DNA of 64,000 nt from an uncultured Cytophagales bacterium. Its GTDB lineage: Bacteria > Bacteroidota > Bacteroidia > Cytophagales > Cyclobacteriaceae. Shown here in pieces: positions 1 through 64,000 of this stretch. The notes beneath the pieces are model-generated. The model saw only the letters and a program-made list of their open reading frames with translations, made no database searches and was not told the DNA's origin. Position 1 is the first letter of the stretch; every line of letters starts with the position of its first letter. The translations under genes were made by a program, and so were the position numbers. The stretch covers positions 124,001 through 188,000 of the forward strand of contig CAJXNP010000004.1 in the NCBI GenBank assembly GCA_913057175.1, in the 5' to 3' direction.

Positions 1-140
1 CCTTAAAGGATTAAAATTGCTCATTGTTTTAAACAATAGCCCCCCTAAAAGAGATAATTACCGGACTTGCCTGTGCTGAAATTTATTCAATATTTCGGTA
101 TCTCCTCCTAGTTTCAGAAATGTGGTGAGGGCAATTGAAT

Positions 141-240
141 GAACGAAACTTTCACTATTCTCGTAAGCCCTTGTTACAAATAAGGACTATAGGTAGGTAT
201 CAATCGTCCTCGCTTGAGTGTAAACGGAAACGAGGATGCA
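141..240. repeat. Dispersed hairpin repeat, copy 1 (extended form)
   Basis: The stretch 1-313 has no gene that I can support. At 141-189 it carries a block resembling those at 832-880 and 3341-3392: a GAAAC..TTCxCTATTCTC lead followed by a hairpin (AGCCCTTG near 165, AAGGACT near 183). A second hairpin follows at once, with TCCTCG at 207-212 pairing with CGAGGA at 231-236. Paired short hairpins in intergenic DNA resemble REP-like elements mobilised by REP-associated tyrosine transposases. No transposase lies in the window, so that origin is inference. Confidence 0.55.
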
Positions 241-313
241 AGAGAATGGCAATCCTGCCACTCAGATTACTTTTACGATAATGGTATATAGGATATTGAT
301 GTTGCACATCTTT

Positions 314-820
314 TTACATTGCAAAGAGTATTATCAAAACGACCAGTGCCATAATTAAGAAAGTATTAAAAATAACCTCTCGCCATTGAATTTTAGCCTG
401 AGTAGCTTCATTCATAAAAGTGAGGATCGGTTTCCGTCCCCAATAAAGAATTATCAAATCAGCCAGCAATAACAAGCCAGTAAATATTTTCATATGCACA
501 AAGAAGTCAAATGCATTATTTATTAAGAAGATAGCTAATAAGGATGGAAATAAGATTATGGCTCCAATTAATTTGGTTTTGTTGAATAGTAATAAAACTG
601 CAGGAACAAATTCAAATAAACCCAATAACAATGAAAACCATTTAGAGAAACCCATAAAAGCCCATGTAAGTGTAACTCCATCAATATCTTTCAGAGGAAT
701 CTCATAAACTTCTGAAGGGAGAATAAATTGAATTCCAAAAATCTTGATAAGACCATATATCATCATGATTAGTCCTAGAATATATCGAAAAATAATAATT
801 AGGATTTTGGCATTCATCAT
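314..820 (-). CDS. DoxX-like small integral membrane protein
   Basis: This is a protein of about 168 residues with four predicted membrane segments: one near the N-terminus, one in the middle containing a long Leu/Phe run, one around the ILFPSLLAIFLI stretch, and a C-terminal helix. The layout resembles the DoxX/DoxD-like superfamily of four-helix inner-membrane proteins, whose functions are mostly unknown. I place the start at 820 (MMNAK...). An open frame continues upstream to 868, but those 16 codons lie inside the dispersed hairpin repeat at 832-880, so they are repeat DNA rather than protein. The gene stands alone. I cannot assign a substrate. The membrane topology is clear from the sequence, while the family name is a moderate-confidence guess. 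Confidence 0.6.
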   Translation of the reverse strand: MMNAKILIIIFRYILGLIMMIYGLIKIFGIQFILPSEVYEIPLKDIDGVTLTWAFMGFSKWFSLLLGLFEFVPAVLLLFNKTKLIGAIILFPSLLAIFLINNAFDFFVHMKIFTGLLLLADLIILYWGRKPILTFMNEATQAKIQWREVIFNTFLIMALVVLIILFAM

Positions 821-831
821 TGGGAAATATA

Positions 832-880
832 TCGAAACATTCGCTATTCTCGGAAGTCCTCGTTGCAAACTAGGACTAAA
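832..880. repeat. Dispersed hairpin repeat, copy 2
   Basis: This block has the same layout as 3341-3392: CGAAACATTCGCTATTCTC, then a hairpin with AGTCCT at 855-860 and AGGACT at 872-877. It lies directly upstream of the DoxX-like gene and creates a false N-terminal extension of its reading frame. The rest of the gene-free stretch 821-1154 holds nothing else I recognise. It is AT-rich and probably contains the promoter of the PQQ dehydrogenase. Confidence 0.65.
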
Positions 881-1154
881 GGACTAGTCAGAAGCATGAA
901 CAAAGTCCGAATAATTCTCTTAACATTAGCAACAAAACGTTAAATTAAAAATGATTTCAAACAAGATGCCGGAATTGAATGTCTTAACAGTGTATAATCA
1001 GTTGACAAGAGCTTATTTGCGGTTAAATGGGGATGACTAATTTAAATTAAAATTAGCTTCAATTCATTGTCTTATAGTGATTTACATGAAGAAATAGCAA
1101 GAATAAAAAGCATTTGTCTTTTATTCAATGTTAACACTATTTAAAATATCATAA

Positions 1155-3284
1155 ATGAGATTTCAATTTAGATTTCTCATTAGCATCGGATCCATCCTGG
1201 TTTTAAACCAATGTAATCCTTCCTATGATCCTGGGACTACTGAGCATATCTTTAAGGTAACCTCTCAGGTAAATGATGAACGATTGTTAACAGCAGATGA
1301 AACACCTGGCGACTGGCTCTCATATGGTAGGAATTATTTTGAAGACAGGTTTAGTCCATTACAGCAGATCACGATAGCTAATATTGATCGTCTTGGTCTG
1401 GCATGGAGTCTTAACCTTGGAATCAAAGGCGCTCTTGAAGCAACTCCTTTGGTGGTCGATGGAATTATGTATGTTACAGGATCCTGGAGTGAGGTTTTTG
1501 CCATTGATGCACGAAAGGGAGAATTACTCTGGAAATTTGATCCGAAAGTTCCCAGAATCATCGGGTTCAAAGCCTGCTGTGGTTCCGTCAATCGGGGTGT
1601 AGCTCTGTACAGAGGTATGGTTTATGTAGGTGCCCTGGATGGAAGATTGATTGCTATTGATGCTGCAAGTGGTAAACTTAAATGGGAAACTATAACTGTT
1701 GATACTACTGCCAATTATACCATTACGGGAGCTCCCCGTGTGGTGGCTGGAAACGTGATCATTGGGAATGGTGGGGCAGAATACGGAGTTAGAGGTTATG
1801 TCTCTGGTTATGATGCGATGACTGGTGAGCAAAAGTGGCGTACCTATACGGTTCCAGGTGATCCTGATTTACCATTTGAATCCAAAGCGATGGAAGAAGC
1901 TGCCGCAACCTGGACGGGAGAATGGTGGAAATATGGAGGAGGTGGTACAGTATGGGATGCGATGGCATATGATCCTGATCTGGATTTGCTATACGTGGGT
2001 GTTGGAAATGGTAGTCCCTGGCCCAGAGTATATCGAAGTCCTGAAGGAGGTGATAATTTATACTTATCTTCCATTTTGGCACTTGATCCTCAAAACGGTG
2101 AAATAGTCTGGTATTACCAAACTACTCCAGGAGATAATTGGGACTATACGGCAACACAACACATGATTCTAGCTGACTTAAATATCGAGGGTCAAAAGAA
2201 AAAAGTGATCATGCAGGCTCCAAAAAACGGATTTTTTTATGTGCTTGACCGAACCAATGGCGATTTCATTTCTGCTGAATCCTATGTTTATGTTAATTGG
2301 GCCAGTGGCATTGACCAGCAAACAGGCCGACCCATTGAAAATGAATGGAGTAGGTATGAGACAAAAGATGTCCAGATTTTTCCAAGTAATGTGGGAGGTC
2401 ATAACTGGCAGCCAATGGCCTATAATCCGGAAACAGGGTTCGTATACATCCCATCCCTGGATCGTTCGATGGTGTTCGGACTTGATCCCGACTGGAAGTT
2501 TGACGATGGCTTTGGAGGGGTAAACTGGGGAACAAATCGTACGGCACCTAATCCCGAAAGAGAGGTTCTGGAAGATGCCTCATCACCGCAACCAGACCCT
2601 CAGGGAAGGCTCGTCGCCTGGGATCCGATTAATCAAAAAGAGGCTTGGTCAGTAGCCTACCATGAAAACTGGTGGAATAGTGGCGTACTAACCACTTCGG
2701 GTGGTCTGGTATTCCAGGGCCTTTGTGACGGAAGTTTTATAGCCTATGATGCAAAAAATGGAAATAAAGTTTGGGAAATAAACCTGAGGACTGGCATCAT
2801 GGGATCTCCTGTTTCTTTTGAAATTGATGGCATTCAGTATATTTCTGTGGCTGTAGGATGGGGAGCGTGGGCTGGAAATGGGTATCAGTTTACCGAGTAC
2901 AGCTACCCCGGAACCGTCTATACTTTTACCCTTGGGAAAAATACTCCAATTCCTGACTATCCAATGCCGGATTCAACTCCCAGAAACCTCGCTGATTTTG
3001 AGTTTGAAGCTGATGAAGAAATGCTAGCTCGTGGAATGACTTTGTATGAAAAGTATTGTAATCATTGTCATTGGGACGTAGCCAGGGAAACGGTTGGAGT
3101 CGTTCCCGACCTGGGATATATAAACCAGGGTACTTATAATAGTTTTGAAGCAATTGTTCTGGAAGGGTTACGCTCACCTAATGGTATGCCGAATTTTAAG
3201 GACCTGTTAACCAAAGAGGATGTGGCTGAAATCAAGAATTATATCCTTGCTTCAACCTATAGCAGAAGAATTGAGAACGAATAA
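1155..3284 (+). CDS. PQQ-dependent alcohol dehydrogenase with C-terminal cytochrome c (quinohaemoprotein)
   Basis: The 709-residue protein has an N-terminal export signal ending near Cys20, possibly lipid-anchored. An eight-bladed quinoprotein propeller follows, then a haem c domain. The vicinal disulfide pair of methanol/ethanol dehydrogenases is present (C141-C142 in ACCGSVNRG), as are likely metal ligands E209 and N285 and the catalytic Asp of DNWD (D330). The residue two places after it is Thr332, not the Asp that marks lanthanide-dependent enzymes, so Ca2+ use is expected. The haem motif CNHCH (C635, C638, H639) with a later GMPNF Met gives an internal electron acceptor. Such enzymes oxidise primary alcohols or polyols in the periplasm and pass electrons to the respiratory chain. 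The substrate cannot be read from the sequence. It is a single-gene unit. Confidence 0.9.
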   Translation: MRFQFRFLISIGSILVLNQCNPSYDPGTTEHIFKVTSQVNDERLLTADETPGDWLSYGRNYFEDRFSPLQQITIANIDRLGLAWSLNLGIKGALEATPLVVDGIMYVTGSWSEVFAIDARKGELLWKFDPKVPRIIGFKACCGSVNRGVALYRGMVYVGALDGRLIAIDAASGKLKWETITVDTTANYTITGAPRVVAGNVIIGNGGAEYGVRGYVSGYDAMTGEQKWRTYTVPGDPDLPFESKAMEEAAATWTGEWWKYGGGGTVWDAMAYDPDLDLLYVGVGNGSPWPRVYRSPEGGDNLYLSSILALDPQNGEIVWYYQTTPGDNWDYTATQHMILADLNIEGQKKKVIMQAPKNGFFYVLDRTNGDFISAESYVYVNWASGIDQQTGRPIENEWSRYETKDVQIFPSNVGGHNWQPMAYNPETGFVYIPSLDRSMVFGLDPDWKFDDGFGGVNWGTNRTAPNPEREVLEDASSPQPDPQGRLVAWDPINQKEAWSVAYHENWWNSGVLTTSGGLVFQGLCDGSFIAYDAKNGNKVWEINLRTGIMGSPVSFEIDGIQYISVAVGWGAWAGNGYQFTEYSYPGTVYTFTLGKNTPIPDYPMPDSTPRNLADFEFEADEEMLARGMTLYEKYCNHCHWDVARETVGVVPDLGYINQGTYNSFEAIVLEGLRSPNGMPNFKDLLTKEDVAEIKNYILASTYSRRIENE

Positions 3285-3340
3285 TGAAAGTAAATTATAA
3301 CTAGGAAACGAGCGTTTATTCAGTTAAAAAAGGAAATATA

Positions 3341-3392
3341 GCGAAACATTCGCTATTCTCTGGAGTCCTCGTTGAAAACAAGGACTATAACC
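3341..3392. repeat. Dispersed hairpin repeat, copy 3
   Basis: GCGAAACATTCGCTATTCTC is followed by a hairpin with arms AGTCCT (3364-3369) and AGGACT (3381-3386). This is the most regular copy in the window and nearly identical to 832-880. GCGAAACATTCGC at its start is itself partly palindromic. It lies about 55 bp after the PQQ dehydrogenase stop. Confidence 0.65.
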
Positions 3393-3529
3393 AAGCGGAT
3401 AGAAAGGATTTACCTCACAATTCAAGCTAAGACTTTGCGACCTTATAGTTAACCTGCATTAAATATTAAAGGCTTAACTACTTTATCGAACGGAAGACAA
3501 AAGGGAGGAGAGGACAATAGGTTTAAATG

Positions 3530-3655
3530 TATTGTTAAAAATTGTTAAATGTTGATAATTATTCATAAATCTTTAGAGATTTTCGTAAAATGTTTAGAGA
3601 GTTTCTAGAAATGTCTAGACAATTTTTGAAAATGTTTTGACATTATTTGATGTGA
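3530..3655. repeat. Degenerate 21-bp periodic array (six units)
   Basis: Six consecutive 21-bp units begin at 3530, 3551, 3572, 3593, 3614 and 3635. The three middle units are clearest: each begins TTTAGA or TCTAGA, has a T-rich centre, and ends in AAATG. The outer units are more diverged. The spacing equals two helical turns. This is the notable content of the gene-free stretch 3285-3768 besides the hairpin repeats. It does not look coding. It could be an array of protein-binding sites or decaying tandem repeats. Confidence 0.5.
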
Positions 3656-3726
3656 AATTAATACATAATCAATTTCCTTTAGTTGAAGTTTAATTATGGT
3701 GGAGAAAAAACCTCAGTCTTAACTAA

Positions 3727-3755
3727 TCATTCTGGTTGAAAATGAGGACTATAAC
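3727..3755. repeat. Partial copy of the dispersed hairpin repeat
   Basis: TTCTGGTTGAAAATGAGGACTATAAC matches the 3' half of the repeat at 3341-3392 (GTTGAAAACAAGGACTATAAC). The 5' half is degraded or absent. It abuts the 3' end of mnmE. I regard it as a decayed copy. Confidence 0.4.
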
Positions 3756-3768
3756 TATAAGGGAGTAA

Positions 3769-5145
3769 TTACTTTCCGATACAAAACTTGCTAAAAATAT
3801 TCCCCAGAAGATCCTCCGTGGTGATCTCACCGGTAATCTCTCCTAAAAAGTGAAGTGCCTGACGAATATCCAAAGCGAGCAGGTCGTTGGAGGCCTGGCT
3901 GTCGATTCCCCGAAGAACATCTTCTAATGCTTTCTGTGTATTGACCAGGCTTTCGTAGTGGCGCAGGTTGGTGACAATGGTATTACCGGTTTTGAAGCCT
4001 TCCAGGTTGACCTTGTCGATGATCTTCTTTTTCAGTGCTTCAATGTGTTCCTTGTTTCCTGCGGAGATCATGATCAGGTCTTCTATTGATTGAAATTCAC
4101 TCTGCTGATCTTTGGAAATCACATCCAGCTTATTGCCAACCTTGATAAAAGGAATCCCCAGGTTTTCAAGAATATTGATTTCCTTGTTGATCTCAGCAAT
4201 CGATTCCTGTGACAAATCAAATAAATAGATGATCAATGATGCCTGGAGCATTTTCTCTTTTGTTCGTGACACGCCAATGGCCTCGATCTTGTCCTTTGCT
4301 TCCCGGATCCCGGCTGTATCGATGAATCGGAATGAAACACCTTCAATGTGGATCTCATCTTCAATAAAATCACGCGTGGTGCCCGGAATATCCGAAACAA
4401 TGGCCTTTTCCTCATTGAGCAAAGTATTGAGAAGTGTGGATTTTCCAGCATTGGGCTTTCCCGCAATGACTGTGGGTACGCCGTTTTTGATCACATTCCC
4501 GAGGTTAAAGCTGTCGATTAAGTCCGTGACGACTTTCAGGATGTTATTCGTCAGTTTTTTCAGGTCATCCCGGCTGGCAAATTCAACATCTTCTTCGGAG
4601 AAATCCAGCTCCAGTTCTATCATTGAAGCAAAGTGGATCAGCTCTTGACGTAGGTTTCGGATCTTTTCTGAAAAACCTCCACGCATCTGGTTCATGGCCG
4701 CCATGTGTGCCGATTCATTGTCGGAATGGATCAGGTCCGCCACCGCTTCTGCCTGGGCGAGGTCAAACTGGCCATTCAGAAATGCTCTTCGCGTAAATTC
4801 TCCTGGTTGGGCGAGACGGGCGCCGTTTTTAATGAACAGCTTGATCGCACGCTGTAAGATGTAATTCGACCCATGGCAGGAAACTTCCACGACATTTTCT
4901 TTGGTGTAGGAGTGAGGTTCAACAAATAGGGAAACGACCACTTCATCCACGATTTCTTTTCCATCGCGTAGGGAGCCAAAATGGAGTGTATGGGATGGTT
5001 GTTGGGTGAGATCCTTGCCATGAAAAACATTGTTGACAATCTCAATGGCATTTTTTCCCGAAAGCCGGATGACTCCGATCGCACCTACTCCCGGTGGAGT
5101 TGAAAGTGCGACGATGGTATCTTGTTGATCAGAAATAGTACTCAA
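3769..5145 (-). CDS. mnmE: tRNA modification GTPase MnmE
   Basis: MnmE, with MnmG, installs the aminomethyl-type modification at C5 of the wobble uridine in several tRNAs. The 458-residue length is typical. The N-terminal folate-binding domain opens with TIVALSTPPGVGAIGVIR. The inserted G domain carries the P-loop AGKPNAGKSTLLN, the DIPGTTRD switch region, DTAGIR and the NKLD specificity motif. The protein ends with the diagnostic FCIGK, whose Cys is functional in the family. It is in the cytoplasm and acts as a homodimer. The gene stands alone between repeat-bearing intergenic stretches, with no operon partner here. The assignment is certain. Confidence 0.97.
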   Translation of the reverse strand: MSTISDQQDTIVALSTPPGVGAIGVIRLSGKNAIEIVNNVFHGKDLTQQPSHTLHFGSLRDGKEIVDEVVVSLFVEPHSYTKENVVEVSCHGSNYILQRAIKLFIKNGARLAQPGEFTRRAFLNGQFDLAQAEAVADLIHSDNESAHMAAMNQMRGGFSEKIRNLRQELIHFASMIELELDFSEEDVEFASRDDLKKLTNNILKVVTDLIDSFNLGNVIKNGVPTVIAGKPNAGKSTLLNTLLNEEKAIVSDIPGTTRDFIEDEIHIEGVSFRFIDTAGIREAKDKIEAIGVSRTKEKMLQASLIIYLFDLSQESIAEINKEINILENLGIPFIKVGNKLDVISKDQQSEFQSIEDLIMISAGNKEHIEALKKKIIDKVNLEGFKTGNTIVTNLRHYESLVNTQKALEDVLRGIDSQASNDLLALDIRQALHFLGEITGEITTEDLLGNIFSKFCIGK

Positions 5146-5265
5146 ATGTGGTTTTTTGACAAATTTAGGGAACTAATTGTTTCGAGGGAATATTTGTCGA
5201 GAATATTCATGAGACGTGCTTTTATCGTGCAGGTTTGCGCCGAAGGCACGGCTTCGCTATCGGGT

Positions 5266-5350
5266 GACAAACCATGGACAAAGTTTGTCGGGGAACAAAC
5301 CACGGACAAGGGACAAAGTGGTGGTTTGTCAGGGGACAAACCACGGATAA
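5266..5350. repeat. Cluster of a 16-bp motif in direct and inverted copies
   Basis: The motif RACAAACCAYGGAYAA occurs at 5266-5281, 5294-5309 and 5335-5350. Its core also occurs inverted at 5321-5330 (GTGGTTTGTC), so the second copy and the inverted copy can pair. The cluster sits between the start of mnmE and the end of the Gfo/Idh gene. A short frame runs through it on the plus strand, but its composition is simply the repeat. The function is unknown. Confidence 0.45.
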
Positions 5351-5394
5351 AATTGACACCACATCATGCCGGTTAATTTGATTTTTGCTGGTTT

Positions 5395-6522
5395 TTAAGA
5401 CAGCGTAAACTCAGGCAGCCTTATAATTTCCCCGCCTTTTTGTGCGGATTCGTGTGCCAGAATTCCTACACAGGTGATATTGGCTGATTGTTTGGCATTG
5501 GGGTAGGGGGATCGCTTGCTCATCAATGCATCTACAAACTCATGAACGAGATGTGGGTGCGAACCGCCATGTCCTGCACCTTGTGTGAAGGAAAGGTGTT
5601 GATGTTCATCGGAATCATAAACACCTCCGGTAGTGAACGGCTGGATTTCTTTGGGAAGCAGTTTTGCAAAATCCGGACATTCCACTTCTTCAGGGATTTC
5701 CGGTTCCGGCTTTTTGGCAGTATGAACCACCAATGGTTTGCCTTCTATCAGCGGCCACTCAACGGCCTTTTTCTCTCCATATACTTCAAAGCTTTCCCGA
5801 TACTGACGGGCCACATCAAATAAGGAACGATAAACCTGTGCACTCAAGTCAGAATCTTTGAATTTGATATGGGCAGTTTCCACTGCATAGGGTGAATTGT
5901 AATGTTTGTGAAGCTCTTTTCGGATGGTTCCGGAAGGAAAACAGGAAACATATTCCGCATCGGACCGGGTCAATCCAAGTACCGGTCCTACACAATGTGT
6001 GGCGTAGTGCATCGGGGGCAGTCCCGGCCAGTAATCCGGCCATCCATCCATGTCCTGCTGATGGCTTGCTTTCAAGAATTGAATTTTTCCTAATTCACCG
6101 TTGTCATATAATTCCTTCATGTAGAGAAATTCCCTGGAGTAAACCACCGTCTCCATCATCATGTAGGTGAGCCCGGTTTCTTGTGTCAATTTTACGATCT
6201 CTGCACACTCTTCAACGGTAGTTGCCATGGGAACGGTACAGGCGACGTGCTTTCCGGCTTTCAGCGCCTTAATGGATTGCTCTCCGTGATTTGGGATCGG
6301 TGTATTGATATGGACCGCATCCACTTCCGGATCCTTCAGAAGTTCGTCATACGAAGTGTATCTTTTTTCGATCCCGTAGGCATCTCCAACCTCGTCAAGT
6401 TTGCTTTGTGTACGTTGGCAAATTGCGTACATATTGGCATTGGGATGTCTTTGATAAATGGGAATGAATTCTGCTCCAAATCCCAATCCTATGATGGCTA
6501 TGTTGATTTTATCGTTGCTCAT
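5395..6522 (-). CDS. Gfo/Idh/MocA-family NAD(P)-dependent sugar oxidoreductase
   Basis: The roughly 375-residue protein begins with a Rossmann fold (INIAIIGLGFGAEF) and contains the family's cofactor/catalytic segment with HINTPIPNHGEQSIKALKAG and GKHVACTVPMA. In the last of these the usual EKP is replaced by TVP, a known variation in some subfamilies. The start at 6522 (MSNDK) is preferred. An upstream in-frame Met at 6615 would run into the 3' end of the preceding gene and add a basic stretch unlike the family. It is the last gene of a minus-strand cluster with a sugar epimerase, an MFS carrier and a ThuA fusion protein. Members of this family oxidise or rearrange sugar hydroxyls, for example via 3-keto sugars. 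The exact substrate is unknown. Confidence 0.85.
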   Translation of the reverse strand: MSNDKINIAIIGLGFGAEFIPIYQRHPNANMYAICQRTQSKLDEVGDAYGIEKRYTSYDELLKDPEVDAVHINTPIPNHGEQSIKALKAGKHVACTVPMATTVEECAEIVKLTQETGLTYMMMETVVYSREFLYMKELYDNGELGKIQFLKASHQQDMDGWPDYWPGLPPMHYATHCVGPVLGLTRSDAEYVSCFPSGTIRKELHKHYNSPYAVETAHIKFKDSDLSAQVYRSLFDVARQYRESFEVYGEKKAVEWPLIEGKPLVVHTAKKPEPEIPEEVECPDFAKLLPKEIQPFTTGGVYDSDEHQHLSFTQGAGHGGSHPHLVHEFVDALMSKRSPYPNAKQSANITCVGILAHESAQKGGEIIRLPEFTLS

Positions 6523-6559
6523 TTTGCTTGTTTTATTTATTCGTGATAATGTTTTTCTT

Positions 6560-7423
6560 TTAATTTCCCTGAGTCCATTTTTTAAGAAACTGAATACCTT
6601 CCAAAGCAAAGCCATCCTGACTTGGGACTAGTGGCTTCCAAATACAAACCGCTTCGGCAAGTTCTTGATTATTTGGGGTAAAGCTTTCGATGGTAATCGC
6701 TCCCTGGTAATTAATGGCTTTTAGCCCGCTCATATAATCCTCCCAACGGGTTTGTCCGGTTCCGGGTGTTCCTCTATAGTTTTCAGATACCTGCACATGG
6801 ATCAGTTTATCTCCCGCCGTTTTGATCGCTTCAGCAATGCTTGGTTCTTCAATATTCATGTGAAAACCATCCAGAATTACTTTTGCGTTTGACTGATTGA
6901 TGTCAGAAATCAGGTTCATCACATCTTCAGCCCGATGGATCAAATCCGTTTCAAATCGATTTAAAGGCTCAATCGCGATATCCAGGCCTTTTGACTTTGC
7001 GCTTTCACAAACTTTCCTCAGGTTATCCACGGCACGGTTCCATTCGATCTTTTTTTGTTCATCCGAAACCATTCTGGCTTTTCCAACAGCAGAATACATA
7101 GGGCCGGCGAAAAATGTAGCATCAAGCTCTGTACAGATATTCAGGCAGGATTCAATGTAATCCATGCCTTCTTTTCGAATCGCTGCATCATCATTGGTCA
7201 AATCACGACGGGGACCGAACGCCCCGCAAACCGTACAAGAAAGACCGTGTTCTTTCAAGGCTGATTTAACCTTGCCCGTATCGATAATGTTAGGATCTTC
7301 AACAGGGATCTCAACCATATCATACCCCATTTCCCTTATTTTCGGGAAGAGATCAATTGTTTCTGTTGAAAAAGGTGAAGTCCAGAGCCAGGTACTGACT
7401 CCAAATTTTACATTCAAACTCAT
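6560..7423 (-). CDS. Sugar phosphate isomerase/epimerase (xylose isomerase-like TIM barrel)
   Basis: The 287-residue protein belongs to the AP-endonuclease-2/xylose-isomerase-like TIM-barrel family that includes D-tagatose/D-psicose 3-epimerases. Seen directly are the N-terminal KFGVSTWLWTSPF strand, the conserved Glu of IAIEPLNRFE, the VILDGFHMNIEE segment, and HVQVSENYRGTPGTG with its metal-binding His. The late ITIESF strand carries the second Glu. These residues are the usual divalent-metal ligands. The gene is 37 bp upstream of the Gfo/Idh oxidoreductase and 3 bp downstream of the MFS gene, so it is almost certainly co-transcribed. It probably interconverts a ketose or keto-sugar in the same pathway. 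The exact reaction is not deducible. Confidence 0.85.
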   Translation of the reverse strand: MSLNVKFGVSTWLWTSPFSTETIDLFPKIREMGYDMVEIPVEDPNIIDTGKVKSALKEHGLSCTVCGAFGPRRDLTNDDAAIRKEGMDYIESCLNICTELDATFFAGPMYSAVGKARMVSDEQKKIEWNRAVDNLRKVCESAKSKGLDIAIEPLNRFETDLIHRAEDVMNLISDINQSNAKVILDGFHMNIEEPSIAEAIKTAGDKLIHVQVSENYRGTPGTGQTRWEDYMSGLKAINYQGAITIESFTPNNQELAEAVCIWKPLVPSQDGFALEGIQFLKKWTQGN

Positions 7424-7426
7424 AGG

Positions 7427-8971
7427 TTATTCAAATTTTTCGGTTTCTTCTTTCTTTTCTAGTATGACGGCACGATACCCACCCCTGGATTTGAAATAGA
7501 AGATTAAAGCGATATAAGAGATGAGCATGATAGCAGGGAAGATGGCCACAGTACGCAAGGCTTCCTTTTTTGCCCCCTCCTGAATGTTCGTAACGGTTTT
7601 TCGAATATCATCGTCTGCTTTATTCAGCAGAGTAAGATCCAACGCCAGATAATCACCAAAAATACTGGTTTTTTCTTCCGTAGCATATGTCTCATGCAGC
7701 TCCGTATTATTTAGACGGTCGTATTCACTCAGGTTTTGTTCAATGGTGGTGTCCTGGATGAATCCCAGAATTACTGCGCCGATTACACCACCGGCGATCA
7801 TTCCTACTCCCCCTGTAATATTAAGTGTCAGGGCGCCCCCTTTTGGAAATCGCTCTGCCACCACACCCAGCATTGTTGGCCAAAAGAAGGTCTTGCCTAA
7901 TCCAAATACTGTCGCGGCCACCAGGATCATTGCTCCCGAAGAAGCCGAGAATAATAGCAGTCCTATTCCCGCAATGGCCGAACTTAACGCCAATAATCCA
8001 AGGGGTGAAATCCGATGAATGATCGATCCCGCTGACAGCCTCAATACAGCCATAATTGTTGATGTATAAACGAGTATCCAGCCCGCTTGTAATCCAATTT
8101 TCCTCATTTCTGGGGTCATAAGGTCTGTAATCCAGCTGTCAGTTCCCAGTTCAGTGGTGGCAACGGGTATCATCAGTAGAATCAAAATGATAAATACGGG
8201 CTGGCCAAGACTCCGAACAAAATACCCGAATACTGCGACGATGGCCAGGGTGATAATAATGTTAGTTATCAGTGACCACTCAGCTATGGCCCCGATTTGA
8301 AAAACAATCAGGCCGATTACGATCAGAGCGCCAAGAATCCCTACCTCTTTTAACATGGCAAGGTATGATACGCCTGCTTGTACCCGCTCGTTAACCGGAA
8401 TGCGACGTGGAAACATCATGATCGCGTAAACAACAGTAGGTAGCAAAATGAGGATCATCTTCAGGCGCCAGCTTGATTCTTCACCCATCAATAGTGCAAG
8501 GATACCACCCAGAACCAAACCGGCCGGCCAACCTGCATGCAGCATGTTTAGCCATTTGGTCTTATCCCTGGAAAACATGGTAGCCACAACAGGGTTGACA
8601 ACTGCCTCCACTGTGCCATTGCCTAATGCCACAATGAATGTGGCGATATACAACGACCAATATCCTGTGGCAAAAAAGGTGAGAATAGCTGAGGCAACGT
8701 GGCAAACAAACGCAAAGATCATAGAGTTTTTGTAGCCAATCCGATCGACAAAAAGGCTGAATAGAACAATACTTATAGCAAAAGGCCAAAGTCCTACACC
8801 GGCGATCTCACCGATTTGGGTGTTGGTAAGGTTAAATTCTTCTCCCCATTGGGGAAGTGTAAGCGCTCGTAGGATAAAACCAAATGAGGTAGTAACAAGG
8901 GCTACAAAGCATGCCCAAAACAGCTTTTTATCAGGGACATCTTGCTTTATCTGTGCGGTTGTATTTTCCAT
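7427..8971 (-). CDS. MFS transporter, probable sugar or sugar-acid carrier
   Basis: The 514-residue protein has about 12 to 14 hydrophobic helices of the major facilitator type. The first half includes the LFVDRIGYKNSMI loop, equivalent to the conserved inter-helix 2/3 motif. A hydrophilic stretch of about 60 residues lies before the last helix (residues ~415-475, rich in Asp/Glu/Thr), which is longer than in typical MFS sugar carriers. It sits between the ThuA fusion gene (33 bp upstream) and the epimerase (3 bp downstream). It therefore most likely imports the sugar or oxidised sugar produced or handled by these enzymes. The substrate is inferred from context only. Confidence 0.82.
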   Translation of the reverse strand: MENTTAQIKQDVPDKKLFWACFVALVTTSFGFILRALTLPQWGEEFNLTNTQIGEIAGVGLWPFAISIVLFSLFVDRIGYKNSMIFAFVCHVASAILTFFATGYWSLYIATFIVALGNGTVEAVVNPVVATMFSRDKTKWLNMLHAGWPAGLVLGGILALLMGEESSWRLKMILILLPTVVYAIMMFPRRIPVNERVQAGVSYLAMLKEVGILGALIVIGLIVFQIGAIAEWSLITNIIITLAIVAVFGYFVRSLGQPVFIILILLMIPVATTELGTDSWITDLMTPEMRKIGLQAGWILVYTSTIMAVLRLSAGSIIHRISPLGLLALSSAIAGIGLLLFSASSGAMILVAATVFGLGKTFFWPTMLGVVAERFPKGGALTLNITGGVGMIAGGVIGAVILGFIQDTTIEQNLSEYDRLNNTELHETYATEEKTSIFGDYLALDLTLLNKADDDIRKTVTNIQEGAKKEALRTVAIFPAIMLISYIALIFYFKSRGGYRAVILEKKEETEKFE

Positions 8972-9004
8972 TTACTTCTTTTTATATTAGAATTTGTCAA
9001 ATAA

Positions 9005-12000
9005 TTAAATTGATTGATCGGCAGGAACGACTGTCATGACGCCATTCATAAGCCTCCAGTGACCCGGAAATGTGCATACAAATGGATATTCACCCGGTTC
9101 CGATGGAGCGGTAAATATTAAAGTTACCGTTTCATTTGGATCTACCAGCCTGGTCTTAAACAGTACTTCCGGAACATTCGGAATATAATCCATTTCAACT
9201 CCATTGGGATTTGTGGCTAATTCATCAGCTGCCTGGCCAACTTTTTCAAGTGTACCCGGCTTGATGATCAACAAGTTATGTTGCATGAAATCCGGATTTT
9301 TGAAGGCGATCTGAACGGTTTCTCCTGCTTTCACTGAAAAGGCTTCTGTATCATACTTCATTTGATTTTGAATTACCGATATTTCAATTTGCCTGTCGGT
9401 CTCGATGGTTGTACTCTCAGAATCGCCCGATGTCGATGTTGCCTGATCACTGTAATAATTATTCATAAAGGTTTCTGCGATCATGGCTACGGTTTGGTTT
9501 CCTACTCGCGTGAGTTCTTTGGTAACTTTGTATTTCCATTCACCTGCCAGATCTATCGAGCCTTCCCTCGAGAATATTCCGATCCTATCGGAAGTAAAGC
9601 CTCCGGATCCACCAACATCGGTTACCTTAATGGCGATGATATTTTTACCGGGTTTCAGAACTCCTTCTCCAAGGTTGTACAACCTTCTTATATCCTTACT
9701 GTCCATCATACCACCTACCTTGATGCCGTTTACATAGGTTTCATCTGAGTCATCAATTTCTCCCAGGTACATGCGACCGTTTTCAAAAAAATCATTGTAC
9801 GGGATATTCAGCTCCTTTCTGAACCAGATTATTCCATCCACATCTACGCCATTATCCTCTATCATGGCTGGTAATTCCATTGTTTTCCATTCGCTGTCGT
9901 CGTAGGTTATCGATGCCATATCATCTTCATTTCCTTCTTTTTTCGACCGGTTTTCAAGGTAGTCTGGATGATCCGCCAGGTAGGCTTCGATAAACCCTTC
10001 TTTATGATTGACTGCTGATGCGTAGATTGCCCTTGATATCCATTCGTCCCTACCGGCAAATTCATCTTTGCATAAATCATACAACATCCTTCCAGTATTT
10101 TTTGAAGGAGGCATATCAGCTATTTTAAGGATGGCAGCAATTCTCACCTGTGGGTTCAAATCGTTGTGCATTCCGGATGTTATAATGGCCTGTTTTCCCC
10201 AAAGTGTGTTTGGGATGACTTGAATTGCTGCTTTTCGAACAGCAGGAGAGGAATGTCTCAATGCTATGACAGTCACATCATAAGCATCAGAATTTGTTTC
10301 ATCGTTTAGCGCTCCCAGGCCGTGTATGGTCCATAATGCATGCATAGCGGGAAAGTTTTCACCCAGAGCATCACGGTTTAAATTGTTTGCCATATCATAA
10401 AGTTCAGGCAAAACATCAAGATCTCCTCTTTCTACCAAAAGGCGCTGTGCTGTCACTCTCCAGAACATATTGTCACTTTGTAATGCGGCGAGTAATTCCG
10501 AAACATTGTCTTTGTCGACAGATTTTATCTGATCATCTGTAACCGCTTCATCATAAACTACCCTCCAGATGCGCCCATGTTGTTTGTCCCGAAGAGGGTT
10601 TTCGTAGGCATTTCCATCCCCTTCTTCGGCCTGGTAACCACCCCGGTCAGGAGTAGGTGTAGGGTTGTGTTGAATGATAAAGTTGTACCAGTCAGCCACC
10701 CAAACCATTCCATCCGGACCGACCTTTGCCACCACAGGTGAACTCCATTCGTCTGCACTGGCAAATAGGTTCCATCCGTCTTTTTCTTTAAAACCACCAC
10801 CGTCCGGGAGGATTTTAGCTATGTGAACCAAATGACCGGTTGGTTCGCAGACAAATGCGATATTGTTCCAGTAGGATTGAGGATAGGTACGGGCCGTGTA
10901 AAAGTTGTGACCTGCAGCTGCCGTAAAACCACCCCATACATCAACTTGTCTTACTTTATCAGTAACCGGGTGCATCGCATAATGCCCATCAATCTTGCTG
11001 TTTCCTAACTGCCTGACACCCTCAACTCCCTGAAGATATCGGTTTGGGATTGGCATGTAAACGCTGTGCGTGTTATTGGCTGTCGAAGCAAATATTTCAT
11101 TGTTTTCTGTTATGCCCAGACCCCAGGTATTGTTACTTGTATTGCTTAGAAATTCGAATGTTGAAAGATCCCGGGAAAACCGGTAAATCCCCTGTCTGAA
11201 TTCAAAATGCTGATTGGCAATATGTCCTTCGAAGCCTGAATAGCCAACCACTCCCCATATTTGGTTATCAATTCCATACTTTAAATTGGATGGGCCAGCG
11301 TGGGTGTCGTAAGTTCCCCATCCATTGATAAGTGTTTCCCTTACATCTGCCTTATCGTCACCATCGGTGTCTTTTAGAAACAGGAAAACAGGAGCCTGCG
11401 ACACGATGATTCCACCATTGGCAAAGGTCAGGCTGGTCGGAATATTGAGGTTATCGGCAAAGATCGTGAATTTGTCCGCCTTGCCATCTCCATCCGTGTC
11501 CTCGCATATTTTAATGCGATCATCTCCTATACCTTCCTCATTTCTGACCGTATTCGGATAGTCAACTGTTTCGATAACCCATAGACGACCCTTTTCATCC
11601 CAATCCATCGCAACCGGATTGATAATATCCGGTTCTGAAGCGAATAACTCCAGGTGAAAGCCTTTCGGTACCTGGATCAGTTTTTTCTCTTCTTCCGGTG
11701 AAAGGGGTTCCTGATATTGAGGAGGTGGATCCCTCTCTTCATAATTGGGTATATTAGGTACATCTTTGTAAACCAGGGTTGGAATATCTTTCGAATAAGT
11801 CTCCCAAAGTGTTTTCACTTCTTCACCGACTGCCCAAAGGATCCCCTGCTTTACCAGGGCGTGAAACCCCGGATTGTTCCAGGTTCGTTCATCATGCCCA
11901 TAGGCAGTGTAGAAAACCCTTCCCTCACCGTAATTTTTAACCCAGGTCCAAGGTTCATGATGATCACCCTCTACTCGTTCCATCAGAATCGTTCGATCGT

Positions 12001-12523
12001 CTGCATGTTTATCATGGACATAGGTTTCATCCCATGTAGAAAATTCCTCTACTCCGGTGATTGCCGGATGATCATTATTAATAATAGTTGCTGTAAAAGT
12101 GCCCGTCTCGTGACTTTTAAATTGCGCGCCGACCATATTCAAAAACTCATCAGAATTTCTGAAACAGAAACTTGCACAATGAATTGGGAGAAATCCCTTG
12201 CCACCTTTGACATAATCAAGCAAAGCCTTTTCCTGACCTGGCTCGATTTCGTCATGATTTGCATAAAGCATCAAAGCATCGTATTTCTCCAGTGTTTCCG
12301 CATTCAGGTCATCCGGATCGTCCGTATAGGTAAAATTGATCCCTTCCTTTGCTAATGCTGCTGCCAGCATCGGCATGAATTCAGCAGAGTTATGATGGGT
12401 GGATTCATGTCCCAGAAAAAGTATTTCTATCTTTCTTGGGTCGGTATCTTTGGATTTTTGACTACCGCAACCAACCGCTATGAAAACAATTATTGTAATC
12501 CACCAAATAGAAAAGGGCTTCAT
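9005..12523 (-). CDS. ThuA / PVC-type dehydrogenase propeller / HEAT / cupredoxin fusion lipoprotein
   Basis: This 1172-residue lipoprotein begins MKPFSIWWIT with a lipobox ending VGC. I chose 12523; the frame is open to 12646, but the added residues are not signal-like. Domains in order are: a ThuA-like domain (about 25-250, LFLGHESTHH, HCASFCFRN); a PQQ-sugar-dehydrogenase-like propeller of the PVC/DUF7133 type (about 310-690, with Ca-binding DTDGDGKAD repeats); HEAT-like helices (about 700-880); a jelly-roll segment (about 890-1020); and a C-terminal blue-copper domain. The copper ligands are visible: His in MQHNLLI, then Cys, His and Met in VCTFPGHWRLM. No CxxCH haem motif is present. It probably oxidises a carbohydrate in the periplasm, with the cupredoxin as built-in electron acceptor. 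It heads the sugar cluster. Domain limits are approximate. Confidence 0.82.
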   Translation of the reverse strand: MKPFSIWWITIIVFIAVGCGSQKSKDTDPRKIEILFLGHESTHHNSAEFMPMLAAALAKEGINFTYTDDPDDLNAETLEKYDALMLYANHDEIEPGQEKALLDYVKGGKGFLPIHCASFCFRNSDEFLNMVGAQFKSHETGTFTATIINNDHPAITGVEEFSTWDETYVHDKHADDRTILMERVEGDHHEPWTWVKNYGEGRVFYTAYGHDERTWNNPGFHALVKQGILWAVGEEVKTLWETYSKDIPTLVYKDVPNIPNYEERDPPPQYQEPLSPEEEKKLIQVPKGFHLELFASEPDIINPVAMDWDEKGRLWVIETVDYPNTVRNEEGIGDDRIKICEDTDGDGKADKFTIFADNLNIPTSLTFANGGIIVSQAPVFLFLKDTDGDDKADVRETLINGWGTYDTHAGPSNLKYGIDNQIWGVVGYSGFEGHIANQHFEFRQGIYRFSRDLSTFEFLSNTSNNTWGLGITENNEIFASTANNTHSVYMPIPNRYLQGVEGVRQLGNSKIDGHYAMHPVTDKVRQVDVWGGFTAAAGHNFYTARTYPQSYWNNIAFVCEPTGHLVHIAKILPDGGGFKEKDGWNLFASADEWSSPVVAKVGPDGMVWVADWYNFIIQHNPTPTPDRGGYQAEEGDGNAYENPLRDKQHGRIWRVVYDEAVTDDQIKSVDKDNVSELLAALQSDNMFWRVTAQRLLVERGDLDVLPELYDMANNLNRDALGENFPAMHALWTIHGLGALNDETNSDAYDVTVIALRHSSPAVRKAAIQVIPNTLWGKQAIITSGMHNDLNPQVRIAAILKIADMPPSKNTGRMLYDLCKDEFAGRDEWISRAIYASAVNHKEGFIEAYLADHPDYLENRSKKEGNEDDMASITYDDSEWKTMELPAMIEDNGVDVDGIIWFRKELNIPYNDFFENGRMYLGEIDDSDETYVNGIKVGGMMDSKDIRRLYNLGEGVLKPGKNIIAIKVTDVGGSGGFTSDRIGIFSREGSIDLAGEWKYKVTKELTRVGNQTVAMIAETFMNNYYSDQATSTSGDSESTTIETDRQIEISVIQNQMKYDTEAFSVKAGETVQIAFKNPDFMQHNLLIIKPGTLEKVGQAADELATNPNGVEMDYIPNVPEVLFKTRLVDPNETVTLIFTAPSEPGEYPFVCTFPGHWRLMNGVMTVVPADQSI

Positions 12524-12648
12524 TTTTGAATTATTTAAATTTGAGAAATCGTTAAATAGAAGGCGGAAATGACAGTTGAAATTAGCATAATACCCATAAT
12601 ACCACTTCCGCAATATAATATTAATAAAAAAGGTACTTTTTACCATTA

Positions 12649-12673
12649 TAAATTTGTGAAAGTTTCAAATTTA
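12649..12673. promoter_or_regulatory. Near-perfect inverted repeat upstream of the sugar operon
   Basis: TAAATTTG (12649-12656) and CAAATTTA (12666-12673) are exact inverted copies flanking GAAAGTTT. Each arm also fits the Bacteroidota -7 consensus TAnnTTTG on its own strand, although no matching -33 element is obvious. It lies about 125 bp upstream of the ThuA-fusion start. It could be an operator, a promoter, or both. The remainder of the gene-free stretch 12524-13124 shows nothing I recognise. Confidence 0.4.
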
Positions 12674-13124
12674 TTTGTGAATGGTTTTATTTCATTTTGA
12701 TGGATTGGAAATGATAGAATTTTGAAAGGAGATTGGGTCATACTTGGCTGAACAGTGTGTAATTATTGAGATACTCCTATTGGCGATCTATTCTGTTTGA
12801 TGATGGCCCCTTTGAATCGAACGGCAAACCTAAAGTTAGTTATTACGGTCTGAATATCAATTCGTCACTAATCACTGATATTTTGTATCGAACCAGGTAA
12901 TCTTTCGGCAAGGACTGGCACTATCAGTTGCAATTTTAATAAAAGTTATATTCAGAACGTTCAAAACGGATTTTTTAAATAATTCTCTGACAAACAGAGA
13001 AAAACCTTCCTTTTTTTGCACCATTCCTTCCCGAATATTGTTTAAATAATAATAGGCGGCCCAAAGATTTAACAACCTTCGGGAAGTTCTTTGAAATTCT
13101 TTGTTCAACAAAATTTATCCAGCT

Positions 13125-15899
13125 ATGAGATCATCAAAAAACTATGTTTACTTTTTTTCTGCTGATGGCTCAAAAGGTAATGCAAATATGAAGGATATTT
13201 TAGGTGGGAAAGGAGCTAATCTGGCTGAAATGTGCAATTTAGGTATTCCCGTCCCTCCGGGATTTACCATATCAACGGAGGCTTGTCTGGAATTTTACAA
13301 GAACAACAGCACCTTCTCCAAGGAATTGAAGGAAGGTGTTGAGAAATCGGTCAAAGAAGTTGAAAAGGTTATCGGACGTGGTTTCGGGGATGCGAAAAAT
13401 CCCCTTCTGCTGTCTGTGCGTTCAGGTGCCCGGGTTTCCATGCCTGGGATGATGGATACGGTTTTAAATCTTGGGTTAAATGATGAAATCACGGAAGGAC
13501 TATCACAGCTCAGTGGCAATCCCAGGTTTGCATGGGATTCTTACCGCAGGTTTATCCAGATGTATGGTGATGTGGTCCTGGGGCTGAAAGGAGGGGACTA
13601 TGAAACAGATCCTTTTGAAGAAATCATAGAGAATAAGAAAAACATGCTCGGCATTGAGAATGACATCGACCTGAAAACAGGCGATCTGCAAAGCATTGTT
13701 GTCGATTTCAAGAAAGCCATCCAGCGTCGCGGCAAAAAATTTCCGGAGAATCCGATCGACCAGCTTTGGGGAGCCATTGGTGCGGTCTTTAACAGCTGGA
13801 ACAATGAAAGGGCGATCAAATACAGAAAAGTTAACAACATCCCACACGACTGGGGAACGGCAGTTACCGTACAAGCTATGGTTTATGGTAACATGGGCAA
13901 TGACTCTGCGACAGGTGTTGCTTTTACAAGAAACCCATCTACAGGTGAAAATAAATTTTATGGTGAATATCTGATCAACGCTCAGGGAGAAGATGTAGTA
14001 GCTGGAATCCGTACGCCACAACCCATCAATAAAGCAAACAAGAAAAACAAGGACGATGTTACGCTGGATTCGGTCATGCCGAATGCCTATATGCAGTTGG
14101 TGGAGATCCGAAACACATTGGAAAATCACTACCGTGATATGCAGGACATCGAGTTTACGATAGAAAAAGGGAAGCTTTACATGCTTCAAACCCGTACTGG
14201 TAAAAGAACATCGGAGGCAGCGCTGCGAATAGCTGTTGAAATGGTTAGTGAAGGAAAGATCAATCAGGATGAAGCCATTCTAAGGGTTCTGCCTGACCAG
14301 CTCGAACAGCTTCTGCATCCGAAATTTGATGACAAAGCGTCTCGTGAAGTTGTCGCACATGGTTTGCCTGCCTCTCCCGGAGCAGCTACTGGAAAGGTAG
14401 TATTCAGCGCAAAAGAAGCTGAAAAATGGGTTGAAGATGGTGAAAAAGTCATATTGGTCAGGATAGAAACTTCTCCTGAAGATATTGGTGGTATGAATGC
14501 AGCAGAAGGGATCCTGACGGCCAGAGGTGGCATGACTTCTCACGCCGCCGTTGTCGCCCGTGGAATGGGCAAATGTTGTGTGGCTGGGTGCAAAGACATT
14601 GCCATTATGTACAGCGCCAAGCAATTCAGGGTAGGGAAGAAGATTGTTGAAGAAGGCGATTGGATCTCGCTCGATGGCGGAACCGGTGAAGTCATCATTG
14701 GAAAGGTTCCGACCGTTATGCCTGAGATTTCCGGAAACCTTAGCAAACTGCTCACCTGGTCCGATCGGGTAAAAAGGCTGGAAGTAAGGACGAATGCCGA
14801 TACTCCTCATGATGCATCCAAAGCACGGGAATTTGGAGCAAAAGGAATTGGCCTGTGCCGTACCGAGCACATGTTTTTCAATGACAACCGCATCAAGGTA
14901 GTCAGGGAAATGATCATGTCGGACGATGATCATAGCAGGAAAGTGGCCATCGAGAAACTGTTGTCCATGCAGATCGAGGATTTTGTTGAAATATTTGAAG
15001 CGATGGAAGGGTTGCCAGTTACCATACGAACAATTGATCCTCCATTGCACGAATTTCTTCCCAATCGTTCAGAATTGAATGACAGGCTTTCCAGCATGAA
15101 AATGAACCTTAAAAAAGCGAAAAACCTGAACGATATCGACCTGATGCTAAAAGATATAAACAAAGATCAGGCGGTGCTGGATAAGGTGGACGCATTGACA
15201 GAAATAAACCCGATGCTGGGACTCAGAGGTTGCCGATTGGGAATTCTATTCCCCGAATTGACGGAAATGCAGGCGAAGGCTATTTTCGAAGCAGCTTACG
15301 AATGCAAACGAAAAGGCATTCATGCCAAGCCGGAGATCATGATCCCACTCGTTTCATGTCCGGGAGAGTTGGAAGATCAAAAGGCCATTGTCGAGAAGGC
15401 GGCAAAAGCCGTTATGGACCGCCATGTCGTGGAGATCGAATACAAAATCGGAACAATGATTGAGCTGCCCCGTGCGGCCTTGATTGCCGATCAGCTATCC
15501 AAAACACTTGATTTCTTCAGCTTTGGAACAAATGATCTAACCCAGACTACCATGGGATTGTCGCGTGATGATGCCGGAAGATTTCTCCCACTATACCTTG
15601 AAAAAGGAATTTTCCCGGCGGATCCTTTCAGGAAGATCGATGTGGAAGGAGTAGGATCGCTGGTGGAAATGGCGGTTAAAAAAGCCAGGGCAACACATGC
15701 AGATATGGAATTGGGTGTTTGTGGGGAACATGGAGGAGACCCTTCATCCGTTGAGTTTTTCCACAAGATCGGATTGGATTATGTGAGTTGTTCACCATTC
15801 CGTGTTCCGGTAGCCAGGCTGGCTGCTGCACAGGTTGCATTAAAAGAACGTAGCAAGGAACTAAAGAAGATGGAAATGGTGTTAGATGAAGTGAAGTAA
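13125..15899 (+). CDS. ppdK: Pyruvate, phosphate dikinase
   Basis: The 924-residue enzyme interconverts pyruvate, ATP and Pi with phosphoenolpyruvate, AMP and PPi. The N-terminal nucleotide-binding domain has GGKGANLAEM and SVRSGARVSMPGMMDTVLNLG. The central swivelling domain carries the phosphorylated His in GGMTSHAAVVARGMGKCCV. The C-terminal PEP/pyruvate barrel shows GIGLCRTEHMF and GVCGEHGGDP with its catalytic Cys. The ATG at 13125 is preferred. A TTG at 13101 is in frame but adds eight poorly conserved residues. A clear terminator follows at 15940. In anaerobic or facultative Bacteroidota PPDK serves gluconeogenesis or PPi-linked glycolysis. The assignment is certain. Confidence 0.97.
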   Translation: MRSSKNYVYFFSADGSKGNANMKDILGGKGANLAEMCNLGIPVPPGFTISTEACLEFYKNNSTFSKELKEGVEKSVKEVEKVIGRGFGDAKNPLLLSVRSGARVSMPGMMDTVLNLGLNDEITEGLSQLSGNPRFAWDSYRRFIQMYGDVVLGLKGGDYETDPFEEIIENKKNMLGIENDIDLKTGDLQSIVVDFKKAIQRRGKKFPENPIDQLWGAIGAVFNSWNNERAIKYRKVNNIPHDWGTAVTVQAMVYGNMGNDSATGVAFTRNPSTGENKFYGEYLINAQGEDVVAGIRTPQPINKANKKNKDDVTLDSVMPNAYMQLVEIRNTLENHYRDMQDIEFTIEKGKLYMLQTRTGKRTSEAALRIAVEMVSEGKINQDEAILRVLPDQLEQLLHPKFDDKASREVVAHGLPASPGAATGKVVFSAKEAEKWVEDGEKVILVRIETSPEDIGGMNAAEGILTARGGMTSHAAVVARGMGKCCVAGCKDIAIMYSAKQFRVGKKIVEEGDWISLDGGTGEVIIGKVPTVMPEISGNLSKLLTWSDRVKRLEVRTNADTPHDASKAREFGAKGIGLCRTEHMFFNDNRIKVVREMIMSDDDHSRKVAIEKLLSMQIEDFVEIFEAMEGLPVTIRTIDPPLHEFLPNRSELNDRLSSMKMNLKKAKNLNDIDLMLKDINKDQAVLDKVDALTEINPMLGLRGCRLGILFPELTEMQAKAIFEAAYECKRKGIHAKPEIMIPLVSCPGELEDQKAIVEKAAKAVMDRHVVEIEYKIGTMIELPRAALIADQLSKTLDFFSFGTNDLTQTTMGLSRDDAGRFLPLYLEKGIFPADPFRKIDVEGVGSLVEMAVKKARATHADMELGVCGEHGGDPSSVEFFHKIGLDYVSCSPFRVPVARLAAAQVALKERSKELKKMEMVLDEVK

Positions 15900-15939
15900 A
15901 TTCTGAAGAGTAAATAGAGGTTCTCTTCATCTTGAAACG

Positions 15940-15970
15940 GGGCTGGCTGGTGTCAGCCCTGTTTTTATTA
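15940..15970 (+). terminator. Rho-independent terminator of ppdK
   Basis: GGGCTG (15940-15945) pairs with CAGCCC (15954-15959) across an eight-base loop and is followed by GTTTTTATT. It lies about 40 bp after the ppdK stop and before the convergent hypB end. Confidence 0.8.
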
Positions 15971-15991
15971 TGCGTTGGATCGTTGAATTAT

Positions 15992-16786
15992 CTAGTCAAT
16001 AACAATTTCTTTCTGGAATGCCTCTAATTCATGAAGAAAATAATTTGTTACGAATTCCAGACCACTACCATCCCTGGCAGATGTTTCGAAAAATTCAAGG
16101 TGGTGATTGATCCGCAGTGCATCATCTTTGGCCTTCCTGATATTAAAATCCAGATAGGGGAGCAGATCGATCTTATTGATAACACACAGGTCAGACGACT
16201 CAAAAATATGTGGGTATTTCAATGGTTTGTCGTCTCCCTCAGGAACGGAATAGATGACAATCCTTTTCGTTTCACCCAGGTCAAATAAAGCAGGGCAAAC
16301 GAGATTCCCGACATTTTCGATCAACAGGATCGAATTATTTGCCAGGCGAAGCCTTTTAATAGCCTGGTTGACCATTTCAGCTTCCAGGTGGCATCCTTTG
16401 CCAGTATTGACCTGCACAGTTTTGGCCCCTGTTTTTTCTATCCTGGCGGCATCAAATGTGGTCTGTTGGTCCCCTTCGATAACATATACTGGAAATTTTT
16501 TCAGTAGGTCGGGTATGATCTTTTCCAGAATACTGGTTTTACCTGCTCCGGGAGAGGAAACGAGATTGAAAGCCAGGATATTCTTTGCTTCCAGGTAGCC
16601 CCTGTTCCGCTCGGCAATCAGGTTATTTTTTAACAAAACATCTTTTTCCATCTCCACTGTTTCATGGTGGTGATGATCATGGCCATGGGTATGATCGTGT
16701 TGATGATCATGTAAATGCTCATCTTCATCAAAGTGGCTGTCTTTGATGACCATTTCATCATGATCGCATCCGCAAGTTGCACACAT
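15992..16786 (-). CDS. hypB: Hydrogenase nickel-insertion GTPase HypB
   Basis: HypB delivers nickel to the hydrogenase large subunit together with HypA. The 264-residue protein has three visible parts. The N-terminal MCATCGC motif (CxxCGC) is a high-affinity nickel site. A His/Asp-rich stretch (about residues 18-41, some twelve His) is typical of the nickel-storing HypB type. The G domain has P-loop SSPGAGKTS (77-85), EGDQQTTFDAARI and NKIDLLPY. It is the last gene of the minus-strand run hypF-C-D-E-A-B, 11 bp after hypA. The His-rich tract suggests that the organism buffers scarce nickel. It is cytoplasmic. Confidence 0.97.
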   Translation of the reverse strand: MCATCGCDHDEMVIKDSHFDEDEHLHDHQHDHTHGHDHHHHETVEMEKDVLLKNNLIAERNRGYLEAKNILAFNLVSSPGAGKTSILEKIIPDLLKKFPVYVIEGDQQTTFDAARIEKTGAKTVQVNTGKGCHLEAEMVNQAIKRLRLANNSILLIENVGNLVCPALFDLGETKRIVIYSVPEGDDKPLKYPHIFESSDLCVINKIDLLPYLDFNIRKAKDDALRINHHLEFFETSARDGSGLEFVTNYFLHELEAFQKEIVID

Positions 16787-16797
16787 AGTTTTAGATT

Positions 16798-17142
16798 TTA
16801 GTATTCGATATCGATGGATTTAATTTTTAATTCTTTTCCTTCTACAATTTCATTATCAAAACTCTGGCAAAAGGGACAAATGTCAAACAGGTCTGTCATA
16901 TTGAAATCATGATGACATGATCTGCAATGGGCTTTCCCTTTTACCGGTTCAATTTTCAATTCCGAATGATCCAGTAGGGTGTTTTGTGTTGCCGGCTCCC
17001 ACGCAAAGTCCAGGGCATCCAGTTCAATGCCTGCCAATTCGCCGACTTCTAACAAAACAGATGAGACTTTCAAAGCATTTTTTTTAGCCACTTCTTCTGT
17101 CACCAATTCGACAATATTTTGCGCTATGGATAGCTCATGCAT
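16798..17142 (-). CDS. hypA: Hydrogenase maturation nickel chaperone HypA
   Basis: The 114-residue protein starts with the invariant MHELSIAQNIVELV, in which the MHE N-terminus binds nickel. The C-terminal half carries a structural zinc site of two CxxC pairs (HCRSCHHDF and ICPFCQSFD). Its length is standard for HypA. It passes Ni2+ to the hydrogenase precursor in partnership with HypB, whose gene follows 11 bp downstream. The hypE stop lies 3 bp upstream, so the two are tightly coupled. No unusual features were seen. Confidence 0.96.
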   Translation of the reverse strand: MHELSIAQNIVELVTEEVAKKNALKVSSVLLEVGELAGIELDALDFAWEPATQNTLLDHSELKIEPVKGKAHCRSCHHDFNMTDLFDICPFCQSFDNEIVEGKELKIKSIDIEY

Positions 17143-17145
17143 GAC

Positions 17146-18171
17146 TCAACAAATTCTTGGTAATTGTTCTCCTGCCAGTGGTTCGATGACCCTTTTTCCT
17201 CCGATAGATGTTTCCAGTACCACTAATCCCGGATTGTTGTCTACCACTTTTCCAATAATTTTCGCTTCTCTGCCTAGTTCATGAGCTTTCATTTTTTCCA
17301 GAACCTGGCCAGCTTTACCCGCTTTCACGACAGAAATAAACTTACCCTCATTGGCCACATACAATGGATCAAACCCAAGGATCTCACAAGCAGATGCTAC
17401 ATTTTCTCTAATGGAGATCTCGTTTTCCCAAATTTCAACTCCCAGTTTTCTGCTCTTTGATAACTCACAAAGTACGGTTGCAACACCACCGCGGGTAGCG
17501 TCTCTCATAAATGTGATGCCATGATCATTACTTAAAATTTCATGGATCAGGTGATTGAGCGGTGCACAATCCGACTCGATCCCCGAATGGAAATTGATCC
17601 CTTCTCTTTCACATAGAATGGCCATACCGTGTTCCGCGATTCCACCATTGAGAATGACGACATCTCCAACCTCAACCAAATTGCCGGTTCCCAGTTCGAG
17701 ATTTTCATCAGAAACCCTTCCTATTCCACTTGTATTGATGAACAGCTTATCGCATTTTTCCTTCGGAACAACCTTGGTATCTCCTGTTACGATCGTGACT
17801 CCTGCTACTCTTGCCGTAGCTGCCATAGAATGAACGATAATCAGTAATTCTCCCAGTTCGAGTCCTTCTTCCAAAATAAATCCACAACTCAGGTATTCGG
17901 GAATGGCCCCACTCACCGCGAGATCATTGACTGTTCCACAAACAGCAAGTTTCCCGATATCCCCTCCCGGGAAGAAAATAGGATCTACCACGAAGGAGTC
18001 CGTGGTGAAAGCATGGTGAGTGGAAGCATTTTTAATGATCGCCGAGTCCGTTTGCTGAATCATCTTTCCATTAGAAAAGCTGTTCAGAAAAACGCTGTCA
18101 ATGAGCTCGTGCATCATTTTTCCACCGCTGCCGTGATTCAATGTGATTTTATAAGAGTTTTCCATTTCCAT
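17146..18171 (-). CDS. hypE: Hydrogenase maturation protein HypE (carbamoyl dehydratase)
   Basis: HypE dehydrates the carbamoyl group received from HypF to give the cyanide ligands of the [NiFe] centre. The roughly 341-residue protein has the N-terminal LNHGSGGKMMHELID segment, TTDSFVVDPIFFPGGDIGKLA, the nucleotide-binding region with GDTKVVPK, and the essential C-terminal Cys in LPRIC. I place the start at 18171 (MEMENSYK). Another Met two codons later is equally possible, and a frame open to 18222 adds residues not seen in the family. The start overlaps the end of hypD by about 20 bp, indicating translational coupling. Confidence 0.95.
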   Translation of the reverse strand: MEMENSYKITLNHGSGGKMMHELIDSVFLNSFSNGKMIQQTDSAIIKNASTHHAFTTDSFVVDPIFFPGGDIGKLAVCGTVNDLAVSGAIPEYLSCGFILEEGLELGELLIIVHSMAATARVAGVTIVTGDTKVVPKEKCDKLFINTSGIGRVSDENLELGTGNLVEVGDVVILNGGIAEHGMAILCEREGINFHSGIESDCAPLNHLIHEILSNDHGITFMRDATRGGVATVLCELSKSRKLGVEIWENEISIRENVASACEILGFDPLYVANEGKFISVVKAGKAGQVLEKMKAHELGREAKIIGKVVDNNPGLVVLETSIGGKRVIEPLAGEQLPRIC

Positions 18172-19249
18172 ATAAGTAATGAGCATGACAAGCGCCTTCG
18201 CTCGAAACCATGCAGGCTCCAATCGGGGTAGCGGGGGTACACGCTGATTTAAATAAACGGCACTCAGTTGGAGATTTCTTTCCCTTTAATACTTCTCCAC
18301 AGATGCAGCCTTTTTTATATCTGGTTTTCTCAACTGTTACATGCAAAACTTTTTCTGCATCCCATCTGGCGTATTTTTTTCTGATCTTCAATCCACTCAT
18401 GGGAATGTCTCCAAATCCCCGCCAGCAATCATCGCTTAAGTAAAATACTTCCTCCATTATTCTTTGGGCCTTTTCGTTTCCTTTTGGTTTTACCGCTCTT
18501 GAATATTCAATTTCGACTTTTGGCTCTCCTTGCTCTTTTTGATTGATGAGCATTAAAATAGATTGAAGGATATCGACCGGTTCAAAACCTGATATCACAC
18601 ATCCGATACCATGATTATCTGCCAGAATCTGGTAAATGCCTGATCCTGTGATGGTACTGACATGTCCGGGTCCAATGAAACCGTCGATCCTGATCCCATC
18701 AAAGGCAAGGGCTTCCATCGCTGGAGGCATGATCTTGTGAGCGCTTAGTAGGCAAAAGTTATCTATTTTTGATTTACTGGCTTTAAGGATGGTGGCAGCG
18801 CTGGTGGGAGCGGTTGTCTCAAAGCCAATGCCCAAAAAGACTACTCTTTTCTCCGGATTTTGTCGGGCAATTTTTAATGCATCAAGGGATGAATAGACGA
18901 TCCTGATATCACAACCTTTGGCCCTTTCTTTTTCCAGTGAGGAGGTAGATCCCGGAACACGGATGAGATCCCCGAACGTAGTCAGGATCACATCCTCTTT
19001 TCGTGCGATGGCTATGGCACGATCAATGAATTTCTGGTCTGAAACACATACGGGACAACCGGGTCCGGACTTAAGAATTACGTTTTTTGGAAGTAAACCG
19101 GGAATACCAAATTTGTGAATGGCCATCGTATGTCCGCCACAAACTTCCATTAACCGGATCTTTTTGGAAGATCTTTTTCGGATCATTTCAAGAATTTCGC
19201 CGATCTTTTTCTTATCCCGATATGTTTGGGTGGTAAGCATTTTTGTCAT
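18149..19249 (-). CDS. hypD: Hydrogenase maturation protein HypD (Fe-CN/CO assembly)
   Basis: HypD is the iron-sulfur scaffold that, with HypC, holds the Fe(CN)2CO unit before insertion. The roughly 366-residue protein shows the signature CGGHTM, GPGCPVC and GFETTAP motifs. A C-terminal cysteine cluster for the [4Fe-4S] centre (CICGEVL, ECRLF, SACTPATPIGACMVSSEGAC) is also present. The start at 19249 (MTKM) lies 13 bp after the hypC stop. The upstream open frame to 19387 overlaps hypC out of frame and is rejected. The gene is co-transcribed with hypC and hypE. Confidence 0.96.
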   Translation of the reverse strand: MTKMLTTQTYRDKKKIGEILEMIRKRSSKKIRLMEVCGGHTMAIHKFGIPGLLPKNVILKSGPGCPVCVSDQKFIDRAIAIARKEDVILTTFGDLIRVPGSTSSLEKERAKGCDIRIVYSSLDALKIARQNPEKRVVFLGIGFETTAPTSAATILKASKSKIDNFCLLSAHKIMPPAMEALAFDGIRIDGFIGPGHVSTITGSGIYQILADNHGIGCVISGFEPVDILQSILMLINQKEQGEPKVEIEYSRAVKPKGNEKAQRIMEEVFYLSDDCWRGFGDIPMSGLKIRKKYARWDAEKVLHVTVEKTRYKKGCICGEVLKGKKSPTECRLFKSACTPATPIGACMVSSEGACHAHYLYGNGKLL

Positions 19250-19262
19250 TGAATTTCCTGCC

Positions 19263-19484
19263 TCAGGTGGAATTGGGTGATTCATGCTCCATAAATTTAT
19301 TTGCCAGGGTGACATCCTCGTCTGAAAGGATCTGTAAAGCATATCCTGTATGGACCAGTACATAGTCACCGGGTTTGGCCTTGTCAACCAATTGAAGGCT
19401 TACCTCCAACCGGACACCGTTGACCGAAACTTCGGCCATGTCGTCTTTAATAGATAATATTTTTGCCGGTACGCTTAAACACAT
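19263..19484 (-). CDS. hypC: Hydrogenase maturation chaperone HypC
   Basis: HypC is a 73-residue OB-fold protein that binds HypD and the hydrogenase large-subunit precursor through its N-terminal Cys. The diagnostic MCLSVPAKIL start is present, with Cys2 as the functional residue, along with the PGDYVLVHTGYAL core. The start overlaps the end of hypF by 10 bp, indicating coupling. Length and motifs are fully typical. Confidence 0.96.
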   Translation of the reverse strand: MCLSVPAKILSIKDDMAEVSVNGVRLEVSLQLVDKAKPGDYVLVHTGYALQILSDEDVTLANKFMEHESPNST

Positions 19485-21733
19485 CTCATTTCTCTTTTCT
19501 TTGCAGCAATAGCCAATTGCCCCAGGGCAATCCCTCCATCATTGGAAGGGACTTTTTCATGGGTGTAAACCTCAAATTTTTGATTTTCAAGGGCTTTCAA
19601 GGCTCTTTCCAGGAGATACCTGTTCTGGAAGGTGCCTCCTGAAAGTACAACCTTATTTAAACCGGATTCATTTCTAATACGGGTACATATTTCACAAATA
19701 ACTTCTATGACCATGTTGTGAAAGCGAGCCGATATGATCGGAGTTGAGGTATTTCTTTTTAAGTCTTCTAATATTTCCGACAAAGTATTTCTGAAACTGA
19801 TAGTCTTCCTGGATATTTCGAAACTGTATTTTCCGGGTACACCTTCCCGGATTAGCGCTTCCAGTTTCATCGGCGCCTCTGCGTGATAGGTAGCGGTGTG
19901 ACAGATACCCGTTAAAGCCGCTACAGTGTCAAACAAGCGGCCTGCACCAGAACTTTCCGGGCAATTGATTTTTCTTTCAATGCTTTTCATCACCATATCC
20001 AGGCCTGGCTGATTTAATTTTCCGATCCATTCCCAAGCCGGATTCAGCAATTGATAATGATGCAGATAACTGACAGCTGATCTCCAGGGTTGATAGGCTG
20101 CCTGGTCACCTCCCGAAATCGGAATATTTTCAAAATGGAACCAGCGTTCAAATTTCACCAGGTCTGTGATGAAAAATTCTCCTCCCCAGATTTTTCCATC
20201 AGTACCATATCCAGTTCCGTCCATACTAACACCGATGACTGTTTTATCCAGCTGATGCTCAGCCATACAAGACGCTATATGAGCATGATGATGCTGGACT
20301 TTTACCAGGGGAAGCTCCAGAGACTCAGCAAAGTTGGTGGATAGGTAATCCGGATGAAGATCACAAACGGCCAAGGACGGTTTGAATCGGAATAGCCTTT
20401 GAAATCGTTCAAAGCTTTCCCGATAAAAATCAAACGTTTCATAATTTTTCAGATCGCCGATGTGCTGACTAAGAATAGCTTCACGCCCTTTTCCAATGGC
20501 AAAGCAATTGACAAGTTCGGCTCCCGCAGCGAAAATACCTTCACAATCTGACCACAACGAAACGGGTTCGGGAACATAGCCCCTCGACCTACGTATCATT
20601 CTCGTTTTACCTTTCATAACAAATGCCACAGAATCGTCGACCCTGTTATGAATTGACCGATTGTGTGAAAGGATATTAGAAGATATTCCGGATAACTGAT
20701 TTTTGGCTAATACATCATCAATGACAATGGGTTCTTCAGAAATATTCCCGCTTGTCATAACAATTGCAGGGGTTGTCAGCTGTTCGAAAAGCTGGTAATG
20801 AATGGGCATATAAGGTAGCATCACACCAATCTGTGATAATCCGTCATTGATCCCTTTGGCCAGTGGCTTTCTTTGTTTCAGCAATACAATAGGCCTTTTT
20901 ATACTGGTAATGAGCTTTTCTTCATTCTCGTTGATAAAAACATATTCTTTCAATGCCATGATATCCCTGAACATGACGGCGAATGGCTTCCCGTATTTTT
21001 TCTTCGATGACCGTAATTGCTGGACAGCCAAATCGCTAGTCGCATCGCAAGCTATGAAATACCCTCCAATTCCTTTGATGTTTACAATCTCACCATTGTC
21101 AATCAGTTCCGATACATTTTTTAGTATATCCTCAATGTCTTCAATGCAGTTTTCCCTATTGTCGAGGGTATAGTGAGGGCCACAATCAGAACATGCGATT
21201 GGCTCTGCATGAAACCGCCGGTCCAGAGGATCAGTGTATTCGCTTTTACAAGTATGGCACATCTCAAAATCCTGCATGGTGGTGTGAATGCGGTCATAAG
21301 GGAGATCTTGAATAATGGAAAAACGAGGTCCGCAATGAGTGCAATTAATGAAGGGATAATCCAGCCGGTGTGACTGTTTTTTCATGTCTTCCAAGCATTG
21401 CGGACAGACGGCGAGATCAGGACTTATTTGGGTTATTTGATGGTTGTGATCTTTACTTTCAATTATTGTGAAATTATTCTCCGGATGTTTAGATAAAATT
21501 TCTGTTAGCTCCAGGGATTCAATTCGGGAAACTTCGGGCTTTTTATTTTTTAGTTCTTCAATGAATTTTACTATGGAATTTTCATATCCGGTGATTTGAA
21601 TGTTGACGCTATCATTTTGATTATTTACCCACCCGGTCAGTTCATTTTCATGCGCCAGCCTGTAAACAAATGGTCGAAATCCAACCCCCTGCACGAGTCC
21701 TTTAATATGGAGAAGGAATGACTTTTTCATCAT
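19475..21733 (-). CDS. hypF: Carbamoyltransferase HypF
   Basis: HypF makes the carbamoyl group that becomes the cyanide ligands, using carbamoyl phosphate and ATP, and transfers it to HypE. The 752-residue protein contains four parts: an N-terminal acylphosphatase domain (HIKGLVQGVGFRPFVYRLA); two zinc-finger-like repeats (CPQCLEDM, CTHCGPRFS, CHTCKSEY, CSDCGPHYT); a YrdC-like nucleotide-binding domain (KRPIVLLKQR, TSGNISEEPI); and a Kae1-like C-terminal domain with VQHHHAHIASCMAEH and GVSMDGTGYGTDG. It is the first gene of the hyp operon. The first two codons are both ATG. The gene is complete. Confidence 0.97.
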   Translation of the reverse strand: MMKKSFLLHIKGLVQGVGFRPFVYRLAHENELTGWVNNQNDSVNIQITGYENSIVKFIEELKNKKPEVSRIESLELTEILSKHPENNFTIIESKDHNHQITQISPDLAVCPQCLEDMKKQSHRLDYPFINCTHCGPRFSIIQDLPYDRIHTTMQDFEMCHTCKSEYTDPLDRRFHAEPIACSDCGPHYTLDNRENCIEDIEDILKNVSELIDNGEIVNIKGIGGYFIACDATSDLAVQQLRSSKKKYGKPFAVMFRDIMALKEYVFINENEEKLITSIKRPIVLLKQRKPLAKGINDGLSQIGVMLPYMPIHYQLFEQLTTPAIVMTSGNISEEPIVIDDVLAKNQLSGISSNILSHNRSIHNRVDDSVAFVMKGKTRMIRRSRGYVPEPVSLWSDCEGIFAAGAELVNCFAIGKGREAILSQHIGDLKNYETFDFYRESFERFQRLFRFKPSLAVCDLHPDYLSTNFAESLELPLVKVQHHHAHIASCMAEHQLDKTVIGVSMDGTGYGTDGKIWGGEFFITDLVKFERWFHFENIPISGGDQAAYQPWRSAVSYLHHYQLLNPAWEWIGKLNQPGLDMVMKSIERKINCPESSGAGRLFDTVAALTGICHTATYHAEAPMKLEALIREGVPGKYSFEISRKTISFRNTLSEILEDLKRNTSTPIISARFHNMVIEVICEICTRIRNESGLNKVVLSGGTFQNRYLLERALKALENQKFEVYTHEKVPSNDGGIALGQLAIAAKKREMRCV

Positions 21734-21804
21734 ACAAAATTTAGATCATGAATAAATGTTGCCCGTTTGAATGTCTCTGTAACAGGCAATCTTTAACCAC
21801 TCTG

Positions 21805-22023
21805 TTACTTTACCCTTTTTGATTTTAAGTAAACCATTCTCACAAGAAGAAAAACCAATACAAATATTCCGAAAGAAATGATATGAATCGGTTCTGAAAC
21901 AAAATGCCAGACAGAGTTCCCGTCGACATTTTTATCACCATGTCCGGGATGTGCAAAAGCCTCGTAAGTGCTTAGCAGGATGAATAAACCTGCCATACAA
22001 TAGTGACATATTTTATTTTTCAT
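21805..22023 (-). CDS. Small HPGHG-containing membrane protein (possible truncated HupE-like)
   Basis: The 72-residue protein has a cleavable signal (cleavage near AFA-HPGHG), a short His-rich exported segment (HPGHGDKN, then WHFVSEPIH) and one C-terminal membrane helix followed by a basic tail (KSKRVK). The mature N-terminus HPGHG matches the start of HupE/UreJ nickel permeases, but those have six or more helices, so this is not a full permease. It lies between the hyp and hox arms, in the hyp orientation. A role in nickel handling at the membrane is inference from the His motif and location. It could equally be an unrelated small cytochrome-oxidase-type accessory protein. Confidence 0.6.
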   Translation of the reverse strand: MKNKICHYCMAGLFILLSTYEAFAHPGHGDKNVDGNSVWHFVSEPIHIISFGIFVLVFLLVRMVYLKSKRVK

Positions 22024-22208
22024 TTTTCAGGGAATTAAGTTCTGATCTCTCATGGAAATCTTCTTATATAAATTACAAAAGGGCAGGTTTAATTTCTCCC
22101 GATATCGATACATTCTTAATGGGAAAATGATGAATATCAGGTTTTTAACTATATCTGGGTGTGGAATGAATTTTTTAGGGGATATAGTTGTTAAGAATAA
22201 AAAGTATC

Positions 22209-24089
22209 ATGAGAAATGCACCCATAATTCAGGATTCTGCCATGATAGAATCACCCGAAATTATGCCTGCAAAATCAAAATTGCAGCATGAGGTTTCCAC
22301 CATTCTGGAGCATTATCAGCACGATAAAACCAGGTTGATGGACATCCTGATTGACATTCAGGATGAAAACGGATATATCCCGGCTGAGGCAATCGATTAC
22401 CTTTCTCATGAATTAAATATCTCTACAGTCGATATCAGGCAGACGGTATCGTTCTATCATTTCTTTTCAGAAACACCACGGGGAAAATACACGATTTATC
22501 TGAATGATAGCGCTGTAGCCAATATGAATGGCCGTAAAGCAGTCTCAAAGACCTTCGAAAAGGAAGCAGGCATTTCCTTTGGATCTGTTACCGAAGATGG
22601 ATTGATAGGGCTTTTCAATACATCCTGTATTGGCATGAATGACCAGGAACCTGCCGCTTTGATCAATGGGGCGGTATTTACGAGATTGACACCTTTCAGA
22701 GCCAGTGAAATCATCCGTGATATTCGAGCGGGTAAACAAGTGGAAGAAATGTTCGTTGCCAGCTATGGTGATGGCAATAATAGCTCCGAATTCATTAAAG
22801 CTGTTGTGAATAACCACATCATGAAGCGGGGGCCTGTTTTAAGCGATCAGTTCAAACCTGGCGAAGGGATTAAGGAAATTGTTAAGATGAGTCCTGAAGA
22901 TGTGATCAAAGAAGTGAAAATATCCAATATCCGGGGGCGGGGAGGAGCAGGATTTCCGACCGGACTTAAATGGGAATTTTGTCGAAATGCAGCTGATCAA
23001 ACCAGATACATTTTTTGTAATGCTGATGAAGGTGAACCAGGCACATTTAAAGACAGGGTGATCCTGACTGAAAAGCCATTCATGCTGTTTGAAGGAATGG
23101 TCATTGCCGGTTACGCCATTGGTGCGAAGGAAGGCATTTTGTACCTCAGGTATGAATACAAATACCTGAAAAAACACCTTGAAAATGCGCTGCAGAAAAT
23201 ACGTAAGCTGAAGCTGCTTGGCAAAAATATTCTGGGCAAAAAGGGATTCAACTTTGATATCCGTATCCAGTTTGGAGCAGGCGCTTACGTGTGTGGAGAG
23301 GAATCTGCCCTGATCGAATCTGCAGAAGGAAAGCGTGGCGAACCCAGAGATCGACCGCCGTTTCCGGTAGAAAAAGGCTACCTGGAAAAACCAACCGTAG
23401 TAAACAATGTCGAAACGCTTTGTTCCATTGTGAAGATCATTAAAAACGGAGGAGAGTGGTATAAAAACCTCGGAACCAAGGAATCAACGGGAACAAAAGT
23501 ATTGTCCATTTCCTGCGACTGTCGATACCCGGGAATTTATGAGGTGGAATGGGGCTTTAGTGTGAATGATATTCTCGATATGGTTGGTGGGGATGATGTT
23601 CAGGCGGTACAGGTCGGTGGGCCTTCCGGTTCTTGTATTGCTCCAAATGAATTCAACAGAACACTTTGCTATACGGATCTGGCCACTGGGGGCTCACTGA
23701 TCATAATTGGAAATCATCGTGATCTGTTAAAAGGCATCATTCTCAATTTCATGGATTTTTTCATTGATGAATCTTGTGGTTCATGCACACCCTGCCGCAT
23801 TTTGACGGTTTTGCTAAGGGATAAATTGAAAAAGATAATAGAAGGCCGCGGAGTCATGCAGGATCTGGAGGATATGGAAGATTGGGGGAAAATTATGAAG
23901 GCCAACAGGTGTGGGTTGGGTTTGACGGCCGCGAATCCTATTCTGACAACCTTAAAAAATTTTAAAAACCTCTATCTCAATAAAATACAGATTAATAAGG
24001 ATTATGATACGGGCTTTAGATTGGACGAGGCCCTAAGGGAGGGTATGAAGGCTTCGAACAGAAAAGTAAGCGTGCTGGAAAACAAGTAA
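22209..24089 (+). CDS. hoxF: NAD-reducing hydrogenase diaphorase subunit HoxF (NuoE-NuoF fusion)
   Basis: HoxF holds the FMN and NAD site of the soluble bidirectional [NiFe]-hydrogenase. The roughly 626-residue protein is a fusion. Residues about 20-170 resemble NuoE, but three of the four cluster-binding Cys are gone: Asn-type residues lie in YLNDSAVANMNG, and only one Cys remains, in NTSCIGMND. The NuoF part has GRGGAGFPTGLKWEF, NADEGEPGTFKDR, the GAGAYVCGEESALIES stretch, and the N3-type cluster motif CGSCTPCR with a later RCGLG Cys. The ATG at 22209 is preferred over an in-frame TTG at 22188. No separate hoxE is present, as in Ralstonia-type enzymes. It is the first gene of hoxFUYHW. Confidence 0.94.
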   Translation: MRNAPIIQDSAMIESPEIMPAKSKLQHEVSTILEHYQHDKTRLMDILIDIQDENGYIPAEAIDYLSHELNISTVDIRQTVSFYHFFSETPRGKYTIYLNDSAVANMNGRKAVSKTFEKEAGISFGSVTEDGLIGLFNTSCIGMNDQEPAALINGAVFTRLTPFRASEIIRDIRAGKQVEEMFVASYGDGNNSSEFIKAVVNNHIMKRGPVLSDQFKPGEGIKEIVKMSPEDVIKEVKISNIRGRGGAGFPTGLKWEFCRNAADQTRYIFCNADEGEPGTFKDRVILTEKPFMLFEGMVIAGYAIGAKEGILYLRYEYKYLKKHLENALQKIRKLKLLGKNILGKKGFNFDIRIQFGAGAYVCGEESALIESAEGKRGEPRDRPPFPVEKGYLEKPTVVNNVETLCSIVKIIKNGGEWYKNLGTKESTGTKVLSISCDCRYPGIYEVEWGFSVNDILDMVGGDDVQAVQVGGPSGSCIAPNEFNRTLCYTDLATGGSLIIIGNHRDLLKGIILNFMDFFIDESCGSCTPCRILTVLLRDKLKKIIEGRGVMQDLEDMEDWGKIMKANRCGLGLTAANPILTTLKNFKNLYLNKIQINKDYDTGFRLDEALREGMKASNRKVSVLENK

Positions 24090-24147
24090 TTGAGTATTGT
24101 TGGTTTGGAAGAAAAGGAATTTTCACCATTTAAAAAGATAATAGAAT

Positions 24148-24852
24148 ATGAACCAGATATTAAAATTCAAGTTGGATGGTGTTGAGTGCATGGGGTATAA
24201 AGACCAATATATAACTAATGCAGCTGCTGAAAATGGATTTTACATCCCAACATTGTGTAACATACCAGGTGTCAAACCCCGGGGAGCATGCCGCATCTGC
24301 AACGTGCGTGTAAATGGTAAATTGATGACAGCCTGCACGACACCCCTGGCTAATGGAATGGTCATCGAATGCCAGACGGAAGAATTAAAAGATCTGCGAA
24401 AAGCCATCATTGAGTTGATGTTGACAGAAGGAAATCACTTTTGTCCATCCTGTGAAAAGAGTGGTAATTGTGAATTGCAGGCGCTGGCTTATCGATTCAA
24501 TATCACCGTTCCACGATTCAAATATCAATTTCCCGAAAGAGACATTGAAGCATCACATCCGAAGTTGATAAAAGATCATAATCGCTGCATTCTTTGCAAA
24601 CGCTGCATTCGCGTTATCAAAGATGAACAAGGCAGGAACATTTTTGCATTTGGCAAACGTGGAAATAGGATCACCATTAACATCGATACGGAATTGGCTA
24701 ACGATATCAGCGATGAAAATGCCCGTATGGCTTACGAAATATGTCCGGTTGGTGCTATTCTATTGCGCGAAAATGCCTTTAGAGAACCTATCGGGAAAAG
24801 AAAGTTTGATCATGTTCCGATAGGAATAGAAATGGAAAGATTCCACAAATAA
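24148..24852 (+). CDS. hoxU: NAD-reducing hydrogenase subunit HoxU
   Basis: HoxU carries the iron-sulfur chain between HoxY and HoxF. The 234-residue protein matches the N-terminal part of NuoG. It has a plant-type [2Fe-2S] region (CNIPGVKPRGACRICNV and MTACTTP), the His/Cys-ligated segment HFCPSCEKSGNC, and a motif CILCKRCIRV with a final Cys in ICPVGAI. The C-terminus extends about 25 residues beyond that cluster. The gene is 58 bp after hoxF and 7 bp before hoxY. The cofactor ligands all appear intact. Confidence 0.94.
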   Translation: MNQILKFKLDGVECMGYKDQYITNAAAENGFYIPTLCNIPGVKPRGACRICNVRVNGKLMTACTTPLANGMVIECQTEELKDLRKAIIELMLTEGNHFCPSCEKSGNCELQALAYRFNITVPRFKYQFPERDIEASHPKLIKDHNRCILCKRCIRVIKDEQGRNIFAFGKRGNRITINIDTELANDISDENARMAYEICPVGAILLRENAFREPIGKRKFDHVPIGIEMERFHK

Positions 24853-24859
24853 TACTGAA

Positions 24860-25411
24860 ATGGAAAAAAAGGTCGTCGCTACATCATCACTTGCCGGTTG
24901 TTTTGGTTGTCACATGTCCTTGCTTGACATCGATGAAAGGATCCTGGAATTGATCGAACTGGTTGAATTTGACAAATCGCCGGTAAATGATGTTAAAAAG
25001 TTTTCGAGGAGGGTAGATATCGGTTTGATTGAAGGTGGCTGTTGTAATGAGGAAAATGTCCATGTATTGAAAGAATTCAGAGCACAGTGCAAAGTACTGG
25101 TTTCAGTGGGTGAATGCGCAATTATGGGTGGTTTACAGGCAATCAGGAATACAATTCCCTTAAAAGAATGCCTAGACGAAGCTTATCTGAATGGTCCGAG
25201 TGTGAAAGGTTGTAACGAAGAAAGCATCATTCCGAATGATGAAGAGCTTCCTGTTATTCTGAATAAGGTTTACCCATGCCATGAGATTGTGAAGATTGAC
25301 TATCATCTGCCCGGCTGTCCGCCGAGTGCGGACCTGATTTGGAATGCTTTGAGGGCTTTGGTTTTGGATGAAAAAATGGAAATGCCATACGAATTGGTAA
25401 AATACGACTAA
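24860..25411 (+). CDS. hoxY: NAD-reducing hydrogenase small subunit HoxY
   Basis: HoxY is the small [NiFe]-hydrogenase subunit, holding the proximal [4Fe-4S] cluster next to the active site. The 183-residue protein has the conserved CFGCH pair near residues 15-19, the GEC motif in VSVGECAIMGG, and the LPGCPPSADLIW segment. The EGGCCNEENV stretch is also family-like. There is no Tat signal and no distal cluster region, consistent with a cytoplasmic group 3 enzyme. The gene is 7 bp downstream of hoxU and 7 bp upstream of hoxH. Confidence 0.94.
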   Translation: MEKKVVATSSLAGCFGCHMSLLDIDERILELIELVEFDKSPVNDVKKFSRRVDIGLIEGGCCNEENVHVLKEFRAQCKVLVSVGECAIMGGLQAIRNTIPLKECLDEAYLNGPSVKGCNEESIIPNDEELPVILNKVYPCHEIVKIDYHLPGCPPSADLIWNALRALVLDEKMEMPYELVKYD

Positions 25412-25418
25412 CAACGCC

Positions 25419-26879
25419 ATGACAAAAAAAATCACGATAGAACCTGTTACCAGGGTAGAAGGACACGGTAAAGTGACTATCCATCTTGATGAGGAGGGGA
25501 ATATTGTTCAAAGCCGCCTTCACATTGTAGAATTCCGGGGATTTGAAAGGTTTGTACAAGGCAGACCTTATTGGGAAGTTCCGGTGCTGGTGCAACGATT
25601 ATGCGGGATTTGCCCGGTTAGTCACTTGCTCGCAGCCGCAAAGGCCATGGATGTAATTGTGGGTGTAGATCCTGAAGATCTAAGTCCGACTGCTGAGAAA
25701 ATGAGGCGCCTGATGCATTATGGTCAGTTTTTCCAGTCTCATGCGCTGCATTTTTTTCATTTGGCGAGTCCTGATCTGTTGTTTGGAATTGATGCTCCCG
25801 TTGAAAAGAGAAATATCATCGGCGTTGCCAGGGAGCACAAGGATTTAGCAGTTCAGGGAGTAATGATGAGGAAATTCGGCCAGGAAATTATCCGATTGAC
25901 CGCTGGAAAGAAAATTCATGGAACCGGCGCCATTCCGGGTGGGATCAATAAAAACCTGAGTCCAGAGGAAAGAGATTTTCTCTTGAAAGGAAAGAATCCA
26001 TTGAATGCCGATAAGATGATTTCATGGGCTTTGGATGCTGTGAATTTATTTAAGTTTTACCATGCATCTCATCGGGATTTTATTGACAAGTTTGCTGCAT
26101 TTCCCTCCAATCATTTGAGTTTGGTTAGGAAGGATGGAGCGCTTGATATTTATCACGGTGTTTTGCGATCGATTGACCAGGATGGCAATAAGATTCTTCA
26201 CGATGTCGATTATTCTGATTACCTGGATTATATCGGTGAGGAAGTAAAATCATGGAGTTACACGAAATTTCCTTTTCTCAGGCATTTGGGAAAAGAAAAT
26301 GGATGGTACAGAGTTGGCCCATTAGCCAGGTTGAATACCTGTGATTTCATTCCAACGCCACTTGCACAAAAGGAATGGGAAGAATTTAAGGCTTATACAA
26401 AAGGAAAACCCAACAACATGACCATGCATACGCATTGGGCTAGGTTGATTGAGACATTGCATGCGGCGGAAGTGATTAAAGATTTGTTGATAGATCCGGA
26501 TCTGCAAGGCGAAGAGCTTATAAGGAAAGGTGACAAGAAGTTTGAAGGAGTTGGTGTCATTGAGGCTCCGAGAGGCACCTTGTTCCATCACTATAAGATC
26601 AATGATGATGACCTGGTTTCCATGGCAAACCTGATTGTTTCCACGACGCACAATAATGAACCGATGAACCGATCGGTGCGATTGGTGGCGGAAGAGAAAT
26701 TGGCCGGTCAGAAAATGATTACCGAAGGAATGCTGAATGCGATTGAGGTGGCCATACGGGCGTACGATCCTTGTCTGAGTTGTGCTACCCATGCAATGGG
26801 TCAGATGCCTTTGGAAGTTTCTCTTTACAACAATGAAAATGAATTGATTGATCGATTTTATTCCTACAGGCGTGGCTAG
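25419..26879 (+). CDS. hoxH: NAD-reducing hydrogenase large subunit HoxH
   Basis: HoxH carries the [NiFe] active site. The 486-residue precursor has the N-terminal RVEGHGKV motif, the first metal-ligand pair in RLCGICPVSH (C62, C65), and the second in DPCLSCATH (C452, C455, H458). A 28-residue C-terminal peptide beginning AMGQMPLEV follows His458 and should be removed by HoxW after nickel insertion. The sequence supports the group 3d bidirectional NAD-linked type. Its stop overlaps the likely GTG start of hoxW. All ligands are present, so the enzyme is predicted to be functional. Confidence 0.96.
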   Translation: MTKKITIEPVTRVEGHGKVTIHLDEEGNIVQSRLHIVEFRGFERFVQGRPYWEVPVLVQRLCGICPVSHLLAAAKAMDVIVGVDPEDLSPTAEKMRRLMHYGQFFQSHALHFFHLASPDLLFGIDAPVEKRNIIGVAREHKDLAVQGVMMRKFGQEIIRLTAGKKIHGTGAIPGGINKNLSPEERDFLLKGKNPLNADKMISWALDAVNLFKFYHASHRDFIDKFAAFPSNHLSLVRKDGALDIYHGVLRSIDQDGNKILHDVDYSDYLDYIGEEVKSWSYTKFPFLRHLGKENGWYRVGPLARLNTCDFIPTPLAQKEWEEFKAYTKGKPNNMTMHTHWARLIETLHAAEVIKDLLIDPDLQGEELIRKGDKKFEGVGVIEAPRGTLFHHYKINDDDLVSMANLIVSTTHNNEPMNRSVRLVAEEKLAGQKMITEGMLNAIEVAIRAYDPCLSCATHAMGQMPLEVSLYNNENELIDRFYSYRRG

Positions 26880-27360
26880 GATTTTGATATATGGATTTGG
26901 CAATCCTTCCAGAAAGGATGATGCGCTGGGAGTTCTGTTCTCAGAAGAATTGGAACAATGGGCCTCCGATAAGTCATATAAAAGCTTATCATTTGATGCA
27001 AATTATCAACTGGCTCCTGAAGATGCGGCTGTAATATCCGATTATGACATCGTCTTTTTTGCAGACGCAAGCCAGGAAGATATTCATGACTTTTCTGTTG
27101 AGAGGGTTATGGAACATCAAAAAGCTGAATTTTCTCTTCATTACTTTACACCTGGCAATTTAGCTGCATTATGCCAGGAACTTTTCCATCCCTGTCCGGA
27201 GATGTATGAGGTTCATATCAAAGGGTATGAATGGCAACTGGAAGAAGGTATGACAAAAAAGGCAAGAAATAACCTGGGTTTAGCTGTTGATTTTATGAAA
27301 ACGCAACTGAAAAGCCTTTTGGCTAAGGATCACACGGTCAGTAAAAATTTTATCGCTTAA
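26872..27360 (+). CDS. hoxW: Hydrogenase maturation endopeptidase HoxW
   Basis: This is a protease of the HyaD/HycI type that clips the C-terminal peptide of HoxH. I choose the GTG at 26872, giving 162 residues that begin VARILIYGFGNPSRKDD, the expected N-terminal GFGNP motif with its conserved Asp. It overlaps the hoxH stop by 8 bp (GTGGCTAG). An in-frame TTG at 26848 would add eight residues encoded inside hoxH. The second metal-binding Asp of the family probably lies in the SDYDIVFFADAS strand. A C-terminal extension of about 20 basic residues follows the usual end of the domain. Confidence 0.88.
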   Translation: MARILIYGFGNPSRKDDALGVLFSEELEQWASDKSYKSLSFDANYQLAPEDAAVISDYDIVFFADASQEDIHDFSVERVMEHQKAEFSLHYFTPGNLAALCQELFHPCPEMYEVHIKGYEWQLEEGMTKKARNNLGLAVDFMKTQLKSLLAKDHTVSKNFIA

Positions 27361-27372
27361 AAATTCTCAAAG

Positions 27373-28374
27373 ATGAACATTACATCCAAATACATGGGAC
27401 TTCATTTGAACAATCCAATCATTGTTGGCAGTTCTTCATTAACTGGAAATGTTAAGAGTGTTGAAAAATGCGTAAAAAATGGAGCTGGAGGGATCGTTTT
27501 AAAGTCACTATATGAAGAGCAGATATTGTCCGACTCAGATACTTTGATCAATCAGGATGAAATGTACCTCTGGTATCCGGAAGCTTTTGAATATGTGAAT
27601 AAACTCTCGAAGGAGGAAGGAATTGATCAATATTTGAATTTGATAAAAGTTTGCAAGAAAGCGGTTTCTGTACCGATCATTGCTAGCATCAATTGCATCA
27701 GTCCGGAAGAATGGCCGAAATTCAGTAATGAATTGGAAAATGCAGGTGCAGATGCGCTGGAACTCAATATCACGATTTTCCCGGATTCGGACACGCTAAG
27801 CTGCACGGAAATTGGTGAACAACATATCAAAATTATCCATGCTGTTTGCAGGAATGTGAAAATACCGGTAGCTGCCAAGATCAGCTTCTATCAATCCAAC
27901 ATAAAAATGATGGCGCGTAAAATAGCCAAAGCAGGCGCCAAAGGATTGGTTCTGTTTAATCGCTATTACCGGCCGGATATCGACATCGAAAAAATGGTGT
28001 TAACAAAAGAAGAAACCTTGAGTGTACCGGAAGAAAGTACACTGTCATTAAGGTGGGTTGGATTGTTATCCGGTCATATTCCCTGTGATTTGGTAGGGTC
28101 GACTGGCATACACAATGCATCAGGGATCATCAAACAATTGCTGGCGGGAGCAAGTGCGGTACAAGTATGCTCAGCCCTTTATAAATATGGAATTTATTAT
28201 TTGAGGACGCTGATTGAAGAGCTGGAGATCTGGATGCGAAGAAAGGGTTTCTCTTCAATCGATGAATTCAGAGGATTGATCAACCAAGATTCAAAGAACT
28301 CCGCTTCATGGGAAAGAATCCATTTTATGGAAAAGACCCGGACTAGTAATATTCGTCCAATTGGTTTCGACTAA
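27373..28374 (+). CDS. Dihydroorotate-dehydrogenase-like flavoprotein
   Basis: The 333-residue protein is a TIM barrel of the PyrD/PreA type. It has the N-terminal LNNPIIVGSSSLTGN, the IIASINCISPEEW strand, ALELNIT, the VAAKISFY strand with a Lys, and late phosphate-binding segments around VGSTGIHNASG and LLAGASAVQVCSALY. It lacks the pyr-operon context. The gene is 12 bp after hoxW and on the same strand, so it is most likely part of the hox operon. Similar 'dihydroorotate dehydrogenase-like' genes are found near ferredoxin-linked oxidoreductases, where they may reduce a compound with electrons from the neighbouring complex. Its substrate is unknown. Confidence 0.8.
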   Translation: MNITSKYMGLHLNNPIIVGSSSLTGNVKSVEKCVKNGAGGIVLKSLYEEQILSDSDTLINQDEMYLWYPEAFEYVNKLSKEEGIDQYLNLIKVCKKAVSVPIIASINCISPEEWPKFSNELENAGADALELNITIFPDSDTLSCTEIGEQHIKIIHAVCRNVKIPVAAKISFYQSNIKMMARKIAKAGAKGLVLFNRYYRPDIDIEKMVLTKEETLSVPEESTLSLRWVGLLSGHIPCDLVGSTGIHNASGIIKQLLAGASAVQVCSALYKYGIYYLRTLIEELEIWMRRKGFSSIDEFRGLINQDSKNSASWERIHFMEKTRTSNIRPIGFD

Positions 28375-28391
28375 CGGGTTTAAACTTAATA

Positions 28392-29312
28392 CTAGAGTCC
28401 TGCTTTTACCACCTCTCTTATTCCTTTTTCAATTGGAGTAGGCTTAAAATCATAAGATTCTTCAAATTTTGAGCTGTTGAATACATAGTCACGATCATAT
28501 TGATAAAGCATTTCCACAAATTCTCTCATGATCGGGTTGAACCATCCCATGATTTTGATCATCCATTTTGGAGCTAATTGGATTTTTGGTTTGACATTCA
28601 TTTCACGTGCAAAAGCTTCAATCCATTCTCTTCCTGTCATGGGTTCGGCAGTGGGTAGGTTCCAGATCTGATTATAAGCCTTAGGGTCATTTCCAAGCAT
28701 TGCCGTTGCAATTCCCGCGTCAGGAGTATAGGTGAAATTATGTAGTCGATCCAACGAACAAAACCAATTGGCCGCTTTTCCTCTTTTAAAATTTTTGAAT
28801 ACAGTTTCCTGTAAAACGCTTGTATTTACTTTAGGCCCATAAAAGTCTGCCGCACGAGCAATGATGGCATCGAGATTTCCTTTTTCGACTTCGTTAAGGA
28901 TCATTCGATTCAATTCTGCCCGCACTTTTCCCTTTTTGCTGGATGGGTTGATCGGTGATTCTTCCGTAATATTGCCAATGTGGTTTTTATCTATCATGTA
29001 GATGTTGTCAAAGAATACCAGCTTGCATGTGTGTTCCTTACAGGCACTGATAATATTCTGCATAATAACCGGCCATTGCTTCTTCCAGGTTTTGATATCA
29101 TAGGGCAATCCAATGGTGACATATGCTACAGATGAATTTTTAACAGTATCCATCACGGCTTGTTTATTGAGCAGGTCTGCGGAAATTAACTCATCATTTT
29201 CATTTACCTTTTGGGGATTTCGGCTGACCAGCCTGATGTCTGTGGTGTACTTAGGAAGCGCCTTTGCCAGTTCAATTCCGATTGCTCCACCTGCGCCTAG
29301 AATGGTTTGCAT
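28392..29312 (-). CDS. NAD-dependent epimerase/dehydratase family protein
   Basis: The 306-residue protein belongs to the extended short-chain dehydrogenase superfamily. It has an N-terminal dinucleotide fold (LGAGGAIGIELAKAL), a middle strand with VAYVTIGLPYD, and RAADFYGPKV near the substrate-binding part. The active-site YxxxK is not obvious: the corresponding region reads SKKGKVRAELNR, so catalysis is uncertain. Similar proteins act on nucleotide sugars or as NmrA-like redox sensors. It is convergent with the hox operon and appears to be a single-gene unit. The function is not assignable. Confidence 0.75.
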   Translation of the reverse strand: MQTILGAGGAIGIELAKALPKYTTDIRLVSRNPQKVNENDELISADLLNKQAVMDTVKNSSVAYVTIGLPYDIKTWKKQWPVIMQNIISACKEHTCKLVFFDNIYMIDKNHIGNITEESPINPSSKKGKVRAELNRMILNEVEKGNLDAIIARAADFYGPKVNTSVLQETVFKNFKRGKAANWFCSLDRLHNFTYTPDAGIATAMLGNDPKAYNQIWNLPTAEPMTGREWIEAFAREMNVKPKIQLAPKWMIKIMGWFNPIMREFVEMLYQYDRDYVFNSSKFEESYDFKPTPIEKGIREVVKAGL

Positions 29313-29431
29313 TAACTGTGGTTTTTTGGTTATCTAACTGTACGGGAATAAGAGGTTAAAAAATGAAAATTTCACTATTAATCCAAAATTGTAATAGCAT
29401 TTTATACGAAATACAAATTTCCGGCAAAATG

Positions 29432-29458
29432 AAAAAGCCGGATTATTCCGACTTTTTT
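29432..29458 (-). terminator. Terminator of the sulfur-transfer operon
   Basis: On the minus strand an A-rich arm and CGGA pair with TCCG and a T run (plus-strand GAAAAAGCCGGATTATTCCG then ACTTTTTT). It lies about 50 bp past the moeB-type stop at 29506. Together with the attenuator at 32338 it brackets the cysM-to-moeB operon. Confidence 0.65.
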
Positions 29459-29505
29459 CATCAAATAACTTGGTTAGTTTGTGCTATGTCTTTTGCAAAA
29501 TGGCT

Positions 29506-30651
29506 TTAATATTTTGCCATTTCCTGGTCGATTTCATCGGCCCAGGCGAGGATTCCACCTTTTAAATTATACAGGTTGTCGAATCCATACTTTCTTTTCA
29601 ATGCTTCAATTGCTTGTGCACTTCTGGCGCCGCTTCGGCAATGGACAACTACCTTTTTGGAAGAAGAAATCTTATCAATATTACTTGTTACCATTTTAAG
29701 CGGGATTAATTCTCCACCCAAATTGGCGATTTCATATTCGTACGGTTCGCGAACATCAATCAATTGATAATCTTCACCTTTTACCTGCATGTCATACAAC
29801 TCCTGAACACTGATCTCCTTAACTTTCTTTTCCTCTTTCGCATCTCCTCCGATTCCACAGAATTGCTCATAATCGATCAGTTTTTCAATTTTAGGAGTGT
29901 TGGGGTCTTTATGGAGTTTGAGAGTACGTGTCTCAAATGTTAAAGCATCAAACAAAAACAATCTGCCTGCCAACGGTTCTCCAACCCCCGAAATCACTTT
30001 GATCACTTCGTTTGCCTGCAAGCTTCCTACGATTCCCGGTAATACACCGATTACGCCGCCTTCAGCACAGCTCGGCACCAAACCAGGAGGTGGTGGAGTG
30101 GGGAAGAGGTCGCGGTAATGTGGTCCGAATGTCCCATCCTTAAATTGATGATTGAAAACCGAAACCTGCCCCTCGAACCTGAAAATTGATGCATAAACAT
30201 TGGGTTTACCCAAAATCACACATGCATCATTGACCAGGTAACGGGTTGGAAAATTGTCCGTTCCGTCTGCTACCACATCATAATCTTTGATGATTTCCAA
30301 CGCATTAGCGCTGGTTAGCTGAACATCGTAGGTTGTGAAATTCACATGAGGATTCAATTTTTCTAATCTTTCTTTTGCTGCCTCAACTTTGGGTCTTCCA
30401 ACATCATCGACAGTAAAAAGGACTTGTCGTTGCAAGTTCGTTTCATCTACCCGGTCAAAATCCAGGATGCCAATATTTCCAACACCTGCGGCAGTCAGGT
30501 AAAGCAAAAGTGGACTTCCCAATCCGCCTGTTCCAACGACAAGCACTTTCGCGGCTTTCAGCTTTCGCTGTCCTTCGATGTTAAATTCCGGAATGATCAG
30601 GTGTCTGCTGTACCGCTCCAGTTCTTCTTTTGAAAAATTTATATTATCCAT
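29506..30651 (-). CDS. Sulfur-carrier adenylyltransferase MoeB/MoeZ type with rhodanese domain
   Basis: The 381-residue enzyme activates the C-terminal Gly of a ubiquitin-like sulfur carrier by adenylation and loads sulfur on it. The E1-like domain (about 1-260) has VVGTGGLGSPLLLYLTAAG, GILDFDRVDETNLQRQ, DGTDNFPTRYLVND and the PSCAEGGVIG segment. The C-terminal rhodanese domain (about 280-380) carries the sulfur-accepting Cys in HCRSGARS. The same fusion is seen in mycobacterial MoeZ. It is the last gene of the operon with a carrier (12 bp upstream), a JAMM protease and a cysteine synthase. That context favours thiocarboxylate formation for amino-acid synthesis over molybdopterin. No other moa genes are here. 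Confidence 0.92.
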   Translation of the reverse strand: MDNINFSKEELERYSRHLIIPEFNIEGQRKLKAAKVLVVGTGGLGSPLLLYLTAAGVGNIGILDFDRVDETNLQRQVLFTVDDVGRPKVEAAKERLEKLNPHVNFTTYDVQLTSANALEIIKDYDVVADGTDNFPTRYLVNDACVILGKPNVYASIFRFEGQVSVFNHQFKDGTFGPHYRDLFPTPPPPGLVPSCAEGGVIGVLPGIVGSLQANEVIKVISGVGEPLAGRLFLFDALTFETRTLKLHKDPNTPKIEKLIDYEQFCGIGGDAKEEKKVKEISVQELYDMQVKGEDYQLIDVREPYEYEIANLGGELIPLKMVTSNIDKISSSKKVVVHCRSGARSAQAIEALKRKYGFDNLYNLKGGILAWADEIDQEMAKY

Positions 30652-30663
30652 TTTTAATTCATT

Positions 30664-30942
30664 TTAAATTGATCCTCCTGCAATGGCAGGGATGATACTA
30701 ACCACAGAATCTTCTTTCAAAGGTGTTTCTTCATTTTGTAACGATTTGATATCGTCATCACCCACGTAAATTCTCACAAAGTTTCGAATATTTCCTCCAT
30801 CGTCAAAAATATGTTTTTTCAATTCAGGGTAAACCTCCGTCAACTGTTCTATTGCTTCCTGAATATTGGTTCCGTTAGTTTGAATCGAACCTTCGTTTTC
30901 TGTAAATTTCCTTAGTGGTGTAGGAATAATCACTTTCGCCAT
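30664..30942 (-). CDS. MoaD/ThiS/CysO-like sulfur carrier with capped C-terminus (GG-SI)
   Basis: The 92-residue protein has the beta-grasp fold of ubiquitin-like sulfur carriers (KVIIPTPLRKFT, DDSVVSIIPAIAGG-type end). Active carriers end in Gly-Gly, which becomes a thiocarboxylate. Here two further residues, Ser-Ile, follow the diglycine (G89-G90-S91-I92). A protease must therefore expose the diglycine before MoeB/MoeZ can act. The JAMM gene 3 bp upstream in the operon is the natural candidate. The same logic is known for QbsE/QbsD and HcyS/HcyD. The cysM neighbour suggests that the thiocarboxylate donates sulfur for cysteine, as in mycobacterial CysO. Confidence 0.9.
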   Translation of the reverse strand: MAKVIIPTPLRKFTENEGSIQTNGTNIQEAIEQLTEVYPELKKHIFDDGGNIRNFVRIYVGDDDIKSLQNEETPLKEDSVVSIIPAIAGGSI

Positions 30943-30945
30943 CGT

Positions 30946-31383
30946 TTAATTAATTTTTATTGTTTTGTTTGTTATTTCTTCCTGATAAAATTTTTCGTTT
31001 TCGTCCAATTGCCATGATGTGACATCAACGGCTTTACCATCATTTACGGACACAATTACATATGAGAAAAATGGAAAGGCCTGTTTCAGATCATGCTCTG
31101 ATGGTCGGGCCGGATGATTAGGGTGTGAATGGTAAATGCCAATAAGTTTGAGGTTGTTTTCGTCTGCATATCTTTCTGCCTTCATGTAATCCGTTGGCTT
31201 TATCTCAAATCTTCTTCTCTGATCTCCTTCTTTGCTGTTGATTACTTTTACCGCTTCTTTAATTGTTCGTAAATCACCATCGTCGCCATATAAGAAGCCA
31301 CAACCTTCATTCGGATACGCCTCTTCCAGATCTTTGAGCATGGCTTGCAAAGATTCATCTGTGAATTTTACGGGAAGACTCAT
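30946..31383 (-). CDS. JAMM/Mov34 metalloprotease (Mec/HcyD-like)
   Basis: The 145-residue protein is a stand-alone JAMM zinc protease. The catalytic signature is complete: Glu26 in EGCGF, then HSHP with H85 and H87, followed by S95 and D98 in RPSEHD. Bacterial relatives are Mec, which cuts cysteine off CysO-cysteine, and HcyD/QbsD, which trim the C-terminus of a sulfur carrier. Here it sits between cysM and the GG-SI carrier (3 bp on either side), so it could do either or both. It is cytoplasmic. Function beyond the motif is inference from context. Confidence 0.92.
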   Translation of the reverse strand: MSLPVKFTDESLQAMLKDLEEAYPNEGCGFLYGDDGDLRTIKEAVKVINSKEGDQRRRFEIKPTDYMKAERYADENNLKLIGIYHSHPNHPARPSEHDLKQAFPFFSYVIVSVNDGKAVDVTSWQLDENEKFYQEEITNKTIKIN

Positions 31384-31386
31384 GTA

Positions 31387-32319
31387 TTAAAATAAATTAT
31401 TGATGACTTCACCATATTTCTCCGCATTGTCCGGTAATACCGTGACAATGACCCCTTCTTCCAATTCGTTGGCAACCCTTAATGCTCCGGCTATATTTGC
31501 TGCTGAAGAGGGGCTCACCAAAAGACCTTCTTTCATGGCCACTTCCTTGATCAACTCGAATGCCTGGTAGGTGTCAATTTCAAAATTCTCATGAGCCAGA
31601 TTTTTATCATAAATGGTTGGGACGATGGCCGTTTCCAAATGCTTCCAGCCTTCCAAACCGTGTAAGGCAGCATCCGGTTGAAGGGATGTCAGGTGAATGT
31701 TCGGGTTGTGTTCCAAAAGTTTTCTGCTTGTCCCAACGAAAGTTCCAGTTGTTCCAAGCCCGGCAACAAAATGTGTAATGGAATCTTTTGTTTGTTTCCA
31801 GATCTCTTCAGCAGTAGTGTGGTAATGGGCCTTCCAGTTGGAGTCATTCTGGTACTGTCTGGCGTAATAGTATTTCTCTGGATATTTTTGGAACAGATCT
31901 TCTGAAATTTCCTGGGCTTCGTCAGTTGAACCAAATTTTGATGTGTAAATAATTTCAGCCCCAAATGCCTTTAATATGGATTTTCTTTCTTCTGAGGCAT
32001 TTTCAGGTAGGCAAATAGTTACTTTAATTCCCAATGCAGCGCCGATAGCTGCATAGGCGATTCCCGTATTGCCACTGGTTGCATCCAACAGGCTTTTGTC
32101 TGAAGTTAATTGCCCATCCAAAATGGCATTTTTAATGATATTGTAAGCCGGTCTGGATTTAACACTTCCTCCCAACTGCTGCCATTCTAACTTGGCATAT
32201 ATTTTTACTTTTTGGTTTTCATGGAGGTTTTGAATGGGGAATAGTGGCGTGTGACCAACAAATTTTCCAACCTTATCCAGCCTTTCAACCAGTTTATAAT
32301 CTAATTCCTGAGTAATCAT
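31387..32319 (-). CDS. cysM: Cysteine synthase, CysM/CysK family
   Basis: The 310-residue PLP enzyme joins sulfur to O-acetyl- or O-phosphoserine. The PLP-binding Lys is K54 in GGSVKSRPA, the phosphate loop is TSGNTGIAYA, and the VAGLGTTGTFVG segment binds the cofactor phosphate. The GSVKSRPA motif differs from the common GSxKDR of CysK. It is the first gene of the operon with JAMM protease, sulfur carrier and MoeB-rhodanese, matching the mycobacterial CysM-CysO-Mec-MoeZ set that uses protein thiocarboxylate rather than free sulfide. Its start codon lies 18 nt after the stem of a strong terminator and downstream of a Cys-rich leader peptide, so expression is probably set by attenuation. A homocysteine-type product is an alternative. 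Confidence 0.88.
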   Translation of the reverse strand: MITQELDYKLVERLDKVGKFVGHTPLFPIQNLHENQKVKIYAKLEWQQLGGSVKSRPAYNIIKNAILDGQLTSDKSLLDATSGNTGIAYAAIGAALGIKVTICLPENASEERKSILKAFGAEIIYTSKFGSTDEAQEISEDLFQKYPEKYYYARQYQNDSNWKAHYHTTAEEIWKQTKDSITHFVAGLGTTGTFVGTSRKLLEHNPNIHLTSLQPDAALHGLEGWKHLETAIVPTIYDKNLAHENFEIDTYQAFELIKEVAMKEGLLVSPSSAANIAGALRVANELEEGVIVTVLPDNAEKYGEVINNLF

Positions 32320-32337
32320 TTTTGAGTTTTGTATAAT

Positions 32338-32375
32338 AAAAAAGGCCTTTCCATGTCGATGGAAAGGCCTTTTTT
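32338..32375 (-). terminator. Attenuator terminator hairpin before cysM
   Basis: In the transcript (minus strand) a 17-base arm at 32375-32359 (ending CCTTTCCAT) pairs perfectly with 32354-32338 across the 4-base loop CGAC. The second arm ends in six Us and is followed by ATTATAC. It is placed after the Cys-rich leader peptide and only 18 nt before the cysM ATG, so it would stop transcription before the operon. It may also serve as the terminator of the upstream lhgO gene. Confidence 0.85.
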
Positions 32376-32470
32376 CAGTTCTTTTTTATTATTTTTATAT
32401 AATATTCTTCCTCTCCATCAATATTTTGATGTTACAACAACAACAGCAAATACATATGTTGAAAAGGAAG
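32358..32470 (-). promoter_or_regulatory. Mutually exclusive RNA pairings of the cysteine attenuator
   Basis: Region 1 (32470-32461, CUUCCUUUUC, leader codons 3-6) can pair over all ten bases with region 2 (32416-32407, GGAGAGGAAG). Region 2, shifted by three bases (32419-32410, GAUGGAGAGG), can instead pair over ten bases, one of them G-U, with region 3 (32367-32358, CCUUUCCAUC), which is the 5' arm of the terminator. Region 3 paired with region 4 gives the terminator. A ribosome stalled on the Cys codons (32454-32434) would cover region 1 and free region 2 to form the antiterminator. A ribosome at the stop codon would cover region 2 and allow termination. Confidence 0.75.
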
Positions 32471-32478
32471 TTTCTCAT
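32395..32478 (-). CDS. Cysteine-rich leader peptide of the cysM operon
   Basis: This 27-codon frame begins ATG at 32478 and stops at 32395. It encodes MRNFLFNICICCCCCNIKI then LMERKNII. Six of the seven residues 9-15 are Cys (9, 11-15), five of them consecutive (TGC then four TGT). A Cys run of this kind in a short peptide directly upstream of a terminator and a cysteine synthase gene is the hallmark of a ribosome-stalling leader. The frame is preceded by AAAGAA, as expected for Bacteroidota translation starts. It has no homology-based support and rests on composition, position and the RNA pairing described separately. The product itself probably has no function. Confidence 0.8.
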   Translation of the reverse strand: MRNFLFNICICCCCCNIKILMERKNII

Positions 32479-32575
32479 TTCTTTAATGAATTTCACATTT
32501 CTGAACGCAAGATATTACAAATTGTTTACTCTATCTAATATTTATTATAAAAATGTAAACTATTGACCTTTTCTT

Positions 32576-33775
32576 TTATCCCAATTTTTTCAGTGCAATG
32601 TCCGAAACTGTATCTCCGATAGCCAACGAAGAAGTTGCAGCAGGGGAAGGTGCATTGCAAACATTCACGGCATTTTTGCTTTCGAGGATCATAAAATCAT
32701 CTAGCAATCCACCATTTCGGTCACACGCCTGGGCGCGCACCCCGGCTCCTCCGTGAACGAGATCTTTTGCTTCGATTTCCGGGATTAGCTGTTGTAAAGC
32801 CTTGGTAAAAGCTGCTTTGGAGAATGACCGGTACATTTCTCCCATGCCCGTTTTCCAGTACTTAGCTGCTACTTTTTGAAATCCCGGCCACATTAACGAT
32901 TCTATGAATTCTGCGGGATTGATCTTGGATTTAGTATAACCTTCACGTGCAAATGCCAAAACCGCATTAGGTCCTGCCTCAATGCCTCCACGCATCATCC
33001 TGGTAAAGTGAACACCTAAAAATGGGAAGGCTGGATCCGGTACCGGATAAATAAGGTTTTTCACCAGGTATTCCTTTTCCTTAGCTAACTTATAGTATTC
33101 ACCCCTGAAGGGAATAATTTTAACATCTAGTTTCTTTTCGACAAGGGAGGCAATTTTATCGGAATACAAACCAGCACAGTTTACTACCAGTTTCGTTTCA
33201 TAATCACCTTTATTTGTTTGAACAACGGAATGGCCATTTTGCTCATGGATCTTTAATACCTTTTCTTCCATTCGGATTTCTCCGTCCGCATGTTTGATTT
33301 TTTCGCCGTATTTTTCGGCCACCACTTTGAAATCTACAATTCCCGTTTGCGGCACAAAAAACCCTGCAATGCCATTCACATGAGGTTCGTATTCTTTTAG
33401 TTCTTCAGAATTTAGCTTCTTAAATCCGGTTAGCCCATTCTGAGCTCCTCTTTCATATAATTTTTCCAGTTGAGGGAGCTCACTCTCTTTGGTTGCCACG
33501 ACAATTTTTCCACACAATTCATACGGAACACCTTCTTCATCGCAGAACCTGACAAGTTTTTTATATCCATTAATACAATTAGTGGCTTTTAAACTTCCTG
33601 GTTTATAATAGAGGCCTGAGTGTATAACCCCGCTATTGTTTCCAGTCTGGTGAGCAGCCAGGGTTTTTTCCTTTTCGATCACCTTAATTTTAAGCTTAGG
33701 ATTTTTTTTCTTTAAGTTAAGTGCAGAAGCAAGTCCTACAATCCCTCCTCCTACAATTACGACGTCGTTTTTCAA
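32576..33775 (-). CDS. lhgO: L-2-hydroxyglutarate oxidase/dehydrogenase
   Basis: The 399-residue FAD protein oxidises L-2-hydroxyglutarate to 2-oxoglutarate and passes electrons to the quinone pool. It has the N-terminal dinucleotide fold VVIVGGGIVGLASALNL, the HQTGNNSGVIHSGLYY segment typical of LhgO, VNCAGLYSDKIA, and the C-terminal HGGAGVRAQACDRNGGLLDDF stretch near FAD. Length and motifs are standard. It is a single gene on the minus strand. The attenuator hairpin about 200 bp downstream may also end its transcript. The enzyme typically repairs the side product of malate dehydrogenase and related enzymes. Confidence 0.92.
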   Translation of the reverse strand: MKNDVVIVGGGIVGLASALNLKKKNPKLKIKVIEKEKTLAAHQTGNNSGVIHSGLYYKPGSLKATNCINGYKKLVRFCDEEGVPYELCGKIVVATKESELPQLEKLYERGAQNGLTGFKKLNSEELKEYEPHVNGIAGFFVPQTGIVDFKVVAEKYGEKIKHADGEIRMEEKVLKIHEQNGHSVVQTNKGDYETKLVVNCAGLYSDKIASLVEKKLDVKIIPFRGEYYKLAKEKEYLVKNLIYPVPDPAFPFLGVHFTRMMRGGIEAGPNAVLAFAREGYTKSKINPAEFIESLMWPGFQKVAAKYWKTGMGEMYRSFSKAAFTKALQQLIPEIEAKDLVHGGAGVRAQACDRNGGLLDDFMILESKNAVNVCNAPSPAATSSLAIGDTVSDIALKKLG

Positions 33776-34134
33776 GATTTTCAGGTTTTAGTTTAGCAAA
33801 TATAATTTAATCAATTATAAATTGAAATATTTTAAGTTGATTGATTTAAGATTAATTCATTGTTTTTACATCAAAAAAAATGGTAATAAGGCAGAGGAAT
33901 CTTACTAAAACATGATCAAACTCATATTTATAAAGAGAGTACGGCAGTATTTTTATACCAAAATAGGACGAGGAGCTGCCAAAATTAGCACTTCTTATTT
34001 CAAAGGAATTTTGAGAATCATTCACAGCCAGGTAAAGCAACTCTTCTTGAAATTTCGTCCTCACGAATCCAGTTACCGGCAGCCCTCGTCTATTTTTTTA
34101 ATCTTTTCAAGCAATAGGATGATTCAATCAAATC
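33776..34134. other. Gene-free stretch
   Basis: These 359 bp between lhgO and the small lipoprotein gene contain short frames in both directions with no signal, composition or start that I can support. They are AT-rich at the lhgO side. I see no hairpin terminator and no repeat. The lhgO promoter presumably lies here. Confidence 0.5.
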
Positions 34135-34326
34135 TTACTTTTTCATTTTTGCTATTCTGAGTCGTTTGGCATTTTTATTCTTTTTGTGATTATAGGGTTT
34201 TCTGTGTTTCACGGGCTTATGTACTTCCATGTAGTCCTTTTTATTAAGAACAGTACATTGAGTAAACGCTAGAATAAAAATAATCAGAATCAAAAATCTG
34301 GTGATGGAATTTTTCAGGTGGGCCAT
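34135..34326 (-). CDS. Small basic lipoprotein coupled to the hybrid kinase
   Basis: The 63-residue protein has a short hydrophobic signal and a lipobox-like LAFTQC, then a tail of mostly Lys, Arg, His and Asn (HKPVKHRKPYNHKKNKNAK) up to the end. Its ATG shares one base with the kinase stop (TAATG), so it is translated together with the kinase gene. I recognise no family. Small basic lipoproteins of this kind are common in Bacteroidota and may bind nucleic acid, lipopolysaccharide or peptidoglycan. The coupling suggests a sensory accessory role, but that is inference. Confidence 0.65.
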   Translation of the reverse strand: MAHLKNSITRFLILIIFILAFTQCTVLNKKDYMEVHKPVKHRKPYNHKKNKNAKRLRIAKMKK

Positions 34327-37172
34327 TATTCTTTCACTTCCAAAATTCCCTCAAAATCATTTTCAAGGATTTGTTCTAATTCGGCTATTGAAGAATTGCA
34401 ATCATTTTCAAGTTTTTCTACCATCGGCTGAATTTTATCTGTCTCTTTTTCTTGTTTGCTGTTATCTTCGATTTTTAATATTCCATGTATGGCACTCTGT
34501 ATCCCCATGAATTTAATAGCGGGTTTAATTTTATGTGCAAGCAAGGCTACTTCTTTCCAATTCTTCTGAGCTGCCTGCTCTTTTAATTGAACAATATCCG
34601 AAGGAGTGTTTTTGATAAAAGTTTCGATCATGTCTTTCATGAACGATTTATCATTGTCACTTATTTTTCCAAGATATCGGAGGTCTACCCATTTATTTTC
34701 GCCGGATAAGTTCATTGATTTGGATACGTTTTTCTTTCCGTTTGGGCTTGCAGGCTTACTGTATTGGAGTAACACCTCCTTCAATGTTTCAGGCTCGAAG
34801 GGTTTTGAAATATAATCATTCATTCCGGCTTCCAGACACCTTTCTCTTTCACCCTTAAGTGCATTTGCAGTAATTGCGATGATCGGGATGTCCTTCTTAG
34901 GAGATTCAAACTCATTTCGGACATATTGAGTGGCTTTATATCCATCCATCTCCGGCATTTGCAAATCCATTAAAATTAGTCTGTAGTCCTCTTCTTTTAG
35001 TTTTTCAATAGCTATTTTCCCGTTTTCCGCAACATCGACTTTTGCATTAAATTTTTTCAATACCGTTTTTGCATAGAATACATTGATCTCGTTGTCTTCA
35101 ACCAGTAATATTCTTTCGCCATTAAAATTTAATGATTTTAATTTAGCTGATTCAGATTCTTTGTCAATGTTAACAGCCTGTATTTCTTCCAGCTTACCAA
35201 TTTCATAAGGAATGATAACCTCAAATTTTGAGCCTTCCCCTGATTTGCTATTCAATTTGATGGTACCGCCCTGTAATTCAACCAATTCTTTGCAAATAGC
35301 TAATCCGAGGCCGGTTCCGCCAAACTTTCTGTTAATGCTCTCATCGGCCTGTTTAAAGCTTTCGAATACGGCATCTATTTTATCTTTTGAAATTCCAATA
35401 CCTGTGTCTTCTATTTCGATACGAACCTTTTGTTTATTTTTACCTTCTTTCTCGGCTTTAAAATGAAATTTGATTTTTCCTTTGCTGGTAAATTTCACAG
35501 CATTGTTAATCAGATTTAAAATAATCTGATTCAGGCGAACAGGATCTCCCTTTAATATTCCATGAATAGACTTATCATAATAATGGTCAAATTCCAAACC
35601 TTTATCCAGGATTGTTTTCTCACTCGCATAAACGATGTCATGGAATATTTTTTCAGGTTCAAATGCAACAGTATTGATCTTAATTTTTCCAGATTCGATC
35701 AAAGAAAAGTCAAGTATTTCGCTGATAATGCCCTTTAGATTCCGTGAAGCGCTCTTAATAGATTTGATGTACTTACCTTGTTCCTTAGTAGTTTCTGTTG
35801 TTTCCAGTAAACTGATCATGCCAACAATTCCATTGATAGGAGTGCGGATTTCATGGCTCATGTTGGCAAGGAATTGCTGCTTGGCTTTTTGAGCCTTTAT
35901 TAGCTCTTCTTCATTCTTTTTAATTGCTGTAATATCAACGGAAATACACAACACGTTGACAATATCATTCTTATCTGGCAAAGGAAGTTTGGTAGTATGA
36001 AATCTCCTGACTTCACCACTTTTCAGAGTCAGTTGTTCCTCCATTTCAATCGTTTTGTTATAAGAGACAACTTCCCTGTCTTTGGAAATGCTTAAATCAT
36101 TGTTATCAAAGCAATACTTTTTTTTATTTTGGCGAGCTTGGATGACGCTTTCTTTTGTTGAATTAAATAAGTCAGCAAAGCTTTGATTTACCAGTAAATA
36201 ATTGCCACGATCGTCCTTGACATATATTTGATTTGGGCTGGAATCCAGTACCTGCTGGATGAACTTTTTTTGTTCTTCCAGATCTTTCTGTATGTTGATG
36301 TTATCTGTTATATCGATCGAAAACCCCAATATAACCTCTTTGTTATCAGCGGTTTTAATGAATTTTTTGCTAGTGTACATATGATGCATGTAACCGTCAA
36401 AAAACATGTCTTCCTGGATCGTAACAGGCTTCTTGTCTTCCCTTAGCTGCTGGTCAATGATCTTTGATCTGTCAGCCTGGGATTTTGGAAATAATTCATG
36501 GTCAGTTTTTCCCAGGGCTTCTCCGCCATATATATCGAGGGTTTCTTCACCTTGTTTGTTGATAAAAATGTATCGACCTATTTCATCTTTCATGTATACA
36601 TTAACAGGCAGGTAATTCAAGATTTCGCTCATCAGGTTTTTCTGCGAGATATATCTCTTTTCAGCGGTCTTGCTTTGCTTGATCTGATGTTTTTGAAGGT
36701 TCAGTCTCTTAATGGCTCTTGCCGCCATGTCAGAGATCATCTGGCACATGGAAACCACATCTTGATCGAAGAGATTTTCCTTTTCGCTGAATACATACAA
36801 TACGCCTGTGGGGTCATTGAAAGGAATAATAGGAAGACAGGCGTCCGAACCGTTTGTGGCAAGTGGATTCAGGGATTTGATCTTTGAATTCTGGGTGATC
36901 GATCCATTAATGATAGATGATCCGGTTTCAAAAATATGGAATAATGTTTTCTCAACATCTTTGTCCTGGTACAGAAAATCAATTTCGCGGAAGCCTATAG
37001 AAGAAAACAGCTCAAATTCTTTGGTTTGCCATTCAAAATTATACAAAAGTACTTTTGAAATGTCAGGAACGAGTTTGCCAAACCCTTCACGAAGTACTTT
37101 TCCAAATTCCTGATGGGTTTTTACCAGGAAAAGATCTTTGGATAGCTCGTTAATGCGATTAATGATTGACAT
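34326..37172 (-). CDS. Hybrid sensor histidine kinase (GAF-PAS-PAS-HisKA-HATPase-REC-Hpt)
   Basis: The 948-residue protein has no membrane segments. In order it has a GAF-like N-terminus (about 1-155), two PAS domains (about 180-300 and 310-425), a HisKA with the phosphorylated His in FLANMSHEIRTPING (about 440), an HATPase domain (NLINNAVKFTS, EDTGIGIS, GTGLGLAICK), a receiver domain with D736 in LMDLQMPEMDG, and an Hpt domain with H880 in LLAHKIKP. This is a complete phosphorelay in one chain. The next gene upstream (10 bp away) is a sigma-54 regulator with its own receiver, the likely final target. The signal is unknown. PAS and GAF suggest redox or small-molecule input. Confidence 0.93.
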   Translation of the reverse strand: MSIINRINELSKDLFLVKTHQEFGKVLREGFGKLVPDISKVLLYNFEWQTKEFELFSSIGFREIDFLYQDKDVEKTLFHIFETGSSIINGSITQNSKIKSLNPLATNGSDACLPIIPFNDPTGVLYVFSEKENLFDQDVVSMCQMISDMAARAIKRLNLQKHQIKQSKTAEKRYISQKNLMSEILNYLPVNVYMKDEIGRYIFINKQGEETLDIYGGEALGKTDHELFPKSQADRSKIIDQQLREDKKPVTIQEDMFFDGYMHHMYTSKKFIKTADNKEVILGFSIDITDNINIQKDLEEQKKFIQQVLDSSPNQIYVKDDRGNYLLVNQSFADLFNSTKESVIQARQNKKKYCFDNNDLSISKDREVVSYNKTIEMEEQLTLKSGEVRRFHTTKLPLPDKNDIVNVLCISVDITAIKKNEEELIKAQKAKQQFLANMSHEIRTPINGIVGMISLLETTETTKEQGKYIKSIKSASRNLKGIISEILDFSLIESGKIKINTVAFEPEKIFHDIVYASEKTILDKGLEFDHYYDKSIHGILKGDPVRLNQIILNLINNAVKFTSKGKIKFHFKAEKEGKNKQKVRIEIEDTGIGISKDKIDAVFESFKQADESINRKFGGTGLGLAICKELVELQGGTIKLNSKSGEGSKFEVIIPYEIGKLEEIQAVNIDKESESAKLKSLNFNGERILLVEDNEINVFYAKTVLKKFNAKVDVAENGKIAIEKLKEEDYRLILMDLQMPEMDGYKATQYVRNEFESPKKDIPIIAITANALKGERERCLEAGMNDYISKPFEPETLKEVLLQYSKPASPNGKKNVSKSMNLSGENKWVDLRYLGKISDNDKSFMKDMIETFIKNTPSDIVQLKEQAAQKNWKEVALLAHKIKPAIKFMGIQSAIHGILKIEDNSKQEKETDKIQPMVEKLENDCNSSIAELEQILENDFEGILEVKE

Positions 37173-37181
37173 AAATAGTCC

Positions 37182-38543
37182 CTATATATGCATGGATTCC
37201 ATTTCTTTTAGATATCGGTAGATGGTTGATTTGCCAATATCTAATCTTTTTGCCACTTCTAATACATTATCGTTGTATTTGTCCAGATAGTGTTTAATAA
37301 TCTTAAAATTATATTCCTTCAGGCTCAGATTTTCATAATTAAAAGTGTCATCGCGTATCACACTATTAAATTTGATATCTTCTGCCTGAATTTCGGTTTC
37401 ATTAGCCATTACAGCAGCCAGGTCAATGGTTGATTTCAACTCACGGACATTTCCGGGCCAATGGTAGGAGAGGAGCTTATCCTGGGCTTCTTTGCTCAGA
37501 AACATGGTGTCCATATCATTTTCAATGCAAAATTGTTGTAAAAAGTGTTTGGCGATAATAAGAATATCATTTTCACGGTTCCGCAGCGGTGGCAACCAAA
37601 CAGGCAATCCCAGCAAGCGATAATACAAATCTTCTCTAAACCGTCCTTTTTTGACTTCCTCAGCCATATCTTTATGCGTGGCAACGATGATCCGGACATC
37701 CAGCTTGATGATACTGTTTCCACCAATTCTTGTGATTTCCCTTTCCTGGATCGTCCGCAATAATTTTGCCTGCAAATTGATTGGGATCTCCGCAATTTCA
37801 TCCAGGAAAATGGTTCCATGATTTGCTTCTTCAAATTTTCCTAATCTTCGTGTAATGGCTCCGGTAAATGATCCCTTTTCGTGACCGAACAATTCACTTT
37901 CAATCAAATCTTCCGGAAGCGCCGCAATATTTACAGGTACAAACGGCTGTGATTTTCTTGGTGAATTGTAATGAATGGATTTGGCAACCAATTCCTTTCC
38001 TGTTCCGGTTTCACCTGTGACCGATACAGTTATGTTGGTTTTAACAGCCTTTTCGAGCATTTTGAAAACGGCCTTTATAGCTTTACTGTTTCCGATGATG
38101 ATCTTTCCAAATTCATATTTTTCAGATAATTCCTCTTTTAAGGAATTGATCTCTTTCACTAACTTGACATTTTGAAGGGCCTTTTGAATGGAGTGCAGGA
38201 GCAGATCTTTGGTTTCTTCATTTTTAATAATGTAATCGAAAGCTCCTAATTTAAGCAGGTCTACAGCTGTGCCTACCTCTTCCTGTGCTGAAACGACGAT
38301 AACATTGATCTCCGGATCGAGCGATTTTATCTTTCTTAGAAGATCCACACCATTGATATCAGGCAATGAATAATCAAGTGTAATGACCGCCGGTTTCTCA
38401 TGAATATGCTTCAGTAAGTCATCACCCCGGGTAAATATGTTTACTTCGTAATCGGGGTTTAATGATAATATGTATTGCAGAAATTTTATGTATGTCGGGT
38501 CATCCTCAACAGCAAAGATTTTTACTGTGTCCGTGTTATACAT
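37182..38543 (-). CDS. Sigma-54-dependent response regulator (NtrC family)
   Basis: The 453-residue protein has a receiver domain with phospho-accepting D57 in TLDYSLPDING. An AAA+ domain follows, with Walker A GETGTGKELVAK, a sigma-54 contact loop reading GSFTGA instead of the usual GAFTGA, and the FLDEIAEIP Walker B. It ends with a Fis-type helix-turn-helix. Ser at the second position of the contact loop is a tolerated variant in some family members. The gene lies 10 bp upstream of the hybrid kinase and is surely co-transcribed with it. Together they form a two-component system controlling sigma-54 promoters. Target genes are not apparent here. Confidence 0.93.
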   Translation of the reverse strand: MYNTDTVKIFAVEDDPTYIKFLQYILSLNPDYEVNIFTRGDDLLKHIHEKPAVITLDYSLPDINGVDLLRKIKSLDPEINVIVVSAQEEVGTAVDLLKLGAFDYIIKNEETKDLLLHSIQKALQNVKLVKEINSLKEELSEKYEFGKIIIGNSKAIKAVFKMLEKAVKTNITVSVTGETGTGKELVAKSIHYNSPRKSQPFVPVNIAALPEDLIESELFGHEKGSFTGAITRRLGKFEEANHGTIFLDEIAEIPINLQAKLLRTIQEREITRIGGNSIIKLDVRIIVATHKDMAEEVKKGRFREDLYYRLLGLPVWLPPLRNRENDILIIAKHFLQQFCIENDMDTMFLSKEAQDKLLSYHWPGNVRELKSTIDLAAVMANETEIQAEDIKFNSVIRDDTFNYENLSLKEYNFKIIKHYLDKYNDNVLEVAKRLDIGKSTIYRYLKEMESMHI

Positions 38544-38802
38544 AGCCGGTTAAATATGATTGATGAAAATTTTTGACGAAAAATAAGTTACTGAAATATC
38601 TGTTTTTTTGAAACAATATTAAAACAATCCGTGGATGAAAAACAATGCTGATATTACATTACTCATTAAATGATCATCCTGTGTACGCTTTTTGTGAATA
38701 ATTATCAGGTGAATGCATTACTTTTATTTTTGCTATTTGAGCTTGAATAAATATCTTACCATTTTTAATCTATAACTAAAATATTTTAAAACTGTAGAAA
38801 CA

Positions 38803-39270
38803 ATGATTCAGGAATTCAATAATCTGACGGAAGACGAAATGGAGACACTTTTAAATACTCCTGTTTGGATAACACTTTTAATTGCCGGAGCCGATAATGT
38901 GATTGATAAAAAAGAAATTGAAGATGCAATTCATATAACCAAACATAAAAAGACCAGGGCACGAGAGGATCTGATTAATTACTACACATTGGTTGATAAA
39001 AAATTCGCTACTAATCTACAAGGCCTCCTGGAGTTACTACCGGAAGATCCGAAAGAAATTTCTGAAATTGCGATGGAAAATATTCGAAAATTGAATGATA
39101 TTTTTCCCAAACTGGAAAAGTCATTTGCCATCCATCTTTATGAAAGCCTGAAAGATTTTTCTAATAAAATTGCCAAATCAACAGGCGGTGTTCTTGGGTA
39201 TTTGTCAGTTGGATATGAGGAAGCCAAACTTGTAGACCTGAAATTGGTCAATGATCCATCTAAAAGCTGA
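38803..39270 (+). CDS. Uncharacterised helical protein
   Basis: The 155-residue soluble protein is predicted to be mostly helical. It has an acidic N-terminus (LTEDEMETLLNTP), a segment LLIAGADNVIDKKEIEDAI that vaguely resembles the TerB-like metal-binding fold, and a charged C-terminus. No signal peptide is visible. The gene is 5 bp before a rhomboid protease gene on the same strand, so the two are probably translated from one message. I do not recognise a specific family. A TerB-like assignment is tentative. Confidence 0.6.
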   Translation: MIQEFNNLTEDEMETLLNTPVWITLLIAGADNVIDKKEIEDAIHITKHKKTRAREDLINYYTLVDKKFATNLQGLLELLPEDPKEISEIAMENIRKLNDIFPKLEKSFAIHLYESLKDFSNKIAKSTGGVLGYLSVGYEEAKLVDLKLVNDPSKS

Positions 39271-39275
39271 TATTT

Positions 39276-39845
39276 GTGTTTAAGGGTGGGTTAATCGTTC
39301 CGAGCAGATTGGTTTTTTTAATGTGGTTAATTTTCACAGTATCAGAATTTTACCATCTCAACCTTTCTGTTTTCGGGATCTTACCACGTGAATTTTTAGG
39401 ATTGATTGGGATCTTTACAGCTCCATTGGTCCATGGTAGTGCTGTGCACATCATTTCAAATACCATTCCTCTCCTTATACTAGGTGGGACATTGTATTTT
39501 TTCTATGAGAAAATTGCGCCTAAGGTATTTTTCTCATGTTATTTCATTACCAATATTCTTGTGTGGATCATTGGGAGGAAAAATCTCCATATTGGTGCCA
39601 GCGGACTGGTGTATGGATTGGCAGCCTTTCTAATATTTTATGGCTTCTTTAAAAAGGATATGAAGTCATTGATCATTTCCGTTGTGATCCTATTTTTTTA
39701 TGCCGGGATGATTTACGGAATATTCCCCAATCAGCCGGGTATTTCATGGGAGTCGCATCTGGCAGGAGCCGTAGTGGGAGCTTTTACAGCTTATCACCTG
39801 TCAAACGGAAAGAGGAAACCGGCAAAGAGTACTGATAACTATTGA
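39276..39845 (+). CDS. Rhomboid-family intramembrane serine protease
   Basis: The roughly 189-residue protein has six or so membrane helices and the rhomboid catalytic pair: Ser in HIGASGLVYGLAAF, and His in SWESHLAGAVVGAF on a later helix. The N-terminal helix pair around PLVHGSAVHIISN carries the usual oxyanion His/Asn residues. I use the GTG at 39276, 5 bp after the preceding gene. A later ATG at 39321 would trim the first 15 residues. Rhomboids cut transmembrane helices of other proteins. The substrate here is unknown. The last 7 bp overlap the convergent thioredoxin-like gene. Confidence 0.9.
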   Translation: MFKGGLIVPSRLVFLMWLIFTVSEFYHLNLSVFGILPREFLGLIGIFTAPLVHGSAVHIISNTIPLLILGGTLYFFYEKIAPKVFFSCYFITNILVWIIGRKNLHIGASGLVYGLAAFLIFYGFFKKDMKSLIISVVILFFYAGMIYGIFPNQPGISWESHLAGAVVGAFTAYHLSNGKRKPAKSTDNY

Positions 39846-40378
39846 CTATTTTTGGTCATATAATCTTCATAGGAAGTAGTTTTGTAAATGTCTTCTCCTA
39901 TGTATTTAAGAATGGGGTAAAGCTTCTCAGGCGGATAATAGCCGGGTAGGGGAGATAGCAGGTTAAGATCTTCATCGAGGAAAATTGAAGTTGGATAACT
40001 TAGCTTGCCTTGAAGTAAAGCAGCAGCCAATTCGTGATAGCCATTTCTTCCTTGTGCGACAAACTTAAAGGTCTGATCTTTGAATACAATGTCTTCTTTT
40101 CCTTCACCGTCTAGCTTTACAGCGTAAAATTTGGTGTTCAAAAGATTAGCAACTTCAGGATCTGTAAAAGTCTTCTTATCCATCACCTTGCACCACCCGC
40201 ACCAGTCTGTAAAAACATCAATGTAGACTTTTCTCTTTTCAGTTTTCATCAATTCCTGTGCTTCCTCAATGGTGTACCATTTTACCAACTCATTTTCTGT
40301 TTCGACAGTTGGTTGGATAAATGCAAAGGAAAGAGAAATTGCTGTGAGTAATAAGATAGATAAAAGTGCTTTTTTCAT
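39839..40378 (-). CDS. Exported thioredoxin-like protein
   Basis: The 179-residue protein has a signal peptide (MKKALLSILLLTAISLSFAF) and a thioredoxin fold with the WCGWC active site in DVFTDWCGWCKVM. The cis-Pro strand is probably LSYPTSIFL. The segment after the active site (KTFTDPEVANLLNTKF) matches the DUF255/thioredoxin-like families that act in periplasmic disulfide or cytochrome maturation. It is convergent with the rhomboid gene. It probably reduces or isomerises disulfides in the periplasm. The precise partner is unknown. Confidence 0.88.
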   Translation of the reverse strand: MKKALLSILLLTAISLSFAFIQPTVETENELVKWYTIEEAQELMKTEKRKVYIDVFTDWCGWCKVMDKKTFTDPEVANLLNTKFYAVKLDGEGKEDIVFKDQTFKFVAQGRNGYHELAAALLQGKLSYPTSIFLDEDLNLLSPLPGYYPPEKLYPILKYIGEDIYKTTSYEDYMTKNSQ

Positions 40379-40431
40379 GCTCCCGCTTTTATTTTAGTGT
40401 AAAGAACGACATTTTTTGATAAAAGATATAA

Positions 40432-41310
40432 TCAATTTGTCTTAAAACCATACTTAACCCTTTTGACGACAATTCCCTCTTTGGGTGAGAAAAGAAAGGC
40501 TAATGCAAATAATAAGCCGGATATGACTGACATTGCTCCGGAAATGCTTCCATTTATCCATTCTGCAAGATAATATCCTGAAAATGAAGTGATTACACCT
40601 ATGATTACGGTTAGAAAAAGCATTGTTTTGAATTTGTCGGTTAACAGGTATGCTGTAGCTGCAGGAGCTATCAGAAAGGCTATGACCAAAATAGCACCAA
40701 CTAATTCAAACGATGCAACGGTTGTGATGGAAACCATTGTCATCAACAGATAATGCCATAAAGTCACGGAAATTCCAATCGCGGAGGCAAATGCAGGGTC
40801 AAAAGTTGTCAGAAAAAGCTCTTTGTAACCTATTACAATAAAGAAAATAACCAGCAGCAAGACAAAACCAATGATGTAAAGCGCTCGTGGACCTAGGTTA
40901 ATTCCGCTTCCGGTAATCCAGCTATCCAAAGGAACATAGGCGATTTCACCGTACAAAACACAATCCTGGTCAAGGTCGACCTGGCCGGCATAGGCAGAGA
41001 TCAGGATTACCCCGATAGCGAACAGCCAGGTAAAGGTTACTCCAATAGAAGCATCACTCTGGAGTCGACCGTGTTTGTTTAAAAATTCAATGATAAAAGT
41101 CGTGAAAACCCCTGTTATCGCTGCCGCAATCAACATGAGTGTGGAGTCTCGACTTCCTGCTACGAGATACGCAATGACAATTCCTGGTAAGACTGAGTGA
41201 GAGATAGCATCACCAATCATTGCCATTTTTCTCAAAATCAGGAAACAACCTAGTAATCCACAGGTAATGGCAACCAACGATCCGGTCAATATGATCAAAA
41301 ATGCATTCAT
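40432..41310 (-). CDS. Metal ABC transporter permease (second subunit)
   Basis: The 292-residue protein has about eight membrane helices and the ABC-3 family signature GDAISHSVLPGIVIAY near its start and GAILVIAFLIAPAATAYLL later. This family imports Mn2+, Zn2+ or Fe2+. It is the last gene of a five-gene minus-strand run: regulator, binding protein, ATPase, permease fused to a DtxR domain, and this permease. Its start is 1 bp from the stop of the fused permease. Having two different permease chains is usual for TroCD-type systems. Confidence 0.92.
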   Translation of the reverse strand: MNAFLIILTGSLVAITCGLLGCFLILRKMAMIGDAISHSVLPGIVIAYLVAGSRDSTLMLIAAAITGVFTTFIIEFLNKHGRLQSDASIGVTFTWLFAIGVILISAYAGQVDLDQDCVLYGEIAYVPLDSWITGSGINLGPRALYIIGFVLLLVIFFIVIGYKELFLTTFDPAFASAIGISVTLWHYLLMTMVSITTVASFELVGAILVIAFLIAPAATAYLLTDKFKTMLFLTVIIGVITSFSGYYLAEWINGSISGAMSVISGLLFALAFLFSPKEGIVVKRVKYGFKTN

Positions 41311-41311
41311 A

Positions 41312-42598
41312 TTAGTAAGGTATTTTGGATTGATGAGGGTCGGTTTCTGGATAATTCAGTAGTTTCTCCAGCCGTTCTTCCAGTTCCGGAGTGATAACGT
41401 GTTCGATGTTTTCCGCATCATCGTGTACATGGTCGGGAGCAATGTTTAGGTATTTCGTCAGGTAAACTTCCCATAACCGATGGAGTTTTACTATTCGCTG
41501 TCCTTTTTCTTTTCCAGCCTTTGTTAATACCCAGCCAGTCTTTTCTTTTTCGAGATACCCCTCTTTTTTCAATCGCAATAAGCTTTTCTCCAGGCTACTT
41601 TTCTGCATTTTACGTTTGGAGATCATTTCTTCTACCTCCATTGGATGGTAAAAAGAAGACAACTCTTCACCCATGTAAAACATGGTTTTCAGTGTATTTT
41701 CGTCTTTAATTTTCCTTTTGATCTTTACTTGCTTAAGCAATCGAAATAAGGTTCCCTTTGTCGGAGCAAATAAGAAGGAAAGGATGGCAATAGTTGAAAG
41801 GATGACGACAATCCATGGACCGGTGGGCATCGCAGGTGCGGTGTAAGATACATATGCTCCGGAAATACCTGAAAAGGCCCCAAATAATGCAGCAAGCAAC
41901 ATCAGGATCTTTAGATCGTTTGTCCAGAACCTGGCGGCCGCTGCAGGTGTAATGAGCATAGCTGCCATGAGAACAACACCAACAGCCTGTATTCCTATCA
42001 CAACAGCCAAAACTGTCAATGTAGTCAATAAAAGCTCAATTCTCCTTACCGGCACACCAATGCTTTGGGCAAATTCTTCATCAAAAGAAATAAGCATAAA
42101 TTCCTTGAAATAAAGGATAACGGATATCATCAGAATAATGGCGATAACTGAAAAAATTAAAAGATCTTCCCGTACAATTGAGGCTGCCTTTCCAAATAAA
42201 AAGTGATCAAGACCTGATTGATTGGCGTAATCAGTGTGCTGAATGTAAGTGAGTGCCAATATTCCCAATCCAAAAAATACAGAAAGAATGAGGCCAATAG
42301 CAGTATCCTCTTTAATTTTTGAATGGGCAACAATTTTGTCGATCAAAACCAAAGATAACCAGCCTGTCAAAAAAGCCCCGGGTATCAGGTATAATGGATT
42401 TTTGCTTCCTGATAAAATAAATGCCAGGCAAACGCCAGGTAAAACGGAATGTGCAACAGCATCGCCAACCAGTGTTCTTTTTTTTAGGAATGAAAATGTT
42501 CCGACGATTGCGCAGGAGGCTGTAAGCCAAATGCTTCCTATCACGACACTTTGCACGTTATGATCGCTGAATGAAAAGAATTCTAGTAATGATTCCAT
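41312..42598 (-). CDS. Metal ABC permease fused to a DtxR-type metal-sensing domain
   Basis: The first roughly 285 residues form an ABC-3 permease (GDAVAHSVLPGVCLAF, GVVLMAAMLITPAAAA). From about residue 290 the chain continues as a cytoplasmic DtxR/MntR-like domain: a winged-helix-like part (EEMISKRKMQKSSLEKSLLR, LRLKKEGYLEKEKTG) and a dimerisation/metal-binding part with HRLWEVYLTKYL and ENIEHVI, which matches the metal ligands of the separate regulator at 44478. The C-terminal FeoA-like domain is absent. This puts a metal sensor on the importer itself. It may regulate transport directly or bind DNA near the membrane. It lies between the ATPase gene and the second permease. Confidence 0.88.
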   Translation of the reverse strand: MESLLEFFSFSDHNVQSVVIGSIWLTASCAIVGTFSFLKKRTLVGDAVAHSVLPGVCLAFILSGSKNPLYLIPGAFLTGWLSLVLIDKIVAHSKIKEDTAIGLILSVFFGLGILALTYIQHTDYANQSGLDHFLFGKAASIVREDLLIFSVIAIILMISVILYFKEFMLISFDEEFAQSIGVPVRRIELLLTTLTVLAVVIGIQAVGVVLMAAMLITPAAAARFWTNDLKILMLLAALFGAFSGISGAYVSYTAPAMPTGPWIVVILSTIAILSFLFAPTKGTLFRLLKQVKIKRKIKDENTLKTMFYMGEELSSFYHPMEVEEMISKRKMQKSSLEKSLLRLKKEGYLEKEKTGWVLTKAGKEKGQRIVKLHRLWEVYLTKYLNIAPDHVHDDAENIEHVITPELEERLEKLLNYPETDPHQSKIPY

Positions 42599-43389
42599 TA
42601 TTTGGCTTCCCTCGCAGGAAATCTTTTGTTTTCTAATAACTTTGAAATTTCACTGAGAAGGGTCAGCTTTCCTCCATATGTTTCTTTCAGGTTTTCATCA
42701 TTAAAAACTTCCTGGGTAGGGCCGTGTGCCACCAACCTGGTATTGAGTAAAACCATCCAGTCAAAATAGTTTGGAGCTGTTTGCAAATCATGGTGAACAA
42801 CCACTATGGTCTTACCTTTGTCAGCAAGCTCTTTCAAAAGACTTATGATGGCTCTCTCAGTTGCAGCATCCACCCCGGCAAATGGCTCGTCCATGAAATA
42901 AATATCCGCCTGCTGTGCAATTGCCCTTGCCAGAAACACACGCTGTTGCTGTCCACCTGATAGCTCAGAGATCTGCCGGTTTTTGTAAGCATCCATTCCA
43001 ACTTTTCGCAATGCATCCAAAGCAACCTCTTTATCAGCCTTTTTGGGGTAGTTGAAAAACCCGAGATGCCCATACCTTCCCATCATGACCACATCAACTA
43101 CGGATGCAGGGAAATCCCAATCTACGCTACCCCTCTGAGGAACATAGCTGACATTCTTTCGAACCTCTTTGAGATCTTTATCAAAGATCTTAATGTAGCC
43201 ACTGGCTATAGGAACCAGACCCATAATGGATTTGATCAGAGTGCTTTTTCCTGCCCCATTTGGTCCGATGATGCCTGCTAAAGATCCTTTGGGAATGGTC
43301 ATGTCTACATCCCATAAAACTGGTTTTTTGCTGTAAGTAACTGTCAGATCATGTATTTCCAAAACCGGGTTTTCAATTTCCGCTGACAT
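42598..43389 (-). CDS. Metal ABC transporter ATP-binding protein
   Basis: The 263-residue ATPase has Walker A GPNGAGKSTLIK, a Q-loop region at YVPQRGSVDWDFP, signature LSGGQQQRV, Walker B IYFMDEPFAG and the switch His in VVVHHDL. This is the ATPase set of Mn/Zn (TroB/ZnuC/MntB-like) importers. Its stop shares one base with the permease-DtxR gene start, and it lies 6 bp after the substrate-binding protein gene. The N-terminus is not extended. It is cytoplasmic and powers the two permeases. Confidence 0.93.
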   Translation of the reverse strand: MSAEIENPVLEIHDLTVTYSKKPVLWDVDMTIPKGSLAGIIGPNGAGKSTLIKSIMGLVPIASGYIKIFDKDLKEVRKNVSYVPQRGSVDWDFPASVVDVVMMGRYGHLGFFNYPKKADKEVALDALRKVGMDAYKNRQISELSGGQQQRVFLARAIAQQADIYFMDEPFAGVDAATERAIISLLKELADKGKTIVVVHHDLQTAPNYFDWMVLLNTRLVAHGPTQEVFNDENLKETYGGKLTLLSEISKLLENKRFPAREAK

Positions 43390-43395
43390 ATATCC

Positions 43396-44481
43396 CTATT
43401 TTAAAGCTTCTACAATTTTTTGAACATTCGACGATACCATTCCGAGATATGTTCCTTCAAAAGTCCCGTCTGGCCCCATTGCATCAGAATATAAGCTTCC
43501 TCCAATCGCAACATCGTGCCCCTTTTCTGTGCAGCCTTCAATCACAGCATTAATGGATCTTTCGGAAACTGAGGTCTCTATGAAAATGGCCTTAATTTTT
43601 CTTTTGATGATAAAATTTACCAGATCGGTAATGTCTTTTAATCCGTAATCCGACATAGTCGATATGCCTTGAAGTCCCTTTACTTCCATTCCATAGGCGT
43701 CACCAAAATATTCGAAAGCGTCATGAGCAGTGATCAATACTCTTTCATCTTCTGGGATTTCATTTACCATTTTTATCACAGATTGATGAAGAGAGTCTAA
43801 TTTATCCAGGTATTTCTGTGCATTTTGGTTAAAGTATTCCTTGTTTGCGGGGTATTCTTCTCCCAATTTCTCATTGATTTGAGAAACTGCATATTTCCAA
43901 ATGGAAACATCAAACCAAATGTGCGGATCGTAAATATTTGAATTGGGATCAGTGACTTTGAGACTTGAGACAGGGACGCCGTCAGAAACCGGATATACAG
44001 GTTTTTGTCTTTTCAACTTCTCAAAGATCTCCGACATTTTGCCTTCCAGGTGCAAGCCATTGTAAAAGATGATGTCTGCATTTTGCAGCTTTTTCAGATC
44101 GCCCTGAGTAGCTTTATAAAGGTGTGGGTCCACTCCGGGTCCCATTAAAGCCACCACATTCGCAGAATCCCGGGCAATGTTTTTAACCGCATCACCAATC
44201 ATCCCCGTGGTCGCCAGAATGTTAATTTTGCCATTGTCATGTGATTGGTCTTTCTTACTACAAGAGATGAGAATAATTAATGAAATTAATCCATAAAGGA
44301 GAAGCAAACCACCTGATTTAAGTTGACCGGATAGTGTTCTGAAAGTGAGCAATGTGTAAATGAATTGCCAACTGTCAATTACAAACTGCCAACTTTTCCT
44401 CCATCTGCTAAATCTTTGTGGAGTACTCCAGCCTAACACATGGTTTGTCTTCATTGCAAAAACATAATCTCTTACCCTCAT
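43396..44481 (-). CDS. Metal ABC transporter substrate-binding lipoprotein (TroA/ZnuA family)
   Basis: The mature part has the metal-binding residues of cluster-9 binding proteins: His in GVDPHLYKAT, His in DPHIWFDV, His in ITAHDAFEYFG and Asp in GGSLYSDAMG. The lipobox is ILISC. The start is uncertain. An ATG at 44481 overlaps the regulator's stop (ATGA) but gives some 55 extra residues before the signal, with SWQF-type sequence that looks like translated repeat DNA (GTTGGCAG.../GACAGTTGGC near 44366-44396). A real start may lie nearer to 44314, for example at a TTG. The three-His/one-Asp set fits Zn or Mn. Confidence 0.82.
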   Translation of the reverse strand: MRVRDYVFAMKTNHVLGWSTPQRFSRWRKSWQFVIDSWQFIYTLLTFRTLSGQLKSGGLLLLYGLISLIILISCSKKDQSHDNGKINILATTGMIGDAVKNIARDSANVVALMGPGVDPHLYKATQGDLKKLQNADIIFYNGLHLEGKMSEIFEKLKRQKPVYPVSDGVPVSSLKVTDPNSNIYDPHIWFDVSIWKYAVSQINEKLGEEYPANKEYFNQNAQKYLDKLDSLHQSVIKMVNEIPEDERVLITAHDAFEYFGDAYGMEVKGLQGISTMSDYGLKDITDLVNFIIKRKIKAIFIETSVSERSINAVIEGCTEKGHDVAIGGSLYSDAMGPDGTFEGTYLGMVSSNVQKIVEALK

Positions 44482-45146
44482 AATTCTTCCGTTACCAATA
44501 GGTTTCCTGATACTTCCTTGGAAATATGCATGACTTTTCCTTTGCTGAGCTCGATTTGCATGGATCCATCGTATTCTATTTTTTCTACAACTTTGATTTT
44601 TACTCCCGGGTGAATGGATAGCTTATCCAGATATTTCAAAAAAGGAGCGCTGGTATCTTTTATCGTGACTAATATTCCTGAATTGCCCTCGCCCATTTCA
44701 TTTAGCTCGATGGGCTGACTTTCAGCAAAGTCTCCATTTTCATCCGGTATAGGATCCCCGTGAGGATCATACTTTGGAAATTTCAGAAATTCATCCAGTC
44801 GTTTGATGAGTAGGGGGGATTTAATGTGCTCTAGTTGTTCCGCTACCTCATGTACTTCATCCCAGTTGAAGTTTAGCTTTTCCACAAGAAAAACTTCCCA
44901 TAACCTGTGCTTCCGGATTACTTTTAGTGCCATTTGTTTTCCCAGCCTTGTCAGATGTACACCCTGATATTTTTTGTAATTGATTACACCTTTGTCAGAA
45001 AGTTTTCTGATCATATCGCTGACCGATGCCGGCTTGGTAAGTAGCTTTTCTGAAATGGAATTAGTCGTAACTTTCCCGTTGCCATTTACGGCCAGATGAT
45101 AAATGGCTTTCAGATAATTTTCCTCGGAATAACTTAAGTTGATCAT
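44478..45146 (-). CDS. DtxR/MntR-family metal-dependent repressor
   Basis: The 222-residue protein has an N-terminal winged helix (YLKAIYHLAVNGNGK, KPASVSDMIRKLSDKGV), a metal-binding/dimerisation part with HRLWEVFLVEKL and AEQLEHI, and a C-terminal FeoA-like SH3 segment. It would bind DNA when Mn2+ or Fe2+ is plentiful and shut off the importer genes that follow. It is the first gene of the operon, and its stop overlaps the next ATG. Two palindrome-like boxes lie 26 to 63 bp upstream of its start, so autoregulation is likely. MntR-type control fits the ABC family. Confidence 0.92.
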   Translation of the reverse strand: MINLSYSEENYLKAIYHLAVNGNGKVTTNSISEKLLTKPASVSDMIRKLSDKGVINYKKYQGVHLTRLGKQMALKVIRKHRLWEVFLVEKLNFNWDEVHEVAEQLEHIKSPLLIKRLDEFLKFPKYDPHGDPIPDENGDFAESQPIELNEMGEGNSGILVTIKDTSAPFLKYLDKLSIHPGVKIKVVEKIEYDGSMQIELSKGKVMHISKEVSGNLLVTEEL

Positions 45147-45171
45147 TAGTGTAGAAATCCCAATGTAATTA

Positions 45172-45209
45172 TTTAGATAAACCTAAAAATATATTTAGTT
45201 AATTATAAA
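45172..45209. promoter_or_regulatory. Tandem palindromes, candidate DtxR/MntR operators
   Basis: Box 1 (45172-45187) is TTTAGAT-AA-ACCTAAA, a near-perfect inverted repeat. Box 2 (45194-45209) is TTTAGTT-AA-TTATAAA, a weaker one with the same spacing. The two are 22 bp apart from start to start, so they lie on the same face of the helix. They are immediately upstream of the DtxR/MntR gene. The half-site TTTAG resembles known DtxR/MntR sites. Binding is inferred. Confidence 0.55.
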
Positions 45210-45269
45210 TACAAATAAATCTACGAAATTCTTTAAAAATCGTTGGTTTATATTTAACAAAAAATAAAA

Positions 45270-46394
45270 TTAGCCTTGTCTAAAATTAAAAATTGAATCA
45301 ATGAATTCAATGAGCTTTACTTTTTCATATTGCCAGGAAGCTTTGCTGTGATTCCCTTTGAAATAGAAATCTCCACTTTTTATTTGCTCAAGGAGTTTGT
45401 TGTCTATGTTGGAAAAATCAGTAAAGATAAATGCATCGAACTCATCTACAATGGGATTCCACGCTGGGTTTTTTCTAATAAACATAGGTTTATTCAGCAT
45501 TAGGCAATCATACATTTTTGTTGGGATTCTGTTCGAGTAATACGCGTCAGTTTTGTAGGGCAGAAGGGTAAAATCGGCATTTTCTAATTCCTTAAGGATC
45601 TTATTTTGAGGAACTATCAAATCTCCGCCTATTAATCGAATATAATTGAAGTTGGAAATCTTACCCCTCAATTTTCGAAGTGTGGATTCTTTCGCACAAT
45701 AACCGATGATGATTAAGCTAAGTTGCGGAATGTGTTCTTTTAATTTGACAATGAAATTTATTGCATCGAAAATGCCGTATTCCTCAGCGATTGTTCCGGA
45801 ATAGATGAATTTATAGCTGTTTGGTTTCTGAGAAATACCCGGATCGGGGGGATTAATAGTACTCTTATTTTCAACTATCTGATAGGGGCTTTTGATAAAA
45901 TTCAATTCCTGGACATAGCATGGATCCGAAAGTAAAAAGCCATCCATAAACCTGGAAAAGGACCACTCTTTTAACCGAACGTATCCGGCAAGAATACTTC
46001 GGACAATGAAAGGGTAGGTCTTGCTTGACGCAATGTTTTTGTAGTAGTTTTCCTGGATATCGTAGATAATTTTGCTACCAAATAATATTTTGTTTATAAG
46101 TATAACTAATTGTAATTCATGTGTATTAGATACGATTAGTTCTGGTTTTACTTTAATTAGAAATTTTAATACTTTTAATGGTGTAAATAATCTTGCGAGA
46201 CTCAACCTTTTAAATTTTGTAAGCTTTAAAAAGTGAATATTTGGAAGTTCAGGCTTCGATCCAGAGGGATAGCCAATCATGAACAGGTCATAATTATTCG
46301 TTTCGGCCAATGAAATCCCAATCTTTTTGTAATTTCGCGCGTCGTCTACCGGCTTGAGTACAGAAACAATTGCAGCTTTTTTACGAATTGACAT
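45270..46394 (-). CDS. Glycosyltransferase (GT4-like)
   Basis: The 374-residue protein has the two-domain GT-B pattern. An N-terminal part contains LKPVDDARNYKKIGISLAET and an IVSNTHELQLVILINKI strand. A C-terminal nucleotide-sugar part contains FIYSGTIAEEYGIFDAINF and ENADFTLLPYKTDAYYSNRIPTKMYD, where the usual late Glu (E-x7-E-like) is partly replaced. No signal peptide is seen. The gene is alone, divergent from dapD. It probably adds a sugar to a surface polysaccharide or lipid. The acceptor and sugar are unknown. Confidence 0.8.
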   Translation of the reverse strand: MSIRKKAAIVSVLKPVDDARNYKKIGISLAETNNYDLFMIGYPSGSKPELPNIHFLKLTKFKRLSLARLFTPLKVLKFLIKVKPELIVSNTHELQLVILINKILFGSKIIYDIQENYYKNIASSKTYPFIVRSILAGYVRLKEWSFSRFMDGFLLSDPCYVQELNFIKSPYQIVENKSTINPPDPGISQKPNSYKFIYSGTIAEEYGIFDAINFIVKLKEHIPQLSLIIIGYCAKESTLRKLRGKISNFNYIRLIGGDLIVPQNKILKELENADFTLLPYKTDAYYSNRIPTKMYDCLMLNKPMFIRKNPAWNPIVDEFDAFIFTDFSNIDNKLLEQIKSGDFYFKGNHSKASWQYEKVKLIEFIDSIFNFRQG

Positions 46395-46426
46395 AACCGA
46401 AATATAAACTTCAAATACAATATTAT

Positions 46427-47239
46427 ATGCATTTAAAAGAAATTATTGAAAGTGCCTGGGAGAATCGGGATCTGCTAAAAGATAAGGATACACAAACAGC
46501 CATCAGGGAAACTATTGAGAATCTTGATAGTGGGAAGATCCGTGTGGCCGAGCCTGCAGATGGCGGATGGACTGTGAATGATTGGGTGAAGAAAGCAGTT
46601 ATTCTTTATTTTCCAATCAATGAAATGGAGACGATTGAAGTTGGCCCTTTTGAATTTCACGATAAGATTAAGCTAAAAAATAAATATGCTGAAAAAGGTG
46701 TCCGTGTTGTTCCGCACGCCATCGCGAGATATGGTTCTTATGTAAGCCCGGGCGTGGTGATGATGCCTTCCTATGTTAACATTGGTGCATATGTTGATTC
46801 AGGAACGATGGTTGATACCTGGGCAACTGTAGGAAGTTGCGCGCAGATTGGTAAAGATGTACACCTGAGTGGTGGAGTTGGTATTGGAGGAGTACTGGAA
46901 CCTGTGCAGGCTGCTCCAGTTATCATCGAAGATGGCGCTTTTATTGGATCGAGATGTATATTGGTTGAAGGTGTCAGGATTGGTAAAGAAGCTGTGCTCG
47001 GAGCAAATGTGACCCTCACATCAAGCAGTAAGATCATTGATGTGACGGGTGAGGAGCCTGTGGAGTACAAAGGCTATGTCCCTGAAAGATGTGTGGTCAT
47101 TCCCGGTAGCATTACAAAGAAATTTCCTGCTGGTGAATACAATGTAAACTGTGCGTTGATTATCGGAAAGAGAAAGGCAAGTACTGACCTTAAAACTTCG
47201 TTGAATAACGCGCTGCGGGAAAATAACGTTTCAGTTTAG
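46427..47239 (+). CDS. dapD: 2,3,4,5-tetrahydropyridine-2,6-dicarboxylate N-succinyltransferase
   Basis: DapD transfers a succinyl group from succinyl-CoA in the diaminopimelate/lysine pathway. The 270-residue length and the left-handed helix hexapeptide repeats (YVNIGAYVDSGTMVDTWATVG, VHLSGGVGIGGVLEP in the text) are typical. The RAETYG-type N-terminal part is replaced by helical sequence normal for the family. ATG at 46427 follows a short divergent gap. The enzyme is a cytoplasmic trimer and essential for peptidoglycan and lysine. No operon partners from the pathway are adjacent. Confidence 0.95.
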   Translation: MHLKEIIESAWENRDLLKDKDTQTAIRETIENLDSGKIRVAEPADGGWTVNDWVKKAVILYFPINEMETIEVGPFEFHDKIKLKNKYAEKGVRVVPHAIARYGSYVSPGVVMMPSYVNIGAYVDSGTMVDTWATVGSCAQIGKDVHLSGGVGIGGVLEPVQAAPVIIEDGAFIGSRCILVEGVRIGKEAVLGANVTLTSSSKIIDVTGEEPVEYKGYVPERCVVIPGSITKKFPAGEYNVNCALIIGKRKASTDLKTSLNNALRENNVSV

Positions 47240-47259
47240 AAATAAACAACTGGTAGAAG

Positions 47260-47856
47260 ATGAATGGAAGGATAATAATATTTTTAACTCTTTTTTCAGT
47301 CATGTTTGGCTCTTGCCAAAAGGACGATTCTAAGGTTGCAGACGATTTATTCGCAAAAGGGGAGTATGAGCAGGCGATTGAGAAATACGATGAGTTCCTG
47401 AAAATGAATCCCCGTCATGTAAAATCCATTTATAATCGTGGACGTGCCTACGAAGAACTTGGCGAATATGAAAAAGCGATTGAAGATTATGAACAGGTAT
47501 TGAAACTCAATGACAAGCATGTGCAAGCCCTGCTTAGTCTGGGCCAGGACTATCATCGAAAGAAGAATTATGAACAGGCACTTTTTTACTACGACCAGGC
47601 TGTTGAATACGATATGAACAGTCCAAATGCTTATTATTTACGAGGTCACAGTCGACATTTACTTGGTCAGGTCGAGGACGCTATGAATGATTACAATAAA
47701 GCCATAAACCTTAAGAATGACTATGGAGTTGTCTATCTGAATCGTGGCGCCCTTTATTTACATTTGAAGAACAAAAGAGCCGCCTGCAAGGATTTTCAAA
47801 CTGCTATGAACTTAGGTGTGTCTGAAGCGGAAAGTGCTTTGAATAAGAATTGTTAA
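47260..47856 (+). CDS. TPR-repeat lipoprotein
   Basis: The 198-residue protein has a signal and lipobox (FSVMFGSC), then about four tetratricopeptide repeats recognisable by the YEQAIEKYDEFLKMNP, YEKAIEDYEQVLKLN, YEQALFYYDQAVEYD and VEDAMNDYNKAINLKN units. It ends with a Cys-containing repeat (RAACKDFQTAMNLG) that is common at the end of such proteins. It is on the same strand, 20 bp after dapD. It probably sits in the outer membrane facing the periplasm and mediates protein contacts. The specific partner is unknown. Confidence 0.88.
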   Translation: MNGRIIIFLTLFSVMFGSCQKDDSKVADDLFAKGEYEQAIEKYDEFLKMNPRHVKSIYNRGRAYEELGEYEKAIEDYEQVLKLNDKHVQALLSLGQDYHRKKNYEQALFYYDQAVEYDMNSPNAYYLRGHSRHLLGQVEDAMNDYNKAINLKNDYGVVYLNRGALYLHLKNKRAACKDFQTAMNLGVSEAESALNKNC

Positions 47857-47926
47857 AAGAAAAACCAAGGATTTTGAGGTCAATTACAGCGAGATTATTA
47901 ATTTAATCAATCAAAATTGTTTACTC

Positions 47927-48526
47927 ATGCCTGCACCCAAAACTGTTGATGAATACGTTACCCGTCATGATGAATGGTGGGAAGAACTGAATAAACTCCG
48001 ATCAATTTTACAATCCACTCCCTTGGTTGAATCAATCAAATGGGGATTTCCTGTTTATACACTTAATAATAAAAATGTGCTTGGACTTGGCGCATTCAAA
48101 TCCTATGTAGGGATTTGGTTTTTTCAGGGTGGTTTATTAAAGGATCCTCATCAACTTTTAGTTAATGCACAGGAAGGCAAAACGAAGGCAATGAGACAGT
48201 TAAGGTTTAGTTCCCTTGAAGAAATGAATGAAAAAATCATTCGTGATTATGTAGCCGAAGCGATTGAAAATCAGAAAAAGGGAAAAGAAATCAAGCCTGA
48301 TCTGAAAAAGCCGCTAGTCATTCCGGATGAATTAAAACTTGCATTTGAGACAAATCAGGAAGTAAGAGATCAATTTGAAAAACTGAATCTGACCAGTAAG
48401 CGGGAATTTTCCGAATACATTGAAAGTGCAAAACGGGAAGACACCAAAAAGTCAAGGCTTGAAAAAATTATTCCAATGATTCTTGAGGGGGTAGGTTTGC
48501 ATGATAAGTACAAAAAAGGGACTTGA
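47927..48526 (+). CDS. DUF1801/YdeI-type domain protein
   Basis: The 199-residue soluble protein has an N-terminal DUF1801-like half (ESIKWGFPVYTLNNKNVLGLGAFKSYVGIWFFQG in the text, shortened here to its KWGFPVY core) and a C-terminal YdeI-like half with PDELKLAFE and SKREFSEYIESAKREDTK, where the last segment is the typical bacteriocin-resistance YdeI/OmpD-associated pattern. There is no signal peptide. The function is unknown, and relatives are often stress-induced. It follows the TPR gene by 70 bp and may or may not share its transcript. Confidence 0.78.
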   Translation: MPAPKTVDEYVTRHDEWWEELNKLRSILQSTPLVESIKWGFPVYTLNNKNVLGLGAFKSYVGIWFFQGGLLKDPHQLLVNAQEGKTKAMRQLRFSSLEEMNEKIIRDYVAEAIENQKKGKEIKPDLKKPLVIPDELKLAFETNQEVRDQFEKLNLTSKREFSEYIESAKREDTKKSRLEKIIPMILEGVGLHDKYKKGT

Positions 48527-48557
48527 CCAGCAACAAGAAACCAGCAACCTGTTTGCC

Positions 48558-49766
48558 CTACATTAACTTCAAAAGCGTTTCCATTTTCATCTCAGTCTCA
48601 AGCCATTCTTTTTCCGGTACTGAATCTATTGTAACACCGGCTCCTGCATATATATCTGCCGAATGATCATTGTTGAGTTTCATGCATCGGAGATTTACAA
48701 ATAAATTCGTTTGTTCTTTTGTTGCAACCGGTCCGAGAAACCCACTAAAATATGAGCGGTCAAAACCTTCATTTTCTTTGATGAATTTAAGCGCGGGATC
48801 TTTTGGCATTCCACAAACAGCGGAAGTCGGATGAAGTAATTCGAGCATGACCGACCCGAGCTGGGGAAAATTAACTTCTTCCATGTTGACAATGTAATCC
48901 GTCTTTAGGTGGATTAGGTTTCCTGCTTTCATCGTTCTTGGCCCGATCTCTTCAAACTCCCTCAATCTGATCTTTTTAAAGCAATTGATAATGTATCGGC
49001 AGACAAGAGCCTGTTCCTCAATTTCCTTTTGCCTCCAGGCGGCGTCGACCAGCCTCATGCCTTCTTCGTACTTTTGCGTTCCCGCCAATGCGGTGGTTTT
49101 GAAGATCTTATTCTCTTCTACCGAAATAAGGTTTTCAGGAGTAGCTCCGATCCATGTTCCGGCATCTGGCAGACATATGAGGTAAACAAATGCATTGGGA
49201 TAGGTCTGCTCCAGTTTCTTAAAAAAATGAATAGGATCAAAATCATTCGGCAGATTGATATTATTGATGCGGGAAGGTACTACCTTATGAAAAGCCCCAT
49301 TTTTGATCTGATCGATTGATCTTTCAACTAATTGTATAAACTTATTTTCATGTTCCTCAGATTGGGTGTACGGATTCTTATCAGAAGTATAATAATCTGC
49401 AAATGCAGGATTTTCCGACTTTTCCAATAAGAATTGAATATCATCCTGGCTGACATGCGGAGACGTATGAAGGTTTGTACAGGAATCGGTGCGGAATTCC
49501 AGCAAAATATCATTTTTAATGAAATGATTTTCGTGGTCACTGTTTTCCTCGAAAGGCCTGAAAAGGAATCCGGACTCCAGGCTTTCCAGTTGATATTCTT
49601 TTAGTACCGTATCTTCCTGCAGGGCAATGGATAAATGAAACCGGTCAGCTTGTGGTTTTCTCCAGAATACGAAGGGAAATTTATTGTTCAACGCATTTCC
49701 TACAATTTGATCAGTTTGTATTTCCTCTAATGAAACATTGGTGATTGTCCCCTGAAATTCTCCCAT
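48558..49766 (-). CDS. menF: Isochorismate synthase (menaquinone pathway)
   Basis: The 402-residue protein is a chorismate-binding enzyme that makes isochorismate, the first step to menaquinone. The C-terminal half carries the family residues in GATPENLISVEENKIFKTTALAGTQ, HPTSAVCGMPKDPALKFI, and the GAGVTIDSVPEKEWLETEMKME end (motif cores only given). The N-terminal half is diverged, as usual. It overlaps nothing and lies 4 bp after a hotdog thioesterase gene on the same strand. That pairing supports a menaquinone rather than a siderophore role. It is cytoplasmic. Confidence 0.9.
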   Translation of the reverse strand: MGEFQGTITNVSLEEIQTDQIVGNALNNKFPFVFWRKPQADRFHLSIALQEDTVLKEYQLESLESGFLFRPFEENSDHENHFIKNDILLEFRTDSCTNLHTSPHVSQDDIQFLLEKSENPAFADYYTSDKNPYTQSEEHENKFIQLVERSIDQIKNGAFHKVVPSRINNINLPNDFDPIHFFKKLEQTYPNAFVYLICLPDAGTWIGATPENLISVEENKIFKTTALAGTQKYEEGMRLVDAAWRQKEIEEQALVCRYIINCFKKIRLREFEEIGPRTMKAGNLIHLKTDYIVNMEEVNFPQLGSVMLELLHPTSAVCGMPKDPALKFIKENEGFDRSYFSGFLGPVATKEQTNLFVNLRCMKLNNDHSADIYAGAGVTIDSVPEKEWLETEMKMETLLKLM

Positions 49767-49770
49767 ATAG

Positions 49771-50199
49771 TTAAACAGCCTTTTTCTCTAATATTGCTAA
49801 CGTAATCCTACTGATACAAACCAGCTCTTCTTTTTGATTGTTTATTTTAATTTCCCAAACCTGAGTCTTTTTTCCGGCGTGAATGGATTTGACGGTTCCA
49901 AAAACAACTTCTCCGTATTGAGCACTTTTTATATGGTTGGCGTTTATTTCTAATCCTACCACAAATTGTTTTTTGGGGTCAATGGTCAAATACCCCGCAA
50001 TGCTACCCAGTGATTCGGCCAGCGTGACAGATGCGCCTCCATGCAGTAGTTTTAAAGGTTGAACTGTTCGATGGTCAACAGGCATTTTAGCTGTAAGCGA
50101 TTCTGAGGTGATTTCAGTGAATTGTATGCCAAGATGTTCCAGCATATTGCCTTCACACATTTTGTTTAATTGGCCTAAATCAAAATTTGGATCGAACAT
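49771..50199 (-). CDS. Hotdog thioesterase, probable 1,4-dihydroxy-2-naphthoyl-CoA hydrolase
   Basis: The 142-residue hotdog protein has the catalytic segment RTVQPLKLLHGGASVTLAESLGS, where the LHGG and the later Glu are the active-site features of PaaI/MenI-type thioesterases. Its position directly before menF suggests that it hydrolyses DHNA-CoA in menaquinone synthesis. That is inference, since the family is broad and includes phenylacetyl-CoA and 4-hydroxybenzoyl-CoA enzymes. The length is normal. It is cytoplasmic. Confidence 0.85.
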   Translation of the reverse strand: MFDPNFDLGQLNKMCEGNMLEHLGIQFTEITSESLTAKMPVDHRTVQPLKLLHGGASVTLAESLGSIAGYLTIDPKKQFVVGLEINANHIKSAQYGEVVFGTVKSIHAGKKTQVWEIKINNQKEELVCISRITLAILEKKAV

Positions 50200-50348
50200 T
50201 GCTTGAAAAAATATGATAAAAGTTGAATCTTTGGCGGCGGTAAAATTATAAAAAATAACACATCAAACACCTAATTCGTTATTAATCTGTTTTTTTGTGT
50301 CTATAACATCAATCAGGACGGATGCAAATCAATTTTTTAAGTAGGTAA

Positions 50349-50975
50349 ATGAAAGAGATATATTTAGTCAGGCATGGGCAGACGGGGTATAACCAAAAGG
50401 GAATAGTCCAGGGCAGGGGAATTGACACGACGTTAAATTCCGTGGGAATTAAACAGGCGGAAGCGTTTTATCAGAGTTATAAAGACATCCCATTTGATAA
50501 GATTTACACATCCAGCTTACAGCGGACTCGCCAGTCTGTAATCAGATTCATTGAGGACGGTATTCCGTTTGAGTCTTTACCGGGACTTGATGAAATCAGC
50601 TGGGGGATTTCCGAAGGATTAGAATATTCAGCCAATAACAATACCCGGTATTACAGAACCATCACTGAATGGAACAATGGCAATATTACACACAAAATAG
50701 AGGAGGGGGAAAGTCCGATCGATGTGCAGAGAAGGCAAAAAGAAGCTATTGATTATATTTTGTCAAAGAAGGATGAGAATGTCATTTTAGTTTGTATGCA
50801 TGGTCGGGCAATGAGAATATTGCTTTCCTGGCTTACTAATAACCATTTGAAAGATATGGATGCCTTTGACCATGGCAATCTTTGTCTTTATAAATTAAGG
50901 TATGACGGTTCAGATTTTTCTATTGATCTTTATAATGACCGTGCTCATTTAGATCATATTGATGAAAGAAGTTAA
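50349..50975 (+). CDS. Histidine phosphatase family protein
   Basis: The 208-residue protein has the phosphoglycerate-mutase-like RHG motif in YLVRHGQTGYNQKG, a second conserved region with YTSSLQRTRQS, and the second catalytic His in VCMHGRAMR. This set marks a phosphatase that works through a phosphohistidine. Substrates in the family range from sugar phosphates to the alpha-ribazole phosphate of cobalamin synthesis. Nothing here decides between them. Its end overlaps a newly recognised small gene (50962) by 14 bp, followed by a symporter. Confidence 0.88.
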   Translation: MKEIYLVRHGQTGYNQKGIVQGRGIDTTLNSVGIKQAEAFYQSYKDIPFDKIYTSSLQRTRQSVIRFIEDGIPFESLPGLDEISWGISEGLEYSANNNTRYYRTITEWNNGNITHKIEEGESPIDVQRRQKEAIDYILSKKDENVILVCMHGRAMRILLSWLTNNHLKDMDAFDHGNLCLYKLRYDGSDFSIDLYNDRAHLDHIDERS

Positions 50976-51108
50976 GAGCAAAGATAAAATTCCTACCAAA
51001 GATCTTCCTCCATTTTTCAAATCGTGGAAAGGCATGTACATTTTTGTGCTGGGCTTTCACACTCTTCTGATCCTCGCATTTTATCTATTTACAAAATTTT
51101 TTGAATGA
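50962..51108 (+). CDS. Short single-helix membrane protein preceding the symporter
   Basis: This 48-residue frame starts at ATG 50962 inside the end of the phosphatase gene and stops at TGA 51106-51108, sharing ATGA with the symporter start at 51105. It encodes MKEVKSKDKIPTKDLPPFF followed by a charged turn and one membrane helix (YIFVLGFHTLLILAFYLF), ending in KFFE. Short companion proteins with one or two helices are common beside sodium/solute symporters. The coupling on both sides makes a real gene likely. No homologue is known to me by name. Confidence 0.7.
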   Translation: MKEVKSKDKIPTKDLPPFFKSWKGMYIFVLGFHTLLILAFYLFTKFFE

Positions 51109-52799
51109 GGACACTCGACTGGATTGTACTTCTTGGCACGCTCCTGTTTATTGTGATATATGGGATATGGAAAACACGTGGCAGTAAGAATATAGAAAGT
51201 TATCTGCTGGGAGATAAAAACATGAACTGGTGGACCATTGGATTGGGGATCATGGCCACCCAGGCTAGTGCCATTACCTTTCTTTCCGGTCCCGGACAGG
51301 CATATGATGATGGAATGCGGTTTATCCAGATCTATTTTGGATTGCCGATCGCCATGGTTTTTATTTCCATTGCTCTGGTCCCATTTTACCACAATCTGAA
51401 GGTTTATACAGCTTACGAATTCCTTGAAAAGCGATTTAATGTTGTGCTTCGGGTATTTACTGCATTCCTTTTCCTTACTCAAAGAGGTTTGGCAGCAGGG
51501 TTTACAATTTTTGCGCCTTCATTGATTTTATCCACGCTATTGGATTGGAATATTTATTATACCAACCTGGTCATAGGGGTTTTGGTTGTATTGTATACCG
51601 TTTCTGGTGGAGTAAAAGCGGTTGCCCAGACCCAGAAACAACAAATGTATGTCATCCTTGCAGGAATGATTATAGCGGGAGTGCTGGTTGTGAAAATGCT
51701 TCCGGAAAATGTTGGCTTTACCGATGCACTCCATCTTGCTGGAAAAACCGGCAGGTTAAATGTAGTCGATTTGGAATTTGACCCGTTTAGTCAGTACAAC
51801 ATTTGGTCGGGATTAATAGGTGGTTTATTTCTTTCGCTTTCTTATTTCGGAACGGATCAGTCGCAGGTACAAAGATATTTGACAGGCTCATCAATTACTC
51901 AAAGCAGGCTTGGTCTTATTTTTAATGGTATCGTCAAGATCCCCATGCAATTCCTGATCTTACTTGTAGGCGCATTGGTTTACGTTTTTTACATATTTAA
52001 TGCTCCACCGCTTTTCTTTAACAATGTAGTTGAGGAAAATACCATTGAGTCGTCAGTAGGGCAGGAATATGTAACCTTGCAGGAGGATTACCAGGAAAAT
52101 CATCAACTAAAAAGGGAAAAGGCTTTTAATCTTTTGGATGCTATTTCCGCAAATGATGAATCTAAAATAGAAAGCGCAACCCGGGAACTGCAAGAAGCTG
52201 ACGAGCAATCCAAGTTGACAAAGGCTCAAGCCCTTAAGGTGATCAAAAAAGCAAACCCCGAAGCAGACACCAACGATACAAATTTTATTTTCCTCACCTA
52301 TGTGATCAATTTTTTACCAGCAGGTTTGGTTGGATTATTAATTGCAGTAATCCTATCAGCCTCTATGTCATCAACAGCCGGTGAACTGAATGCTTTGGCG
52401 TCCACAACCCTTATAGATGTTTACAAACGGCTTATTAAAAAGGATGGCTCAGACCAACACTATTTGAATGCTTCAAGGTGGATGACCGTTGCCTGGGGAA
52501 CTTATGCTGTTTTATTTGCTATGTACGCAAACCGGTTGGGTACATTGATCGAAGCGGTTAACCGATTGGGTTCTTTAGTTTACGGAACAATACTTGGAAT
52601 CTTTTTAGTGGCATTCTATTTCAAAAAACTTGGCTGGAGAAATACACTCATTGCAGCGTCTATATCTGAGATAATTATTCTTAGCCTTTGGGTCTTTACA
52701 AAAGTACCGTTCCTCTGGTACAATGTGATCGGGGCACTTTCAGTTATATTTTTCTCTGCCATTCTTGAAAAGATTCATCCCGAAAATTCAAAATCTTAA
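51105..52799 (+). CDS. Sodium/solute symporter (SSS family)
   Basis: The 564-residue protein has about 13 membrane helices. The SSS pattern includes the GLGIMATQASAITFLSGPGQAY region near the N-terminus, the AVAQTQKQQM loop, and the sodium-site-like helix with SLSYFGTDQSQVQRYL. Between two helices (about residues 310-400) lies an unusually long charged, probably soluble segment rich in Glu and Lys. The gene is translationally coupled to the preceding 48-residue protein. The substrate is unknown. Neighbours give no clue beyond a phosphatase upstream. Confidence 0.88.
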   Translation: MRTLDWIVLLGTLLFIVIYGIWKTRGSKNIESYLLGDKNMNWWTIGLGIMATQASAITFLSGPGQAYDDGMRFIQIYFGLPIAMVFISIALVPFYHNLKVYTAYEFLEKRFNVVLRVFTAFLFLTQRGLAAGFTIFAPSLILSTLLDWNIYYTNLVIGVLVVLYTVSGGVKAVAQTQKQQMYVILAGMIIAGVLVVKMLPENVGFTDALHLAGKTGRLNVVDLEFDPFSQYNIWSGLIGGLFLSLSYFGTDQSQVQRYLTGSSITQSRLGLIFNGIVKIPMQFLILLVGALVYVFYIFNAPPLFFNNVVEENTIESSVGQEYVTLQEDYQENHQLKREKAFNLLDAISANDESKIESATRELQEADEQSKLTKAQALKVIKKANPEADTNDTNFIFLTYVINFLPAGLVGLLIAVILSASMSSTAGELNALASTTLIDVYKRLIKKDGSDQHYLNASRWMTVAWGTYAVLFAMYANRLGTLIEAVNRLGSLVYGTILGIFLVAFYFKKLGWRNTLIAASISEIIILSLWVFTKVPFLWYNVIGALSVIFFSAILEKIHPENSKS

Positions 52800-52894
52800 C
52801 AATCTCTTAATATCAATGTTATTGGAAAATTAATTTAATGTTACCTATTTCACGGTTTCTTAACATTAAGACTGCAATAGATTAATTTTTATTA

Positions 52895-54100
52895 ATGAGG
52901 AAAAAGGCATTTTTAACGCTGGCAGCTATATTTTTTGCCTTGGTTACTTATTGTCAGGAAAATAATCCATCTGACGAAAAAGGAAAAGTTGTCGCTCGTT
53001 ACGACAAAAATGGTTTGAATATTGAAAGTACAGACGGATTTTTTTCGTTGCAACCAGAATTAAGGTTTCAATTCAGGTTTTACTCTTCCTTTGATTCAAA
53101 CCCCAGGTCTGCTGATGGCTTTCATGCAGATAAGAGACCTTCAATCATCATAAGAAGGGCCAGGCTAAAAGCAAAGGGTCATGTGGGTAAAGAATTCATT
53201 AAATACGATTTTGAATATGAATTAGCGGCCTCCAGATTGCTTAATGCTAATTTGAAGTTCGAAAAATGGAGAGGTTTTAGTGCACGGATAGGTCAATATA
53301 AAGTGCCATATAATCGCGAACGTGATATTTCATCGGGCAAGCAAACCTTGATCGAACGTTCTATCGTCAACAGGGCTTTTACCATCGACCGGCAGGTTGG
53401 GATTACCATTTATGGGAATTTTGGGGCTGAAAGCATTGCGAATTTTGATTACATAGCTGCTGTTTATACAGGTACAGGCTTGTTAAGTCTCGCCAACGAT
53501 GATAGCAATATGATGTATATGGGAAGATTTCAATGGAATTTTATTGGAGAGCCGATACCCACCAGCGAAAGTGATTCAGACAGGAAAGGCAATGAAGCGC
53601 CCCGGGGATCCATTGCCTTGGCAGGAGCTACCAATATTAGCCCGTATACCCGTTTTTCATCCGGGGGCGGGGGATTGCTTGATGCATTTTTACGAGGAGA
53701 ACCAGGTCAGTATAAAGTCGACCAGGTCGTTCAGGATTTTATGTTTAAATACAAGGGAATATCAGTTTTACAGGAGCTTCATTATAAAAAGATAAATGAC
53801 AGAATTGACAATGTGGATCGTAATATGCGAGGATATTTTGTTCAGGTTGGATTTTTTCCCGGGTATGTAATTGATGGAATCACAAAAAACCTGCAATTCG
53901 CCTTTCGGATAGCCAATAACGATGAAAATATATCAGAGGATGAAGAGCAGTATCGGGATGAATTAACTTTTGGTGTGAATTACTATTTTAATGGGTTCAG
54001 AAATCGTCTTCAGACTGACTTTTCATTGCTTGACCTTCATACACCTGACGAAATCCATTCAACACAACGCTTCAGGATTCAATGGGATATTTCTTTTTAA
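52895..54100 (+). CDS. Phosphate-selective porin O/P-type outer-membrane protein
   Basis: The 401-residue protein has a signal peptide, a short charged segment, then beta-barrel strands alternating hydrophobic and charged residues. The opening EGFFSLQPELRFQFRFY-type region (FFSLQPELRFQFRF here), the IIRRARLKAKGHVGKEFIKYDFEYE strand pair, and the aromatic C-terminus RIQWDISF are typical of the OprP/OprO-like family in Bacteroidota. It probably forms an outer-membrane channel for phosphate or other anions. Motif repeats CTTAACA/CTTAATA lie about 90 bp upstream, but their role is unproven. It appears to be a single-gene unit. Confidence 0.83.
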   Translation: MRKKAFLTLAAIFFALVTYCQENNPSDEKGKVVARYDKNGLNIESTDGFFSLQPELRFQFRFYSSFDSNPRSADGFHADKRPSIIIRRARLKAKGHVGKEFIKYDFEYELAASRLLNANLKFEKWRGFSARIGQYKVPYNRERDISSGKQTLIERSIVNRAFTIDRQVGITIYGNFGAESIANFDYIAAVYTGTGLLSLANDDSNMMYMGRFQWNFIGEPIPTSESDSDRKGNEAPRGSIALAGATNISPYTRFSSGGGGLLDAFLRGEPGQYKVDQVVQDFMFKYKGISVLQELHYKKINDRIDNVDRNMRGYFVQVGFFPGYVIDGITKNLQFAFRIANNDENISEDEEQYRDELTFGVNYYFNGFRNRLQTDFSLLDLHTPDEIHSTQRFRIQWDISF

Positions 54101-54197
54101 AAGCCGGGAAACAGAAGGCTTAAAGGTGAACGACTTACCAATCTTTTTACGACTTACATTTTTATAGTATCAAATTAATTTTCAATTTTGCGCATCG

Positions 54198-54578
54198 ATG
54201 AGGTTTGTGAAAGTAATAGTTGTCTTTTCATTAATAATCAGCACACTGGCCAATACGCTGTTGGTGCCATTAGTGTATCTCGATTTCAACCTGCGGAGGG
54301 ACTATATCGCAACTGTTCTTTGTATCAACAGGGACAAGCCTATTACCATGTGCGGTGGCCATTGCTTTCTTGCAAAACAATTGAACAAGGCTCAGGAACA
54401 GCAGGAAAATGATCAAAATATCAACCTGAAGCCGCAGTTCACATTTTTCAAACACGAAGTCCAAACGATCTCTCTTGAATCCGGATTTTTAATCCAGGAG
54501 ATGGAGTTCCCCTTTGTAGTTGAACATATTTCAAACTCAGCTTTCGCTGATATTTTTCACCCACCACGGTTGGTTTAA
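54198..54578 (+). CDS. Small conserved protein with CGGHC motif (copper cluster)
   Basis: The 126-residue protein has an N-terminal signal or membrane anchor and a Cys-rich centre reading CINRDKPITMCGGHCFLAK, with Cys residues spaced to bind a metal. The rest is featureless. Similar small proteins in Bacteroidota sit upstream of metal-related outer-membrane genes. Here the next genes are MbnP and MbnH, so a copper role is likely but is inference. A second frame at 54188 is out of phase and not supported. A weak terminator-like hairpin follows it. Confidence 0.7.
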   Translation: MRFVKVIVVFSLIISTLANTLLVPLVYLDFNLRRDYIATVLCINRDKPITMCGGHCFLAKQLNKAQEQQENDQNINLKPQFTFFKHEVQTISLESGFLIQEMEFPFVVEHISNSAFADIFHPPRLV

Positions 54579-54597
54579 TTATTTCTGGTTATTGAGG

Positions 54598-54629
54598 TCA
54601 GCAGGGAATCATCCCACCTGACTGATTTT
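54598..54629 (+). terminator. Candidate terminator or attenuator before mbnP
   Basis: TCAGCAGGGA (54598-54607) pairs with TCCCACCTGA (54612-54621) except for two central mismatches, over a 4-base loop, and is followed by a short TTTTC. It lies about 75 bp before mbnP. The T-run is short, so termination may be partial. Confidence 0.4.
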
Positions 54630-54704
54630 CTTTGATTTTTCAAAAGTAATCCCGGTCAAGGCAAAATTTATGCTTTGATCATTTAAGAAATAATTAAACA
54701 AAAA

Positions 54705-55562
54705 ATGAAAAAATTATTATTGGCGTTAATCGCCACTATTGTGTTGTTTTCATCATGTGAGGAAAATGGTGAAGAAAACCCTGAGACATTCGGGACATTT
54801 CAATTGGAATTTGACAACGTGGTTGGGTCACAAAACATGTCGTTATCCGACCCTGGATCAGGTGATTACATGTACACAACCGATTCCGGGGAGCCCTTTA
54901 ACCTGACCCTTTTCGGTTATTACATCAGTAAGATCAAACTGGAAGGTCCAAATGGTGAGTTGTATGAAGATGAAGTAAACGTTTCGGCAAACGCAGATGA
55001 AGTGAAAGGGTATTACCATGTTTTGGAAAGCAATGCCTCTTCAAGGTTCATTACGCTTGATGATGTACCCGCCGGTTCTTACAACAAAGTCACTTTTACG
55101 GTAGGAGTAGAAGAAGACGGTGTGCAGGAAGGCGCTGCTGGCGGGGTGCTCGACCCTGCCGAGGGTGCGTGGTTCTGGAACTGGAATGCCGGGTACATTG
55201 GCTTTGCTATGGAAGGAGGCGCCCAGAATTCCGGGCAGGAAGAGGTAGTTGGTGATGGGTGGACGATTCATGAACATTCGTTTTCCTTCCATGTTGGTGG
55301 ATGGAAAGATGTCGAACCGGCCGAGGGTGAAGACCAAAAATTTGTGAATAATGTCAAGACCGTCACACTGGATTTTGACTCGAATGTGAGTGTTGCTGAA
55401 AATCTCTCGCCAAATGCACATATTATTGTAGATGCCCTGAAAATTCTGGATGGAGTAGGCGTGGACTTTTCTACCACATACTCAGTGCATGCGCCAAAAT
55501 TAGGTCAACCGTTTGCTGAGTTTATTCCTGACACGTTTATCCTGGATCATATTCATCAATAA
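54705..55562 (+). CDS. MbnP-family copper-binding lipoprotein
   Basis: The 285-residue protein has a lipoprotein signal (IVLFSSC) and the conserved body of MbnP-like proteins: LTLFGYYISKIKL, VPAGSYNKVTFTVGV, a Trp-rich AWFWNWNAGYIGF, a His pair in HEHSFSFHVGG, and a C-terminal His-containing end. In methanotrophs MbnP binds copper after a Trp is oxidised to kynurenine by the partner MbnH. The Trp-rich site and a diheme partner gene 2 bp downstream fit that scheme. No methanobactin peptide gene was seen. Confidence 0.85.
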   Translation: MKKLLLALIATIVLFSSCEENGEENPETFGTFQLEFDNVVGSQNMSLSDPGSGDYMYTTDSGEPFNLTLFGYYISKIKLEGPNGELYEDEVNVSANADEVKGYYHVLESNASSRFITLDDVPAGSYNKVTFTVGVEEDGVQEGAAGGVLDPAEGAWFWNWNAGYIGFAMEGGAQNSGQEEVVGDGWTIHEHSFSFHVGGWKDVEPAEGEDQKFVNNVKTVTLDFDSNVSVAENLSPNAHIIVDALKILDGVGVDFSTTYSVHAPKLGQPFAEFIPDTFILDHIHQ

Positions 55563-55563
55563 A

Positions 55564-56613
55564 ATGACAACGAAAAAGCAATATGCACATTTACATATCT
55601 TATGGATGTGCATATTCTTTAATTTTTCTTGCTCAGTTGATAAGGAAGCTAGTCCGGATCAGGCTTATGTGTTTGTCAAACCGGACAACTTTCCTGAGCC
55701 AACTTATACTTTTCAAAACAATCCGGTTACAAAGGATGGTTTTGAATTGGGAAAAAAGCTCTTTTTTGATCCTACTTTGTCACGGGATGGAAGCGTATCA
55801 TGCAACAATTGCCATATCCAGGGAACGGCATTTGCCGATTCACAGCAACACCCTCTTAGCGTAGGCGTGAATGATCAGCGCGGAATCAGGAATGCCCCTT
55901 CATTGGTTAATCTTGCATTTATGGAAGAATTTTTCTGGGATGGTGGAGTAACCCATTTGGATTTTGTGCCCATCAATGCAATTGAATCTGATTTTGAAAT
56001 GGATGAAACGCTTGCCAATGTGGTGAAAAAATTAAACGCCGATCCGGTTTATTTAGAATTGTTCAACAGTGCTTTTGGTATTGATAAAATTACCTCTCCA
56101 TATTTGCTTCATGCACTTTCCCAATTTACGGTCATGATGGTGTCGTCCAATTCTAAGTATGACAAGCACATGAGGGGGGAAGGTGAAACCCTGACGTCAG
56201 AAGAACTGGAAGGTATGGAAATATTTTCATCCAAATGCGGCTCATGTCATTCCGGTGAGCTGTTTTCTGATTTTTCTTTTAGAAATAATGGAATTAATGA
56301 TGTGTTCTCAGACATTGGCCGAGCAGGAATTTCCGAATTTGATGGAGATGTTGGCAAATTCCGCGTGCCGAGCCTTAGAAATGTCGCTTTGACTTCCCCG
56401 TACATGCATAATGCTAAATTTAATACTTTAGAGGAGGTCTTGGATCATTATGAAAATGGAGTGATCGATTCACCTTCACTGGATGAGGAACTAAAAAACG
56501 GGAGCCAACTGGGAATTCCTCTAAGCGAACAGGAGAAAGAAAAGGTCATTGCCTTTCTAAAAACCCTGACAGACAGGGAGTTTATTTCAGATACAAGATT
56601 TATGAACAGATGA
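55564..56613 (+). CDS. MbnH-type diheme cytochrome c peroxidase (MauG family)
   Basis: The roughly 349-residue protein has a lipoprotein-like signal ending FNFSC, then two haem motifs, CNNCH (C80, C83, H84) and CGSCH in the second half. A MauG/CCP-type core includes GVNDQRGIRNAPSLVNLAF and FRVPSLRNVALTSPYMHNA. The start at 55564 is chosen because it gives a clear signal peptide and lies 2 bp after the mbnP stop; the frame is open to 55513. It likely oxidises a Trp of MbnP to make its copper site. The last 4 bp overlap the next gene. Confidence 0.86.
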   Translation: MTTKKQYAHLHILWMCIFFNFSCSVDKEASPDQAYVFVKPDNFPEPTYTFQNNPVTKDGFELGKKLFFDPTLSRDGSVSCNNCHIQGTAFADSQQHPLSVGVNDQRGIRNAPSLVNLAFMEEFFWDGGVTHLDFVPINAIESDFEMDETLANVVKKLNADPVYLELFNSAFGIDKITSPYLLHALSQFTVMMVSSNSKYDKHMRGEGETLTSEELEGMEIFSSKCGSCHSGELFSDFSFRNNGINDVFSDIGRAGISEFDGDVGKFRVPSLRNVALTSPYMHNAKFNTLEEVLDHYENGVIDSPSLDEELKNGSQLGIPLSEQEKEKVIAFLKTLTDREFISDTRFMNR

Positions 56614-57563
56614 AAAAGATAATAGTAGTTCTTCTTCTTTTAGTAATTTCATCCTCTATAGTTTATGGTTGCGATGTGTGTGGTTGTAAATTGGGAGGGC
56701 TTTACTATGGTATTTTACCACAATACAATTCACATTTTGTTGGAGTTCGATACAGCCACGCTTCCTTTAATGCATCTATCACCTATGACAGCGAATACCT
56801 TGAAGACGAATACTCACACGACACTTATCAGAGAGTTGATCTTTACGGAAGATACGTTTTTCATCCGAAATTTCAGATGTACGCGATTGTACCATATTTA
56901 CGGAATCAGATGGACGGTAGTCACCAGGACGTAACCGAGAGTGGAGTAGGTGATCCTATGGTTCTGCTGTATTACAATCCTTTTAATACCGGCGATGAAG
57001 TTACAAACGATTGGAAGCATTCTCTTCTTCTGGGAGCAGGAGTAAAGTTGCCATTAGGGGACTTTGAAAGTGAAGACAATGGAGAACTCATCAATAGAAA
57101 CTTTCAATTGGGCTCTGGTAGCCTGGATTATTTGATTTCAATGAATTATACGTTGCGATTTAACAATCTGGGGTTAAACATTGAATCTTCTTACAAATAC
57201 AATACCGCTAATAAGTATGAATATAAATTTGGGAATCAATTGAACTCCAGTGTTTATCTATTCTACTATTTTCAAACCCCTCAAATCTCCTTTTTACCCT
57301 ATACGGGGATATATTTTGAATCGGCAGAAAAACATCTTGATGGTAAGGTCGAACAGCCTAATACAGGAGGATCAGCTACTTTTTGCTCGCTGGGGACCCA
57401 AGTGTTGCGGAATAATTTTACATTGGCCTTTCAATATCAAGCACCAATTTCTCAAAACTACAATTCCGATGAGATCTCAGAAATAAAAACGGGAAACAGA
57501 TTTATGATTAACCTGTTATATAATTTCTCTATGAAAGATAAATCGAAATTACTGACAGAATAG
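56610..57563 (+). CDS. Outer-membrane beta-barrel protein of the copper cassette
   Basis: The 317-residue protein has a signal peptide followed by a Cys-rich N-terminus (GCDVCGCKLGG) and beta strands typical of an outer-membrane barrel, ending in an aromatic-rich C-terminal strand (LLYNFSMK). The GCDVCGC start is a recurrent feature in Bacteroidota proteins found next to MbnP/MbnH and may bind copper at the mouth of the barrel. Its start overlaps the mbnH stop (ATGA). It could be a copper or small-ligand transporter. The transport role is inference. Confidence 0.78.
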   Translation: MKKIIVVLLLLVISSSIVYGCDVCGCKLGGLYYGILPQYNSHFVGVRYSHASFNASITYDSEYLEDEYSHDTYQRVDLYGRYVFHPKFQMYAIVPYLRNQMDGSHQDVTESGVGDPMVLLYYNPFNTGDEVTNDWKHSLLLGAGVKLPLGDFESEDNGELINRNFQLGSGSLDYLISMNYTLRFNNLGLNIESSYKYNTANKYEYKFGNQLNSSVYLFYYFQTPQISFLPYTGIYFESAEKHLDGKVEQPNTGGSATFCSLGTQVLRNNFTLAFQYQAPISQNYNSDEISEIKTGNRFMINLLYNFSMKDKSKLLTE

Positions 57564-57571
57564 ATGTCCTA

Positions 57572-57724
57572 CTATTTAGCATCCAGGTAGGACTTTGTGA
57601 CCCAAATCCGGTAACCAACAATGGCCTTGTCAATTTTCGACAGCTTGGTCAAATCCTTGTGGATATAACTCGGCAATATTTTCTTATTGATCTCGGAAAG
57701 TGTTTTGAAAAGCAGTTTTTTCAT
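57572..57724 (-). CDS. Conserved short basic protein
   Basis: This 50-residue protein, from ATG at 57724 to TAG at 57572-57574, reads MKKLLFKTLSEINKKILPSY, then HKDLTKLSKIDKAIVGYRI, ending KSYLDAK. It is rich in Lys and amphipathic. I recall a very similar short protein across Bacteroidota, sometimes mislabelled as SsrA-binding protein. The length and pattern are strikingly constant in that memory, but I cannot verify it here. It lies just downstream of the acetate-type symporter on the same strand. Function unknown. Confidence 0.7.
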   Translation of the reverse strand: MKKLLFKTLSEINKKILPSYIHKDLTKLSKIDKAIVGYRIWVTKSYLDAK

Positions 57725-57767
57725 ATCCTTTTGGAAAACCTACCACAAAAATAGTAAAAAATCATTT

Positions 57768-59462
57768 CTACATTTCTATTTCATGGGCTTCCTGCGCTCC
57801 TCTTGGATAACGAATGTGTTCTACCATTTTTCTAATTTCTTTCGGAGGCTTAGGGGTAAAACTCATGACGACCCATGCGACAAGAAAATTCAGGATCATT
57901 CCTACCGATCCAATGCCTTCAGGGGAAATTCCAAACAGCCAGTTGTCCGGAATGTTTGCTTCGGGATCGACAAATTTAAAAAATATGATATAGCCTGAGG
58001 TAAATAAAAGTCCTGTAATCATTCCTGCAATTGCACCTTCTTTATTCATTCGTTTGCTGAAAATTCCCAATACGATGATGGGAAAAAACGAAGATGCAGC
58101 CAATCCAAAGGCGAAAGCGACCGTGGCAGCGACATAATCCGGAGGATTAACACCAAAGTGACCCGCAAGCACGACCGCCAATCCAGCCGAAACCCGAGCA
58201 ACAATTAATTCCCCTTTTTCGGAAATGTCTGGTTTAAGTTGTTTCTTGATCAGGTCGTGTGAAATTGATGCTGATATAACCAATAATAGTCCGGCAGCCG
58301 TTGAGAGAGCTGCGGCTAACCCTCCAGCGGCAACCAGGGCAGTAACCCAGTTGGGGAGCTTGGCAATTTCCGGGTTGGCCAAAACCATGATATCCTGATC
58401 AATGGTCAATTCATTTTTCTCCGCGTCAGCTACATATTGAACTTTTCCATCCTGGTTTTTGTCATCAAATTCAATTAATCCAGTCATTTCCCATTTGTTA
58501 AACCAGCCGGGTAATTGATCATAACTAGCGTTGTTGACAGTATTGATGAGATTGGTTCGTGCGAAAGCGGCAATAGTAGGCGCAGTAGTGTAAAGTATTG
58601 CTATAAAAATCAGTGCATAACCAGCTGATAACCTGGCATGTTTGACTTTTGGAACTGTGAAGAAACGAACGATAACATGAGGCAGTCCGGCAGTGCCAAC
58701 CATTAATGCCATGGTGATAAAGAGCATATCGATCGTACTCTTTCTTCCTTCTGTGTATGGTGCAAAACCCAACTCTTCATGCAAGCCATCAAGTTTATCC
58801 AGCAGGAATGTTCCATCCGAAAGTGTACCACCAAAACCTAGTTGAGGAATGGGATTGTTGGTCATCATGATGCTGATGTAAATGGCTGGTACCATGAAGG
58901 CAAAAATCAGTATACAATATTGGGCAACCTGCGTGTAGGTTATCCCTTTCATTCCACCCAGGACCGCATAAAAGAAAACAATGAACATTCCGATGACAAC
59001 CCCGTAATTAACCGGAACTTCAAGAAATCGCGAAAATACCACTCCCACACCACGCATCTGGCCTGCCACATATGTGAAGGACACAAACAAAGCACATAAA
59101 ACTGCTACCGTCCGTGCCACATTGGAATAATATCTTTCCCCGACAAAGTCGGGTACCGTAAACTTTCCAAATTTCCTCAGGTATGGAGCCAACAACAGCG
59201 CGAGTAATACATATCCTCCTGTCCAGCCCATCAGATAAACGGAACCGCTGTAACCCATGAAGGAAATCAGACCGGCCATGGAGATAAAAGAGGCTGCAGA
59301 CATCCAGTCCGCTGCAGTGGCCATTCCATTCGCTAGAGGAGGGACTCCTCCACCTGCAATGTAAAAATCACCGGTTGAATGGGCTCTTGACCAGATGGCA
59401 ATTCCAATATAAATGATAAAGGTAGCTATGACGATAATATACGTCCAGGTTTGTACATCCAT
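57768..59462 (-). CDS. actP: Cation/acetate-type symporter (ActP-like, SSS family)
   Basis: The 564-residue protein has about 13 membrane helices and strong similarity in pattern to ActP: SMAGLISFMGYSGSVYLMGWTGGY, VLGGMKGITYTQVAQYCIL, GLPHVIVRFFTVPKVKHAR and VTALVAAGGLAAALSTAAGLLLV cores (motif parts only). A soluble insert (about 320-370) contains Asp-rich FDDKNQDGKVQYV. It follows its small partner DUF4212 gene by 30 bp. In Bacteroidota this pair takes up acetate, propionate or pyruvate with Na+. The exact substrate is inference. Confidence 0.9.
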   Translation of the reverse strand: MDVQTWTYIIVIATFIIYIGIAIWSRAHSTGDFYIAGGGVPPLANGMATAADWMSAASFISMAGLISFMGYSGSVYLMGWTGGYVLLALLLAPYLRKFGKFTVPDFVGERYYSNVARTVAVLCALFVSFTYVAGQMRGVGVVFSRFLEVPVNYGVVIGMFIVFFYAVLGGMKGITYTQVAQYCILIFAFMVPAIYISIMMTNNPIPQLGFGGTLSDGTFLLDKLDGLHEELGFAPYTEGRKSTIDMLFITMALMVGTAGLPHVIVRFFTVPKVKHARLSAGYALIFIAILYTTAPTIAAFARTNLINTVNNASYDQLPGWFNKWEMTGLIEFDDKNQDGKVQYVADAEKNELTIDQDIMVLANPEIAKLPNWVTALVAAGGLAAALSTAAGLLLVISASISHDLIKKQLKPDISEKGELIVARVSAGLAVVLAGHFGVNPPDYVAATVAFAFGLAASSFFPIIVLGIFSKRMNKEGAIAGMITGLLFTSGYIIFFKFVDPEANIPDNWLFGISPEGIGSVGMILNFLVAWVVMSFTPKPPKEIRKMVEHIRYPRGAQEAHEIEM

Positions 59463-59492
59463 TGAGTAGAAGGGTTAATTCAGGGTAAAAAA

Positions 59493-59756
59493 TTATTTTT
59501 CGTCGACATCAAATTTCTTGTCCAGTCGGTTCATCATCCACACATATGCGAAAATTAAAATGACAAATGAATAGATAGATCCTTGCTGGGCAAACCAGAA
59601 ACCCAGTTTAAAACCGCCTACTCTGATTTGATTAAGCTGATCGGCAAACAGTATCCCAAAGCCAAATGATACAATAAACCAAATGGTCAACAGGATGACG
59701 AGGTATTTCAGATTCTGTTTCCAGTATTTTTCAAGATTCTTTTTGGTAGCTTTCAT
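59493..59756 (-). CDS. DUF4212 symporter small subunit
   Basis: The 87-residue protein has two membrane helices and the DUF4212 pattern: KKNLEKYWKQNLKYLVILL at the N-terminus, FGFGILFADQLNQIR, and a helix with GFWFAQQGSIYSFVILIFAY. It is typically encoded immediately before an ActP-type permease and is thought to be its small subunit. Here the permease follows by 30 bp. The assignment is firm, while its mechanistic role is not known. Confidence 0.92.
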   Translation of the reverse strand: MKATKKNLEKYWKQNLKYLVILLTIWFIVSFGFGILFADQLNQIRVGGFKLGFWFAQQGSIYSFVILIFAYVWMMNRLDKKFDVDEK

Positions 59757-59880
59757 GCCCGGTAAAAGATCATATAGTGAATAAAAAATAAGACTGAATC
59801 CCTAAAGATAGGGTATTTAAGAATTATTACAATTATTATGGTGAAATGGTGGAATTTTTGAATTTCAAGGTATCAATAGA

Positions 59881-59915
59881 TCATTCACCGATTTATGACG
59901 GTCATTCACCGATTT
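59881..59915. promoter_or_regulatory. 14-bp direct repeat at 21-bp spacing, candidate LytTR site
   Basis: TCATTCACCGATTT occurs at 59881-59894 and 59902-59915, identical, 21 bp apart from start to start. LytTR-type regulators bind two direct repeats placed about two helical turns apart. The operon that follows (start at 59977) encodes a LytS-like kinase and a LytTR regulator, so this is a good candidate for its own control site. Binding is inferred. Confidence 0.6.
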
Positions 59916-59976
59916 CAAATTCTTAATAATAAGGTGTTTGTTCAATTTTCGATCATCATCAAAAAATATATAAACA

Positions 59977-60732
59977 ATGGCACCAATTATTAGAGAAAAA
60001 AGACTTTTAGTGGGATTATTTCTAATCCTTATCGGAGCTGTTCTGGTTCTTGATAAAATACATTTGTTTTATCTGCCGGGTTGGGTATTTAGCTGGCCTT
60101 CGATATTCGTATTGATCGGTATATTTTCATTGTTGACAAATGACCGACCGGTTCCCGGAATCATCTTTTTGGCAATAGGAGGATTCTTTTTGATGGATGA
60201 CATTTTCTATGATTTCAGCTTTTATTTCTACCGGTTTTGGCCGATAGCATTTATCATAGCTGGTATTTTTGTGATTGTTTCCATTTCAAGACGCCACCAG
60301 TCTCGTGATAGAGATAAAAGATGGAGTGGTTCCTCTGGTACAAAAGCAGATACTTCAGATGCCAGTTCGGTAGGGGATGATTTTATTGATGAGGTAGCCA
60401 TATTTGGCGGAGGGGTCCGCACCGTCATATCCGATAATTTTAAAGGTGGAAAAATGACAGCAATATTTGGAGGATCGGAGTTGGACCTTACCAATGCAGA
60501 ACTTGCCGAAGGTGTGAATTACCTGGAAGTTGTTGCGATGTTTGGCGGATGGGAATTGCATGTTCCTGCACACTGGAATATTGAGGTGAAGGTTACACCT
60601 ATATTTGGTGGATGGGATGATAAAAGGCGGGTGGTAACCGGTGATCCGGTTGATAATACAAGAAAACTGGTCATTAGGGGAACGGTGGTATTTGGCGGAG
60701 GTGAAATAAATAACCACATCATTCGCAAATAA
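59977..60732 (+). CDS. LiaF/DUF5668-like membrane protein
   Basis: The 251-residue protein has about four N-terminal membrane helices (residues ~10-100), a charged linker (SISRRHQSRDRDKR), and a C-terminal beta-rich domain with repeated FGG/WELHVPAHWNIEVKV-type strands (FGGGVRTV, FGGSELDLT, FGGWELHV, FGGWDDKR, FGGGEINN) typical of LiaF-type cell-wall stress sensors. It is the first gene of an operon with a histidine kinase and a LytTR regulator, suggesting that it senses or modulates envelope stress. No homologue of LiaS/LiaR proper is present. Confidence 0.85.
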   Translation: MAPIIREKRLLVGLFLILIGAVLVLDKIHLFYLPGWVFSWPSIFVLIGIFSLLTNDRPVPGIIFLAIGGFFLMDDIFYDFSFYFYRFWPIAFIIAGIFVIVSISRRHQSRDRDKRWSGSSGTKADTSDASSVGDDFIDEVAIFGGGVRTVISDNFKGGKMTAIFGGSELDLTNAELAEGVNYLEVVAMFGGWELHVPAHWNIEVKVTPIFGGWDDKRRVVTGDPVDNTRKLVIRGTVVFGGGEINNHIIRK

Positions 60733-60738
60733 TCGGCC

Positions 60739-61797
60739 ATGACACACCCTATATTAAAAAGCAGGCTTTATACAGGATTATATTACCTTTTTTGGCTGAT
60801 CATTAGTTTTGGTAACTATATGGCCAATTACAAGGTGTTTGAAGCCCCACTGATAGTCTCGATTGTTGACAGCCTTGTATTCAATCTCATTTACAGTTTT
60901 TTTGGATTGGCGATCTGGTACTCAGTCCGGTACAGCCAAATGGAAAAGTATGAAACAACTACCTTGATTCTGCAGCATCTCGCTATTGTAGCGATTACGA
61001 TCCTGTCATGGCTGTCCCTTGGGTATTATTCGGTCAAGATTATCCCGTATTTGCAGAGTGATTACATGTTGTTATTTGATAATTCAATTGTTTGGAAGGT
61101 TATTAACGGACTATTGTATTATGCACTCATTACCCTTGTTTATTATGTCATCATTTACTATAATCATTTCAAAGAAAAACTCATACGGGAATCTGAACTA
61201 AAAACCTCCGTTCAAAAGGCAGAATTAAATGTGTTACGCTCCCAGATCAATCCTCATTTTTTGTTTAACAGCTTGAATTCCATCAGTGCCCTGACGATCA
61301 AAGAGCCTTCAAAAGCACGGGAAATGGTATCTCACCTATCTGATTTTCTCCGGTATTCGATCAAGGAGGGTGAAAATAAAATGACATTGTTTGAAAAAGA
61401 GGTTGATGTCATTTCAAATTACCTGGCAATTGAAAAGGTGAGGTTTTCGGAAAGAATGAATTTTGTGGAAGATTACGATCAAAATTGCTTAGGTGCCAAA
61501 CTTCCTAATATGATTTTGCAGCCCCTTGTCGAAAATTCCATTAAATATGGAGTGGCTCAAAATACGGGAAAATCGACTATTTCCATTCAGGCAGGATGCT
61601 TTCAGGGCTTTTTAAAAGTACAAATTGAGAATAATTATGATGCCGAAACAAAGCTAAGAAAGGGAACGGGAATTGGTCTGAAAAATATCAGTCAGCGAAT
61701 GCATTTAATATATGGCAGGACCGATTTAATGCAAATATCCGACAAAGATGGTATTTTCACGGTAACACTAACTTTTCCACAAGTTCATGAAGATTAA
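60739..61797 (+). CDS. LytS-like membrane histidine kinase
   Basis: The 352-residue protein has four or so membrane helices (residues ~10-140) followed by the His_kinase domain of the LytS/YehU type: the phosphorylated His is in RSQINPHFLFNSLNSIS, and the ATPase part shows NMILQPLVENSIKYG and GTGIGLKNISQRM. It lacks a large periplasmic sensor, so the signal is likely sensed in the membrane, perhaps with the LiaF-like neighbour 6 bp upstream. Its end overlaps the LytTR regulator by 11 bp. Confidence 0.92.
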   Translation: MTHPILKSRLYTGLYYLFWLIISFGNYMANYKVFEAPLIVSIVDSLVFNLIYSFFGLAIWYSVRYSQMEKYETTTLILQHLAIVAITILSWLSLGYYSVKIIPYLQSDYMLLFDNSIVWKVINGLLYYALITLVYYVIIYYNHFKEKLIRESELKTSVQKAELNVLRSQINPHFLFNSLNSISALTIKEPSKAREMVSHLSDFLRYSIKEGENKMTLFEKEVDVISNYLAIEKVRFSERMNFVEDYDQNCLGAKLPNMILQPLVENSIKYGVAQNTGKSTISIQAGCFQGFLKVQIENNYDAETKLRKGTGIGLKNISQRMHLIYGRTDLMQISDKDGIFTVTLTFPQVHED

Positions 61798-62536
61798 CGC
61801 CTTGATCGTTGATGATGAAGAATTGGCCCGACTTCTTTTAAAAGAAAATCTTAAGGATATGCCGGGGATTCAGGTTATAGGTGAAGCCGAGAATGGTTTT
61901 GATGCTCTGAAGTTTATCCATGATAAAAAGCCTGAATTGGTATTTCTGGATGTTCAGATGCCCAAACTAACGGGATTTGAAATGCTCGAATTGGTGGAAG
62001 AAAAGCCAGAGATCATCTTTATTACAGCATACGACGAATATGCCATCAAAGCTTTTGAGCAAAATGCTGTAGATTATCTCCTGAAGCCTTTTACTTCCAA
62101 GCGTTTGAAGGAAGCTATCACCAGGGCAGAAGAAAGGCTCAGAAGTGGTGATTCCACCCATAAAGCAGAGCAATTGAAAATTAAACTGGAAGAGAACAAC
62201 ACTGAATTTATCGATAGGGTAGTGGTTAAAACCGGTCCTAAGATCCGTATCATTCCCACCCATGAAATTCAATATCTTAAGGCTGAAGATGACTATGTGA
62301 TGTTCCATTTAAGTGGTGAAAAGCATCTAAAACAGCAAACAATGAAGTATTTTGAAGACCACCTGAACCCCAAAGAATTTGTCCGTATTCACCGGTCCTA
62401 CATGGTTCGAATGGGCTTCGTGGATTCAATTGAACTGTATGAAAAAGACTCTTACATCGTCAAATTAAAAAATGGAGAAGTTCTCCCTGTAAGTAAAAGT
62501 GGGTATATCAAGCTCAGGGAAAGTTTGAGGTTTTGA
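61787..62536 (+). CDS. LytTR-family response regulator
   Basis: The 249-residue protein has a receiver domain (LIVDDEELARLLL, phospho-Asp in LVFLDVQMPKLTG, ITAYDEYAIKAF, YLLKPF) and a C-terminal LytTR DNA-binding domain with EIQYLKAEDDYVMFHL, FVRIHRSYMVRMGFV and VLPVSKSGYIKLRESLR cores. It pairs with the adjacent LytS-like kinase. LytTR proteins bind direct repeats spaced about two helical turns; such a repeat lies upstream of the operon at 59881-59915. A likely role is envelope or cell-wall control, by analogy only. Confidence 0.93.
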   Translation: MKINALIVDDEELARLLLKENLKDMPGIQVIGEAENGFDALKFIHDKKPELVFLDVQMPKLTGFEMLELVEEKPEIIFITAYDEYAIKAFEQNAVDYLLKPFTSKRLKEAITRAEERLRSGDSTHKAEQLKIKLEENNTEFIDRVVVKTGPKIRIIPTHEIQYLKAEDDYVMFHLSGEKHLKQQTMKYFEDHLNPKEFVRIHRSYMVRMGFVDSIELYEKDSYIVKLKNGEVLPVSKSGYIKLRESLRF

Positions 62537-62704
62537 GTTATCACTTTCATCTTATCCCATTGGTTTGTTTCCTTCCGTTCAAAAAGTACAAGCCTTATTT
62601 GTCACTACACATTTGGAGACATACCAGAATCCTGTCTTGATTAGCGGGTGGAGTGGAAGGAAGTACGGCCCATCGGGTTGAAAATACTGATCTAAGCATC
62701 AGTG

Positions 62705-62727
62705 CGGAAAATTCATTGAATTTTCCG
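62705..62727. terminator. Perfect 10-bp hairpin between convergent genes
   Basis: CGGAAAATTC (62705-62714) pairs exactly with GAATTTTCCG (62718-62727) around the loop ATT. No T-run follows on either strand, so it may act as a bidirectional stop only weakly. It lies between the LytTR gene and the convergent dioxygenase gene. Confidence 0.45.
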
Positions 62728-62750
62728 GGTTAAAACTTTACAAAGGTGGG

Positions 62751-63386
62751 CTATTCATAGTCAGGAACGTTTTTTCCTAATATAATATTCCTGGTTCCAA
62801 CCCAGATGTTATTTTCTTTTTTTAACTGAAGAATTCCCGAACTTCCACCTCTGGGAGATTCGGGGTTAATTTCACGTTCTGACAGTAGGCTGTCTCCTTC
62901 AAAGTGATAGTCTTCGATCCAATAATATTTGCCATCAGGTTCCAATATGATCGGATGAATGTGGGCTGGAGCTAACCTGCTAGGATATACGCCTGGTTTC
63001 AATGTGTAGAATGTATATTTCCCATCATCATTTGTTTTAATCCAGCCCCTGAAATAACCGTGTCTCCTGGCCCAACCTGTTTCATTGCCCTTGGTCGGGT
63101 AAATTCCTTCTTGATCGGTATGATAGATGTACAAAATGACATCATCTGCAGGTGTTTTGCCGTCATTCAGGTAAATTGTGCCGGTTACTTTAATTTTTTG
63201 TCCTTCATCACCAAAGTCAGGAAGGGTGTCAATGGGGTTTAAATCCCTGTTCCCGTATTCAAAAACCGCTTCGCAACCTTCACATGGGCCACCAACCAAT
63301 TCAGAAGAATGTCGTGCCTGGTTTTGTGATTTTGAACAGGAAACCAGAAAGATGTTTAAAAGAAATATTGTGAATAGCCGGGTCAT
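62751..63386 (-). CDS. Intradiol ring-cleavage dioxygenase-like lipoprotein
   Basis: The 211-residue protein starts at 63386 (MTRLFTIFLLNIFLVSC), a clear lipoprotein signal; the frame is open to 63488 but those residues are not signal-like. The body follows the intradiol dioxygenase fold: VTGTIYLNDGKTPADDVILYIYHTD, the iron ligand Tyr of that strand, GYFRGWIKTNDDGKYTFYTLKPG, and APAHIHPII with the two-His iron site. Secreted members of this family in Bacteroidota are of unknown substrate, not proven catechol enzymes. It stands alone on the minus strand. Confidence 0.8.
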   Translation of the reverse strand: MTRLFTIFLLNIFLVSCSKSQNQARHSSELVGGPCEGCEAVFEYGNRDLNPIDTLPDFGDEGQKIKVTGTIYLNDGKTPADDVILYIYHTDQEGIYPTKGNETGWARRHGYFRGWIKTNDDGKYTFYTLKPGVYPSRLAPAHIHPIILEPDGKYYWIEDYHFEGDSLLSEREINPESPRGGSSGILQLKKENNIWVGTRNIILGKNVPDYE

Positions 63387-63526
63387 TTTCTTTAAAAAAA
63401 CGAAAATTGCTCCGCAATAATTTACCGTTTGGATCACAATAAGGCCAAAAGAAAAAAATGTGTCCGTAACGCTGAAAGAATGATTCAAGCCGTTTATTTG
63501 CAGGCCAACAGAATAAAAATTTCACT

Positions 63527-64000
63527 TCATTTTTTGTAACGATAGTGACCGATGATCCGGCTTTCAAAAAGGAAGTCTTCCATCACCTGACCTGAACCGA
63601 TGTTGTGAACAACCAGGTTCCTTTTGTTATCATATGATTGTTGATGGATGATGATACCGATATGGGTTACTCCGCCGCCTAAGTTCCAGCAAACGATATC
63701 TCCGGGAAAATAGTCTTCCGGGCTATCGCTAATCGATAATTTCTCTCCATGTCTTTCGAAAAACTTCATCAGATTGGGAACCCTTCTGTGGTCAATGTTT
63801 TTGTCTGTCGAGGACAGTCCCCAATTTTTAGGATATTTTTCAAAATTGGCTTTCATATCTTCGTGGACTTCTTTTTGCAGGTCAATTCCCACCTTCCGAT
63901 AGGCCCTGATCACCACATCCGTGCAGACACCTATGTTTTTCGGAACATCACCATTGGGGTAATCAATGGAAAAATAGCTCGGATCATAAACAACAATTTC
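63527..64000 (-). CDS. DUF1287 family protein, cut by the window end
   Basis: The N-terminal end is outside the window. The visible 157 residues run from EIVVYDPSYFSIDYP to GHYRYKK. The DUF1287 (YijF-like) pattern is seen in GVCTDVVIRAYRK with its Cys, LSSTDKNIDHRRVPNL, and THIGIIIHQQ with its His. Cys and His suggest an NlpC/P60-like peptidase fold that trims peptidoglycan, but activity is not shown for the family. An apparent start at 63916 is internal, since conserved residues continue upstream of it. Confidence 0.85.
   Translation of the reverse strand, partial: EIVVYDPSYFSIDYPNGDVPKNIGVCTDVVIRAYRKVGIDLQKEVHEDMKANFEKYPKNWGLSSTDKNIDHRRVPNLMKFFERHGEKLSISDSPEDYFPGDIVCWNLGGGVTHIGIIIHQQSYDNKRNLVVHNIGSGQVMEDFLFESRIIGHYRYKK

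Follow-up and report, generated by a model that had tools for sequence, protein, structure and literature searches.

What governs the cysteine operon that lies near the middle of our window, a 64,000-nucleotide stretch of DNA from an uncultured bacterium of the Cyclobacteriaceae? Its first gene is preceded by a short reading frame crowded with cysteine codons and by a hairpin. The E. coli trpL and hisL leaders are ribosome-mediated transcription attenuators, and the arrangement raises the question of whether a device of that kind senses cysteine here. The leader peptide ORF occupies 32395-32478 on the minus strand and has 27 codons plus a stop; the peptide reads MRNFLFNICICCCCCNIKILMERKNII. 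Cysteine stands at positions 9 and 11-15, and the candidate sensor codons therefore span 32434-32454 (minus strand; Cys9 at 32454-32452, Cys11-15 at 32448-32434). A preliminary description of this DNA had reported the six-Cys frame at 32478-32395, and direct reading of the sequence confirmed every coordinate. The start codon is uncertain because the ORF listing opens the same frame at an upstream GTG at 32496.

The genes behind the leader are all on the minus strand. The first (31387-32319) encodes a PALP-fold cysteine synthase whose best model is cysM (TIGR01138), with a score of 304 bits that falls under the model cut-off of 394; among solved chains it comes nearest to cysteine synthase B entries, and the mycobacterial O-phosphoserine sulfhydrylase also matches. 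It is followed by a JAMM protease (30946-31383; Prok-JAB domain match), a ThiS/MoaD/SAMP-like sulfur carrier with the C-terminal end GGSI (30664-30942) and, by domain matches, a MoeZ-like E1 enzyme, a ThiF/MoeB adenylyltransferase with a rhodanese domain (29506-30651). Mycobacteria possess a CysM-CysO-Mec-MoeZ cysteine pathway that consists of a synthase, a thiocarboxylate-type carrier, a JAMM protease and a MoeZ-like E1. The same set is found together here, and by resemblance to that pathway we read the operon as a putative carrier-dependent route to cysteine. It differs from the mycobacterial system in having a candidate transcription attenuator and in its carriers, which mostly have residues past GG (44 of 47 not ending in GG). 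When the 47 carrier homologs were sorted by hand, 3 had GG as their exact end and 41 had 1 to 5 residues past the final GG; the end of the other 3 is not clearly readable. Such extensions suggest a possible further role of the JAMM protease in maturing the carrier.

Three pairings can form in the leader transcript. Regions 3 and 4 make up the intrinsic terminator (32338-32375, minus strand), a perfect 17-bp hairpin with a 4-nt loop and a T6 end, which finishes at 32338 with 18 nt to spare before the cysM ATG (32319). Region 2 (32407-32419, minus strand) starts 14 nt past the last Cys codon and can pair either through 32416-32407 with region 1 (32461-32470) or through 32419-32410 with region 3 (32358-32367), which gives helices of 10 bp each with some G-U pairs. 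The 2:3 antiterminator has an energy of -17.3 kcal/mol (p 0.003 against shuffles), and 1:2 has a p of 0.023 on the same kind of comparison. The terminator and all three pairings are thus present in the sequence as first described. As a whole, the 170-nt leader folds at -48.6 kcal/mol and its shuffles at -23.9 (s.d. 3.5; z -7.1, 0 of 200); the minimum-energy fold of the leader, corresponding to RNA without a ribosome, contains 1:2 and 3:4 together. When 32424-32351 is folded alone, to mimic a transcript whose Cys codons are masked and whose region 4 has yet to be synthesized, 2:3 forms (-17.0); when region 4 is included and the Cys codons are still masked, the terminator (-24.9) wins at equilibrium. 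The antiterminator is therefore the best structure before region 4 exists and the terminator the best after it, which matches what a kinetic switch requires. A known Rfam leader family can be rejected, as none of the 17 weak matches in a scan of 32200-32700 reached the gathering score.

The locus thus has the features of the trp and his attenuators: a cluster of regulatory codons, a 3:4 hairpin before the first gene, an exclusive 2:3 pairing and a suitably spaced region 2. We consider it very probable, judging from sequence, that the leader is a Cys-specific, ribosome-mediated transcription attenuator of this type. When Cys-tRNA is scarce, the ribosome would stall on Cys codons 9-15, covering region 1 and leaving region 2 free; 2:3 would then form ahead of the synthesis of region 4, and transcription would continue into cysM and the JAMM, carrier and E1-like genes. 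With ample Cys-tRNA, the ribosome would reach the stop codon, a position that would allow it to cover part of region 2, or alternatively it would leave and 1:2 would re-form. By either route, 3:4 would terminate transcription. The device itself is real and conserved and probably functional, and we infer its response to cysteine.

To assess conservation, we collected cysM orthologs from 196 family, 390 order and 395 class genomes, together with a scan of named genomes that yielded Reichenbachiella versicolor, a Bacteroidetes MAG and a Flavobacteriales MAG. The counts cover 51 orthologs (L001, L005-L026, L034-L036 and L107-L131) and leave out L027, where the contig stops within the gene, L037, which has 44 nt of upstream sequence, L038, at 30% identity, and a further copy in genome G128. 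The preliminary description had proposed looking for short Cys-rich frames in relatives, and these were readily found: an upstream ORF with at least three Cys in six residues is present in 43 of the 51 orthologs, against 56 of 1,020 shuffled upstream regions, and is accompanied by a terminator in 40 of the 51, against none of the 1,020 shuffles. A chance frame is thereby rejected. Neither element is present before the CysK-like paralogs (0 of 6 with leader and terminator), and a JAMM gene is nearby in 48 of the 51 orthologs with upstream sequence. The complete device is absent in 11 of the 51: eight have no Cys-rich ORF (L017, L034, L116, L117, L118, L119, L125 and L129, of which L034 is from Reichenbachiella), and three have the ORF without a terminator by the rule used (L123, L127 and L128). 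The ortholog L115 has a Cys leader and terminator and no JAMM gene in the fetched stretch. We also scanned for the Bacteroidota -7 promoter element, using a motif from general knowledge. An exact match precedes 9 of 40 cysM leaders, against 43 of 800 shuffles; with one mismatch allowed, the element occurs no more often than expected by chance (25 of 40 against 516 of 800), and by eye no exact match was seen upstream of the window leader.

The preliminary description had further proposed that the pairings would covary among relatives, and the extent to which they do so differs between helices. We aligned 39 of the 40 leader-plus-terminator loci (one leader each, L124 omitted). On this MAFFT alignment the 3:4 helix is strongly supported: 41 cells carry changes on both sides, where shuffles give 9.0 (0 of 500). 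Support for 2:3 on the plain alignment is modest (24 cells against 15.5; 6 of 500), and shifting the helix by +1 column raises the score slightly; variable spacers blur the register there. The 2:3 pairing was more clearly seen when partners were exchanged among 44 cysM leaders: regions paired with their own partners at -13.82 kcal/mol and with swapped partners at -9.84 kcal/mol (z -11.3, 0 of 20,000 permutations, which ignore relatedness among leaders). Removal of 8 near-duplicate loci, leaving 35 leaders, had little effect (z -9.8, 0 of 20,000). Taken singly, 28 of the 37 leaders from the family and the order have a 2:3 pairing stronger than in shuffles at p<0.05, as do 30 of 44 once class leaders are included, and the pairing is kept despite different letters in L009, L016, L036, L121 and L122. 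For 1:2, the leader set as a whole pairs better with its own than with swapped partners (z -5.0, 0 of 20,000; 1 of 20,000 in the 35-leader set), a weaker result than for 2:3, and of 37 cysM leaders just 9 reach p<0.05 individually. The spacing also follows the classical model, as had been claimed for the window: region 2 starts 9-19 nt past the last Cys codon, where the front of a stalled ribosome would lie, in 38 of 44 leaders compared with 20.5% of shuffles (median 14), and the stop codon lies a median of 7.5 nt past region 2.

At four loci (L015, L107, L108 and L112, of which L107 and L108 belong to one genus) two Cys leaders lie in series upstream of cysM, and each is followed by a terminator of its own. 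L036 has an additional, weaker unit that contains a Cys pair, and at L005 and L007 one Cys leader is followed by two successive terminator-like hairpins.

We searched the rest of the genome for further Cys leaders. A scan for (TGY)4 gave 35 hits, against 12 for the reversed control pattern; grouped by hand, the hits form 27 sites, of which 25 overlap ORFs at least 100 aa long. The two others are the cysM leader and a leader 5' of a nitrite/sulfite-reductase-family gene, which lies outside the window at about 40180-40315 of contig C10 of the same genome (G000; L062, L077). The reductase gene is followed by a uroporphyrin-III methyltransferase-like gene, so named from our own reading of the sequence, and by cysH. 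In the family, a leader and terminator are present at 22 of 30 sulfite-reductase loci (30 of 137 matching genomes), against 0 of 600 shuffles; 2:3 is significant at p<0.05 in 16 of the 22, and the swap test gave 0 of 20,000. In these leaders the stop codon comes a median of 22.5 nt after region 2, too far for a ribosome halted there to cover region 2, and the textbook fit is poorer than for the cysM leaders. In a phylum-wide set (L132-L160, the best 30 of 53 matching genomes) a Cys-rich ORF was found at 2 of 29 loci, and the sulfite-reductase leader is therefore mostly a family matter. Upstream of the cysCDN operon of the window's own genome (L074), an attenuator was looked for by eye and none was seen.

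Both types of leader use mixed Cys codons (202 TGT and 74 TGC in 59 leaders of the two operons), and thus the peptide is what is kept. Their runs are typically of 3 to 7 Cys, and in the cysM leaders the flanking residues vary widely. In the sulfite-reductase leaders, the motif R-[CR]-A-C-W-x-W-C-C occurs in 13 of 30 family loci (30 of 137 matching genomes), in which six different codons encode Arg and four encode Ala. As the count came from searching for the motif itself, only the codon variety is independent evidence; it suggests selection on this peptide beyond its Cys codons.

The conservation of a peptide could also mean that the Cys-rich product itself matters, as a thiol or metal sensor or as a nascent-chain arrest peptide, with codon stalling secondary. 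The sulfite-reductase motif and its varied codons favour this explanation. Around the Cys run, however, the cysM leaders vary while the run and the RNA pairings stay, and for the cysM device we give a peptide product little credence. A different objection concerns the hairpin, which could be no more than the terminator of lhgO, the neighbouring same-strand gene 98 nt upstream of the leader ORF, with the Cys frame arising by chance. Among orthologs whose fetched stretch lacks lhgO, 28 of 38 keep leader and terminator, as do 12 of the 13 that have the gene. The device is therefore more than the terminator of lhgO, and with the ORF-terminator pair in none of the 1,020 shuffles this explanation is scarcely credible; we reject it.

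Leader translation might instead govern ribosome loading on cysM, as reported for mycobacterial polycysteine sORFs. That Cys-run sORFs stand upstream of cysteine genes in mycobacteria (PMC1262725, PMC4633059, PMC13236596) speaks for such translational attenuation. At our locus, however, leader and cysM are 75 nt apart, neither adjacent nor overlapping, and a covarying hairpin with a T run ends shortly before the cysM ATG, an arrangement that suits transcription termination. We regard translational control as very improbable, and a mycobacterial-type attenuator without a terminator does not describe a locus whose terminator is present and conserved.

Transcription attenuation of the cysM operon, if true, would be a Cys-tRNA-sensing example in Bacteroidota, and would predict the conditions under which cells use the carrier-JAMM route to cysteine. 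The second Cys attenuator in the same genome, before the sulfite-reductase operon, and the tandem units at four loci are new here; together with the peptide-level conservation of the sulfite-reductase leader, they add to the interest of the system, and the natural tandem attenuators would allow series control to be measured. A broader scheme, which we hold only tentatively and think rather unlikely, is that in this group of Bacteroidota a Cys regulon (the cysM and sulfite reductase-cysH operons) could be run by leader-peptide attenuators alone, with some in tandem to steepen the response and with the sulfite-reductase leader adding a sequence-specific nascent-chain element, its R-[CR]-A-C-W-x-W-C-C motif, that would respond to something besides Cys-tRNA, such as the nascent chain itself or a cofactor state. 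In the open-access literature we found no Cys leader-peptide attenuator described in Bacteroidota, in agreement with the earlier statement that no example was known there for this type of operon.

Polycysteine leaderless sORFs of mycobacteria were reportedly described in Canestrari 2020. Cys leader peptides as such are already known (PMC1262725, PMC8632094). PMC13236596 and PMC9094748 cite the mycobacterial sORFs as translational attenuators that respond to cysteine, and Cys-rich uORFs have been seen by ribosome profiling (PMC4633059); the mechanism of mycobacterial Cys leaders is given as translational or unknown. Like our leaders, the actinobacterial and mycobacterial sORFs are short ORFs with Cys runs before cysteine-metabolism genes. 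They differ in that no obvious terminators were found for the actinobacterial leader peptides (PMC1262725), and in their reported translational attenuation, whereas our leaders have intrinsic terminators and competing antiterminators. If our reading is true, Bacteroidota and Actinobacteria use different devices behind Cys-run leaders, with a terminator in one and none obvious in the other.

Within Bacteroidota, leader-peptide attenuation has been suggested for amino-acid operons of Flavobacterium psychrophilum, in passages that do not name cysteine (PMC9723704). A close parallel for cysteine is uORFC-8-2, a proposed Cys transcription attenuator before cysS of Rhodobacterales, which likewise combines a uORF with tandem Cys codons, an intrinsic terminator and proposed Cys-tRNA sensing (PMC8632094). 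That uORF has two Cys codons and precedes a cysteinyl-tRNA synthetase gene in Alphaproteobacteria, whereas ours typically have 3-7 and precede biosynthesis operons in Bacteroidota; with a cysM-like gene downstream, the window leader is not a member of uORFC-8-2. With the trp and his attenuators it shares a leader ORF with regulatory codons, regions 1-4, the choice between terminator and antiterminator and a biosynthetic operon downstream. It departs from them in its amino acid, cysteine, in its Bacteroidota host, in the cysM-JAMM-carrier-E1 operon that it precedes, and in having four relatives with two complete units in series.
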